A stretch of DNA of 30,606 nt from a virus: positions 1 to 30,606 of the IMG/VR virus record IMGVR_UViG_3300049596_000214. One strand, given 5' to 3'. This document shows, one piece after another, positions 1-30,606 of this stretch (position 1 is the first letter of the stretch; the number at the start of each line of letters is the position of its first letter). A program made the position numbers and the translations under genes. Under the pieces are notes generated by a model. That model was not told the DNA's origin, searched no databases, and saw only the letters and a list, made by a program, of their open reading frames with translations.

Positions 1-27
1 CAAGGCAATAAAGACATAAGTAAATGA
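1..27 (+). CDS. 3' end of the 97-aa hypothetical gene (first copy, partial)
   Basis: The frame starting at base 1 reads QGNKDISK and stops with TGA at 25-27. It is the tail of the gene at 30213-30506, cut by the arbitrary contig break. Its stop overlaps the portal ATG as ATGA. Confidence 0.9.
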   Translation, partial: QGNKDISK

Positions 28-127
28 ACGATTTAATAACAATTAATTTTAGCGAATATTCCCAACCTAAATTTGTTGAGAAAAAGAACCAAGAGTGGGT
101 TTCGTATGGTGCTGATAATAGATATCC
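1..127. repeat. 127-bp terminal direct repeat, copy 1 (circular contig overlap)
   Basis: Bases 1-127 are identical to 30480-30606. A 127-base exact end overlap is what de Bruijn assemblers leave when they close a circle at k=127, so it most likely marks a complete circular or circularly permuted genome of 30,479 bp. It also cuts through the end of one gene and the start of the portal gene, as a random break would. Confidence 0.95.
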
Positions 128-1988
128 AGCTCATTTACTTTCACTTTTAAATACTTCAGCAAAGCATAATGCTATTGTAAACGGTAAAGCCAATTTTATA
201 GCCGGAAAGGGTATTGTATTTGAAGATGATACTAAACAATATTTAGCAGAAGAAAGCATTAATCGCAATGGCGAAACTATTAATGATATTTTAGATAAGG
301 TTGCGCTTGATATTGAAACTTTTGGTGGTTGCTATTTAGAAGTAATTTATAATCCTTTCGGAACTGCTACTTCTCTTTATCATATTGACTATAATAAAGT
401 ACGTTCAAATGCAGACAATAGTTATTTTTATATATCTGAACAATGGGATAGCAAACAAAAACCCGATGACATTGAAGGTATCGCAGCATTTGACGAAAAT
501 AATAAGAGTGGTAAACAAATTATTTACATCAAGGAATATAGACCGGGTGTAGATACTTATACTTTGCCAACCTATCAAGGCGCAATGAACTATATTGAAC
601 TTGATGTTGCAGTAAGTGAGTTTCACTTAAACGCTATACACAATGGAATGATGCCTTCGAAGTTGATTTCATTCAACAATGGTACACCAAGTGAAGAAGA
701 ACAACGCACTATTGAGCGTAGAATGCGAGATAAGTTTGCAGGTGAAGCGAATGCTGGAAAATTCATTATTAATTTTAATAACGACCCTGCAAAAGCACCA
801 ACGGTTTTAGACCTTTCTGCTTCTGATTTAGACAAGCAATTCGATTTGCTAAATAAGACCATACAACAAGAGATTTTTTCGGGACACCGTATTACATCGG
901 CTTCGTTATTTGGTATCAGCACAGAGGGTGCTTTGGGTGCGAGAAACGAAATGCGTACTGCTTACGAGATATTCCAAAATACCTATGTAAATGGTAAGCA
1001 ACAATTCATCGAAAGATGGTTTGCTTATATCTTACCTTTATTCGGTATTAATGAGCAGTTTCATATTCAACCAACCGAACCATTAGGATTTGAATTTAGT
1101 GAGCAAATAATTGCTTCTAATATGACCCAAGATGAAATTCGTGAGAAGTTGGGTTTACCTGCTATTGTTCAAAAACTTGAAACATCGCAACAAGATGTTA
1201 TTAATGGTATTAATTCACTTTCGCCATTAGTTGCTAATAAGGTTCTTGAAAGTATGACACCAAACGAAATTCGTGCTTTAATTGGTTTATTGCCAAAACA
1301 AGAAGGTCAAGATTTACAAACATCAAGTGCGCCACAAGCATTTACTGCCGAAGATGATAAAAGAGCAATAGAAGTTTTTAGTAAATATGGTCAAGATGAA
1401 GACAAGTTTGTTGTGATAAAAGAAATGCCTATGCGATTTGATGCACAAGGCAATGAATTACACGATGAGAATTTTGCTGGTATTGATATTATAATTACAC
1501 AAGTTCAATCTTCAGTTCTTGATTTAATAAGAAAAAATCCATTAATAAATATTGAAGATATTGCTTTTGCTTTGAAAGTAGATAAAGATATTGTAAGAAG
1601 TACAATCGCATCTTTAGAAGCAAATAATTTAATTTCATCTACCGAAATAGATGACAATGGTGAAAGGGTTATAAAGCGAGAAATAACAAGTGAAGGTCGT
1701 GCGCAAAGAAATGCAAGAAGACCATTAGCAGATGTTAAGATTTTTTATCAATATCAAGTAACACCGGGACTTGGTGCGCCTGTTATTGCTACAACAAGAG
1801 ATTTTTGCAGAGAATTGATTGCATTAAAAAAAGTATTTACTCGTAAAGATATTCAAGATGTAAGTGATGAACTTGGATATAGTGTATGGGCAAGACGAGG
1901 TGGATTTTATCACAATCCAAAAACAGGTGTAACGACACCTTATTGCAGACATCGTTGGGTTAAACAAATAATAGTTGAAAAAAGATAG
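24..1988 (+). CDS. Portal protein fused to a winged-helix and a CRHxW head-morphogenesis-like domain
   Basis: Residues 1 to about 430 look like a siphophage portal of the Bacteroidota type: an early YGADNRYP motif, then a long alpha/beta body. The portal forms the dodecameric DNA channel at one capsid vertex. The protein continues for about 220 residues. Residues about 490-555 have the pattern of a winged helix (LDLIRKNP, then IEDIAFALKVDKDIVRSTI). Residues 570-654 contain RDFCRELIALKKVFTRKDI, GYSVWARRGGFYHNP and end in CRHRW (641-645), a C-terminal pattern I associate with MuF-like minor head proteins. At 654 aa it is longer than usual portals of about 400-500 aa. The ATG overlaps the previous gene's stop (ATGA), which fixes the start. 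The portal call is firm; the extra domains are inferred from motifs. Confidence 0.88.
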   Translation: MNDLITINFSEYSQPKFVEKKNQEWVSYGADNRYPAHLLSLLNTSAKHNAIVNGKANFIAGKGIVFEDDTKQYLAEESINRNGETINDILDKVALDIETFGGCYLEVIYNPFGTATSLYHIDYNKVRSNADNSYFYISEQWDSKQKPDDIEGIAAFDENNKSGKQIIYIKEYRPGVDTYTLPTYQGAMNYIELDVAVSEFHLNAIHNGMMPSKLISFNNGTPSEEEQRTIERRMRDKFAGEANAGKFIINFNNDPAKAPTVLDLSASDLDKQFDLLNKTIQQEIFSGHRITSASLFGISTEGALGARNEMRTAYEIFQNTYVNGKQQFIERWFAYILPLFGINEQFHIQPTEPLGFEFSEQIIASNMTQDEIREKLGLPAIVQKLETSQQDVINGINSLSPLVANKVLESMTPNEIRALIGLLPKQEGQDLQTSSAPQAFTAEDDKRAIEVFSKYGQDEDKFVVIKEMPMRFDAQGNELHDENFAGIDIIITQVQSSVLDLIRKNPLINIEDIAFALKVDKDIVRSTIASLEANNLISSTEIDDNGERVIKREITSEGRAQRNARRPLADVKIFYQYQVTPGLGAPVIATTRDFCRELIALKKVFTRKDIQDVSDELGYSVWARRGGFYHNPKTGVTTPYCRHRWVKQIIVEKR

Positions 1989-1991
1989 AAA

Positions 1992-2582
1992 ATGAGTGCT
2001 AACATATTATTCATTTCAGAACAAACGCTAAAGGATAGAAGCCTTTTGCAGGATAATGTAGACCCAAAGTTAATTAAGCCTACAATTAAACAAGCGCAAG
2101 ATATGTATATTGAGCCTATCTTGGGTACAGGTTTATATTTAGAATTACAAAGCCAAATTGCAAACGAAGATGTGAGCGTATTAAATGCAGCACTTTTAGA
2201 TAATTATATTACCGATTGTTTATGTTGGTATGTAGCTTCTGAAATGGTTATGTCTTTAGGTTTTAAATTAACAAATAAGAACGTATTAAAAAAGACAAGC
2301 GAAAATAGTGATGTTCCAAGCGTTTCGGAATTATTCGATGTATTAGAATATTATAAAAATAAGGGTGAGTGGTATGCACAACGTATTACAAACTATTTAA
2401 TAGAAAACGATGTTGATTACCCATTATATGATAATCCGGGTAATGGAGCAGATGTAATACACCCAAATGCAACAAGCTATTCAAATGGTTTTTATTTAGG
2501 TGGTACTGCAAGAGGTTGTGGAAGTTTTGAAGATAGATACCAAAGTGAAAGTGGTGCTTGTGGTATAGATTTTAGATTTTAA
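1992..2582 (+). CDS. Head-tail connector (gp6-like adaptor)
   Basis: This 196-aa protein starts 3 bases after the portal stop. It has the mostly helical N-terminal two thirds expected of a gp6-like connector (IKQAQDMYIEPILGTGLY, then helices with LLDNYITDCLCWYVASEMV) and a Gly/Ser/Cys-rich tail (GGTARGCGSF). Proteins with the IxxAQ....ILG pattern next to the portal are annotated as head-tail connectors in Bacteroidota phages. It probably forms the ring under the portal. Its stop overlaps the next ATG as TAATG, suggesting translational coupling. The role comes from position and pattern. Confidence 0.7.
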   Translation: MSANILFISEQTLKDRSLLQDNVDPKLIKPTIKQAQDMYIEPILGTGLYLELQSQIANEDVSVLNAALLDNYITDCLCWYVASEMVMSLGFKLTNKNVLKKTSENSDVPSVSELFDVLEYYKNKGEWYAQRITNYLIENDVDYPLYDNPGNGADVIHPNATSYSNGFYLGGTARGCGSFEDRYQSESGACGIDFRF

Positions 2583-2683
2583 TGGCTAAAAATTATTCAG
2601 TAAAGAACGTAAGTAAGCTAAAAGTTTATTTGCAACAAGTGAAGACAAATGACAATAACACAGGTAAGAACAATACTAAATAA
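2582..2683 (+). CDS. Small basic hypothetical protein, 33 aa
   Basis: The ATG at 2582 overlaps the connector stop (TAATG), and the frame runs 33 codons to TAA at 2681-2683. The product starts MAKNYSVKNVSKLKVYLQQV and is Lys/Asn-rich. Its 3' third overlaps the next gene, which starts at 2649, in another frame. The coupled start argues for translation; the short length and overlap argue against a conserved protein. It may only carry ribosomes from the connector to the next start. Confidence 0.4.
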   Translation: MAKNYSVKNVSKLKVYLQQVKTNDNNTGKNNTK

Positions 2684-3101
2684 TTTAGCCGATGCGCACT
2701 ACCAAATAAATGATTTTGGTTGGGGTGATATTTGGGAAATTGGAGAAAGCGAAAGCATCACTTATCCTTTGATGTATTGCACTATGCAAAATTCAAACAT
2801 AAGTGGTAAAGTATTTAATTTCAATATATCAATCATATTTGCTGATTTAGTTTATGGAGATGGAGCAAATACTGATGAAGTTATTGCTGACCAAATGTTA
2901 ATTTGTCAAGATATAATTGCACAACTTCGAAGCGATAAGTGGGATTTTGTGCTTGGTCAAAATGTTTCAATCACTTTCTTTACTGAAAGATTATCTGATT
3001 TAGTTGCAGGGGTACAAGCACAAATAACTTTAGCACTTCCTTACGTTGCTGATAGATGTGCAGTACCAAGTAATTACCCTTTACCGGATGGAGTTGAGTA
3101 A
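2649..3101 (+). CDS. Tail completion/terminator-like neck protein
   Basis: A 150-aa alpha/beta protein between the connector and a small membrane protein. It opens with a helix (VRTILNNLADAHYQINDFGWG) followed by alternating strands (YPLMYCTMQNSNISG, FNFNISIIFADLV) and a final domain with VSITFFTERLSDLVAGVQAQI. Size, order and strand-rich middle fit the proteins annotated as tail terminator or tail completion in this kind of phage. They cap the tail tube and join it to the head. I see no catalytic motif. It overlaps the next gene by one base (TAATG). Confidence 0.55.
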   Translation: MTITQVRTILNNLADAHYQINDFGWGDIWEIGESESITYPLMYCTMQNSNISGKVFNFNISIIFADLVYGDGANTDEVIADQMLICQDIIAQLRSDKWDFVLGQNVSITFFTERLSDLVAGVQAQITLALPYVADRCAVPSNYPLPDGVE

Positions 3102-3358
3102 TGACACAAAAGGAGATGCAGACATTAGACAAATTATTTGCCGAAGTGCGAGAGTTATCGCATAAGGTACAAAATATAGAAGATGCTATTTTAGGAAGCG
3201 ATTATATTGGCGAGGGCATCAAAGAGAAGACCGATAATAATACAAGAGAAATTGAAAAGATAAACCAAAAGTTTAAACACTTTTACTTCTTTTTAATAGG
3301 CGCTGGAATTGCAGGTGGATACACAATAGTTGATTTGGTAAAAAAAGTTTTCTTATAA
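3101..3358 (+). CDS. Small coiled-coil membrane protein (XhlA/holin-associated-like)
   Basis: 85 aa. Residues 1-58 form a charged heptad-rich helix (LDKLFAEVRELSHKVQNIED; TREIEKINQKFKHF). Residues 61-79 are a single hydrophobic segment (FYFFLIGAGIAGGYTIVDLV), followed by KK. This layout resembles the XhlA family of PBSX-type phages, which helps holins in lysis, but sequence identity is not obvious. A better holin candidate lies at 5246. The start overlaps the preceding stop by one base. It is the last gene before the promoter-bearing gap at 3359-3422. Confidence 0.6.
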   Translation: MTQKEMQTLDKLFAEVRELSHKVQNIEDAILGSDYIGEGIKEKTDNNTREIEKINQKFKHFYFFLIGAGIAGGYTIVDLVKKVFL

Positions 3359-3395
3359 ACTTTCAACATTCAAATAAAGCATTTCTTTTTTAATA

Positions 3396-3403
3396 TACTT
3401 TTG
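3396..3403 (+). promoter_or_regulatory. Putative promoter -7 element (TACTTTTG)
   Basis: TACTTTTG fits the Bacteroidota -7 consensus TAnnTTTG and lies 19 bases before the exonuclease ATG in a non-coding gap. No clear TTG -33 element is seen upstream, so the call is moderate. Confidence 0.4.
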
Positions 3404-3420
3404 TTTAAATAATTAAACAA
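3401..3420. promoter_or_regulatory. Inverted repeat, possible operator
   Basis: TTGTTTAA-ATAA-TTAAACAA is a perfect 8-bp inverted repeat with a 4-base spacer. It overlaps the 3' part of the putative -7 element and ends two bases before the exonuclease ATG. A protein bound here would block both transcription and access to the start. It could also be a weak AT-rich hairpin in the leader. Confidence 0.45.
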
Positions 3421-3422
3421 AA

Positions 3423-4211
3423 ATGGCTATACAAACAAAGGGTAGATTGTTTTTTGATATAGAAACAAGTCCAAACATTGGTTTCTTTTGGCAGTCGGGT
3501 TATAAACTGCAAGTTCCATATACAAACATTATTAAAGAACGTGCTATTATTTGCATTTGCTACAAGTGGGAAAATGATAAAAAGGTTCATTCATTAAATT
3601 GGGATAATAACCAATGTGATAAACAAATGCTAATTGATTTTATCAAGATAGCAAATGAAGCAGAAGAACTTGTTGGACATAATGGCGATAAGTTTGACTT
3701 AACGTGGATACGCACAAGAGCGTTATTTCATCGTTTGCCTATGTTTCCTCAATATACTACAATTGATACCCTTAAACAGGCTCGTAGTGCCTTTAGATTT
3801 AATTCAAATAAGTTAGATTATATTGCAAATTTCTTGGGAATAGGCAGTAAGCTGGAAACCGGGTTTGGATTGTGGCGTGATATCGTTTTACACAAAGATA
3901 AAAAAGCATTGGCTTCAATGATTAAGTATTGTAAGAACGATGTTGTAATTCTTGAAAAAGTATTTAACCATTTATCGGGATATGTACCACACAAAACACA
4001 TCGTGGAGTTTCATTGTATGACGATAGAAATTCTTGCCCACATTGTGGAAGCAAACAAATAAATATTAATAAGCACAAAACAACTGCAAGTGGAATAAAA
4101 AAAGTTTGTTATGTGTGTGTTCCTTGCGGTAAATATCATACAGTTTCGCAACAACAATCTAATAGAATTTTAATTGAACGATATAACGATGAAAGTATTG
4201 GAAGCATTTGA
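3423..4211 (+). CDS. DEDDy 3'-5' exonuclease with C-terminal zinc ribbon
   Basis: 262 aa with an RNase H-fold exonuclease domain. FFDIET gives D12 and E14 (Exo I); GHNGDKFD (85-92) gives D92 (Exo II); IKYCKND gives Y169 and D173 (Exo III, YxxxD, the DEDDy class). The core resembles the YprB/predicted 3'-5' exonuclease group rather than a full polymerase. A zinc ribbon follows (C205/C208 with C229/C232/C235), probably for nucleic-acid binding. No polymerase domain is present. Likely roles are trimming recombination or replication ends, or degrading host DNA. It sits between neck and lysis genes, behind its own promoter-like gap, which suggests separate timing from the structural genes. Confidence 0.85.
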   Translation: MAIQTKGRLFFDIETSPNIGFFWQSGYKLQVPYTNIIKERAIICICYKWENDKKVHSLNWDNNQCDKQMLIDFIKIANEAEELVGHNGDKFDLTWIRTRALFHRLPMFPQYTTIDTLKQARSAFRFNSNKLDYIANFLGIGSKLETGFGLWRDIVLHKDKKALASMIKYCKNDVVILEKVFNHLSGYVPHKTHRGVSLYDDRNSCPHCGSKQININKHKTTASGIKKVCYVCVPCGKYHTVSQQQSNRILIERYNDESIGSI

Positions 4212-4323
4212 AAAAGAAATAAAAAGACAAAAAGCAGTTGCAATGTTAATGCAGCAGAAGGCACAATTGATAGCACAAATAGAAGAAGTTAATAAGAGAT
4301 TGCGCAAATTCAATCAGCGATGA
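4189..4323 (+). CDS. Small coiled-coil hypothetical protein, 44 aa
   Basis: ATG at 4189 lies inside the 3' end of the exonuclease gene, and the stop (TGA 4321-4323) overlaps the next ATG as ATGA. The product MKVLEAFEKEIKRQKAVAML continues as a Gln/Lys-rich helix ending NKRLRKFNQR, with no predicted membrane part. Overlap on both sides and a helix with regular charges favour a real gene. It fills an otherwise empty 108-base gap. Function unknown. Confidence 0.65.
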   Translation: MKVLEAFEKEIKRQKAVAMLMQQKAQLIAQIEEVNKRLRKFNQR

Positions 4324-4805
4324 GCATAGAAGATAGCTTTAAATATTTTTATGATTATATACAAGATGCTTCTTATCAAAAGCACCTAAAAGAAAAATAT
4401 CCGAAAATGACAATAACACACGATACAATGGAGTGGTGGCAAAAAGCATCCGCTTCAACTACATTTGAAAACCAAAGCAATGTAATAGATACAAAGCGAA
4501 TCTTTGAAAGTGGAAGCCAACGTGACGACGATACCGATAAACCATTGGTAAATCATTTGACTTCTTACTTACGTTTACGATTTGGATATTTACTTCGTAT
4601 GGGCGCAAATAAATATGGTAAGAATAATTGGCAAAAAGGTCAACCAACTGAAGCAGCTCTTGAAAGTTTGCATCGGCATCTTGCTAAATACGAATTGGGT
4701 GATAGAAGCGAAGACCATTTATCTGCAATCATTTTTAATGTGCAATTAATTATGAAGAACGAAGAACACGAAGGAATTAAAATAGACGAATATTATAAAA
4801 AATAA
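4320..4805 (+). CDS. dATP/dGTP diphosphohydrolase-like (DUF5664/dGTP_diPhyd_N) protein
   Basis: 161 aa. Residues from about 58 on show the pattern of the phage dATP/dGTP diphosphohydrolase N-terminal family: a charged lead-in (FESGSQRDDDTDKP), YGKNNWQKG and a helix with LHRHLAKYELGDRSEDHLSA. The His/Glu/Asp set on those helices is what metal-binding all-alpha NTP pyrophosphohydrolases of the MazG group use. Such proteins hydrolyse dNTPs to dNMP and pyrophosphate. Relatives occur in phages with modified dA, but no PurZ or DatZ homologue is seen here, so only nucleotide-pool control is proposed. The first 57 residues are not recognised. Confidence 0.65.
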   Translation: MSIEDSFKYFYDYIQDASYQKHLKEKYPKMTITHDTMEWWQKASASTTFENQSNVIDTKRIFESGSQRDDDTDKPLVNHLTSYLRLRFGYLLRMGANKYGKNNWQKGQPTEAALESLHRHLAKYELGDRSEDHLSAIIFNVQLIMKNEEHEGIKIDEYYKK

Positions 4806-4809
4806 TAAT

Positions 4810-5229
4810 ATGATTTACTCAAAAGATGCTTTAAAAAAATATGGGCAACCATCAGAAAAAAACAATTATATGGTTTTGTGGGATGTCCCAGCTCATTTAG
4901 AAATAGGTGTTATTCCTAAAAGAATATATTGCAATAAGGATATGGTTAAACCATTAGAACAGGCTTTTACTAATCTAATTAAAACCGGATACGTTAAAGA
5001 ATTAAAAACGTGGGATGGTTGCTTTAACATTCGCAAGATGCGTGGTTTAAAAAGTATGAGTTTACATTCTTGGGGTATTGCAGTGGATTTAAACGCCTTT
5101 GAGAACGGATTAAACGTAGAACCAAAACTTTCTCAAGGGTTCGTTAAATGCTTTACCGATGCAGGATTTGATTGGGGTGGAGTTTGGAAACGCAAAGACG
5201 GAATGCACTTTCAGTTAGCGAAATTGTAA
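4810..5229 (+). CDS. M15-family peptidoglycan peptidase (endolysin)
   Basis: 139 aa, close to the usual size of a single-domain M15 (VanY/L-Ala-D-Glu peptidase-like) endolysin. The zinc site is visible: SLHSWGIAVDLN gives H86 and D93, and GMHFQL gives H133, with D130 three residues earlier as the likely catalytic acid. The enzyme would cut peptide stems of host murein at lysis. It has no signal peptide, so it needs a holin to cross the inner membrane. The two genes after it are a small two-helix membrane protein and a spanin-like lipoprotein, making a compact lysis cassette. Confidence 0.88.
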   Translation: MIYSKDALKKYGQPSEKNNYMVLWDVPAHLEIGVIPKRIYCNKDMVKPLEQAFTNLIKTGYVKELKTWDGCFNIRKMRGLKSMSLHSWGIAVDLNAFENGLNVEPKLSQGFVKCFTDAGFDWGGVWKRKDGMHFQLAKL

Positions 5230-5231
5230 AT

Positions 5232-5240
5232 TTATATTTA
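5232..5240 (+). promoter_or_regulatory. TTATATTTA start-proximal element (holin gene)
   Basis: TTATATTTA lies exactly 5 bases before the ATG at 5246. The same nonamer at the same spacing precedes the genes at 16638, 23779 and 27488. It resembles a -7 box with A in place of the final G. No -33 TTG is visible here. Confidence 0.45.
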
Positions 5241-5245
5241 TAAGT

Positions 5246-5425
5246 ATGGAAACACTAAAAAAGGCATTAGCATTGCTAAAAGAAAATTGGAGAACCACTC
5301 TCGTTGGCGTATTCTTTGCAGTATTCGGTGTGGCATACTTCTTTAAGTTGATAGATGCACAAGGTTTAACGATGGTTTGGGGCGCATTAGGTGGCGTAGG
5401 CTTTACAATTTCTAAAGATGCGTAG
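5246..5425 (+). CDS. Putative holin, 59 aa, two membrane segments
   Basis: ATG at 5246 to TAG at 5423-5425. After a charged amphipathic start (METLKKALALLKENWR) there are two hydrophobic stretches, about residues 17-35 (TTLVGVFFAVFGVAYFF) and 41-55 (LTMVWGALGGVGFTI), with a short polar turn and a charged C-terminal tip (SKDA). Small size, two transmembrane helices and position directly after the endolysin and before the spanin-like gene are typical of a class II-type holin. Its stop overlaps the start of the next gene (ATG at 5418). The family is not recognised. Confidence 0.7.
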   Translation: METLKKALALLKENWRTTLVGVFFAVFGVAYFFKLIDAQGLTMVWGALGGVGFTISKDA

Positions 5426-5825
5426 ATTTACATACATTTTTATTTTGAGTGCCTTATATGGCTTTATTTTAAGTGGGTGTTATACTCGTAAAATAAAAGA
5501 ACGTGAATACGTTACTATTCGTGATACGGTTATTACACCACCAATAGTAAAGCTGGATACATTAACACAATGGAATGATAGGTTTATTTACTTAAAAGAT
5601 AGCACTAACCAAATGTCGGTGGTTATTGAAAGGGTAAAAAACAATTACATCCGGGTAAAAGCAGATTGCATTCCTAAAAAGATTATAGTACCCATTACGA
5701 AGACCGTTATCAAAAGCAAACAAGTGATTGTGGAAAGTTTCTTTTGGAAGCGTGTATCGTTAATATTACTTTTGGTCATTGGTGTTTATGTGATTTACGC
5801 CAAACTCCTGCCAAGAGGAGTATAG
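5418..5825 (+). CDS. Lipoprotein with C-terminal anchor: candidate unimolecular spanin
   Basis: 135 aa. Residues 1-20 are a signal sequence (RR then FTYIFILSALYGFIL) ending in the lipobox LSGC, with C21 as the lipidated residue. Residues 22-110 are polar and beta-prone (EREYVTIRDTVITPP, MSVVIERVKNNYIRV). Residues 112-129 (VSLILLLVIGVYVIYAKLL) are one transmembrane helix with a short tail. An outer-membrane lipoprotein that also carries a C-terminal inner-membrane anchor is the architecture of u-spanins such as T1 gp11, which fuse the two membranes in the last step of lysis. It is the last gene of the lysis cassette and is followed by a terminator. The assignment rests on topology, not homology. 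Confidence 0.65.
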   Translation: MRRFTYIFILSALYGFILSGCYTRKIKEREYVTIRDTVITPPIVKLDTLTQWNDRFIYLKDSTNQMSVVIERVKNNYIRVKADCIPKKIIVPITKTVIKSKQVIVESFFWKRVSLILLLVIGVYVIYAKLLPRGV

Positions 5826-5851
5826 TAAGTTAGTTTTTTGTTTAGGTTTAG

Positions 5852-5883
5852 GGGTAGTCATTCATTTGGCTACCCTTTTTTTT
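5852..5883 (+). terminator. Rho-independent terminator after the lysis cassette
   Basis: Stem GGGTAGTC (5852-5859) pairs with GGCTACCC (5868-5875), including one T-G wobble, with an 8-base loop and a following run of 8 T. It closes the operon that ends with the spanin-like gene. Confidence 0.9.
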
Positions 5884-5946
5884 GCATTTTTTCTATTTGA
5901 TTATCAAGCACTTACGATACTATTAAAAAAATAATTACGATTTTTC

Positions 5947-5978
5947 TTGCATTGTATTATGTCTTGAATGTATATTTG
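5947..5978 (+). promoter_or_regulatory. Early promoter: TTG-N21-TATATTTG
   Basis: TATATTTG at 5971-5978 is a full match to the Bacteroidota -7 consensus TAnnTTTG; TTG at 5947 (or 5952) is a possible -33 box. Transcription would start near 5985, giving a leader of about 17 bases before ATG 6002. The stretch from 5971 is TATATTTGTTCAACAAACAA, identical over 20 bases to the minus-strand promoter at 27274. Confidence 0.75.
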
Positions 5979-5987
5979 TTCAACAAA
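5975..5987. promoter_or_regulatory. 13-bp palindrome TTTGTTCAACAAA, candidate operator 1
   Basis: TTTGTT-C-AACAAA is a perfect inverted repeat around a single base, overlapping the -7 TTTG and the predicted start site. The same palindrome recurs at 8124 and, on the other strand, at 27258-27270. Its core TGTTSAACA also occurs in the iteron-like units at 9157 and 27365. Confidence 0.55.
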
Positions 5988-6001
5988 CAAAACGAAAAAC
6001 T

Positions 6002-6208
6002 ATGAAAATTAAATTTATAAAACAAACTTCAGAAAAAAAGTTCACAAACGGATTTACTGGTAAGGGAAATTCAAAAAGATATATATGTGTAGATGAAAAT
6101 GGATTTGTTGGTTGTTTGCCAAATGAAAATGTAGCTTATTCTCCTATTGGTGGTATTTCTACACTTAAAGAAGTTTTAGATATACTTGAATTTAAAAATT
6201 TAAAATAA
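6002..6208 (+). CDS. Hypothetical early protein, 68 aa
   Basis: First gene after the early promoter. The product is basic and beta-prone (MKIKFIKQTSEKKFTNGF, then YICVDENGFVGCLPNENVAY) with a C-terminal helix (LKEVLDILEFKNLK). No domain is recognised. Its stop overlaps the next ATG as TAATG. Small first genes of phage early operons often act on host functions, but nothing in the sequence proves that here. Confidence 0.75.
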   Translation: MKIKFIKQTSEKKFTNGFTGKGNSKRYICVDENGFVGCLPNENVAYSPIGGISTLKEVLDILEFKNLK

Positions 6209-6384
6209 TGGGTAGAAATCCAAAAATAAAATTAGATATATTAACTGAAAAACAACTTAATAAATTAATTCCTTGTTATAAATGTGGAAATTTATTTAAG
6301 CATAGAAATCTTTATTACTATGTAGATGAAAGTAATTACGCAATAACAAAAAATTCAAAAGGAATTTGTATAGATTGTAAATAA
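6208..6384 (+). CDS. Small zinc-ribbon-like protein, 58 aa
   Basis: ATG at 6208 overlaps the previous stop; TAA at 6382-6384. The product starts MGRNPKIKLDILTEKQLNKL and has two CxxC knuckles: CYKC near residues 23-26 and CIDC at 54-57, spaced like a small treble-clef or zinc ribbon. The Lys-rich ends fit a nucleic-acid or protein binding adaptor. Translational coupling supports it as a real gene. Function unknown. Confidence 0.7.
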   Translation: MGRNPKIKLDILTEKQLNKLIPCYKCGNLFKHRNLYYYVDESNYAITKNSKGICIDCK

Positions 6385-6385
6385 T

Positions 6386-6547
6386 ATGAAAGTAATCAAA
6401 GACAATTCACTTACACCGATAGAATTAGCAAGGTTAAAGTATCGGAAACTTTACGAACAACAACAAATTTTCAAGGCAGAACGCAAAGAGCATTTGGAAA
6501 ATTCAACAAAAAACCTTATCTTTAATCTATTAAACCTAATAAACTAA
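6386..6547 (+). CDS. Small hypothetical protein, 53 aa
   Basis: ATG at 6386, one base after the preceding stop; TAA at 6545-6547 overlaps the next ATG. The product MKVIKDNSLTPIELARLKYR is followed by a charged helix (KLYEQQQIFKAERKEHLEN) and a hydrophobic end (NLIFNLLNLIN). It looks mostly helical and may dimerise. No family recognised; tight packing between coupled genes supports translation. Confidence 0.65.
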   Translation: MKVIKDNSLTPIELARLKYRKLYEQQQIFKAERKEHLENSTKNLIFNLLNLIN

Positions 6548-6720
6548 TGGCACAAAAAGTTCTAATCGTTGCAAATCCACAAGGTGTAGATGCAATCACA
6601 ATCGGTAAAGAAGGAACGATTTTAAAAAAATTCTTCGACAAAGCATTAATCCAATTTACTAACGAGTTTGGGGAATTAGAAGAATGGTATTTCTCAAACA
6701 ATGAATTTCAAAACCTATAA
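6547..6720 (+). CDS. Small hypothetical protein, 57 aa
   Basis: ATG at 6547 overlaps the previous stop and its own TAA at 6718-6720 overlaps the ERF gene ATG. The product starts MAQKVLIVANPQGVDAITIG, then a helix with KKFFDKALIQFTNEFGELEEW. It is compact, mixed alpha/beta, and without cysteine. No family recognised. Its place directly before ERF suggests the recombination module. Confidence 0.68.
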   Translation: MAQKVLIVANPQGVDAITIGKEGTILKKFFDKALIQFTNEFGELEEWYFSNNEFQNL

Positions 6721-7277
6721 TGAAAAACCTAATCGAAAAGCTGGTCTTAATTCAAAGTGAATTAAAAGCACCTAAAGGACAAACAAACAAATTCGGTGGT
6801 TACAAGTATCGCTCTTGTGAAGATATTTTAGAAGCCTTAAAACCACACTTAAAAGAGCAAGGTCTATTTTTATCAATTACCGATGAATTAGTAGCACAAG
6901 GCAATAGATACTACATCAAAGCAAGTGCAATCATTACCGATGGTGTAGACCGATGGTCGGTAGATGGTTGGGCAAGAGAAGAAGAAGTTAAGAAGGGAAT
7001 GGATAGTTCACAAATTACAGGTGCTTCTTCGTCTTATGCTCGTAAGTATGCGCTAAACGGATTGTTTGGCATTGATGACACAAAAGATAGTGATGCAACA
7101 AACGATGGCGACATTCCACAAATGCCAACGGTTAATTTACAAACTGCCGTTTATGATATTGGCTTGGCTAATAGTTTAGAAGGATTGAAAACAATTTGGG
7201 CGAAGTATCCACAATTCCAAAAGCAACAAGAGTTTATTGATGCAAAGGATAAAAAGAAAATTGAACTAAATGGATAA
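6720..7277 (+). CDS. erf: ERF-family single-strand annealing protein
   Basis: 185 aa, with the ERF signature GASSSYARKYALNGLFGIDD at residues 101-120 and the usual N-terminal helix and FGGYKYRSCEDILEALKPHL segment (25-44). ERF proteins form rings on single-stranded DNA and anneal complementary strands during phage recombination and circularisation. The length matches ERF proteins with a short C-terminal tail. The gene overlaps both neighbours by 1-8 bases and is followed by genes that look like partners, including a protein with an SSB-like tip at 7774. A PD-(D/E)XK nuclease at 9451 could supply resected ends. Confidence 0.9.
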   Translation: MKNLIEKLVLIQSELKAPKGQTNKFGGYKYRSCEDILEALKPHLKEQGLFLSITDELVAQGNRYYIKASAIITDGVDRWSVDGWAREEEVKKGMDSSQITGASSSYARKYALNGLFGIDDTKDSDATNDGDIPQMPTVNLQTAVYDIGLANSLEGLKTIWAKYPQFQKQQEFIDAKDKKKIELNG

Positions 7278-7746
7278 TCAGCTATTAACATTCGAGGGGT
7301 TGCAAGTGCAATCTCTCGATAAAGCCACTATAAGCAATCAAAGTCAGTTGGTTAAGGCAAACATACTTGATGGCAATTTGGATGCGTTAGAAGTCCTTAT
7401 ATCAGCCAAGAAGATGCAGGAACTTGGTAAGCAGCTGGAAGAAATAAGCAGACCAATAGCAGAAGATAGATTGGTTCTTGGTCGTGGCGAAGTTTATAAG
7501 TTTCAATCGGTAGAAGTAATTGAAAAAACAATAGGTTCGAGAACTGATTATTCAACTTGCAATGACCCGGAATGGGAGAGCCTTAACCAAGCATTGTGTG
7601 ATATTAAAGATGCTATCAAAAAGCGTGAAACATTTTTAAGCGCAATCACATCGCCTACTACAATCGTTACTAACGATGGTGAAATAATTACAATAAATCC
7701 ACCAATCAAGTCGGGTAGGCTTGGTTTATCTTTAACAATTAAATAA
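7270..7746 (+). CDS. Recombination-module hypothetical protein, 158 aa
   Basis: The gene starts inside the end of erf. The product has a beta-rich N-terminus (LLTFEGLQVQSLDKATI), a central helical part (LEVLISAKKMQELGKQLEEI; LNQALCDIKDAIKKRETFL) and a C-terminal strand pair ending in SGRLGLSLTIK. Proteins of this layout often follow ERF or bacteriophage Gp157-type genes in Bacteroidota phages, but no named domain can be assigned from the sequence. A role supporting single-strand annealing is suggested only by the overlap with erf. Confidence 0.8.
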   Translation: MDNQLLTFEGLQVQSLDKATISNQSQLVKANILDGNLDALEVLISAKKMQELGKQLEEISRPIAEDRLVLGRGEVYKFQSVEVIEKTIGSRTDYSTCNDPEWESLNQALCDIKDAIKKRETFLSAITSPTTIVTNDGEIITINPPIKSGRLGLSLTIK

Positions 7747-7747
7747 T

Positions 7748-7755
7748 TATATTTG
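7748..7755 (+). promoter_or_regulatory. Possible promoter -7 element (TATATTTG)
   Basis: TATATTTG lies in the 27-base gap before ATG 7774. The nearest upstream TTG (7721) is 24 bases away, longer than usual, so this may be an internal, weak promoter. Confidence 0.4.
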
Positions 7756-7773
7756 TCAATTAAATTTTAAACA

Positions 7774-7995
7774 ATGTCAGAAGAAAAAAAAGAAAGCTGG
7801 GGCGCTTGGAAAAAGCAAACCCCGAAAGGAGAAGTAATTAATTTTACTTTGGAAGGTAAACGCTATTCAATGTGGGTAAACTCCTACAAGAGCGAAGAGA
7901 AACAACCGGACTACAAAATTTATGTAAACGATTATGTAGCACCGACAACAAACACAAATGATTTAGAACCGAAGGCAACGGACTTGCCATTTTAA
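7774..7995 (+). CDS. Small SSB-like protein with DLPF C-terminal tip
   Basis: 73 aa. The body is beta-prone and aromatic (SWGAWKKQTPKGEVINFTL; YSMWVNSYKS; YKIYVNDYV), followed by a disordered Thr/Asn/Pro linker, and ends exactly in ATDLPF (D70-F73). Bacterial SSB ends in a similar acidic DDxPF tip that docks on recombination and replication proteins. The body is too short for a full OB fold of SSB, so this may be a minimal ssDNA-binding protein or a protein that imitates the SSB tip to recruit host SSB partners. Its position after erf fits either. A possible internal promoter precedes it. Confidence 0.65.
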   Translation: MSEEKKESWGAWKKQTPKGEVINFTLEGKRYSMWVNSYKSEEKQPDYKIYVNDYVAPTTNTNDLEPKATDLPF

Positions 7996-7997
7996 TT

Positions 7998-8156
7998 ATG
8001 ACACACGAAGAAGCAGTACAAGTTTTGGTTAATGCAGTAGCAGTAGCGCAAAACAAAGGAGCATTTACTTTAGGAGATGCAAAAGTAGTAATTGATGCGC
8101 TACAAATTGTAAAACCCGAACTATTTGTTCAACAAACCGAAGAAGTAACAGAGTAG
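7998..8156 (+). CDS. Small hypothetical protein, 52 aa
   Basis: ATG at 7998, two bases after the previous stop; TAG at 8154-8156. The product reads MTHEEAVQVLVNAVAVAQNK, then GAFTLGDAKVVIDALQIVKP and an acidic tail. It is a clean two-helix protein with Ala/Val-rich faces, and it ends just before a terminator, so it is the last gene of this block. Its 3' part contains a copy of the 13-bp palindrome seen in the early promoters (8124-8136). Function unknown. Confidence 0.75.
   Translation: MTHEEAVQVLVNAVAVAQNKGAFTLGDAKVVIDALQIVKPELFVQQTEEVTE
8124..8136. promoter_or_regulatory. 13-bp palindrome TTTGTTCAACAAA, candidate operator 2
   Basis: Same palindrome as at 5975 and 27258, here inside the 3' end of the 52-aa gene and preceded by CTA rather than TATA. 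It is not part of a clear promoter, so it may be an auxiliary binding site or chance in an AT-rich genome. Confidence 0.35.
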
Positions 8157-8163
8157 TAATTAT

Positions 8164-8190
8164 GGGAGGTGTAAAAGCCTCCCTTTTTTT
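8164..8190 (+). terminator. Rho-independent terminator
   Basis: GGGAGG (8164-8169) pairs with CCTCCC (8178-8183), loop of 8 bases, followed by 7 T. It separates the recombination block from the replication block. No clear promoter is seen between it and ATG 8200, so it may be leaky or regulated. Confidence 0.88.
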
Positions 8191-8199
8191 AAAATCATT

Positions 8200-8766
8200 A
8201 TGCAAGAAACGACAAAAGATTTGTGCTATTGGGCAGCACAACTATACCACACAGACCGAGTCCCTTCAGATATTATTTACGATAGAATATTAAATAGCAA
8301 ATCAAGGCTAAAAGAAGTCGCACAAGCGAAGCAATTAGTTGGGTATATGTTATATAACCATTTAGGTTTTACGCTTCAACAGGTAGCTTATGAATTGAAT
8401 TTAACTAATCATTCAACCATTATCTATTGGCTGGATAAAATACAAGTTCAACTTCGTACAAACCGAAGAATGCAATACCGTTATGATTATATGAAAGACG
8501 TATTGCGTGGTGAACAAAAACCAATCATTCGACAAGCATCAAGTGTATCAAACAAAAACGAATTAAGCGAAGCTGATATGCAGTTTATGAAATTAAATTT
8601 TAATAATGGGTATAGTGTTTCGTATTATTCCGATGTATTGCGAAAGAATAGACAACCTGTTAAATCATACTTACGATTTTTATTAAAAGAAATTAGTATA
8701 TTTAGCGCCCCGAAAGTAGATAGGTTTCGTACATCCGGGATTAAATCACAATCAATAGATTATTAA
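8200..8766 (+). CDS. DnaA domain IV-like replication/DNA-binding protein
   Basis: 188 aa. Residues 41-95 resemble the DnaA C-terminal DNA-binding domain: a helix (QAKQLVGYMLYNHLGFTLQQ), VAYELN, then TNHSTIIYWLDKIQ (69-82), corresponding to the DnaA RDHSTV signature that reads the DnaA box. There is no AAA+ domain, so it cannot open DNA alone. A second helical region (SEADMQFMKLNFNNGYSVSYYSDVLRK with a following KSYL) may be another helix-turn-helix. It lies next to the DUF4373 initiator, so it may recognise the phage origin or compete at DnaA boxes. Confidence 0.75.
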   Translation: MQETTKDLCYWAAQLYHTDRVPSDIIYDRILNSKSRLKEVAQAKQLVGYMLYNHLGFTLQQVAYELNLTNHSTIIYWLDKIQVQLRTNRRMQYRYDYMKDVLRGEQKPIIRQASSVSNKNELSEADMQFMKLNFNNGYSVSYYSDVLRKNRQPVKSYLRFLLKEISIFSAPKVDRFRTSGIKSQSIDY

Positions 8767-8767
8767 A

Positions 8768-9451
8768 ATGAAAAAAACTTACTACTTCCAACACGATTTT
8801 GAGGCGATAAGCGACCCTAAAATTCAGTACATTTTGGCAAAGTTTGGTGGCATTGGCTACGGTCTTTGGTGGCGCATTGTAGAAATGTTGCACCAAGAAG
8901 AAGATAACAGGTTAAAGCACAAGGAATATCTATACTTTGCATTGGCTAATCAATTACAATGCGAACAAGGTTTGGTAAAATCTTTTATTCAATCCTGCAT
9001 TGAAGATGTTGAACTTCTTGATAGTGATGGCGAATACTTTTGGAGTGAACGAGTGCTAAAGAATGTAGGTAAAATGCAAGAGTTAAAAGAAAAACGCTCA
9101 AGTGCTGGTAAAAAGAGTGCTGAAAAACGTACTGATAATCAGCAAGTTGCAACAAGTGTTGAACAAGTGCTAACAAGTGTTGAACAAATGCCAACAAAAG
9201 AAAACAAAAGAAAAGAAAATAAACTATATAGTAAGCCAAGTTTGAGTGAGGTTATTGATTTTTTTAATCAAAATGGTTATCAAGATGCAGGTGCTATAAA
9301 AGCATATACCTATTACGATGAAGGAAGCTGGACTGATAGTAATGGCAATAAGGTTAAAAATTGGAAACAAAAGATGCGTGGTATTTGGTTTCGTGATGAG
9401 TACAAGATTAATAAACCAACAGTAGCTAACTTCTCTTTACCTATAAACTAA
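8768..9451 (+). CDS. DUF4373 (Lin1244/Lin1753-like) replication initiator
   Basis: 227 aa. Residues 1-100 match the DUF4373 pattern (YYFQHDFEAISDPKIQYILAK at the start, GGIGYGLWWRIVEMLHQE, then FWSERVLKN). Next is the usual KRSSAGKKSAEKR basic linker. Residues about 124-140 are a direct repeat, TSVEQVL followed by TSVEQMP, then Lys-rich KENKRKENK. The C-terminal part (VIDFFNQNGY, WTDSNGNKVKNWKQKMRGIW) is the DnaD-like end common in such proteins. These proteins act as initiators or helicase-loader partners. The repeat is also visible in DNA as 21-bp units and may be the origin itself, as in lambda O. Confidence 0.85.
   Translation: MKKTYYFQHDFEAISDPKIQYILAKFGGIGYGLWWRIVEMLHQEEDNRLKHKEYLYFALANQLQCEQGLVKSFIQSCIEDVELLDSDGEYFWSERVLKNVGKMQELKEKRSSAGKKSAEKRTDNQQVATSVEQVLTSVEQMPTKENKRKENKLYSKPSLSEVIDFFNQNGYQDAGAIKAYTYYDEGSWTDSNGNKVKNWKQKMRGIWFRDEYKINKPTVANFSLPIN
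9136..9198. repeat. Three tandem 21-bp iteron-like units, copy A (candidate origin inside the initiator gene)
   Basis: Units at 9136-9156, 9157-9177 and 9178-9198. Units 2 and 3 both begin TGTTGAACAA and differ at few positions; unit 1 is more diverged. Each ends in (C/T)AACAAG or a close variant. A purine-rich AAAGAAAA tract follows to about 9222, then CTATATAG. A diverged copy is at 27344-27440. Confidence 0.7.
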
Positions 9452-9816
9452 TGAGCAACTTCAATAAAGATTTTAAATTTGATTTGGATTTTGGTGTTTT
9501 AAATGGAGAAACTTGGTTTCACGAAATTATGACCAATAAGACAATAGAGGTAAAGTGCGATAGGATGACAACCCAAACAGGTAATGTTTATATCGAGTAC
9601 GAAAGCAGAGGTAAGCCATCCGGTATAGCAACAAGCCAAGCCGATTATTGGGTTTACAAATTTGATAAAGAAAGTGCAATAGTTTTTAAAACCGATGCAC
9701 TTAAAGACAAATTAAAAAGATTAGTTAATTTAGGTATTGCAAAAGCAGATATTAAAGGTGGAGATAATAAAACTTCAAAAGGAGTTCTATTAAGTTTAAA
9801 AGATTTATTATATTAG
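9451..9816 (+). CDS. PD-(D/E)XK-like nuclease
   Basis: 121 aa starting at the last base of the initiator gene. The motif IEVKCDR gives E33-x-K35 with D37, followed by GNVYIEYESRGKPSGIATSQ and ADYWVY. This order (ExK, strand with IEYE, then Ser/Gly-Ile and AdyW) is common in PD-(D/E)XK fold endonucleases such as small phage resolvase- or exonuclease-like proteins. The upstream acidic residue may be D11, D13 or E20. It may cut replication or recombination intermediates. The fold is a motif-based inference. Confidence 0.65.
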   Translation: MSNFNKDFKFDLDFGVLNGETWFHEIMTNKTIEVKCDRMTTQTGNVYIEYESRGKPSGIATSQADYWVYKFDKESAIVFKTDALKDKLKRLVNLGIAKADIKGGDNKTSKGVLLSLKDLLY

Positions 9817-9837
9817 CCGAACTAAACCAAAAACAAA

Positions 9838-10845
9838 ATGATAAAAAAACTAACTGATTTCGAGAATGAAATTTTGGCATTTCATAAACAAGGTATTCAA
9901 AAAGGCGACTATTGTGGCTTTGATACTCTTGATGAATACTACACAAGGAAAGCTGGTAGTATGACATTCATACTTGCATCGCCACATTCCGGTAAAACTG
10001 AATTTAACCTTGAGTTATTGCTAAACCTTTCTTTACTTCATAACCAAAAGCACATTCTTTTTACACCCGAAACAGGCGATTATAAAGACATTGCTAAAGA
10101 ACTCGTATCGAAGTATTGTAAGAAGCAATTTTTTGCAAGTGATTTTGAGCATTGTACTGAAGCCGAAATTTATAATGCTATAAACTTTCTATCCGATAAA
10201 TTCTTTATTGTAGATAACGATGAAAATAGTTTTACGTTTGATGATATTATAAACCAAACAAAGCAGTTTGAACTTGATAATAAAGTTAAGATAGACAACA
10301 TTCTATTTGACCCATACAACGAGATTAAACACGATATGAAAGATTATGCAGGTCGCCAAGATTTATACATTGAAGATGCCATTGGTAAGTTAAGACGTTA
10401 TGCAAAGAAAGAAAATAAACACATCTTTATTTGTATGCACCCACAAGACCAAGCGCCAATAACCGAAAATGGAATTACTTTCTATCCACCACCACACCCA
10501 AGACAATCAGCTGGAGGGCAATCATTCTTTCGTAAAGCAATGGCATTCATAATTCTTTGGCGACCACCAAAAGGATTTATTGACAATGAAACGCAGCAAC
10601 CATACGAAGATAATGAAACACAAATACATATTGCAAAGGCAAAGCCGAAAGGTAGCGCTAAACTTGGTAAGTGTAAATTATATTTCGATTGGCGTAAAAA
10701 TAGATTTTATGAACGCAAAGATGATGGTATTTACTTTGGATTGGAAGCAAAGGCGAAGCGTGAGCGTAACGTGGAAGCTGGTAACTTGGAATTATCTGCA
10801 TTGAAGAATACATTTGGTAAAGAATTTAACGAAGCACCTTTTTAA
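9838..10845 (+). CDS. DnaB-like RecA-fold helicase/ATPase
   Basis: 335 aa, a single RecA-like ATPase domain without the DnaB N-terminal domain. Walker A is ASPHSGKT (47-54), with Ala instead of the usual first Gly. Walker B is NILFDPYNEI (D158). HIFICMHPQDQ (about 195-205) is the strand with the sensor His/Gln, and GGQSFFRKA (226-234) is the conserved DnaB-like motif with SxxF/RKA. It probably unwinds DNA 5'-3' at the phage fork. No primase or polymerase is encoded, so host enzymes must join it. It sits directly after initiator and nuclease genes. Confidence 0.82.
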   Translation: MIKKLTDFENEILAFHKQGIQKGDYCGFDTLDEYYTRKAGSMTFILASPHSGKTEFNLELLLNLSLLHNQKHILFTPETGDYKDIAKELVSKYCKKQFFASDFEHCTEAEIYNAINFLSDKFFIVDNDENSFTFDDIINQTKQFELDNKVKIDNILFDPYNEIKHDMKDYAGRQDLYIEDAIGKLRRYAKKENKHIFICMHPQDQAPITENGITFYPPPHPRQSAGGQSFFRKAMAFIILWRPPKGFIDNETQQPYEDNETQIHIAKAKPKGSAKLGKCKLYFDWRKNRFYERKDDGIYFGLEAKAKRERNVEAGNLELSALKNTFGKEFNEAPF

Positions 10846-10847
10846 AA

Positions 10848-11171
10848 ATGAGCAACTATAAGAACCATTTAAACAAACTACAAAGCCAACTTGAAGGATT
10901 AAGATACTTTCAAGATGAAAGGTTGAAACTTCTTATGCTTGGAATTGATTTACAAATTATCAATCGTGATTTAGAAGATTTAACTGGTTTTGATGATAGC
11001 ATTGATAAAGCATCTGCACTAACCACAAAAGCCAAAGAGTTATTTGATACTGCATTTGTTAGATACGAAGCAGCAGTCATACAACTTGATATTGTAAGAA
11101 GTGAGGCAATGGCTTTATGCGAATACACAAAGGATTTAGAAAAACAATTAGAAGCACATAAAGAATTGTAA
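10848..11171 (+). CDS. Coiled-coil hypothetical protein, 107 aa
   Basis: The gene begins two bases after the helicase stop. The product is almost entirely helical with heptads (NYKNHLNKLQSQLEGLRYF; ERLKLLMLGIDLQIINRDLE; YTKDLEKQLEAHKEL). One break occurs at LTGFDDSIDKA. It could be a helicase accessory or a dimeric adaptor; no family is recognised. Confidence 0.75.
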   Translation: MSNYKNHLNKLQSQLEGLRYFQDERLKLLMLGIDLQIINRDLEDLTGFDDSIDKASALTTKAKELFDTAFVRYEAAVIQLDIVRSEAMALCEYTKDLEKQLEAHKEL

Positions 11172-11172
11172 T

Positions 11173-11334
11173 ATGGATATTAAAGTAGAACACCAATCAT
11201 TTTCAAGTACAAATCCTATATGTGAAATAACTTTATCGGTTAAGTTTGATATAGAAATTAGTAAACTTCTTGAAATATGGAAAGGAGAATTGAATGAAGA
11301 AATACTTATACAATTAATGAAAAATAAAGCATAG
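11173..11334 (+). CDS. Small hypothetical protein, 53 aa
   Basis: ATG at 11173, one base after the previous stop; TAG at 11332-11334. Product begins MDIKVEHQSFSSTNPICEIT and then LSVKFDIEISKLLEIWKGEL with an acidic helix. The pattern of two beta strands and two helices looks structured. It fills a gap of 165 bases between two tightly spaced genes. Function unknown. Confidence 0.7.
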   Translation: MDIKVEHQSFSSTNPICEITLSVKFDIEISKLLEIWKGELNEEILIQLMKNKA

Positions 11335-11336
11335 TT

Positions 11337-11540
11337 ATGACACCAAAAGAAAAAGCAAAAGAGTTATATTTTGATTTCAGTGAAAATCTTTGGTATTCTA
11401 CTGAAGAAGATAAGCATTTGAATGGTAAACAATGTGCATTAATAGCAGTAGATGAGATATGGAATGCACTTGAAGGTGCAAGAGTTTTTGAGGAATATGA
11501 TTATTGGCAAGAAGTTAAACAAGAAATACTGAATTTGTGA
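11337..11540 (+). CDS. Small hypothetical protein, 67 aa
   Basis: 67 aa, starting 2 bases after the previous stop. The product (MTPKEKAKELYFDFSENLWY; LNGKQCALIAVDEIWNALEG; WQEVKQEILNL) is a helical bundle pattern often seen in small Bacteroidota phage proteins containing KqcALiavdEi. No function is known to me. Its stop overlaps the GTG start of the following nuclease gene (GTGA). Confidence 0.75.
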   Translation: MTPKEKAKELYFDFSENLWYSTEEDKHLNGKQCALIAVDEIWNALEGARVFEEYDYWQEVKQEILNL

Positions 11541-11932
11541 AGAATGCTGAAGACATTGTACAACTTGCAGTTGTAAACTACTTGCGTTTGAAATATCCGA
11601 AGATAAGATTTATGGCTAACTATCTTTCCGGTGCAAAGTTGCCGATGTATTTGGCAAAGAAAGCTAAAACACTTGGGCAAGCTGGGCAAGGCACACCCGA
11701 TTTGTTTATCTTTTTCAACAATGGTAAATACACTTCATTGGCAATAGAACTCAAGGCAAATGGTAAAACACCGTTTAAAAAGGATGGTATGTTGAGAAGT
11801 GATGAGCATTTGATTAAACAAAATGACTATATATGCTATCTAAATACTATTGGCTTTTATGCTACGTTCTGCGTTGGCATTGATGAAGCGATTAGCACAA
11901 TAGATAGATATATGGCAAATGAACTCGAATAA
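11537..11932 (+). CDS. VRR-NUC domain nuclease
   Basis: 131 aa with a GTG start at 11537 (GTGA overlap with the previous stop; the nearest ATG is out of frame). The VRR-NUC core is clear: EDIVQLAVVNYLRLKYP helix, GQGTPDLFIFF (P54-D55), SLAIELKANGK (E71-x-K73), then KQNDYICYLNTIGFYATFCVG. The family includes Holliday-junction and flap nucleases of the PD-(D/E)XK fold with a virus-type stand-alone form. Likely role: resolving recombination or replication junctions before packaging. It overlaps the sigma factor gene by 14 bases. Confidence 0.88.
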   Translation: MKNAEDIVQLAVVNYLRLKYPKIRFMANYLSGAKLPMYLAKKAKTLGQAGQGTPDLFIFFNNGKYTSLAIELKANGKTPFKKDGMLRSDEHLIKQNDYICYLNTIGFYATFCVGIDEAISTIDRYMANELE

Positions 11933-12470
11933 ATTAATAGCCGAGTATTACGAGAACAAAGAATTAGTTACTTTCTTTAAGAATATAGCTAATGAGTGGT
12001 GGGAAGAATTACGCCAAGATGTGTTTTTAACTGTATGCGAATACGATAAAGACAAGATTTTGGAAATGCAATCTAAAAAATACCTTAAATTCTTTATCAT
12101 TCGTATTGCTTTAAACCAATTCAGAAGCAAAACATCTAAATTTTATTACCAAAACTTCAAGAATAATAACATAGGCATTGCATTAACTGACGATGATATG
12201 GTTGAAAATGCCGATGCGATACTATATTCTAATCTTATTTACGATACTCAAGGCGAAACTGCTTACGATATTGTAGAAGCAAAGATAGTTTCAGCAGAAA
12301 AATCAATAGATAAACTCCGATACTTTGAATGTGAAGTGCTAAAATTATATTTAAGATTAGGTACTTACAAAAAAGTTTCTGAAGATACAGGTATTCCAAT
12401 TCGCACAATAGCCAACGGAGTAAAGAACGCAATTAAAAACGTACAATTAAATATCAAAGAAAATGAATGA
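11919..12470 (+). CDS. Phage sigma-70-family (ECF-like) RNA polymerase sigma factor
   Basis: 183 aa. Residues 25-75 look like sigma region 2 (EELRQDVFLTVCEYDKDKI, KYLKFFIIRIALNQFRSK). Residues 130-178 look like region 4, with a helix-turn-helix LRLGTYKKVSEDTGIPIRTI followed by ANGVKNAIKNV. The two are joined by an acidic linker. This is the two-domain ECF plan. It probably redirects host RNA polymerase to late promoters. The nonamer TTATATTTA, found 5 bases before four late or lysis starts, is a candidate target. It lies midway in the early/middle block, as expected for a switch. Confidence 0.75.
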   Translation: MNSNKLIAEYYENKELVTFFKNIANEWWEELRQDVFLTVCEYDKDKILEMQSKKYLKFFIIRIALNQFRSKTSKFYYQNFKNNNIGIALTDDDMVENADAILYSNLIYDTQGETAYDIVEAKIVSAEKSIDKLRYFECEVLKLYLRLGTYKKVSEDTGIPIRTIANGVKNAIKNVQLNIKENE

Positions 12471-12762
12471 GTTATTTTTAGTTATCGGTAGTGCTTGTGT
12501 TGGTTTCTCGTTTGCAGAGGTATCAATGTTACCACAAGCGTTTTCAAAATGGTTACTTGATAAATTTAACATTGGTAAAGATGTTAAGGGTTATCAATAC
12601 ATAAAAGTACCATACCGTTTAAAACCATTTGATTGTGGCTACTGCCTATCATTTTGGGTAGGTGTATTATCGTCTTATACTTTTAATTGTAATTTAATAG
12701 CTTCGGTAATGATTGGCTTCGCTGCATCTATCGTTGCTATCTTATTTAAAAAATGGTTGTAA
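12463..12762 (+). CDS. Membrane protein, DUF1360-like
   Basis: 99 aa with three hydrophobic segments: about 3-20 (LFLVIGSACVGFSFAEV), 62-75 (FWVGVLSSYTF) and 80-95 (LIASVMIGFAASIVAILF). A motif PFDCGYCLSFWVG sits in the middle and resembles the CxxC-xxFWxG signature of small DUF1360-type membrane proteins. The location is the inner membrane; the role is unknown. It may alter the host envelope or superinfection. It overlaps the sigma gene start-stop by 8 bases. Confidence 0.7.
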   Translation: MNELFLVIGSACVGFSFAEVSMLPQAFSKWLLDKFNIGKDVKGYQYIKVPYRLKPFDCGYCLSFWVGVLSSYTFNCNLIASVMIGFAASIVAILFKKWL

Positions 12763-13100
12763 TGGAATATTTAGAAAAAGCAATTTTAGAGAAATACAAA
12801 GAGCATTGGTATACTTTGCGAGATGCTGGATTTATTAAAAATCTAAATAAAGAAAGTGTTACTGAAATTGAAAGCGCTTATCAAAAAATAATTGACCCAA
12901 ACTTTTTTGTAAACAAGTGGTGTATGTCTTGCGTTGCCGAAATGGTACGCATATTATACGTTGCTACAAAGTTTGATGAGCAAGAGGTAATAGAAGAAGT
13001 TGTACAAGATATTGTACAAGATGTTGTACAAGAAGAAGTGATAATTGAAGAACAACCTAAACCACAACCTAAAAAGCGTGGTCGTAAAAAGAAAAGCTAA
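12762..13100 (+). CDS. Hypothetical protein with acidic repeats and basic tail
   Basis: The ATG at 12762 overlaps the previous stop (TAATG), which is this phage's usual pattern; an in-frame ATG at 12753 would add MVV and is less likely. 112 aa. The N-terminal 75 residues are helical (LEKAILEKYKEHWYTLRDAG; WCMSCVAEMVRILYVATK). Then come short acidic repeats (EEVVQDIVQDVVQEEV) and a basic end, PQPKKRGRKKKS. The tail looks like an AT-hook-type or general DNA/RNA-binding tail. The repeats come from three 12-bp DNA units at 13000-13035. Function unknown; the middle part may be a Cys-containing structural helix. Confidence 0.75.
   Translation: MEYLEKAILEKYKEHWYTLRDAGFIKNLNKESVTEIESAYQKIIDPNFFVNKWCMSCVAEMVRILYVATKFDEQEVIEEVVQDIVQDVVQEEVIIEEQPKPQPKKRGRKKKS
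13000..13035. repeat. Three tandem 12-bp units, each with palindrome TTGTACAA
   Basis: TTGTACAA begins at 13000, 13012 and 13024, exactly 12 bp apart. The following four bases are GATA, GATG and GAAG. They encode the VQD/VQE repeat of the overlapping gene. Confidence 0.8.
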
Positions 13101-13525
13101 TGCCTGTATTTAAATGTTCAAATGGCAAATACCGGGTAGGAAATTCGGATTGCATATACGATACTAAAGAGAAAGCCGAAGAAGTTTGGAGAGCATTACT
13201 TGTAAAAGGTATTTATGCCGAAGAAACTTATGATGACTACCCACAAGCAGCTACCGAAAATGCTAAACGTGCAATCAAGTACGCAGAAGAAAATGGTTGG
13301 GGTTCTTGTGGAACGCAAGTAGGTAAGGTTCGTGCAAATCAATTAGCAAATCGTGAACCAATATCAAGAGATACGATTGCGAGAATGAGTGCATTCCGTA
13401 GACACCAACAAAGCAAAGACACGCCATACGGAGAAGGTTGTGGTAAATTAATGTGGGACGCTTGGGGTGGCGATGAAGGTATTGATTGGGCTGAACGTAA
13501 ATTAAAAAAAATAGATGCTGAATAA
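13100..13525 (+). CDS. Hypothetical phage protein with a head-associated-type C-terminal domain
   Basis: 141 aa. Residues 1-35 form a small domain with FKCSNGKYRVGNSDCIYDTK. Residues 46-140 are YPQAATENAKRAIKYAEENG, SCGTQVGKVRANQLAN, ISRDTIARMSAFRRHQQ, and GCGKLMWDAWGGDEGIDWAE. I recall this second domain as an accessory domain joined to prohead protease or portal proteins in Bacteroidota phages, often near the packaging genes. Here it stands alone, far from the protease gene (23779). It may bind the capsid or DNA. The start overlaps the previous stop by one base. Confidence 0.65.
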   Translation: MPVFKCSNGKYRVGNSDCIYDTKEKAEEVWRALLVKGIYAEETYDDYPQAATENAKRAIKYAEENGWGSCGTQVGKVRANQLANREPISRDTIARMSAFRRHQQSKDTPYGEGCGKLMWDAWGGDEGIDWAERKLKKIDAE

Positions 13526-13674
13526 TGCGACCAATGAATGTTAGCGCACTTCAAGAAATACAAGCATTAATAGAAATTCTTCGAGAATTAGAAGATATTG
13601 ATACTATTGGGAATGGAGTAACTATTAAGATTAAAATATTAAATAGAATTGAAAGTTTAATTGATACTTTATAA
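13525..13674 (+). CDS. Small hypothetical protein, 49 aa
   Basis: ATG at 13525 overlaps the previous stop (TAATG) and its TAA at 13672-13674 overlaps the next ATG. The product MRPMNVSALQEIQALIEILR is an amphipathic helix followed by ELEDIDTIGNGVTIKIKILN and RIESLIDTL. A short two-helix protein without recognised domain. Its coupled position in a continuous operon supports expression. Confidence 0.65.
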   Translation: MRPMNVSALQEIQALIEILRELEDIDTIGNGVTIKIKILNRIESLIDTL

Positions 13675-14168
13675 TGGATATTACATTAATCAAACCAAAC
13701 CCAAACAACCCAAGAGTTATACGAGATGCAAAGTTTAAGCAACTTGTAAGGTCTATTCAAGAGTTTCCCGAAATGCTTGAGTTAAGACCTATCGTGGTGA
13801 ATGAAGATATGATTACGCTTGGTGGTAATATGCGACTTCGTGCTTGTATTGAAGCTGGATTGACCGATGTGCCTGTTGTAATTGCAAAAGGATTAAGCGA
13901 AGAACAACAACAAGAGTTCATTATAAAAGATAACGTAGGATTTGGCGAATGGGATTGGGACGATTTAGCTAATAGTTGGGACGAAGAAAACTTAAAACAA
14001 TGGGGACTTGATTTCCCGATGTTTGACGAAGCCAAAATAGAAGATGAACAAGATACCCAACCTTTCATTAAAGTTTCAATAGAAGCGACGAATGACACCT
14101 TCATTGAGATGAATGAGAAGTTGCAGAACCTTTGCGATGAATACAACGTAATTATGAAGGTAAAATGA
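13674..14168 (+). CDS. ParB/Srx-like nuclease domain protein
   Basis: 164 aa. IKPNPNNPRVIRDAKFKQLV and LRPIVVNEDMITLGGNMRLR (about 37-56), with GGNMRLRA as the ParB box, mark a ParB/sulfiredoxin-like domain. ParB-like phage proteins may bind CTP or cut single-stranded DNA; in many phages they are coupled to DNA methyltransferases, but none is present here. The C-terminal part (DWDDLANSWDEENLKQWGLD, then FIKVSIEATNDTFIEMNEKL) is the usual phage ParB-associated tail. The start is fixed by overlap with the upstream stop. Confidence 0.82.
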   Translation: MDITLIKPNPNNPRVIRDAKFKQLVRSIQEFPEMLELRPIVVNEDMITLGGNMRLRACIEAGLTDVPVVIAKGLSEEQQQEFIIKDNVGFGEWDWDDLANSWDEENLKQWGLDFPMFDEAKIEDEQDTQPFIKVSIEATNDTFIEMNEKLQNLCDEYNVIMKVK

Positions 14169-14434
14169 AGAAGCATACTAAACTTTACCTTAAATTCTTT
14201 GGGTTTGACGAAAGCGACTTTATACCTTGCGAGATTTGTGGAGGTTTAGCAGTAGATATCCATCATATTGAGGCAAGGGGAATGGGTGGAACTAAACAAG
14301 CCGAAACGATTGACAATCTAATGGCACTATGTCGTGAGCATCATATGGAGTTTGGCGATAAGAAGCAACATAAACAATACCTATTTAACACACACGAATT
14401 TTATATTGAATTAAGGAAACGAGGCAAACTATAA
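14165..14434 (+). CDS. HNH endonuclease (packaging-associated)
   Basis: 89 aa. PCEICGG (C22, C25) and IHHIEARGMGG (H33-H34), then DNLMALCREHHMEFGD (N51, C56, H59/H60), make a complete HNH fold with its zinc knuckle. The next significant genes are terminase subunits, the arrangement of HK97-type phages in which an HNH protein works with the terminase large subunit to cut the cos end. This points to cos-type packaging rather than pac. It could instead be a free homing-type nuclease, but the small size without DNA-binding repeats argues against that. Confidence 0.88.
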   Translation: MKKHTKLYLKFFGFDESDFIPCEICGGLAVDIHHIEARGMGGTKQAETIDNLMALCREHHMEFGDKKQHKQYLFNTHEFYIELRKRGKL

Positions 14435-14556
14435 TGGCAAAAAAAGCAATCGCATCAAATAAGCAAACATCGTTTGGTAAGCGCAAAGTTGGTAAAGCAA
14501 AGAAGCACAAGAATAAACGTGATGATGCAAAGAAATATAGAGGTCAAGGCAGATAA
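14434..14556 (+). CDS. Small very basic protein, 40 aa
   Basis: ATG at 14434 overlaps the HNH stop; TAA at 14554-14556. The product is MAKKAIASNKQTSFGKRKVG continuing with KAKKHKNKRDDAKKYRGQGR. About half the residues are Lys or Arg, and there is no hydrophobic core, so it is probably a disordered DNA- or RNA-binding peptide. Similar tiny basic proteins ending in KYRGQGR are familiar to me next to Bacteroidota phage terminases. Function unknown. Confidence 0.7.
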   Translation: MAKKAIASNKQTSFGKRKVGKAKKHKNKRDDAKKYRGQGR

Positions 14557-14580
14557 TAACAAAGAGAAAACAAAGAGGAT

Positions 14581-14955
14581 ATGGCTAATAATCAAAACTT
14601 GAAGCCAATACAACCGGGCGAAACAAGAAACCCAAATGGTAGACCAAGAAAATATGTATCGGAGTTAAGAGCGCAAGGCTATAAGTTAAGCGAAGTGAAC
14701 GATGCGATACAAGTATTAATGTCAATGACAATAGATGAACTCAAAGAGGTTTACACAAATCCGAAAGCTACGGTACTTGAAAAAACTATCGCAAGTGCAA
14801 TCCGAAAATCAATCGAGAAAGGCAGTTTATATTCTATTGAAACTTTACTTACACGAGTATATGGCAAACCTAAAGAACAAGTTGATTTGAACGCTTCGGG
14901 TGGTATGGAAATAAAGGTAGTTTATAGCGATGGAAGTAACGATAGAACTGAATAA
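14581..14955 (+). CDS. Terminase small subunit candidate (DUF5681-like N-terminus)
   Basis: 124 aa. The N-terminal IQPGETRNPNGRPRKY motif is the DUF5681-type basic opening seen in many phage small terminases, followed by helices (VNDAIQVLMSMTIDELKEV; VLEKTIASAIRKSIEKGSLY) and an oligomer-type segment ETLLTRVYGKPKEQ. The 3' end overlaps the large subunit by 26 bases in another frame. The small subunit forms a ring that recognises the packaging site. The assignment rests on the N-terminal motif and position. Confidence 0.78.
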   Translation: MANNQNLKPIQPGETRNPNGRPRKYVSELRAQGYKLSEVNDAIQVLMSMTIDELKEVYTNPKATVLEKTIASAIRKSIEKGSLYSIETLLTRVYGKPKEQVDLNASGGMEIKVVYSDGSNDRTE

Positions 14956-16093
14956 ACCACACGATGGACAACGTGCAGTATTGGAAAGCGATGCAAGGTT
15001 TAAGGTTCTTATGTGTGGAAGGCGCTGGGGAAAATCATTAATCAGTAAAAACATTTCAATAACTGAAGCACTAAATGGCAGAATTACAGGATATGTTACT
15101 CCTACTTATGCGTTGGCTAAAGTATTCTTTGACGAGATTGCGAAGATAGTACCAAGTGAAATAGCTACATCAAATCGTTCTGATTTAACATTTAAGTTTA
15201 TAACCGGTGGCGAGATACGTTTCTTTACAGGTGAACGCTTGGATAACTTTCGTGGTTTACGTTTGCATAATGTTATCATTGATGAAGCAGCATATATACC
15301 ACATTTACAAGATGCTTGGAACAACGCAATAAGACCAACGCTAACGGACTTTCAAGGTAAAGCTATATTCATATCTACACCAAGAGGAAAGGACTTCTTC
15401 TATGGCTTATATTTGCGTAACGAAGGCGATTGGCAATCATTTAAATACACAACCTATGACAACCCACATATTAAAACTCAAGAGATTGATGAGGCTCGTG
15501 CCTCGTTACCTAAAGCAGCGTTTGAACAAGAGTATATGGCAAACCCGGCAGAGAATGCAGCTAATCCGTTTGGTATCGATTTTATACGCCAAAACATTTC
15601 GCAAATATCCAACAATAACCCTACTTGCTACGGTATTGACCTTGCTAAATCTTATGATTATACTGTTATACTTGGGTTTGACCACAATGGCTACGTTTGT
15701 CACTTGGATAGGTTTCAATCTGATTGGTCTACTACGAAAGCCAAAATACGTCAATTAGATAACGTACCTAAATTGATTGATGCCACCGGTGTAGGCGACC
15801 CGATAGTTGAAGAGTTGCAACGTGAAGACCATTTGATTGAAGGCTTTAAATTTACAAGCACAAGTAAGCAGCAATTAATGGAAGGATTGGTTACATCTAT
15901 TCAGCAGAACGCTATTAAATATCCGGATGGTATTATTGTAGATGAACTATCAATCTTTGAATATATATATACAGCAAACGGAGTTAAGTATTCAGCGCCA
16001 AATGGAATGCACGATGACTGCGTTTGTGCTTTGGCTTTGGCAAACAAGATATTTATCAAGTCCCAATCATTCGGTAAATACGCATTAATTTAG
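14930..16093 (+). CDS. terL: Terminase large subunit (Terminase_6-type)
   Basis: 387 aa. The ATPase domain has Walker A GRRWGKS (30-36), Walker B NVIIDEA (D118-E119) and motif III IFISTPRG (about 146-153). The RNase H-like nuclease has GIDLAKSYDYT (D237), IDATGVGD (D284) and a final HDDCVCALALA (D362-D363). It pumps DNA into the prohead and cuts it. Length is normal for the shorter terminase class. The start at 14930 (ATGGAAGT) overlaps the small subunit gene; no other in-frame ATG lies between it and the Walker A box that would keep the domain complete. Confidence 0.95.
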   Translation: MEVTIELNKPHDGQRAVLESDARFKVLMCGRRWGKSLISKNISITEALNGRITGYVTPTYALAKVFFDEIAKIVPSEIATSNRSDLTFKFITGGEIRFFTGERLDNFRGLRLHNVIIDEAAYIPHLQDAWNNAIRPTLTDFQGKAIFISTPRGKDFFYGLYLRNEGDWQSFKYTTYDNPHIKTQEIDEARASLPKAAFEQEYMANPAENAANPFGIDFIRQNISQISNNNPTCYGIDLAKSYDYTVILGFDHNGYVCHLDRFQSDWSTTKAKIRQLDNVPKLIDATGVGDPIVEELQREDHLIEGFKFTSTSKQQLMEGLVTSIQQNAIKYPDGIIVDELSIFEYIYTANGVKYSAPNGMHDDCVCALALANKIFIKSQSFGKYALI

Positions 16094-16101
16094 TATATTT
16101 G
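16094..16101 (+). promoter_or_regulatory. Promoter -7 element (TATATTTG)
   Basis: TATATTTG begins directly after the terminase stop (16093) and is followed by an A-rich leader to ATG 16122. No convincing TTG is seen at the -33 position, which lies inside the terminase gene. Confidence 0.5.
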
Positions 16102-16121
16102 AAAAATAAAAATTAAAAATT

Positions 16122-16328
16122 ATGGGAAATGTAAAAACAAGTATAATGTACATTAACAATCAACAAGAAGTTGATGTAACAAGAACAAATGATGGTATCC
16201 AAATTAAACATAGATTAATAAGTGATGACCCATATAAACCAAACAATTTTTCAGATTATTTATTAATTCCTAAAGAAGATTTACAAGATTTTATTAAGAT
16301 GATAGAAAATGAGGGATTTGGCGTTTAA
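16122..16328 (+). CDS. Hypothetical protein, 68 aa
   Basis: Product begins MGNVKTSIMYINNQQEVDVT and contains RLISDDPYKPNNFSDYLLIP followed by an acidic helix (KEDLQDFIKMIENEG). It has the pattern of a small beta sheet with one C-terminal helix. No family recognised. It has its own -7 box and overlaps the next gene by 20 bases. Confidence 0.7.
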   Translation: MGNVKTSIMYINNQQEVDVTRTNDGIQIKHRLISDDPYKPNNFSDYLLIPKEDLQDFIKMIENEGFGV

Positions 16329-16521
16329 ATTTTTTGATGAAATGAAAGCTGGTCAAGTAGTTGCCATTAAAGAGATAGCAAAGAAAGACCCCGAAGCATT
16401 TAAGCAATACTTAAAAGATTACATTGACTTGGGTGGGCATATAACCGTTTCAAGTGATTGGAAGAAGTTTCGTAAGGATAGCGACCCAAAAGATTTTATT
16501 TATCAACAATCACTTGATTGA
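16309..16521 (+). CDS. Hypothetical protein, 70 aa
   Basis: The ATG at 16309 lies inside the previous gene. The product has charged helices (FKFFDEMKAGQVVAIKEIAK; DPEAFKQYLKDYIDLGGHI) and a polar end (VSSDWKKFRKDSDPKDF). Function unknown. It ends just before the promoter-terminator pair at 16525-16617. Confidence 0.7.
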   Translation: MRDLAFKFFDEMKAGQVVAIKEIAKKDPEAFKQYLKDYIDLGGHITVSSDWKKFRKDSDPKDFIYQQSLD

Positions 16522-16524
16522 ATG

Positions 16525-16553
16525 TTGGAATTTAAAAATAAATAGTATATTTG
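16525..16553 (+). promoter_or_regulatory. Promoter TTG-N18-TATATTTG
   Basis: TTG (16525-16527) and TATATTTG (16546-16553) are 18 bases apart, the best match in this window to the Bacteroidota promoter layout on the + strand. The predicted start near 16560 lies only about 27 bases before a strong terminator stem, so most transcripts would be short. Confidence 0.75.
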
Positions 16554-16559
16554 TGGTGT

Positions 16560-16617
16560 CGAATAGTAAAGATTGAATTTTTTAAGGGAATGTGCCGATA
16601 GGTATGTTCCTTTTTTT
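16560..16617 (+). ncRNA. Possible small RNA or attenuator leader, about 57 nt
   Basis: The segment lies between a clear promoter and an intrinsic terminator and has no ORF with a start codon. Transcription from the promoter would give an RNA of about 55-60 nt ending in U7. It could be a phage small RNA or the attenuator of the late tail operon. Start is inferred. Confidence 0.4.
16587..16617 (+). terminator. Strong intrinsic terminator
   Basis: GGAATGTGCC (16587-16596) pairs along 10 bp with GGTATGTTCC (16601-16610), three pairs being G-T wobbles, with a 4-base GATA loop and 7 T. It directly precedes the TTATATTTA element and the late tail genes. Confidence 0.88.
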
Positions 16618-16623
16618 GTACAC

Positions 16624-16632
16624 TTATATTTA
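16624..16632 (+). promoter_or_regulatory. TTATATTTA start-proximal element (tail chaperone gene)
   Basis: TTATATTTA ends exactly 5 bases before ATG 16638. Same element and spacing as at 5232, 23765 and 27474. It lies just after a terminator, so it is a natural place for a late promoter. Confidence 0.5.
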
Positions 16633-16637
16633 TTAAT

Positions 16638-17306
16638 ATGAAGCATTGGAACAACTTAACCATTGAAGATTATCAGCACATCTACGGAATTATTGTAGAT
16701 GAATCATTAGATGACTTTGACAAGGAGATAAAACTTGTTGCATTGGTAAATGAATTGACCGAAGAAGAAGTAGATAATTTGCCTATTGATAAATTTAAAT
16801 CAATGAAAGATAGCCTTTCGTTCTTACACGATGGCAAGATTGAAGGTAAATTAAAAAACATTATTAAAGCAAACGGAACTAAATACCAAATATCATTAGA
16901 TGCTTTTAAAATTACATACGGTCAATACGTTGACTTAACTTCTTTTATGAGTGGTAATGGTGGATTAGTTGGAAACCTTCATTTAATTATGGCATCTTTA
17001 GCAATGCCTGTTAAACGTAATTGGTTAGGTATTCCTTATGTTGATGGATATGGCAGCAAACCACATAACGAAGTTGCAGAAGATATGTTAAAAGCAAACT
17101 TTGCTGATTGTCATAATACCTGTATTTTTTTTTGCAAACTTATAAACGACTTAACAAAAGTTACGGTTCGTTATTCGGTCAAAGAGATACTGAAGAGCAA
17201 GAAGGTAACGAAGCAGAAATTGAGAGAAATACTGAAACCTTTGAAGCAAGATGGGGATGGGTATATAATGCCGAACTTATTAAAGGATTTGAAGGAATTG
17301 CTTTAG
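16638..17306 (+). CDS. Tail assembly chaperone, zero-frame product
   Basis: 222 aa in the zero frame. It begins with a helical part (NNLTIEDYQHIYGIIVDESL; IKLVALVNELTEEEVDNLPI) typical of tail chaperones in Bacteroidota siphophages. A run of 9 T at 17125-17133 puts T TTT TTT in the zero frame at 17126-17132. Slipping back by one base enters the -1 frame that stays open to 17431. The zero-frame tail (KVTVRYSVKEILKSKKVTKQ) is basic. Like lambda G, the short product is expected in excess over the fusion. The start is fixed by the TTATATTTA element 5 bases upstream. Confidence 0.82.
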   Translation: MKHWNNLTIEDYQHIYGIIVDESLDDFDKEIKLVALVNELTEEEVDNLPIDKFKSMKDSLSFLHDGKIEGKLKNIIKANGTKYQISLDAFKITYGQYVDLTSFMSGNGGLVGNLHLIMASLAMPVKRNWLGIPYVDGYGSKPHNEVAEDMLKANFADCHNTCIFFCKLINDLTKVTVRYSVKEILKSKKVTKQKLREILKPLKQDGDGYIMPNLLKDLKELL

Positions 17307-17431
17307 ATAAAGTTTGGGAATTACCGATAATACAAGCATTGAATGGATTGGCTTACCTAAAAGATAAGAACCAAAACGAAAAACAACAAATAGAAAAAAT
17401 GAATAATAAGTATGGCAAGTCCGTTCGCTAG
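16638..17431 (+). CDS. Tail assembly chaperone fusion by programmed -1 frameshift (G-T type)
   Basis: Joined frame: 165 codons from 16638 to 17132, then -1 frame from 17132 (TTG) to the stop at 17429-17431, in total about 264 aa. The -1 frame has a stop at 17114-17116 just before the slip site, so it can only be entered there. Its product includes RWGWVYNAELIKGFEG, VWELPIIQALNGLAYLKDKN, the conserved ending of such chaperones. No strong hairpin is obvious after the slip site. The alternative is a homopolymer length error in the assembly, which would make the fusion the only product. Confidence 0.72.
17126..17132 (+). other. Slippery heptamer T-TTT-TTT (-1 frameshift site)
   Basis: In the zero frame the codons are ATT TTT TTT TGC; the heptamer T TTT TTT satisfies X XXY YYZ. 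After slippage the next codon is TTG at 17132, in frame with the downstream open frame. Confidence 0.75.
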
Positions 17432-18014
17432 TAAAGGTATAAGTGATTCAATATTAAATAAACCTATTGAGTTTAATGAGATTGAACAAGCGCTTATTGA
17501 CTATGCTAAATTGATAGCAGATACCGCTTCTGATAATTTGAATAAAATTAACAAATACGGAAGCGATACAAATGCCAGCGGAACTTTGCAACAAAGTATT
17601 AATATAAGTCCTGTAAGTTTTATGGGTGGTAATTATAGTATTGAAATCAGAATGGCTGATTACTATAAATGGGTAAACGAGGGAAGACCACCGGGTAGAA
17701 GACCATATTCCGGAGATATAAAAAAATGGATTATTAAAAAACAATTACGACTTGATGATGGTGGTCTTACTAAAAAGGGATATAAAAGACAAGGGACTTT
17801 ATTAGCATCAAGCAAAAAGAAGGTTAAACTTGGGAATAGGAAAGTAAATATACTTGATGCGGTTGCATATAAGATAGCAGCTAAAATTGCTAAATACGGA
17901 ACTGAACCAACAAACTTTTTAAGTGATGCAATCAATAGGCATAAAGAAGCAATGTATGAAGCAATAGCAAAAGCATTAAAAACTGATATTATACAAACAT
18001 TTAAACCATCATAA
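17412..18014 (+). CDS. HK97 gp10-like tail/neck completion protein
   Basis: 200 aa, starting inside the end of the frameshift frame. The N-terminal helix (FNEIEQALIDYAKLIADTAS) is followed by strands (LQQSINISPVSFMGGNYSI) and the motif MADYYKWVNEGRPPG, which is common in HK97 gp10-like proteins. A basic central region (KKGYKRQGTLLASSKKKVKL) and a C-terminal helix (LSDAINRHKEAMYEAIAKAL) follow. Proteins of this group join head connector to tail. It is separated here from the connector genes at 1992-3101 by the whole early region. Confidence 0.65.
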   Translation: MASPFASKGISDSILNKPIEFNEIEQALIDYAKLIADTASDNLNKINKYGSDTNASGTLQQSINISPVSFMGGNYSIEIRMADYYKWVNEGRPPGRRPYSGDIKKWIIKKQLRLDDGGLTKKGYKRQGTLLASSKKKVKLGNRKVNILDAVAYKIAAKIAKYGTEPTNFLSDAINRHKEAMYEAIAKALKTDIIQTFKPS

Positions 18015-19255
18015 TGGCAATTACCTATATACAAACTCCAAAAACTTGGACACCTGTAAGCAACGATATGATTTACTATGTGCAAACCAATAGCGCAATT
18101 AGTAACTTATGGTTAGAGATTAATGTTCAAAGTTCATTAGTAGCAAGAATTAAACTTGTTGTGAATAACGATGGCTTTGCGTACTGTGATATTAAGCAAT
18201 TCTTACAATCGTTTATTAAGAACGACCAAATACATTTTGATAATGTATTATGGAAGCCATTAAATGATTTGAGTTACTTCGTGAATTATAGCGTAGTTTG
18301 TGTTGAAACCATTGGTGGTACTGAATATGCAGATAATACACGATATGCGTTTAACGGTCAAATTCCTTTTGTTGATTTTGTTGAATATGATGAACAATAT
18401 AATACTTCGTTAAGTCCATTAGGTAAATTCTTAACCAATTCACCAAGAACGCTTAAAACCGATTTTATTCGCACGAACTTTTTAAGTTATATCGATGGAA
18501 GTCCAACTGCGGTTAAGATACGTTTAAGAACTTACGAAAGTGGTGCAACAACACCAACGCACGTTTACGAAATAGATATAGACGATTTGTCTGCACTTGC
18601 AGGTATCATTGCACTTAATAAAGAAAGCATTGGTGGTGAAATTGTATTGTGGGAAGATGTGTCTGAATTATGGGAAGATTTATCAACTCAAACTTGGAAT
18701 GAATTAGGTGGATATATTATTAATCCAAACGTAACACAATATGATGTTTGTTTAATTGATACTGAAGGCGATGAAGTTACTGAAAGATTTTATTTCCAGC
18801 TGGAAAGTTATTGTTCTAAATATCCTAAAACAAATGTGTATTGGCAAAACTCTTTAGGTGGGTTTGATAGTTACACCTTTAATATGGTTAAAAAGAAGCG
18901 ATATAACATTGATAGAAAATCTATCCAATCAAATCCTTATAATTTCACAAACGAAGGATATTCGCAACATACCGGTAATGTATTCAACTTATCTAATCAA
19001 AACTATTTCAGTAATTATAACGAAGCATTAACATTAAATTCTGATTTACTTACAAATGAAGAACACGAGTGGATGTGGGAATTGATTAAGGCGCATTCTA
19101 TTTACGTTGAACAAGTTATTAACGGAGTTACTTATTACATACCGACTACAATCAAGGCAACAAACTACGAACCAAAGATTAGAATTGTAGATGGTTTACA
19201 AAATGTTACGATTGAATTAGAATTTGGCTACGATAATATCAAGATAACTAAATAA
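18014..19255 (+). CDS. Tail structural protein, probably distal tail
   Basis: 413 aa, beta-rich, with a first segment of repeated strands (MAITYIQTPKTWTPVSNDMI; LWLEINVQSSLVARIKLVVN) and later segments with SLGGFDSYTFNMVKKKRYNI and VNGVTYYIPTTIKATNYEPK. Its middle is acidic (VLWEDVSELWEDLSTQTWNE). Proteins of this kind are widespread next to the 700-800 aa tail protein in Bacteroidota phages, but their fold is not named from the sequence. Because it precedes the large tail protein, a distal tail or baseplate role is plausible. Confidence 0.65.
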   Translation: MAITYIQTPKTWTPVSNDMIYYVQTNSAISNLWLEINVQSSLVARIKLVVNNDGFAYCDIKQFLQSFIKNDQIHFDNVLWKPLNDLSYFVNYSVVCVETIGGTEYADNTRYAFNGQIPFVDFVEYDEQYNTSLSPLGKFLTNSPRTLKTDFIRTNFLSYIDGSPTAVKIRLRTYESGATTPTHVYEIDIDDLSALAGIIALNKESIGGEIVLWEDVSELWEDLSTQTWNELGGYIINPNVTQYDVCLIDTEGDEVTERFYFQLESYCSKYPKTNVYWQNSLGGFDSYTFNMVKKKRYNIDRKSIQSNPYNFTNEGYSQHTGNVFNLSNQNYFSNYNEALTLNSDLLTNEEHEWMWELIKAHSIYVEQVINGVTYYIPTTIKATNYEPKIRIVDGLQNVTIELEFGYDNIKITK

Positions 19256-21645
19256 TGGCAACACAAAGAACGCAAATATATTTAGAGGGCGTTGCTCTTG
19301 ATTTAGATAAGAATGTAGATATTGATTTTACTTACTCGATTGCTGATATATCAGATTTTGAAAAGCGTACAACAACATTTTCTAAAACGATAGTTTTACC
19401 GGGTACTGCTCACAATAACTTCTTGTTAGGTAATTACTTTGATTTTAATATTAATAATGAATATAGCGATATAATTAATAATGTAGGCGTAAACTTCAAT
19501 CCATTAAAAAAAGCATTTGCAAAAGTAACTCTTGATAATGTTGAAGTATTTGTAGGAGTTTTAAGGCTGTTAGAGATAACATCAAGAAGTGGAGAGATAC
19601 AATACCAATGCGCACTATTCGGTTCGTTAGGTGGCTTGTTTACTGCGTTAGGCGATACGTTATTAACTGATTTAGATTTAAGTGATTTAGACCATACTTA
19701 TAATATAAGCACAATCACTAATTCTTGGGATACTACTGATTTAGTTGCTGATGGTTTTGTTTATCCAAATGCTAATTATGGTATTGGTGTAAATGGTACT
19801 GAAACTGAATACGATGTTATGAATTTCAGACCCGCTGTATCAGTTAAAAGAGTGTTTGATGAAATTATTTCACAAGCAGGTTACACATATCAAGGAAACT
19901 TTTGGGATACCAATAATCTTGATAAGTTAATTCTTCAAAATGGCGAAGAAAAGTTTAGTGCTTTTTATGATGAATTAGCTTCTGCTAATTATATTTCAAG
20001 AACTACAAATGGCGCACTTGAAATTACTCCAATATCTTCTAATGGTATAACGATAAATACTACACTTGATAGATTTATAAATAATAGTGCAAATACCATA
20101 AATTTAAAATTGACATATGATATTTATGGTACTAATGCAATGGCAGTATTTACTTCCTGTGTTATTAATACATCAATACAAGATAGTACAAGTACTATAA
20201 AATCAACTGTTTCAGATACTATTTCTTATGGAACAGGAACAACTATTGAAGAACATAAAGTATTTACAAGGAATGTAGTTTTAGAACCGGGCGATAGTAT
20301 TCAATGGTATTTTTCTTATGTAGATATTTTAGGTGGAAGTATGGGTTCGGGATATACTTTAAAAAATACATCTATAATTTCAGCAAATGCAATATCTTCA
20401 AGTTCTAAAATTCCTGTAATTTATAATACAACAATTCTTGGTGCTTCAATCGTACCCGAAGGAATTAAACAATCTGATTTTGTTAAAAGCATTATTAATT
20501 TATTGAATTTATATATAATTCAAGACCCGGATAATGAATTTGATTTGACTTTTATACCATACAATGAATTTTATACAAATGATATAATTGATTGGACTGA
20601 TAAAAGAGATTTAACAAAAGGGTTTAGCGTAAAAGGTTCAAATGAGTTTATTCCAAAATCTTATTCATTTAGATATAAAGACGATGCAGATTTTTATTGC
20701 AAAAACTATAAGAATAGATATACTGCAAATTATGGAGATTTAAAATACGATACTCAAAATCAATTTAGCAAAGACGATACTCCTATTGAACTTCCATTTT
20801 CTTTAGCACCTGTTGTAAATACAGGAAACAGCACGAGATTAATGGCACAACTTTACGATATAAATACGGATGGTAGTTATAAGCAAGTAAAGTGTAATCC
20901 TAAATTATCATTTTGGGGTGGTAAGAAAGCAGGTGGAACAACATATTCAATAAAAAATGGTACTACTGTTCTTGCTTCGGGTTTATATAATTATGGTTAC
21001 GCTGGGCATATTTACGACCCAACTACAACAAGTAATGGTTTATTGTGGGATTTATGTTTTTCTGCACCAAGAGAAGTTTATTTTAATATAGGTAATTATC
21101 CAACATTAAATCTTTATCATTTTTATTATAAACAATTTATTGATAGCCAAAATAACAAAGACACAAAATTGGTAACACTTTATTTATTACTCAATGCCAT
21201 TGATATAATGAACTTGAGTTTCCGCAAATATGTGCGAATGGACAATGGTATTTATTACCTAAATAAAATTGATGGTTATAATCCATTGGCAAACGAATTA
21301 ACAAAGGTTGAATTATTACGACTTGTAACTATTGAAGACCTTGATGTTTACGTTGAATATACACCTACTCCGGTTGAGGCATTCCTTTCTTTCCCGAGAG
21401 TTACATTGGATAAGTCATTACCATTTAGTAAATCATTTGTAGTGCAATGGCAATTCATTGATGATTCAGATGTTACGACAAGTGGAACACAAACAATAAC
21501 AATAGGCGCAGGTCAATTATTTGGCAATGGTACTCCTATTGCACCGGGTGGAACAACAGGAGCATTTACCTTTATTAGAATACTTGAGCCAACAACTGAC
21601 GAAGGTTATATTTATATATATAGTGGAGATTATAGCACCCTTTAA
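19255..21645 (+). CDS. Large tail/baseplate protein, hub-like
   Basis: 796 aa, the largest product here. The N-terminus (TQIYLEGVALDLDKNVDIDF; FSKTIVLPGTAHNNFLLGNY) is the conserved start of large tail proteins of Bacteroidota phages and prophages. A central beta region follows, and a domain with IIDWTDKRDLTKGFSVKG, YSFRYKDDADFYCKNYKNRY lies near residues 440-490. The C-terminal part carries beta-sandwich strands (FLSFPRVTLDKSLPFSKSFV). It likely forms the tail hub or baseplate ring to which the fibre is attached. No peptidase or lysozyme motif is visible. Confidence 0.7.
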   Translation: MATQRTQIYLEGVALDLDKNVDIDFTYSIADISDFEKRTTTFSKTIVLPGTAHNNFLLGNYFDFNINNEYSDIINNVGVNFNPLKKAFAKVTLDNVEVFVGVLRLLEITSRSGEIQYQCALFGSLGGLFTALGDTLLTDLDLSDLDHTYNISTITNSWDTTDLVADGFVYPNANYGIGVNGTETEYDVMNFRPAVSVKRVFDEIISQAGYTYQGNFWDTNNLDKLILQNGEEKFSAFYDELASANYISRTTNGALEITPISSNGITINTTLDRFINNSANTINLKLTYDIYGTNAMAVFTSCVINTSIQDSTSTIKSTVSDTISYGTGTTIEEHKVFTRNVVLEPGDSIQWYFSYVDILGGSMGSGYTLKNTSIISANAISSSSKIPVIYNTTILGASIVPEGIKQSDFVKSIINLLNLYIIQDPDNEFDLTFIPYNEFYTNDIIDWTDKRDLTKGFSVKGSNEFIPKSYSFRYKDDADFYCKNYKNRYTANYGDLKYDTQNQFSKDDTPIELPFSLAPVVNTGNSTRLMAQLYDINTDGSYKQVKCNPKLSFWGGKKAGGTTYSIKNGTTVLASGLYNYGYAGHIYDPTTTSNGLLWDLCFSAPREVYFNIGNYPTLNLYHFYYKQFIDSQNNKDTKLVTLYLLLNAIDIMNLSFRKYVRMDNGIYYLNKIDGYNPLANELTKVELLRLVTIEDLDVYVEYTPTPVEAFLSFPRVTLDKSLPFSKSFVVQWQFIDDSDVTTSGTQTITIGAGQLFGNGTPIAPGGTTGAFTFIRILEPTTDEGYIYIYSGDYSTL

Positions 21646-21655
21646 AAATTAAACG

Positions 21656-23758
21656 ATGGCAACTGAAGAAATAGCGTTAAAGATAACGACCGATACCACA
21701 CAAACGGAAAAATCGGTTAAGAGTATAAGAGCAGAATTAAGGGAAGCGACACAAAACGCAGTAGCTTTAAGTAGGCAATTTGGTGAACTTTCTCCCGAAG
21801 CATTAGCTGCTGCTCAAAAGGTAGCAAACTTAAAAGATGAAATAGGTGATTTAAAAAATAGAATTGATGCATTAAATCCCGATGCAAAATTTCGTGCATT
21901 TTCTTCAGCACTACAAGGTGTAGCAGGTGGATTCGCTGGTGTTCAAGGTGCAATAGGTTTATTCGGTACTGAAAGTCAAGAACTTGAAAAGCAATTATTA
22001 AAAGTACAAAGTGCTTTAGCTTTATCCGAAGGTATTAATAGCGTACTCGAAGCAAAAGATAGTTTCTTAAATTTAGGTGCAGTTATTAAAACAAGAGTTG
22101 TAACTGCATTTAGCACATTGAAGGGTGCAATTATTGCAACAGGTATCGGAGCGCTTGCTGTTTTGTTGGGTACTATTGTCGCCTATTGGGATGAAATTAG
22201 CGAGGCAATTGGCGGAGCAACAAAAGAAACAAAGGCATACGGAGAAGCACAGAAAGAAGTTAATAGCGAGGTTGAAAAAGCATACGAAAATTTAATTGCA
22301 GTAGGTAATGGATTCCAAGCTGCTAGGGATGGGGCAATTTCAAAGACCGAAGCATTGGCATTATACAATGATAAGCTTGGTGCAACAATTGGAAAAGCTG
22401 AAACATTAGAACAGGCAGAAAGATTATATAAAGCTAATAGTGCAAACTATATCAAATCAATTACTGCAAGGGCTACCGCTCAAGTTTTATTAGCAAAGGC
22501 GGCAACCGCTGCTGCAAAGGCAGCAACAGGAGAAGATGCTGATTTAGGTTGGTGGGATACTGCAGTTGTAGCTGTTGCGAACGCTGTTGGTGGTATTGGA
22601 TTAGCTTCCGAAGAAGTTGTAAAAAGAGCAAGTAAAAACAGGCAGGAAAATCAAGATGAAATAAATTTATATCAAGGTTTAGCTTTAAAGGAATTAGAAA
22701 AAGCGGGAGCAGCTGAAGCTGAAATGCAAAAAGTCGCAGTTTCTAATGGAACAAGTATTGTAAGGGCAGGCGTAAAAGCACAAACAGCAGCAAAAAAAGA
22801 AGGTATAACTCAACAGGCTAATGATAGAAAAGTTGAGATGACCCAAGAAGAAAAAGATGCACAAGCTAAAAAAGAATTATTTGAAAAAAACAAAAAAGAA
22901 CTTCAAGATTTAAATACTGAAACCGCTGAAGAAAATAGGCTTGCAAGGCTATCGGAATTTGAAAGAGATATTGAGCAACTTACAACCGAGTACAATGATA
23001 AACTTGCAAAGGCAAAAGAATTTAACGTAGGTATAGAAGCAATAACTGAAGAGTACGAAAGGAAAAAGAAGGAAAGGGAAAAAGAACAAGATATTATAGA
23101 CCTTGAAAAAAGTATAGAAAATGATGCTGCAAAAATTGCAAAAACTCAAGGCGACTTTGAAAACGATTTAGCGATATTGGATGCTCAAAGACAAATGATT
23201 TTGAGTAATACTGCATTGACTGAAGAGCAAAGAACAAAGCTATTAGAAGAAAATGCAAAAGCAAGAGTCGAAATAACTAAAGGCGAATTTGAAGCACGAA
23301 TGGCTTTGATGGATGCACTTGGTCAAGGAATGAATACTCTATCCGATTTGGTTGGAAAAGAAACCGCAGCTGGAAAAGCATTTGCAGTTGCTGCATCTTT
23401 AATAAGCACTTATTCAGCAATAGCGGGACAATTAAGTGCATTCTCAAAAATACCTATTCCCGGATATGCAATAGCACAAGCAGTAGCAACAGGATTAGCA
23501 GGTTTTGCAGCGGTTAGAAATATATTAAAGGTTAAAGTTCCGGGTGGCGCACCCGCACCGGCTGCTCCTGCGGGAAGTATGGCAATGCCAACTCAAGCAC
23601 CAATAGCATCTGCTATTCAAGTAACAAATACGCAAACACTTGGAACAACTGATGTAAATGTGCAAAATCAAGGTGCAGTAAAAGCATTTGTTGTAGAAAG
23701 CGATATTACCGATAGCCAAGATAGGGTAGCAAAAATTAAAGCAGCAGCCACATTATAA
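21656..23758 (+). CDS. Tape measure protein
   Basis: 700 aa. The N-terminus is coiled coil (TEKSVKSIRAELREATQNAV; LKDEIGDLKNRIDALNPDAK). A hydrophobic segment lies around residues 155-177 (GAIIATGIGALAVLLGTIVA). A long charged helix follows (KKELQDLNTETAEENRLARL; EEYERKKKEREKEQDIIDLE). A second hydrophobic region is at about 575-620 (ASLISTYSAIAGQLSAF, AVATGLAGFAAVRNIL). This is the plan of a tape measure, which sets tail length; at roughly 0.15 nm per residue the tail would be near 100 nm. Unusually, it follows rather than precedes the distal tail genes. Confidence 0.92.
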   Translation: MATEEIALKITTDTTQTEKSVKSIRAELREATQNAVALSRQFGELSPEALAAAQKVANLKDEIGDLKNRIDALNPDAKFRAFSSALQGVAGGFAGVQGAIGLFGTESQELEKQLLKVQSALALSEGINSVLEAKDSFLNLGAVIKTRVVTAFSTLKGAIIATGIGALAVLLGTIVAYWDEISEAIGGATKETKAYGEAQKEVNSEVEKAYENLIAVGNGFQAARDGAISKTEALALYNDKLGATIGKAETLEQAERLYKANSANYIKSITARATAQVLLAKAATAAAKAATGEDADLGWWDTAVVAVANAVGGIGLASEEVVKRASKNRQENQDEINLYQGLALKELEKAGAAEAEMQKVAVSNGTSIVRAGVKAQTAAKKEGITQQANDRKVEMTQEEKDAQAKKELFEKNKKELQDLNTETAEENRLARLSEFERDIEQLTTEYNDKLAKAKEFNVGIEAITEEYERKKKEREKEQDIIDLEKSIENDAAKIAKTQGDFENDLAILDAQRQMILSNTALTEEQRTKLLEENAKARVEITKGEFEARMALMDALGQGMNTLSDLVGKETAAGKAFAVAASLISTYSAIAGQLSAFSKIPIPGYAIAQAVATGLAGFAAVRNILKVKVPGGAPAPAAPAGSMAMPTQAPIASAIQVTNTQTLGTTDVNVQNQGAVKAFVVESDITDSQDRVAKIKAAATL

Positions 23759-23764
23759 ACAAAT

Positions 23765-23773
23765 TTATATTTA
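23765..23773 (+). promoter_or_regulatory. TTATATTTA start-proximal element (protease gene)
   Basis: TTATATTTA lies exactly 5 bases before ATG 23779 in the 20-base gap after the tape measure gene. No clear -33 TTG is found. Confidence 0.45.
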
Positions 23774-23778
23774 AGAAT

Positions 23779-24366
23779 ATGGACTTACCAATTTATAAAC
23801 TTATAATCAGTTCGGATTTAGAAGATGAAGCCGAAGTTGATTTTATTGCATTAGTAGATAGACCTGCTATACAACGCAATTTCATTGCCTTTAAAGAACG
23901 CCAAAAGTTCGAGATAGTAAGTGAAGATAAACATATTTTAAGTGGAGCATTGATGATTGCTGATATGCCTATTTATAGAAATAACGAAGAATTCGGTGAA
24001 CACTATGTTGTATTCGATTCAGAAACTATTCAACAAATAGCAGAGAAGTTTTTTAAGAAAGGTTATCAGTCAAACGTAAACGAAATGCACGATTCCTCTA
24101 AAGCAATCGAAGGTGTTACAATGTTTGAAAGTTGGATTGTAAATCGCCAGCTGGGAAAAATGCCTATTAAAGGATTTGAAGATGCTAAAGACGGTTCTTG
24201 GTTTGGTAGTTATAAAGTTGAAAACGAAGAGATTTGGGCAAAGGTAAAAAGTGGAGAATTTCAAGGATTTAGCGTAGAAGGTATTTTTGGCTATGCTGAT
24301 AGATTGACTAAAGAAGAGTTAATGGTTTCTCAAATCAAAAATATATTGGCTGAAGCCGGTATTTAA
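23779..24366 (+). CDS. XkdF-like prohead serine protease
   Basis: 195 aa. The N-terminus (DEAEVDFIALVDRPAIQRNF) is the lead-in typical of XkdF-like phage proteases. ALMIADMPIYRNNEEFGEHY is the first strand pair. H104 in NEMHD and S165 in FQGFSVEGIFG are the probable catalytic pair. The segment GSWFGSYKVENEEIWAKVKS before it is conserved in the family. The enzyme should cleave scaffold and itself during capsid maturation. It lies directly before the scaffold-like and capsid genes, as expected, but far from the portal. Confidence 0.85.
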   Translation: MDLPIYKLIISSDLEDEAEVDFIALVDRPAIQRNFIAFKERQKFEIVSEDKHILSGALMIADMPIYRNNEEFGEHYVVFDSETIQQIAEKFFKKGYQSNVNEMHDSSKAIEGVTMFESWIVNRQLGKMPIKGFEDAKDGSWFGSYKVENEEIWAKVKSGEFQGFSVEGIFGYADRLTKEELMVSQIKNILAEAGI

Positions 24367-24367
24367 G

Positions 24368-24395
24368 TTGCACAATACAATCAATTATATATTTA
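24368..24395 (+). promoter_or_regulatory. Candidate promoter TTG-N17-TATATTTA
   Basis: TTG at 24368-24370 and TATATTTA at 24388-24395 are separated by 17 bases in the 48-base gap between protease and scaffold genes. It would give a short leader of about 13 bases for the scaffold and capsid mRNA, which needs high expression. Confidence 0.45.
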
Positions 24396-24414
24396 TACTT
24401 ATACTTAAAAAATT

Positions 24415-25026
24415 ATGGAAGCAAAAAAAGCATTAGAGCAAATCAAAAGTTTGTTGTTTGCAGACCAAGTTGCTGAAGTTGTTTCTCAAGAAGAAGTTGT
24501 TATTGAATTTGCTGAAGGTGTTTTAGCTGACGGAACTATTGTTAAGTTCGACAAGTTAGAAACCGGTGGTATAATTTCAGTAGTTACTCCCGATGGAGAA
24601 ATTCCTGCACCTGTTGGCGAACACGAATTAGAAGATGGCACTATTATCGTAGTGTTAGAAGAAGGCATTATTGCCGAAGTTAAAATGGTAGAGGCTGACG
24701 GAAACGAAGTTGATGTAGAAGTTGAAATGTCTGAAGAAGACGAAGATGCTAAACCTTCAACCGAAGAAGTTATTGCTGAACCACAAGTTGACCGTTTCGC
24801 AGAAATTAGCGAAGCATTCAATTCTAAACTTGCTGAAGTTGAAACTAAAGTAGATATGTTAAATGACGTAACCAAGAAATTGGTTGAGTTTATGGATATG
24901 TTTGCTAAAGTAGAAACTGCTCAAGAAACACAAGCGCCTAAAAACGCTTTCTCGGCACAAAACAAAGTAAGCAAAGCCGATGCCTACAAAAAATTACAAA
25001 ACATTTTTCAAACACTTAAAAAATAA
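24415..25026 (+). CDS. Capsid scaffold-like protein
   Basis: 203 aa, strongly acidic. The start is a helix (EAKKALEQIKSLLFADQVAE). The middle is a repeated pair of strands, one around GVLADGTIVKFDKLETGGII and the other around HELEDGTIIVVLEEGIIAEV. An Asp/Glu linker (VEVEMSEEDEDAKPSTEE) leads into a C-terminal coiled coil (ISEAFNSKLAEVETKVDMLN; KKLVEFMDMFAKVE). This LADGT...LEDGT layout between XkdF-like protease and capsid is common in Bacteroidota phages and annotated as scaffold or capsid assembly protein. It is likely cleaved by the preceding protease. Confidence 0.72.
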   Translation: MEAKKALEQIKSLLFADQVAEVVSQEEVVIEFAEGVLADGTIVKFDKLETGGIISVVTPDGEIPAPVGEHELEDGTIIVVLEEGIIAEVKMVEADGNEVDVEVEMSEEDEDAKPSTEEVIAEPQVDRFAEISEAFNSKLAEVETKVDMLNDVTKKLVEFMDMFAKVETAQETQAPKNAFSAQNKVSKADAYKKLQNIFQTLKK

Positions 25027-25031
25027 TTAAA

Positions 25032-25982
25032 ATGGCTTTAGATTTAACAGGTTTAACCAACTATGTAAAAGAGAACGAGCAACAACTTGCTACCTCTTTA
25101 GTATTCAAACCAAAAACTGCTCAACTTATTGAGGGTGCTGGTAACGTTATGGTGGGCGTAAAATCATCAGAAAAAATTAACATTATGGAAACCAATGCGG
25201 TATTCCAAGCAGGTGGTACTTGTGGTTTTTCTTCAAGTGGTACTACTGCATTTACCCAACGTTCAGTTGCTCCGGGTAAAATCAAAGTAAACGAAAGCAT
25301 TTGCCCTAAAGCATTTGAGGCGAAATACACTCAAAAAGCATTAAGAGCAGGTTCTTACTATGATTATATGCCATTTGCTGATGAGTATTCTGCAAAGAAA
25401 ATTGAAGTTATCGGTGCTGCATTAGAAACTGCTTTATGGCAAGGTGATACTGCATCTTCAAATGCTCAATTAGCACGTTTCGATGGTTTATTAAAACTTA
25501 TTGCTCCAAGTGGAACTCCCGTAACCGGTGTTGTTGTTGGTAACACTTCTGCTGCTACTGAAATCACTTCTTCTAATATCATTGGTTTAGTTGATGATGT
25601 TTACACCGCTATCCCGGCTTCTATTGTTGCAAATGGTGATGTAGTTATATTTGTTGGTATGGATACTTTCCGTACTTATACCGTTGCTTTGAAAGAAGCT
25701 AACTTGTTCCACTATGCTGCTGAATCAGTTGATTTCGAAATTGTACTTCCGGGTACTAATGTGAAATTAGTTGCAGTTAACGGATTGAACGGAACTGACC
25801 AAATGGTTGCTACTCGTTTGTCTAACCTTTATTTAGGTGTAGATTTATTAAACGAAGAAGAAAGATTTGAGTTGTTCTATGCGAAAGAAGCTGACGAAAT
25901 GCGTTTCGTTGCCGAGTTCAAAATGGGCGTAAACTATGCTTTCCCAACTGAAGTAGTTTGGTTTGGTTTAGACGAAGCATAA
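25032..25982 (+). CDS. Major capsid protein (HK97-fold)
   Basis: 316 aa, starting 5 bases after the scaffold gene. It opens MALDLTGLTNYVKENEQQLA, contains a central Gly/Ser/Thr-rich part, and has the two hallmark helices of the HK97 A/P domains (KIEVIGAALETALWQGDTAS; IGLVDDVYTAIPASIVANGD, followed by VVIFVGMDTFRTY). A closing segment is YLGVDLLNEEERFELFYAKE. Codons here favour GCT/GGT and other common forms more than the neighbouring early genes, fitting high expression. A strong terminator follows at 26006. Confidence 0.88.
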   Translation: MALDLTGLTNYVKENEQQLATSLVFKPKTAQLIEGAGNVMVGVKSSEKINIMETNAVFQAGGTCGFSSSGTTAFTQRSVAPGKIKVNESICPKAFEAKYTQKALRAGSYYDYMPFADEYSAKKIEVIGAALETALWQGDTASSNAQLARFDGLLKLIAPSGTPVTGVVVGNTSAATEITSSNIIGLVDDVYTAIPASIVANGDVVIFVGMDTFRTYTVALKEANLFHYAAESVDFEIVLPGTNVKLVAVNGLNGTDQMVATRLSNLYLGVDLLNEEERFELFYAKEADEMRFVAEFKMGVNYAFPTEVVWFGLDEA

Positions 25983-26005
25983 TTAATTAATTAAATTTTA
26001 ACATA

Positions 26006-26039
26006 AAAAGGGTGGGTGTAAATTCGCCTACCCTTTTTT
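26006..26039 (+). terminator. Terminator after the major capsid gene
   Basis: AAAAGGGTGGG pairs with CCTACCCTTTT (one G-T pair), with a loop of TAAATT extended by two pairs and a run of 6 T. It would end most capsid transcripts and lower downstream tube protein expression unless a second start is used. Confidence 0.88.
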
Positions 26040-26056
26040 AATAACTCGAAAATAAT

Positions 26057-26569
26057 ATGGCTTGTGCTTTAACTCAAGGGTACACTTTAGATTGCAAAGA
26101 CAGTTTAGGTGGTTTAAAATCAGTTTTATTTATCGAAAGCGAAAATGTATCAGTTGACACCGAAACCGATGGTGTAATTACCGATATTCAATTAGCAGTA
26201 GGTAAATATTTCTACAAATATGAATTGGTAAAAGAAACTTCTATGTTTATGGAAACTGTTACCGCTTCAATTCAAAACGGTACTATTTTTTATGCTCAAG
26301 AATTAACTATTGTTCTTAACAAATTACAAGCAAATACTCGTAATGAGATTTTGTTACTTGCTAAAAACAATTTAGTAGCAATCGTTGAAGATAAAAATGG
26401 TAAGTATTGGTATTTAGGTCAAAATGGTGGCTTGGATATTACAGGTGGAACAGCTGGAAGTGGTACTGCTGCCGGTGATAGAAGTGGTTATGAATTAACT
26501 TTTAGTGGTCAAGAAAAAGAACTTGCTCCCGAAGTTTCTTCATCAATCATTAGTGGTTTGATTGACTAA
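26057..26569 (+). CDS. Major tail tube protein
   Basis: 170 aa. The fold is beta-rich with a long central helix (QLAVGKYFYKYELVKETSMF; ELTIVLNKLQANTRNEILLL) and the C-terminal loop KNGKYWYLGQNGGLDITGG, followed by Gly/Ser-rich sequence and SGYELTFSGQEKELAPEVSS. This arrangement is that of tube proteins of Bacteroidota siphophages. Subunits stack as rings around the tape measure. It has no visible own promoter between the upstream terminator and ATG 26057. Confidence 0.75.
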   Translation: MACALTQGYTLDCKDSLGGLKSVLFIESENVSVDTETDGVITDIQLAVGKYFYKYELVKETSMFMETVTASIQNGTIFYAQELTIVLNKLQANTRNEILLLAKNNLVAIVEDKNGKYWYLGQNGGLDITGGTAGSGTAAGDRSGYELTFSGQEKELAPEVSSSIISGLID

Positions 26570-26589
26570 TTAAAACTGATTAAAAAGAA

Positions 26590-26619
26590 AAGGGTGGTTG
26601 CTTAATTGCTTCCACCCTT
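26590..26619. terminator. Bidirectional terminator between tube gene and minus-strand cassette
   Basis: AAGGGTGG (26590-26597) pairs with CCACCCTT (26612-26619); the inner GC/GC pairs close a TTAATT loop after a TT/TT mismatch. A-rich sequence on the left gives a T-run on the minus strand; the right side gives TTATTTGTTT on +. It lies between convergent genes. Confidence 0.8.
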
Positions 26620-26625
26620 ATTTGT

Positions 26626-26883
26626 TTATAAGCGTTCTAACGGACTTTCGTAATACGCTTCGTGTTGGTCGTGCATACACCCATCATCTGCAGGTTCAGC
26701 AGTTTCAAAGAAGATTGCATCTACATCAATGTTTAGATTGAACTTCTCATTGATTTTGATTGCGAGTGCTTTGGTTCTTTCGTAAGGCATATCAACCTTG
26801 TCTTCATAGTAGCAAGACATTGCACCTAATAATCCTACTAATGCAGTTCTTAAAATTAGTGGGTCGTTTCCGTTATTCTTCAT
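26626..26883 (-). CDS. Minus-strand hypothetical protein, 85 aa
   Basis: Read from the ATG at 26883 the product begins MKNNGNDPLILRTALVGLLG and continues AMSCYYEDKVDMPYERTKAL, then a part with NEKFNLNIDVDAIFFETAEP and an acidic, His-rich end. An upstream in-frame ATG at 26925 would add 14 basic residues, but it lies inside the 43-aa gene. The start at 26883 overlaps that gene's stop by only 11 bases, which is this phage's normal style. Function unknown; last gene of the minus-strand cassette. Confidence 0.7.
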   Translation of the reverse strand: MKNNGNDPLILRTALVGLLGAMSCYYEDKVDMPYERTKALAIKINEKFNLNIDVDAIFFETAEPADDGCMHDQHEAYYESPLERL

Positions 26884-27004
26884 TGCTTGAATTTTTAGTG
26901 GTTTGTACTTGGTTGATTTTGGCATTCACATAATCACATAGACCAGCGAAGGCGATTAACCCGATGAAGGGTATTGCTAAAAAGATTGCGATTTCTAAAG
27001 TCAT
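26873..27004 (-). CDS. Minus-strand small membrane protein, 43 aa
   Basis: ATG at 27004, TAA at 26873-26875 (minus strand). The product starts MTLEIAIFLAIPFIGLIAFA, a clear single membrane helix, followed by GLCDYVNAKINQVQTTKNSS and NEE. It overlaps the start of the 85-aa gene. Small one-helix membrane peptides can modify host envelope or block superinfection, but nothing specific shows that here. Confidence 0.6.
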   Translation of the reverse strand: MTLEIAIFLAIPFIGLIAFAGLCDYVNAKINQVQTTKNSSNEE

Positions 27005-27021
27005 AATTTTAGGTTTTGTAA

Positions 27022-27042
27022 AGGGTGGATTTTTACACCACC
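27022..27042 (-). terminator. Weak hairpin between minus-strand genes
   Basis: GGGTGG pairs with CCACCC around a 9-base loop. On the minus strand the following bases are TTTACAAAA, a poor U-tract, so it may only slow or partly end transcription after the 61-aa gene. Confidence 0.45.
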
Positions 27043-27056
27043 CGATTTGATTAATA

Positions 27057-27242
27057 TTATATTTTAAAATCTTTATATGTTTTAGAAAGTTGTTCTGTTT
27101 TAATCCATTTAGGATTATTTTTAGAACCCTTAACTTGGCAAAGTGTTTTATCGCCTTCGGTTTCTAATGCGATGTACACCATACCTTGCCAATAGTAAGA
27201 ATTAATTCTAAAAAATTCGTTTTGTTCTAATTGAGGTATCAT
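27057..27242 (-). CDS. Minus-strand early hypothetical protein, 61 aa
   Basis: The ATG at 27242 gives MIPQLEQNEFFRINSYYWQG and then MVYIALETEGDKTLCQVKGS, KNNPKWIKTEQLSKTYKDFK. It is an SH3-like or small beta-barrel-like pattern with aromatic residues. A longer frame starting with TTG at 27269 is rejected because that TTG is the end of the promoter -7 box. Transcription starting around 27260 gives an 18-base leader. It is the first gene of the cassette, under a twin of the promoter at 5971. Function unknown. Confidence 0.72.
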   Translation of the reverse strand: MIPQLEQNEFFRINSYYWQGMVYIALETEGDKTLCQVKGSKNNPKWIKTEQLSKTYKDFKI

Positions 27243-27257
27243 ATCTTTTTTGTCTTG

Positions 27258-27270
27258 TTTGTTGAACAAA
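27258..27270. promoter_or_regulatory. 13-bp palindrome, candidate operator 3
   Basis: TTTGTTCAACAAA on the minus strand, overlapping the TTTG of the -7 box and the predicted start site, exactly as at 5975. Confidence 0.55.
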
Positions 27271-27296
27271 TATACACAAAGTTTTTTAAATGCAAA
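27267..27296 (-). promoter_or_regulatory. Minus-strand early promoter TTTG-N18-TATATTTG
   Basis: On the minus strand TTTG (27296-27293), 18 bases, then TATATTTG (27274-27267) form a perfect Bacteroidota-type promoter. From the -7 box onward TATATTTGTTCAACAAACAA is identical to the early promoter at 5971-5990. Confidence 0.82.
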
Positions 27297-27343
27297 AAAA
27301 AATAAAAAAAAAGTGAAATTTTTTTTAATTGATTATCAACGAG

Positions 27344-27406
27344 TTAGCAACAAAATTCAACAAGTGTTCAACAAATGCTAACAAGTGTTCAACAAAATTC
27401 AACAAA
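27344..27406. repeat. Three tandem 21-bp iteron-like units, copy B (intergenic)
   Basis: Units at 27344-27364, 27365-27385 and 27386-27406. Units 2 and 3 begin TGTTCAACAAA; unit 1 shares AACAAAATTCAACAA with unit 3. A purine-rich AAAAGAAAAGAAAAG tract follows to 27440, then ATATATATAG. The left side (27290-27340) is extremely AT-rich. It matches copy A (9136-9222) in order and spacing. No gene is assigned to 27297-27487 apart from this and the promoter. Confidence 0.72.
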
Positions 27407-27452
27407 AGAAAAGAAAAGAAAAGAAATAAAAAGAATATATATAGTGTTTTTA

Positions 27453-27482
27453 TTTGTTTGTGTTTTTATCTTTTTATATTTA
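27453..27482 (+). promoter_or_regulatory. Promoter TTTG-N18-TATATTTA with TTATATTTA start-proximal element (27474-27482)
   Basis: TTTG (27453-27456), 18 bases, then TATATTTA (27475-27482), ending 5 bases before ATG 27488. This is the only copy of the TTATATTTA element that also has a proper -33 box, so it supports the idea that the nonamer is a -7 promoter box. Confidence 0.55.
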
Positions 27483-27487
27483 TTAAT

Positions 27488-27847
27488 ATGATACTTTTAA
27501 GAAAAGGATTTACTGAATACGTGGTATTGCATTTTGATGAACCACAAATACAGGAAGGTTCTATTTATCTTTTAGAATTTACCAATGACATCACAAACGA
27601 GGTTGTTTCAATATCGTTATTTAACCAATCTTATTACATTGAAAGGTATTGTGCATTTGGTATTAACGTAAATACTAATTTTTTATATAAAGAAGAAGGT
27701 TTTTGGAGTTACGAAGTTTTTGAAAGCAGAATTTCACCAAGCATTAAGAGATTATTAGGTTCGGGTAAAATGAAGTTAGTTGGCGAAGAAGCTGGTTATA
27801 CTCAATACGACGGACAAGACGATGAATTTATAGTATATAATAACTAA
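27488..27847 (+). CDS. Hypothetical structural-region protein, 119 aa
   Basis: The ATG at 27488 follows the TTATATTTA element and begins MILLRKGFTEYVVLHFDEPQ, then strands (GSIYLLEFTNDITNEVVSIS; LFNQSYYIERYCAFGINVNT; EEGFWSYEVFESRISPSIKR), ending in YDGQDDEFIVYNN. It has a beta-sandwich look. The longer frame from 27329 would put the iteron tract in the protein and is rejected. Its stop overlaps the fibre gene start. Proteins like this before a fibre gene often connect fibre to baseplate, but that is inferred. Confidence 0.75.
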   Translation: MILLRKGFTEYVVLHFDEPQIQEGSIYLLEFTNDITNEVVSISLFNQSYYIERYCAFGINVNTNFLYKEEGFWSYEVFESRISPSIKRLLGSGKMKLVGEEAGYTQYDGQDDEFIVYNN

Positions 27848-29646
27848 TGGGCGCAACTTTAACAGGACAAATAGTAGCTGAAACCTACGAAGCATTATTA
27901 AAAGTAACTGATAACGGTGTTATAACCGGGACAAAAAAGCGTATTACCGATGGTTTCGGTAACGATAGTCCATTATTGTTATCTTCTACTGATGTTCAAA
28001 TAGATGGAAATTTATTATTATCGGGAACTACATCGCAATATGTTCGTGGAGATGGTTCTTTTGCTACGTTTACAAGTGGTGGTTTAACAAGTGTTGGCTT
28101 AACTCTTGGTTCTGCCGGTACTGATGCAGGTGTAAGTGGTTCGCCATTAACTGCAAATGGTTCTATAACATTAAACCTACCAAGTGCTTCAGCAACTAAT
28201 CGTGGTTTATTAACTGCTGCTGATTGGAGTACATTTAATTCAAAGCAAGGTGCATTGACATTAACAACAAGTGGCTCAAGTGGTGCATCTACTTTGGTTG
28301 GTTCTACTTTAAATATTCCAAACTACACATTAAGTGGATTAGGTGGTGTGCCATACACAGGCGCAACTGCTGATGTCGATTTAGGGGTTTATAATTTAAC
28401 TTTAGATGCTTTAATAGGCGCAACTGCTGATTTTACATCTTCCGGAAGTGGTAATACTTTTGAAATAACGCATTCGAGTGGAAGTGGTATTGCTTTAAAT
28501 ATTGAAAAAGGTGGAGCCGGAGAGGGATTATATATAAACAAAACAAGTGGTAGTGGTAATGCTGCAACTATTATAGGTACTTTAAATGCTACAACTTTAG
28601 TTAAAAATGGTGGTACTTCTTCACAATTTTTAAAAGCAGATGGAAGCGTTGATAGTACGACATATACACCAACAACAAGAACGCTTACTATAAATGGTAC
28701 TGCATACGATTTAAGTGCCGATAGAAGTTGGACAATAGCAGGAAGTGGAATTTCTACTTTAAATACTTTAACTGCTTCAACTCAAACTTTTGCAGTTGGA
28801 ACAAGTGGAAGTGATTTCAATATAAGTTCTGCTACGTCTACGCATACTTTTAATATACCCGATGCTGGTGCAAGTGCAAGGGGTTTAATTACAACAGGTA
28901 CACAAACTATTGCAGGTGTTAAAACATTTAGTAGTAATATATCAACTCAAGGAAATATTACAGGTTCGGGTGGTTGGGCTGCTTCTACATCTTCTGCGTA
29001 TTTAACAAATAATTCTTCAACATTTTCTTTACTATCGGTTACAACATTATCATCGAAACAATATGTTTATGCAAGTGGAACAACATTAACTGCAAACAAT
29101 AATTTTGCAAATTTAATGTTGGCATCAAGTACTGCTACTGAAGCATCTTCGGGAGTACACGCTTTGGTTTCCCAATTAGCTATTAAACCAATCGTTTTAA
29201 CCAATGGTACTGCAACAACAACTAATGGTGCTACTGTTTATATTGAAGGTGCTGCAAGTGGTACTGCTTCAATAACAAATAATTACGCACTTTGGGTAGA
29301 CGATGGAGCAACGAGATTAGATGGTGGTTTATTGGCATTGAACCAATTCAATAGACAAACTGCATCTTATACCCTTGTTTTAAGCGATTGGGGTAAGATT
29401 GTTGAAATGAATGTTGCAAGTGCAAATAATTTAACCGTACCTTTGAATAGTAGTGTAGCGTTTCCAATAGGAACAGAGATACAAGTATTGCAATATAACG
29501 ATGGTCAAACTACTATTGTAGCAGCAGGTGGTGTAACATTAAGAAGCAAATCAAATCAACTAAAGATTGCAAATAAGTGGACAGGCGTAACGCTTGTTAA
29601 AGTAGGAACTGACGAATGGTATGTAATTGGTAACTTAAGCGCATAA
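27847..29646 (+). CDS. Tail fibre / receptor-binding protein
   Basis: 599 aa, rich in Ser, Thr, Gly and Ala with short repeated motifs. SQYVRGDGSFATF (about 58-75) and SQFLKADGSVDSTTYTP (about 255-275) are phage fibre boxes, and RTLTINGTAYDLSADRSWTI (about 277-296) is a very common Bacteroidota fibre segment. The C-terminal domain from about residue 510 (TASYTLVLSDWGKIVEMNVA; IQVLQYNDGQTTIVAAGGVT) is a compact beta domain likely to bind the receptor or trimerise. No intramolecular chaperone or enzymatic motif is visible. It overlaps the genes on both sides by one base. Confidence 0.82.
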   Translation: MGATLTGQIVAETYEALLKVTDNGVITGTKKRITDGFGNDSPLLLSSTDVQIDGNLLLSGTTSQYVRGDGSFATFTSGGLTSVGLTLGSAGTDAGVSGSPLTANGSITLNLPSASATNRGLLTAADWSTFNSKQGALTLTTSGSSGASTLVGSTLNIPNYTLSGLGGVPYTGATADVDLGVYNLTLDALIGATADFTSSGSGNTFEITHSSGSGIALNIEKGGAGEGLYINKTSGSGNAATIIGTLNATTLVKNGGTSSQFLKADGSVDSTTYTPTTRTLTINGTAYDLSADRSWTIAGSGISTLNTLTASTQTFAVGTSGSDFNISSATSTHTFNIPDAGASARGLITTGTQTIAGVKTFSSNISTQGNITGSGGWAASTSSAYLTNNSSTFSLLSVTTLSSKQYVYASGTTLTANNNFANLMLASSTATEASSGVHALVSQLAIKPIVLTNGTATTTNGATVYIEGAASGTASITNNYALWVDDGATRLDGGLLALNQFNRQTASYTLVLSDWGKIVEMNVASANNLTVPLNSSVAFPIGTEIQVLQYNDGQTTIVAAGGVTLRSKSNQLKIANKWTGVTLVKVGTDEWYVIGNLSA

Positions 29647-29987
29647 TGGGTAGATTATTATCTTCGGCTATTAAAATGCAAAATGGTGCTGCGGCTGCAC
29701 CTACTTTGACCATAAACTTTACCGATTTTGGTGGTGGTGGTTCAACTGATGTTTACAAAAATGGTGCTTTTTACGATAGTGCTATTTCGGGTACTCCATT
29801 AGTTGTACCAATAGTAGCTGGAAATACATTTTATGTAGTAGTATCACCACCATTTTTAGGCATCGGAGGTTGGTCTTATTATATTAATGGTAGTTTAACT
29901 GCAAGTGGTTTTGGAACATCACCGACTTATACTGCAAGTGGAACTAATGCTTATTCATTTACAACATTTACCGATACAGGAGCATAA
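29646..29987 (+). CDS. Small structural, fibre-associated protein, 113 aa
   Basis: The product begins MGRLLSSAIKMQNGAAAAPT, then LTINFTDFGGGGSTDVYKNG and later VVPIVAGNTFYVVVSPPFLG, TASGFGTSPTYTASGTNAYS. It is Gly/Ser/Thr-rich and beta-prone, like fibre tips or small decoration proteins. One-base overlap with the fibre gene suggests co-translation. No enzymatic motif. Confidence 0.68.
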   Translation: MGRLLSSAIKMQNGAAAAPTLTINFTDFGGGGSTDVYKNGAFYDSAISGTPLVVPIVAGNTFYVVVSPPFLGIGGWSYYINGSLTASGFGTSPTYTASGTNAYSFTTFTDTGA

Positions 29988-30223
29988 TGGAAATTTTAAA
30001 TACATATACATTTAACGATAAAACAATAAACGTAGGCGACCAATTTACTATTGGCGAAGAATACTTATTGTATGTTAATGAAATATTTGACATTGATGGT
30101 TGCGTTTATTTAGCGACAAGCACAAATAAAGATGTGATTAGCGTTGAAGGTATTTCGATAAATAGAAACATAATTTCGGCTGATTTATTTATAACCAAAA
30201 ACGCACACTTGTTTGAAAGTTAA
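29987..30223 (+). CDS. Hypothetical protein, 78 aa
   Basis: The product (MEILNTYTFNDKTINVGDQF; EEYLLYVNEIFDIDGCVYLA) is a run of alternating strands, an SH3- or small-barrel-like pattern, ending with LFITKNAHLFES. It is in the fibre operon, overlapping by one base before and 11 bases after. Function unknown. Confidence 0.7.
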   Translation: MEILNTYTFNDKTINVGDQFTIGEEYLLYVNEIFDIDGCVYLATSTNKDVISVEGISINRNIISADLFITKNAHLFES

Positions 30224-30506
30224 GGTACTTGAAACGGAATTAAAGGTAGGAAGTTTAAAACGAGCAATATCGTCAGTAAACATTTTACCATTCAGATACG
30301 AATTGTTTTGCAATGGCGTAAATATAACTTGCCAACTATGTGACGAACAAAATTGTATTTGTTTAGAAGAAATTATATTTATAGATAAGAATAAGTTAGA
30401 TAAGTGGTCAAACGATGACAGCTACCTTGTTCAAGAATTGCTAATAAGATTAGGTTTACAAGAATATAGCAATACAAAGCAAGGCAATAAAGACATAAGT
30501 AAATGA
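30213..30506 (+). CDS. Hypothetical protein, 97 aa, TTG start
   Basis: No ATG exists in the frame; TTG at 30213, 11 bases before the previous stop, is the best start. The product begins with KVKVLETELKVGSLKRAISS (after the initiator) and has Cys-rich middle NGVNITCQLCDEQNCICLEE and a charged C-terminus ending QGNKDISK. C-x-x-C and C-x-C hint at metal binding. It ends at the portal ATG (ATGA). It continues across the contig break, as its last codons also appear at 1-27. Confidence 0.62.
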   Translation: MKVKVLETELKVGSLKRAISSVNILPFRYELFCNGVNITCQLCDEQNCICLEEIIFIDKNKLDKWSNDDSYLVQELLIRLGLQEYSNTKQGNKDISK

Positions 30507-30606
30507 ACGATTTAATAACAATTAATTTTAGCGAATATTCCCAACCTAAATTTGTTGAGAAAAAGAACCAAGAGTGGGTTTCGTATGGTGCTGATAATAG
30601 ATATCC
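30480..30606. repeat. 127-bp terminal direct repeat, copy 2
   Basis: Exact copy of bases 1-127. It shows that the contig is circular and that the last real base before repetition is 30479. Confidence 0.95.
30503..30606 (+). CDS. 5' end of the portal gene (second copy, partial)
   Basis: ATG at 30503 starts the portal frame again (MNDLITINFSEYSQPKFVEK), cut by the contig end at base 30606. It is not a separate gene. Confidence 0.95.
   Translation, partial: MNDLITINFSEYSQPKFVEKKNQEWVSYGADNRY

Follow-up and report, generated by a model that had tools for sequence, protein, structure and literature searches.

On what DNA does a phage replication initiator of the Lin1244/DUF4373 family act? A literature search turned up no described origin for these proteins, and the rep gene considered here raises the question in a concrete form, with 21-bp repeats lying in the middle of its coding sequence. 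The window, by which we mean the whole stretch of DNA analyzed, is an entire IMG/VR virus record of 30,606 bases that carries a 127-bp terminal direct repeat. Several similar contigs also end in terminal repeats, of 99-131 bp, which have the appearance of overlaps left when circular contigs are assembled; the genome is therefore probably circular, with a length of ~30.48 kb. This phage and its relatives are uncultivated, and their hosts are probably Bacteroidota. A genome-collection search with the conserved Rep C-domain returned five matches only, all of them distant.

The assignment of Rep is clear at the family level, with matches to Pfam PF14297 Lin1244_N (E 4e-14, 53.5 bits, curated cut-off 25) and to PHROG 2562, "replication initiation protein" (E 2.5e-21). 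The AlphaFold model has an ordered N-domain, a linker (129-152) predicted to be disordered (pLDDT about 35), and an ordered C-domain. The N-domain is predicted to be winged-helix-like. A PDB sequence search with Rep matched nothing meaningful, and a PDB fold search gave nothing below E 0.001; the weak fold matches were mostly winged-helix regulators, with one "MDR initiator" at E 0.03-0.4. O-family matches were absent from Pfam, PHROG, and NCBIfam. By analogy, Rep may work like lambda O, yet it is not filed as O. The C-domain (containing VKNWKQKM..WFK/R; 9230-9451 in the window) is common to proteins with unrelated N-domains (L063, L079, L065, L070, and others), a distribution that suggests shuffling between a specificity half and a partner-binding half. 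Elsewhere in the genome, residues 491-545 of the portal protein (24-1988; Phage_portal, E 9e-12) match a MarR-like winged helix (E 1.2e-05), a fusion that is unusual, and the start of the ORF at 13674-14168 (MDITLIKPNPNNPR...) resembles ParB N-terminal domains by eye.

Table 1. Positions of genes and sequence features in the window
Feature	Position	Strand	Basis or comment
ERF single-strand annealing recombinase	6720..7277	+	Pfam ERF E 6e-40
Small protein with DnaA domain-IV-like helix-turn-helix, directly 5' of rep	8200..8766	+	Pfam Bac_DnaA_C E 6.5e-08
Rep, Lin1244/DUF4373-type replication initiator gene, contains array 1	8768..9451	+	Pfam, PHROG, AlphaFold
CTGATAATCAG dyad immediately 5' of array 1	9132..9142		Counterpart of TTGATTATCAA at 27329; role uncertain
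Array 1, 21-bp iterons in Rep linker; candidate main origin, oriL-like	9143..9197	+	Tandem Repeats Finder, frozen synonymous sites, co-variation
11-bp dyad GTGTTGAACAA, site 1 of array 1	9156..9166		
11-bp dyad GTGTTGAACAA, site 2 of array 1	9177..9187		
Purine-asymmetric AAAAG-like tract after array 1	9196..9223	+	Codes K-E-N-K-R-K-E-N-K; Tandem Repeats Finder limits for AAAAG-type repeats 9193-9223
AT-rich segment 3' of array-1 tract (AAAATAAACTATATAGT), candidate unwinding element	9216..9232		
Small gene between rep and helicase gene	9451-9816		
DnaB-like replicative helicase	9838..10845	+	PHROG 239 E 1.4e-23; Pfam DnaB_C E 1.2e-05, slightly under curated cut-off
Conserved late gene 5' of array-2 slot	26057..26569	+	Syntenic in G005, G007, G008, G011
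TTGATTATCAA dyad 5' of array 2	27329..27339		
Array 2, intergenic iterons; candidate oriR-like site	27348..27403	+	Tandem Repeats Finder, 2.8 copies of 21 bp
11-bp dyad GTGTTCAACAA in array 2	27364..27374		
11-bp dyad GTGTTCAACAA in array 2, second site	27385..27395		
(AAAAG)6 purine tract of array 2	27404..27435	+	
AT-rich segment with ATATATATAG by array 2, candidate unwinding element	27427..27484		
ORF immediately 3' of array 2	27488..27847	+	Syntenic in relatives

The iterons within rep and their intergenic twin

Tandem Repeats Finder describes array 1 as a repeat of 21-bp period with 2.6 copies (score 76), that is, two full units and one partial. A sequence-only reading of this DNA had proposed three tandem units; those at 9157 and 9178 are full and, as it had noted, share their start, TGTTGAACAA, and the one proposed at 9136 matches in its second half only. 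The seven-codon period that it read in the protein, TSVEQVL/TSVEQMP, is correct. Each unit consists of an 11-bp dyad, KTGTTSAACAA (GTGTTGAACAA), plus a half-unit of 10 bp whose last bases are AACAA, so that the two kinds of half-unit alternate with an internal period of ~10.5 bp, AACAA recurs at that interval on one face of the DNA, and the full 21 bp correspond to two helical turns. At a lag of 21 bp, identity within array 1 is 0.83, compared to 0.64 +/- 0.06 under synonymous codon randomization, with 7 of 20,000 randomizations reaching 0.83. The periodicity thus exceeds both chance and what the peptide demands. In two other genomes, repeats were also seen in the part of rep that encodes the N-domain: in G017 (7330-7345, Rep-forward orientation), a 16-bp sequence, ATACGAACGTATTACA, that recurs exactly in the linker, and in L146 (G015; 6120-6167), further TGTT.AACA-like units 5' of the linker array.

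A second array, overlooked in the sequence-only reading, is found in the late region. The stretch from 27348 to 27445 matches array 1 at 87% over 82 bp, a match that takes in the array, the (AAAAG)n tract, and TATATAG, and comparing the genome with itself yields this pair (E 2e-20) and no further dispersed repeat of 35 bp or more. Array 2 lies just past the head genes, with minus-strand ORFs on one side (the nearer at 27057-27269) and the ORF at 27488 on the other; it is 18.21 kb from array 1, leaving 12.27 kb the other way round the 30.48-kb circle. Windows of 30 bp containing 29 or more purines occur at two places in the genome, and the tract of array 2 is one of them. An uninterrupted purine stretch of 30 bp, the longest that the genome contains, is at 23057-23086 in a tape-measure-like gene, and iterons are absent beside it. 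The least stable 50 bp on the array-2 side, starting at 27435, fall in the genome's top 0.03%; those on the array-1 side are in the top 7%, not exceptionally unstable. Genome-wide, the TTGATWATCAA dyad that flanks both arrays shows no enrichment, and the exact TTGATTATCAA also occurs at 5897. Cumulative GC skew climbs along nearly the whole genome, following gene direction, and does not switch at either array; we therefore consider skew uninformative as an origin signal here.

The linker is constrained at the level of DNA. In 15 type-A rep genes, 4.1% of the linker codon pairs that can be compared differ synonymously; codons for the same amino acids in the rest of the gene give an expectation of 31.0%, and none of 20,000 resamplings was as low as the linker. 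In sliding windows along rep, synonymous divergence dips at the linker only, and in the purine tract it is 0.046, compared to 0.335 in the N-domain. When rep codons were swapped for synonyms, the alignment score against array 2, which is 63 for the natural sequence, averaged 26 and never exceeded 53 in 5,000 trials, which places the resemblance between the arrays at the DNA level. As to whether relatives keep the peptide and lose the 21-bp DNA period, a possibility raised in the sequence-only reading, they keep the DNA: synonymous sites are frozen, and the non-coding copy retains the sequence as well.

Distribution of the arrays and their exchange with Rep type

Both arrays are present in all nine near-complete genomes of this backbone, the window included, with array 2 located 17.6-20.0 kb downstream of array 1; the short arc in relatives is about 11-16 kb. 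Four near-complete genomes of 30.5-35.9 kb (G005, G007, G008, and G011) have the same Rep type as the window, with 62-86% Rep identity, are syntenic with it or circularly permuted, and carry array 2 in the same slot, as do the shorter contigs L148 and L150. Within the intergenic copies of relatives, several half-units have decayed, and what is kept are the purine tract and TTGTTSAACAA dyads spaced ~20-21 bp apart. G011 has one additional 21-bp unit, equal to 7 residues.

More broadly, among the 19 contigs that encode this Rep C-domain and are 28 kb or longer, 10 have a twin array (E 1e-10 to 1e-22), with a same-length N-domain segment used as the control never scoring better than 0.012. The second copy was absent in the other 9 of the 19, and the two-array plan is therefore common in this set, not universal. 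A survey of 80 loci of the neighboring capsid-region gene yielded new type-A slots only in L148, L150, and the truncated L149, besides type-B slots, since most of these loci belong to distant phages without this Rep. No twin array was found in three cultured phages with Lin1244 Reps (Porphyromonas phage005b, Vibrio 1.259, and EF62phi) or in Olleya phage Harreka_1. Pairs of similar intergenic segments without a coding partner were seen in G034 (4025-4101 and 26092-26169) and G022 (23032-23109 and 31525-31599); these pairs, about 8-22 kb apart, could be promoters or another two-site element.

The two arrays change together when the Rep type changes. On the backbone of the window (backbone 1), four phages, G031, G032, G052, and G053, have helicases of the same family and the same slot for array 2, but combine them with a different Rep N-domain (MKYFLHDTASFEDEKI...). 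Their linker DNA reads AATGTAACGCATTC...GTAACACTC, followed by AAAGT repeats and then TATATATA, and their intergenic slot holds this same different sequence. Coding arrays were aligned against intergenic ones on the iteron parts only, with the shared tract left out: pairs from one Rep type score 27 or more, and pairs from different types 21 or less (shuffled null, 23 at 99.9%). On a second backbone, G019 and G028 have iterons of the TAGCCCCCCTAA and AACGACCGTT types in the rep linker, and each has a second array between the same two late genes, which are co-directional. Here, the two arrays of one genome align with scores of 40 and 45, and pairing arrays across the genomes gives no more than 14; the null reaches a maximum of 24. 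In both genomes, the iterons are inverted relative to the purine tract, and a shared peptide therefore cannot explain the match. From this co-variation in two backbones, we infer that one initiator binds both sites. The iteron sequence is not strictly tied to one N-domain, because G022 and Harreka_1 have a different N-domain type, yet similar TGTT.AACA-like linker DNA.

Candidate roles of the two arrays

Judged from these sequence comparisons, both arrays are very likely landing pads for Rep, used for starting or controlling genome copying. We are fairly confident of a more specific version, in which Rep would bind both arrays, with array 1 as the main origin and array 2 as a second Rep-bound site. 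We imagine that Rep binds the 21-bp iterons of array 1 on one face of the DNA through its winged-helix-like N-domain, that the purine/AT tract beside them may then melt, and that Rep would load the phage DnaB-like helicase, starting theta replication at array 1. Array 2, with the same layout and presumably also bound by Rep, could be a second (late) origin or a Rep-dependent fork barrier; a barrier at this position might aid a switch to recombination-dependent concatemer synthesis, as proposed for oriL and oriR of the Bacillus phage SPP1. That array 2, in a large group of uncultivated phages, is not a spare origin at all, and is instead a programmed Rep-dependent fork barrier that switches the mode from theta to concatemer and possibly times late transcription, is a tentative idea to which we give some chance. 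If it were true, the initiator domain, the gene-embedded origin, and the distant barrier would swap between phages as one specificity module.

Single perfect TTGTTSAACAA dyads also occur outside the arrays, at 5976-5986, 8125-8135, and 27259-27269. The dyads at 5976 and 27259 are next to promoter-like elements (TATATTTG) whose leaders are similar, and the former is found again in G007; the dyad at 8125, which seems to be situated where a short coding frame ends, is shared with G002, G003, and G005. The position of the first and last of these beside promoter-like elements suggests that the dyad may serve transcriptional control too.

One can therefore envision array 1 as the origin and array 2 as an operator through which Rep controls a late promoter 3' of it or the divergent minus-strand gene. 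The overlap of single dyads with promoter-like elements at 5976 and 27259 would fit, as would the location of array 2 between divergent genes, ahead of a conserved ORF whose AT-rich leader is promoter-like. We nevertheless find an operator unlikely: array 2 has the whole layout of an origin, including a purine tract and an AT-rich segment that an operator would not need, the slot in backbone 2 is between co-directional genes, not divergent ones, and the promoter dyads are not conserved in G005, G008, and G011. If it did act as an operator, late transcription would be coupled to replication. Binding of the arrays by a host or phage DnaA-like protein instead of Rep appears more doubtful still, even with a DnaA_C-like gene immediately 5' of rep that is kept in relatives. 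The iterons are not DnaA boxes; TTATNCACA has 1 match where 2.2 are expected, none of it near either array, so that the DnaA-box cluster of an oriC-type origin is absent. Moreover, the recognition region of this neighbor (NHSTIIY/NHSSIIY) is nearly identical across the backbone-1 Rep types, whereas their iterons differ completely; it is the Rep N-domain that changes along with the iterons. The lack of box enrichment, together with a constant recognition region alongside differing iterons, disfavors the DnaA-like neighbor as the binder.

It is true that, in one frame, the intergenic copy of the window can be read as a linker-like peptide (QQNSTSVQQMLTSVQQNSTKEKKRKE), and one might take the coding repeat for a mere low-complexity linker and its twin for the leftover of a duplicated rep. 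We regard this as scarcely credible. Synonymous freezing and the non-coding twin largely rule out a low-complexity peptide as the explanation; beyond this, rep-domain sequence is absent beside array 2, in 10 of 11 genomes no open frame joins the array to the ORF that follows it, and the arrays are exchanged with the Rep type, with the iterons inverted in G019 and G028.

Relation to known phage origins

The sequence-only reading had compared this locus with lambda O, and the anatomy bears this out: a winged-helix-like N-domain, a disordered linker encoded by the iterons, the purine tract, the AT-rich segment, and then the C-domain. On its own, the comparison is incomplete, with SPP1 and its oriL and oriR being closer. 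In SPP1, the replisome organizer gp38 binds oriL inside its own gene (gene 38) and oriR in an intergenic part of the late region, each consisting of direct repeats and an AT-rich DUE. Of the two, oriL is where theta replication begins, and the arrest of forks at oriR when gp38 is bound there has been proposed to set off the change to concatemers (PMC6316719, PMC3485210). The genome described here likewise has one array in the initiator gene and a second in late intergenic DNA, with direct repeats and an AT-rich element in both, and the spacing is alike, 12-13 kb on the SPP1 circle and 12.3 kb by the short way here (PMC6316719, PMC3485210). SPP1 also has a phage DnaB-type helicase and an annealing recombinase for a theta-to-sigma switch, and DnaB-like and ERF genes are present here, as candidates for the same role. 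The initiator here is assigned to the Lin1244/DUF4373 family, and the likeness to the gp38 (G38P) system is one of layout, by published description.

In lambdoid phages, iterons and an AT-rich region in the middle of gene O form the origin, and extra iterons just lengthen the protein (PMC7466680). The resemblance extends to iterons between two folded domains in mid-gene, followed by an AT-rich/purine tract, and to the extra unit of G011, which lengthens Rep in the same way. The differences are that Rep has no Pfam or PHROG match to O, that a P-like loader was not found, and that the 21-bp unit here contains an 11-bp dyad. Lambda is not known to have a second array. For RepL of phage P1, the origin (oriL) was postulated to lie inside the initiator gene and was dissected with synonymous changes (PMC9948254). 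The parallel is the placement of an origin within the gene of its initiator. The P1 element is an AT-rich region, not a set of iterons, and a single site, and its protein is unrelated to Rep. On these comparisons, our best reading is a lambda-O-style origin with a second Rep-binding site, for which oriL/oriR of SPP1 would be the closest known system.

The two-site plan itself is already known from SPP1; what we describe is its likely occurrence in an initiator family for which no described origin was found. Our findings point to a likely site of action for Lin1244/DUF4373 proteins, a widespread and so far origin-less family of phage initiators. They also provide a purely computational test for initiator-origin pairs in uncultivated phages, namely, a coding array that equals an intergenic array and swaps with the initiator. 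If confirmed, the SPP1 two-site plan would be general and not a Bacillus peculiarity, and the natural swaps would offer ready partners for testing the part played by the second site in the switch from circle-to-circle to concatemer replication.

Follow-up and report, generated by a model that had tools for sequence, protein, structure and literature searches.

Copy B, an element of ~115 bp in a gap among the late genes, repeats an element that lies inside the phage's replication initiator gene (copy A), and it is probably a second origin-type site for the phage's own Lin1244_N initiator, copy A being the first. We hold this reading, which was reached by comparing sequences, with good confidence. 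The element is duplicated in its anatomy, it is conserved among relatives and its iteron class changes together with the initiator; from these observations we infer binding, melting, fork stalling and timing.

The DNA analysed here (the window) is a virus record of 30,606 bp that is circularly permuted; its 127-bp terminal repeat implies a circle of ~30,479 bp. Among its genes, the late ones and those for replication resemble genes of uncultured phage contigs in IMG/VR. No capsid relatives were found among the isolates of the phage collection, leaving the capsid clade without a known isolate, and a host search in which bacterial genomes were scanned with the initiator alignment gave only distant matches in mixed phyla. 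Relatives were gathered by scans with the initiator, the capsid and the downstream gene (~160 loci). Nine near-complete clade genomes holding both regions, the window included (G000-G005 and G007-G009), were self-compared as full records with no prior motif, and a tenth, G036, was added by query. GC skew was uninformative because nearly all genes lie on one strand. The two copies and the genes beside copy B are as follows.

27330 to 27444, plus strand: copy B, the full origin-type element (GATTATCA box, iterons, purine tract and ATATATATAG), in a 218-bp intergenic gap
27365 to 27373, plus strand: copy B palindrome 1, TGTTCAACA
27386 to 27394, plus strand: copy B palindrome 2, TGTTCAACA, 21 bp after palindrome 1
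27404 to 27444, plus strand: purine tract and ATATATATAG, the candidate DNA-unwinding half of copy B
9133 to 9231, plus strand: copy A, the same element within the initiator gene, with palindromes at 9157-9165 and 9178-9186
27057 to 27269, minus strand: leftward 70-aa gene, function not known, with a promoter-like region at 27246-27276 that has a TGTTSAACA palindrome at 27260
27488 to 27847, plus strand: rightward 119-aa gene, function not known, downstream of copy B

Copies A (9150-9230) and B (27358-27439) are 87% identical over 82 bp (E 7e-23), and in the self-comparison they form the strongest repeat of the record, the terminal repeat aside. The first-pass annotation had already noticed that copy B follows copy A closely, and the match extends beyond the part it had marked. 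It had also accepted that a score no better than that of shuffled A-rich DNA would count against the claim; the local A/B score of 107 stands far above 2000 dinucleotide shuffles of copy B (mean 23, s.d. 4, maximum 40), which rules out chance likeness of A-rich DNA. That annotation was also right about the 218-base gap (27270-27487), the purine tract and the stop codon in frame ahead of QQNSTSVQQMLTSVQQNST. From left to right, the whole element comprises a GATWATCA box (TGATWATCA), tandem ~11-bp units with a pair of TGTTNAACA palindromes spaced by two helical turns, then a purine tract that is strand-asymmetric, and finally TATATAG. The shared part is bounded on the left by TGATTATCA (27330-27338 in copy B, 9133-9141 in copy A) and on the right by TATATAG (27438-27444 and 9225-9231, respectively). 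Several of the differences between the copies are C/G swaps at the centre of the odd palindrome (TGTTCAACA versus TGTTGAACA) and do not disturb its symmetry. The GATTATCA box, which somewhat resembles a DnaA box, stands before the iterons of both copies (as GATAATCA in copy A) and is found again at ~5898, upstream of the early promoter. The region flanking the purine tract of copy B (50-bp segment from 27463) lies at the 99.98th percentile of helix instability. For each of six genomes tested, the least stable 50-bp segment near copy B fell at the 98.6-100th percentile of its own genome, versus the 87-99.7th percentile near copy A, and in every one the region at copy B was at least as unstable as that at copy A.

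Eleven relatives of the same class have copy B in the corresponding position, downstream of the capsid gene, and every near-complete clade genome holding both regions (the window and nine others) has the A and B pair. Absence of copy B from close relatives had been put forward as evidence that would undo the claim; it is present in them. When the relatives are aligned, the genes of the left flank differ and those of the right flank diverge while the iterons and purine tract of copy B stay, and copy B, with both of its halves kept, stands out as a conserved island between them. To the left of copy B, the genes of L106, L111 and L110 differ from those of L163, L083, L091, L092 and L108, and L110 is without the 119-aa gene on the right; copy B therefore lies at a gene-exchange hotspot. 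For L108, L113 and L110, the asymmetric part of the iteron in copy B is inverted (AACACTTGTT), with the palindromic core and the 21-bp spacing kept.

Iteron-type palindromes also occur singly, away from the two arrays. The promoter-like region of the leftward gene is near-identical over 31 bp (TATATTTGTTCAACAAAC), in inverted orientation, to a sequence at 5969-5999 before the early genes, and a single TGTTCAACA palindrome overlaps each of the two promoters, at 27260 in the leftward one and at 5977 in the early one. G002 has a near-identical promoter-like sequence with a TGTTSAACA palindrome, at 4913. The position of the TGTTCAACA palindrome inside promoter-like sequences suggests that the initiator may regulate its own expression.

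The gene that contains copy A and the other genes of the replication region are listed here.

8768 to 9451, plus strand: replication initiator, with a Lin1244_N winged-helix domain, a disordered linker and a C-terminal domain
8200 to 8766, plus strand: helix-turn-helix protein resembling DnaA domain IV (Bac_DnaA_C); in this clade its gene immediately precedes that of the initiator
9838 to 10845, plus strand: DnaB-type helicase-domain protein
6720 to 7277, plus strand: ERF single-strand annealing recombinase (E 6e-40)
11537 to 11932, plus strand: nuclease-like protein with a weak match to a Holliday-junction resolvase family (phrog_5702, E 7e-6)

The initiator is of the Lin1244/Lin1753 type, with its N-terminus matching PF14297 at 53.5 bits (curated cut-off 25), and among PHROG families it matches a replication initiation protein best (E 2.5e-21). 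The AlphaFold model has a confident N-terminal domain (residues ~12-128), a disordered stretch (129-152) and then the C-terminal domain; the predicted disordered linker corresponds to nt 9152-9223 and is thus encoded by copy A. A winged-helix fold is predicted for the N-terminal domain, and its many structural matches include RepA-type initiators of staphylococcal plasmids and the N-terminal domain of DnaD (4pt7, 5kbj and 2vn2). This likeness is weak (Z ~7) and is one of common fold only, as no sequence match of the initiator to RepA-type or DnaD proteins was found, and the modelled winged-helix fold alone does not prove initiator function.

The two arrays differ in sequence between genomes, and they do so together. 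The motif-free self-comparison gave A/B pairs in all nine genomes, with one repeat linking the initiator gene to the late intergenic site in each. Five of the ten genomes (G000-G004) are of class 1, with the palindromic iteron, and the other five (G005, G007, G008, G009 and G036) carry class 2 in both copies, GTAACGYRTTCRGAA followed by AAAGTAAAGTAAA, and have an initiator very different from that of class 1. Across 30 genomes scanned, TGTTNAACA-N11/12-TGTTNAACA was seen only at copies A and B of G000-G004, and GTAACGYRTTCRGAA only at copies A and B of G005, G007, G008 and G009. From these matched class changes we infer that the same initiator acts at both sites. G004 separates the initiator from the neighbourhood of copy B: its capsid is 85-88% identical to those of class-2 phages versus 76-85% to those of class 1, its initiator is closer to class 1 (63-66% identity) than to class 2 (35-36%), and class-1 iterons are found at its copy B. 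Copy B therefore follows the initiator and not the adjacent genes, which is our strongest evidence that one protein may read both sites. Phylogenetic carry-over alone is weakened as an explanation by this discordance of capsid and initiator in G004; independent class switches are few. The DnaA domain IV-like neighbour could be an alternative binder of the iterons, but the initiator follows iteron class more closely in its divergence than this neighbour does (48% in G004 versus 42% in class 2 for the neighbour).

One way to describe these changes is as the joint evolution of a lock, the initiator, and two keys, its distant origin copies, with both arrays changing when the DNA-binding domain is replaced, a proposal that we consider evenly balanced between right and wrong. 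If it is true, the replication cycle would depend on the late-gene copy as a functional component, a fork barrier or late origin, and the arrangement would be either shared with the Bacillus subtilis phage SPP1 or independently evolved from it.

A more distant phage, G020 (terminase 44% and portal 38% identical to those of the window), has a third class, with TAATAGCCCCCC units and AAAGGAAAGTAAA in the initiator gene matched again at a late site. That late site is inverted, has the shared ATGCAAAGGAAAGTAAA-like tract and lies between a 341-aa gene and a scaffold-like gene, a different gap from that used in the clade of the window. No second copy of the array was detected in G010, G015, G021, G022 or G029, despite GCAATGCA/ATGCAAAT-like arrays in the linker codons of their initiator genes, nor was a second array found in the sister capsid clade G010-G018 or in the further initiator phages tested, among them Enterococcus EF62phi, Lactobacillus LBR48 and the first 50 kb of Flavobacterium elemoD 13-5B. 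Since the five phages named first have in-gene arrays without a detected second copy, the second site is not required by such initiators and is a feature of certain lineages. For uncultured phages, a simple rule for origin prediction follows: seek a repeat of the initiator-gene linker DNA in a late intergenic gap. A match in L246 (Porphyromonas phage005b, 30230-30600) was rejected as a further A/B pair. Situated before the capsid gene in the late region, it has three GACAAACGACT repeats and shares ~82% identity over 70-77 bp with the DnaD-domain gene of Listeria phages, and it reads as a probable relic of a different, DnaD-type initiator gene.

Three readings of copy B had been offered in the first-pass annotation. 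Of these, a second origin or initiator-binding site is now strongly favoured, a leftover initiator gene is disfavoured and coupling at the divergent promoters is kept as a rival. It is very improbable that copy B is what decay has left of a second initiator gene, even though it reads QQNSTSVQQMLTSVQQNST in the frame of copy A and such remnants exist, the phage005b locus looking like one. The DNA homology of copy B to the initiator gene stops at the ends of the element, whereas the phage005b relic resembles coding DNA beyond its iterons; copy B shows neither coding homology beyond the iterons nor decay without constraint. The spacing of the palindromes is 21 bp in every copy A and 20 or 21 bp in copy B, and thus it is the helical phase that is conserved and not the reading frame. 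The frame-breaking indels, the conservation and the co-variation with iteron class likewise oppose decay. An ORF through copy B (27329-27847, TTG start) was rejected as coding because relatives have stops between copy B and a conserved ATG and because the spacing changes by 1 bp.

The remaining alternatives take copy B to be a binding site of some other kind. The P1 plasmid locus incA and other iteron control loci are extra initiator-binding iteron arrays away from the origin, and a locus of this sort at copy B would bind the initiator, pair with copy A and damp re-initiation without itself firing. Such titration or handcuffing would also need cognate iterons, and it accounts for the co-variation and the helical phasing. 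A pure titrator needs the iterons alone, however, and to our knowledge P1 incA is without an unwinding half; copy B retains both the purine tract and the TATATA half, its instability equals or exceeds that of copy A, and we regard titration as unlikely. Less probable again is that copy B is mainly an operator from which the initiator couples transcription of the divergent genes to replication. Its place between those genes fits, as do the single palindromes overlapping promoter-like sequences in the window and in G002, but the flanking genes are exchanged among relatives while copy B stays, the second site of G020 lies between other genes, and the A+T-rich, origin-like half is retained, although a simple operator could do without it. 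As for a packaging (pac/cos) or partition site that resembles copy A by chance, the late-gene location is what would be expected; the class of copy B tracks the initiator while the terminase stays 73-77% identical across the class change, and we give this explanation almost no credence.

For a second origin-type site, we propose that an initiator dimer would contact the palindromic iterons through its winged-helix domains, and that the two-helical-turn spacing would place the bound copies on one face of the DNA, straining the adjacent purine-tract/TATATA region, where the DnaB-type helicase could be loaded. In this scheme replication would begin early, in theta mode, at copy A. The role of copy B would come later: it would be a late origin, a barrier at which a fork stalls on bound initiator, or both, and the stalled fork, with the ERF recombinase, would bring about a switch to recombination-dependent synthesis of concatemers for packaging. 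The genome has an array and AT-rich element in the gene of its initiator, a second copy in a non-coding late gap and a recombinase, and on the circle of the window the copies are separated by a short arc of 12.3 kb and a long arc of 18.2 kb (11-14 kb and 18-21 kb in other genomes, circularity being assumed where the end repeat was not seen).

Several known systems share part of this layout. The origin of phage lambda, in gene O, likewise has iterons in the initiator gene beside an A+T-rich, strand-asymmetric arm (PMC4488673), but lambda has a single origin of this type, without a second non-coding copy. Copy B resembles P1 incA as an extra array away from the origin and differs from it in keeping the unwinding half. 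Among the papers found, SPP1 is the one phage with both an initiator-gene origin and a late-region origin. Its oriL lies inside gene 38, and its oriR occupies a late stretch between genes, beside accessory genes; both consist of direct repeats and an AT-rich unwinding element, they lie 12-13 kb apart and gp38 binds each of them. In the proposed model, a fork that started at oriL stalls where gp38 occupies oriR, and concatemers then arise through the phage recombination proteins (PMC6316719, PMC3485210). The window, like SPP1, has one origin-type site in the initiator gene (that of gp38/G38P in SPP1) and one between genes of the late/head region, repeats with an AT-rich element at both, a separation of ~12-13 kb on the circle and a single-strand annealing recombinase. 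On the basis of the in-gene copy A, the late intergenic copy B, the arcs and the ERF recombinase, we therefore propose an SPP1-like role of copy B as fork barrier or late origin, a role to which we give about an even chance. Differences from SPP1 are a host phylum that is likely another and the Lin1244_N type of the initiator of the window. The purpose of the second origin of SPP1 rests largely on the fork-stalling model, and the matched iteron pairs in three sequence classes provide a comparative test of whether a second site needs to be recognized by the initiator.
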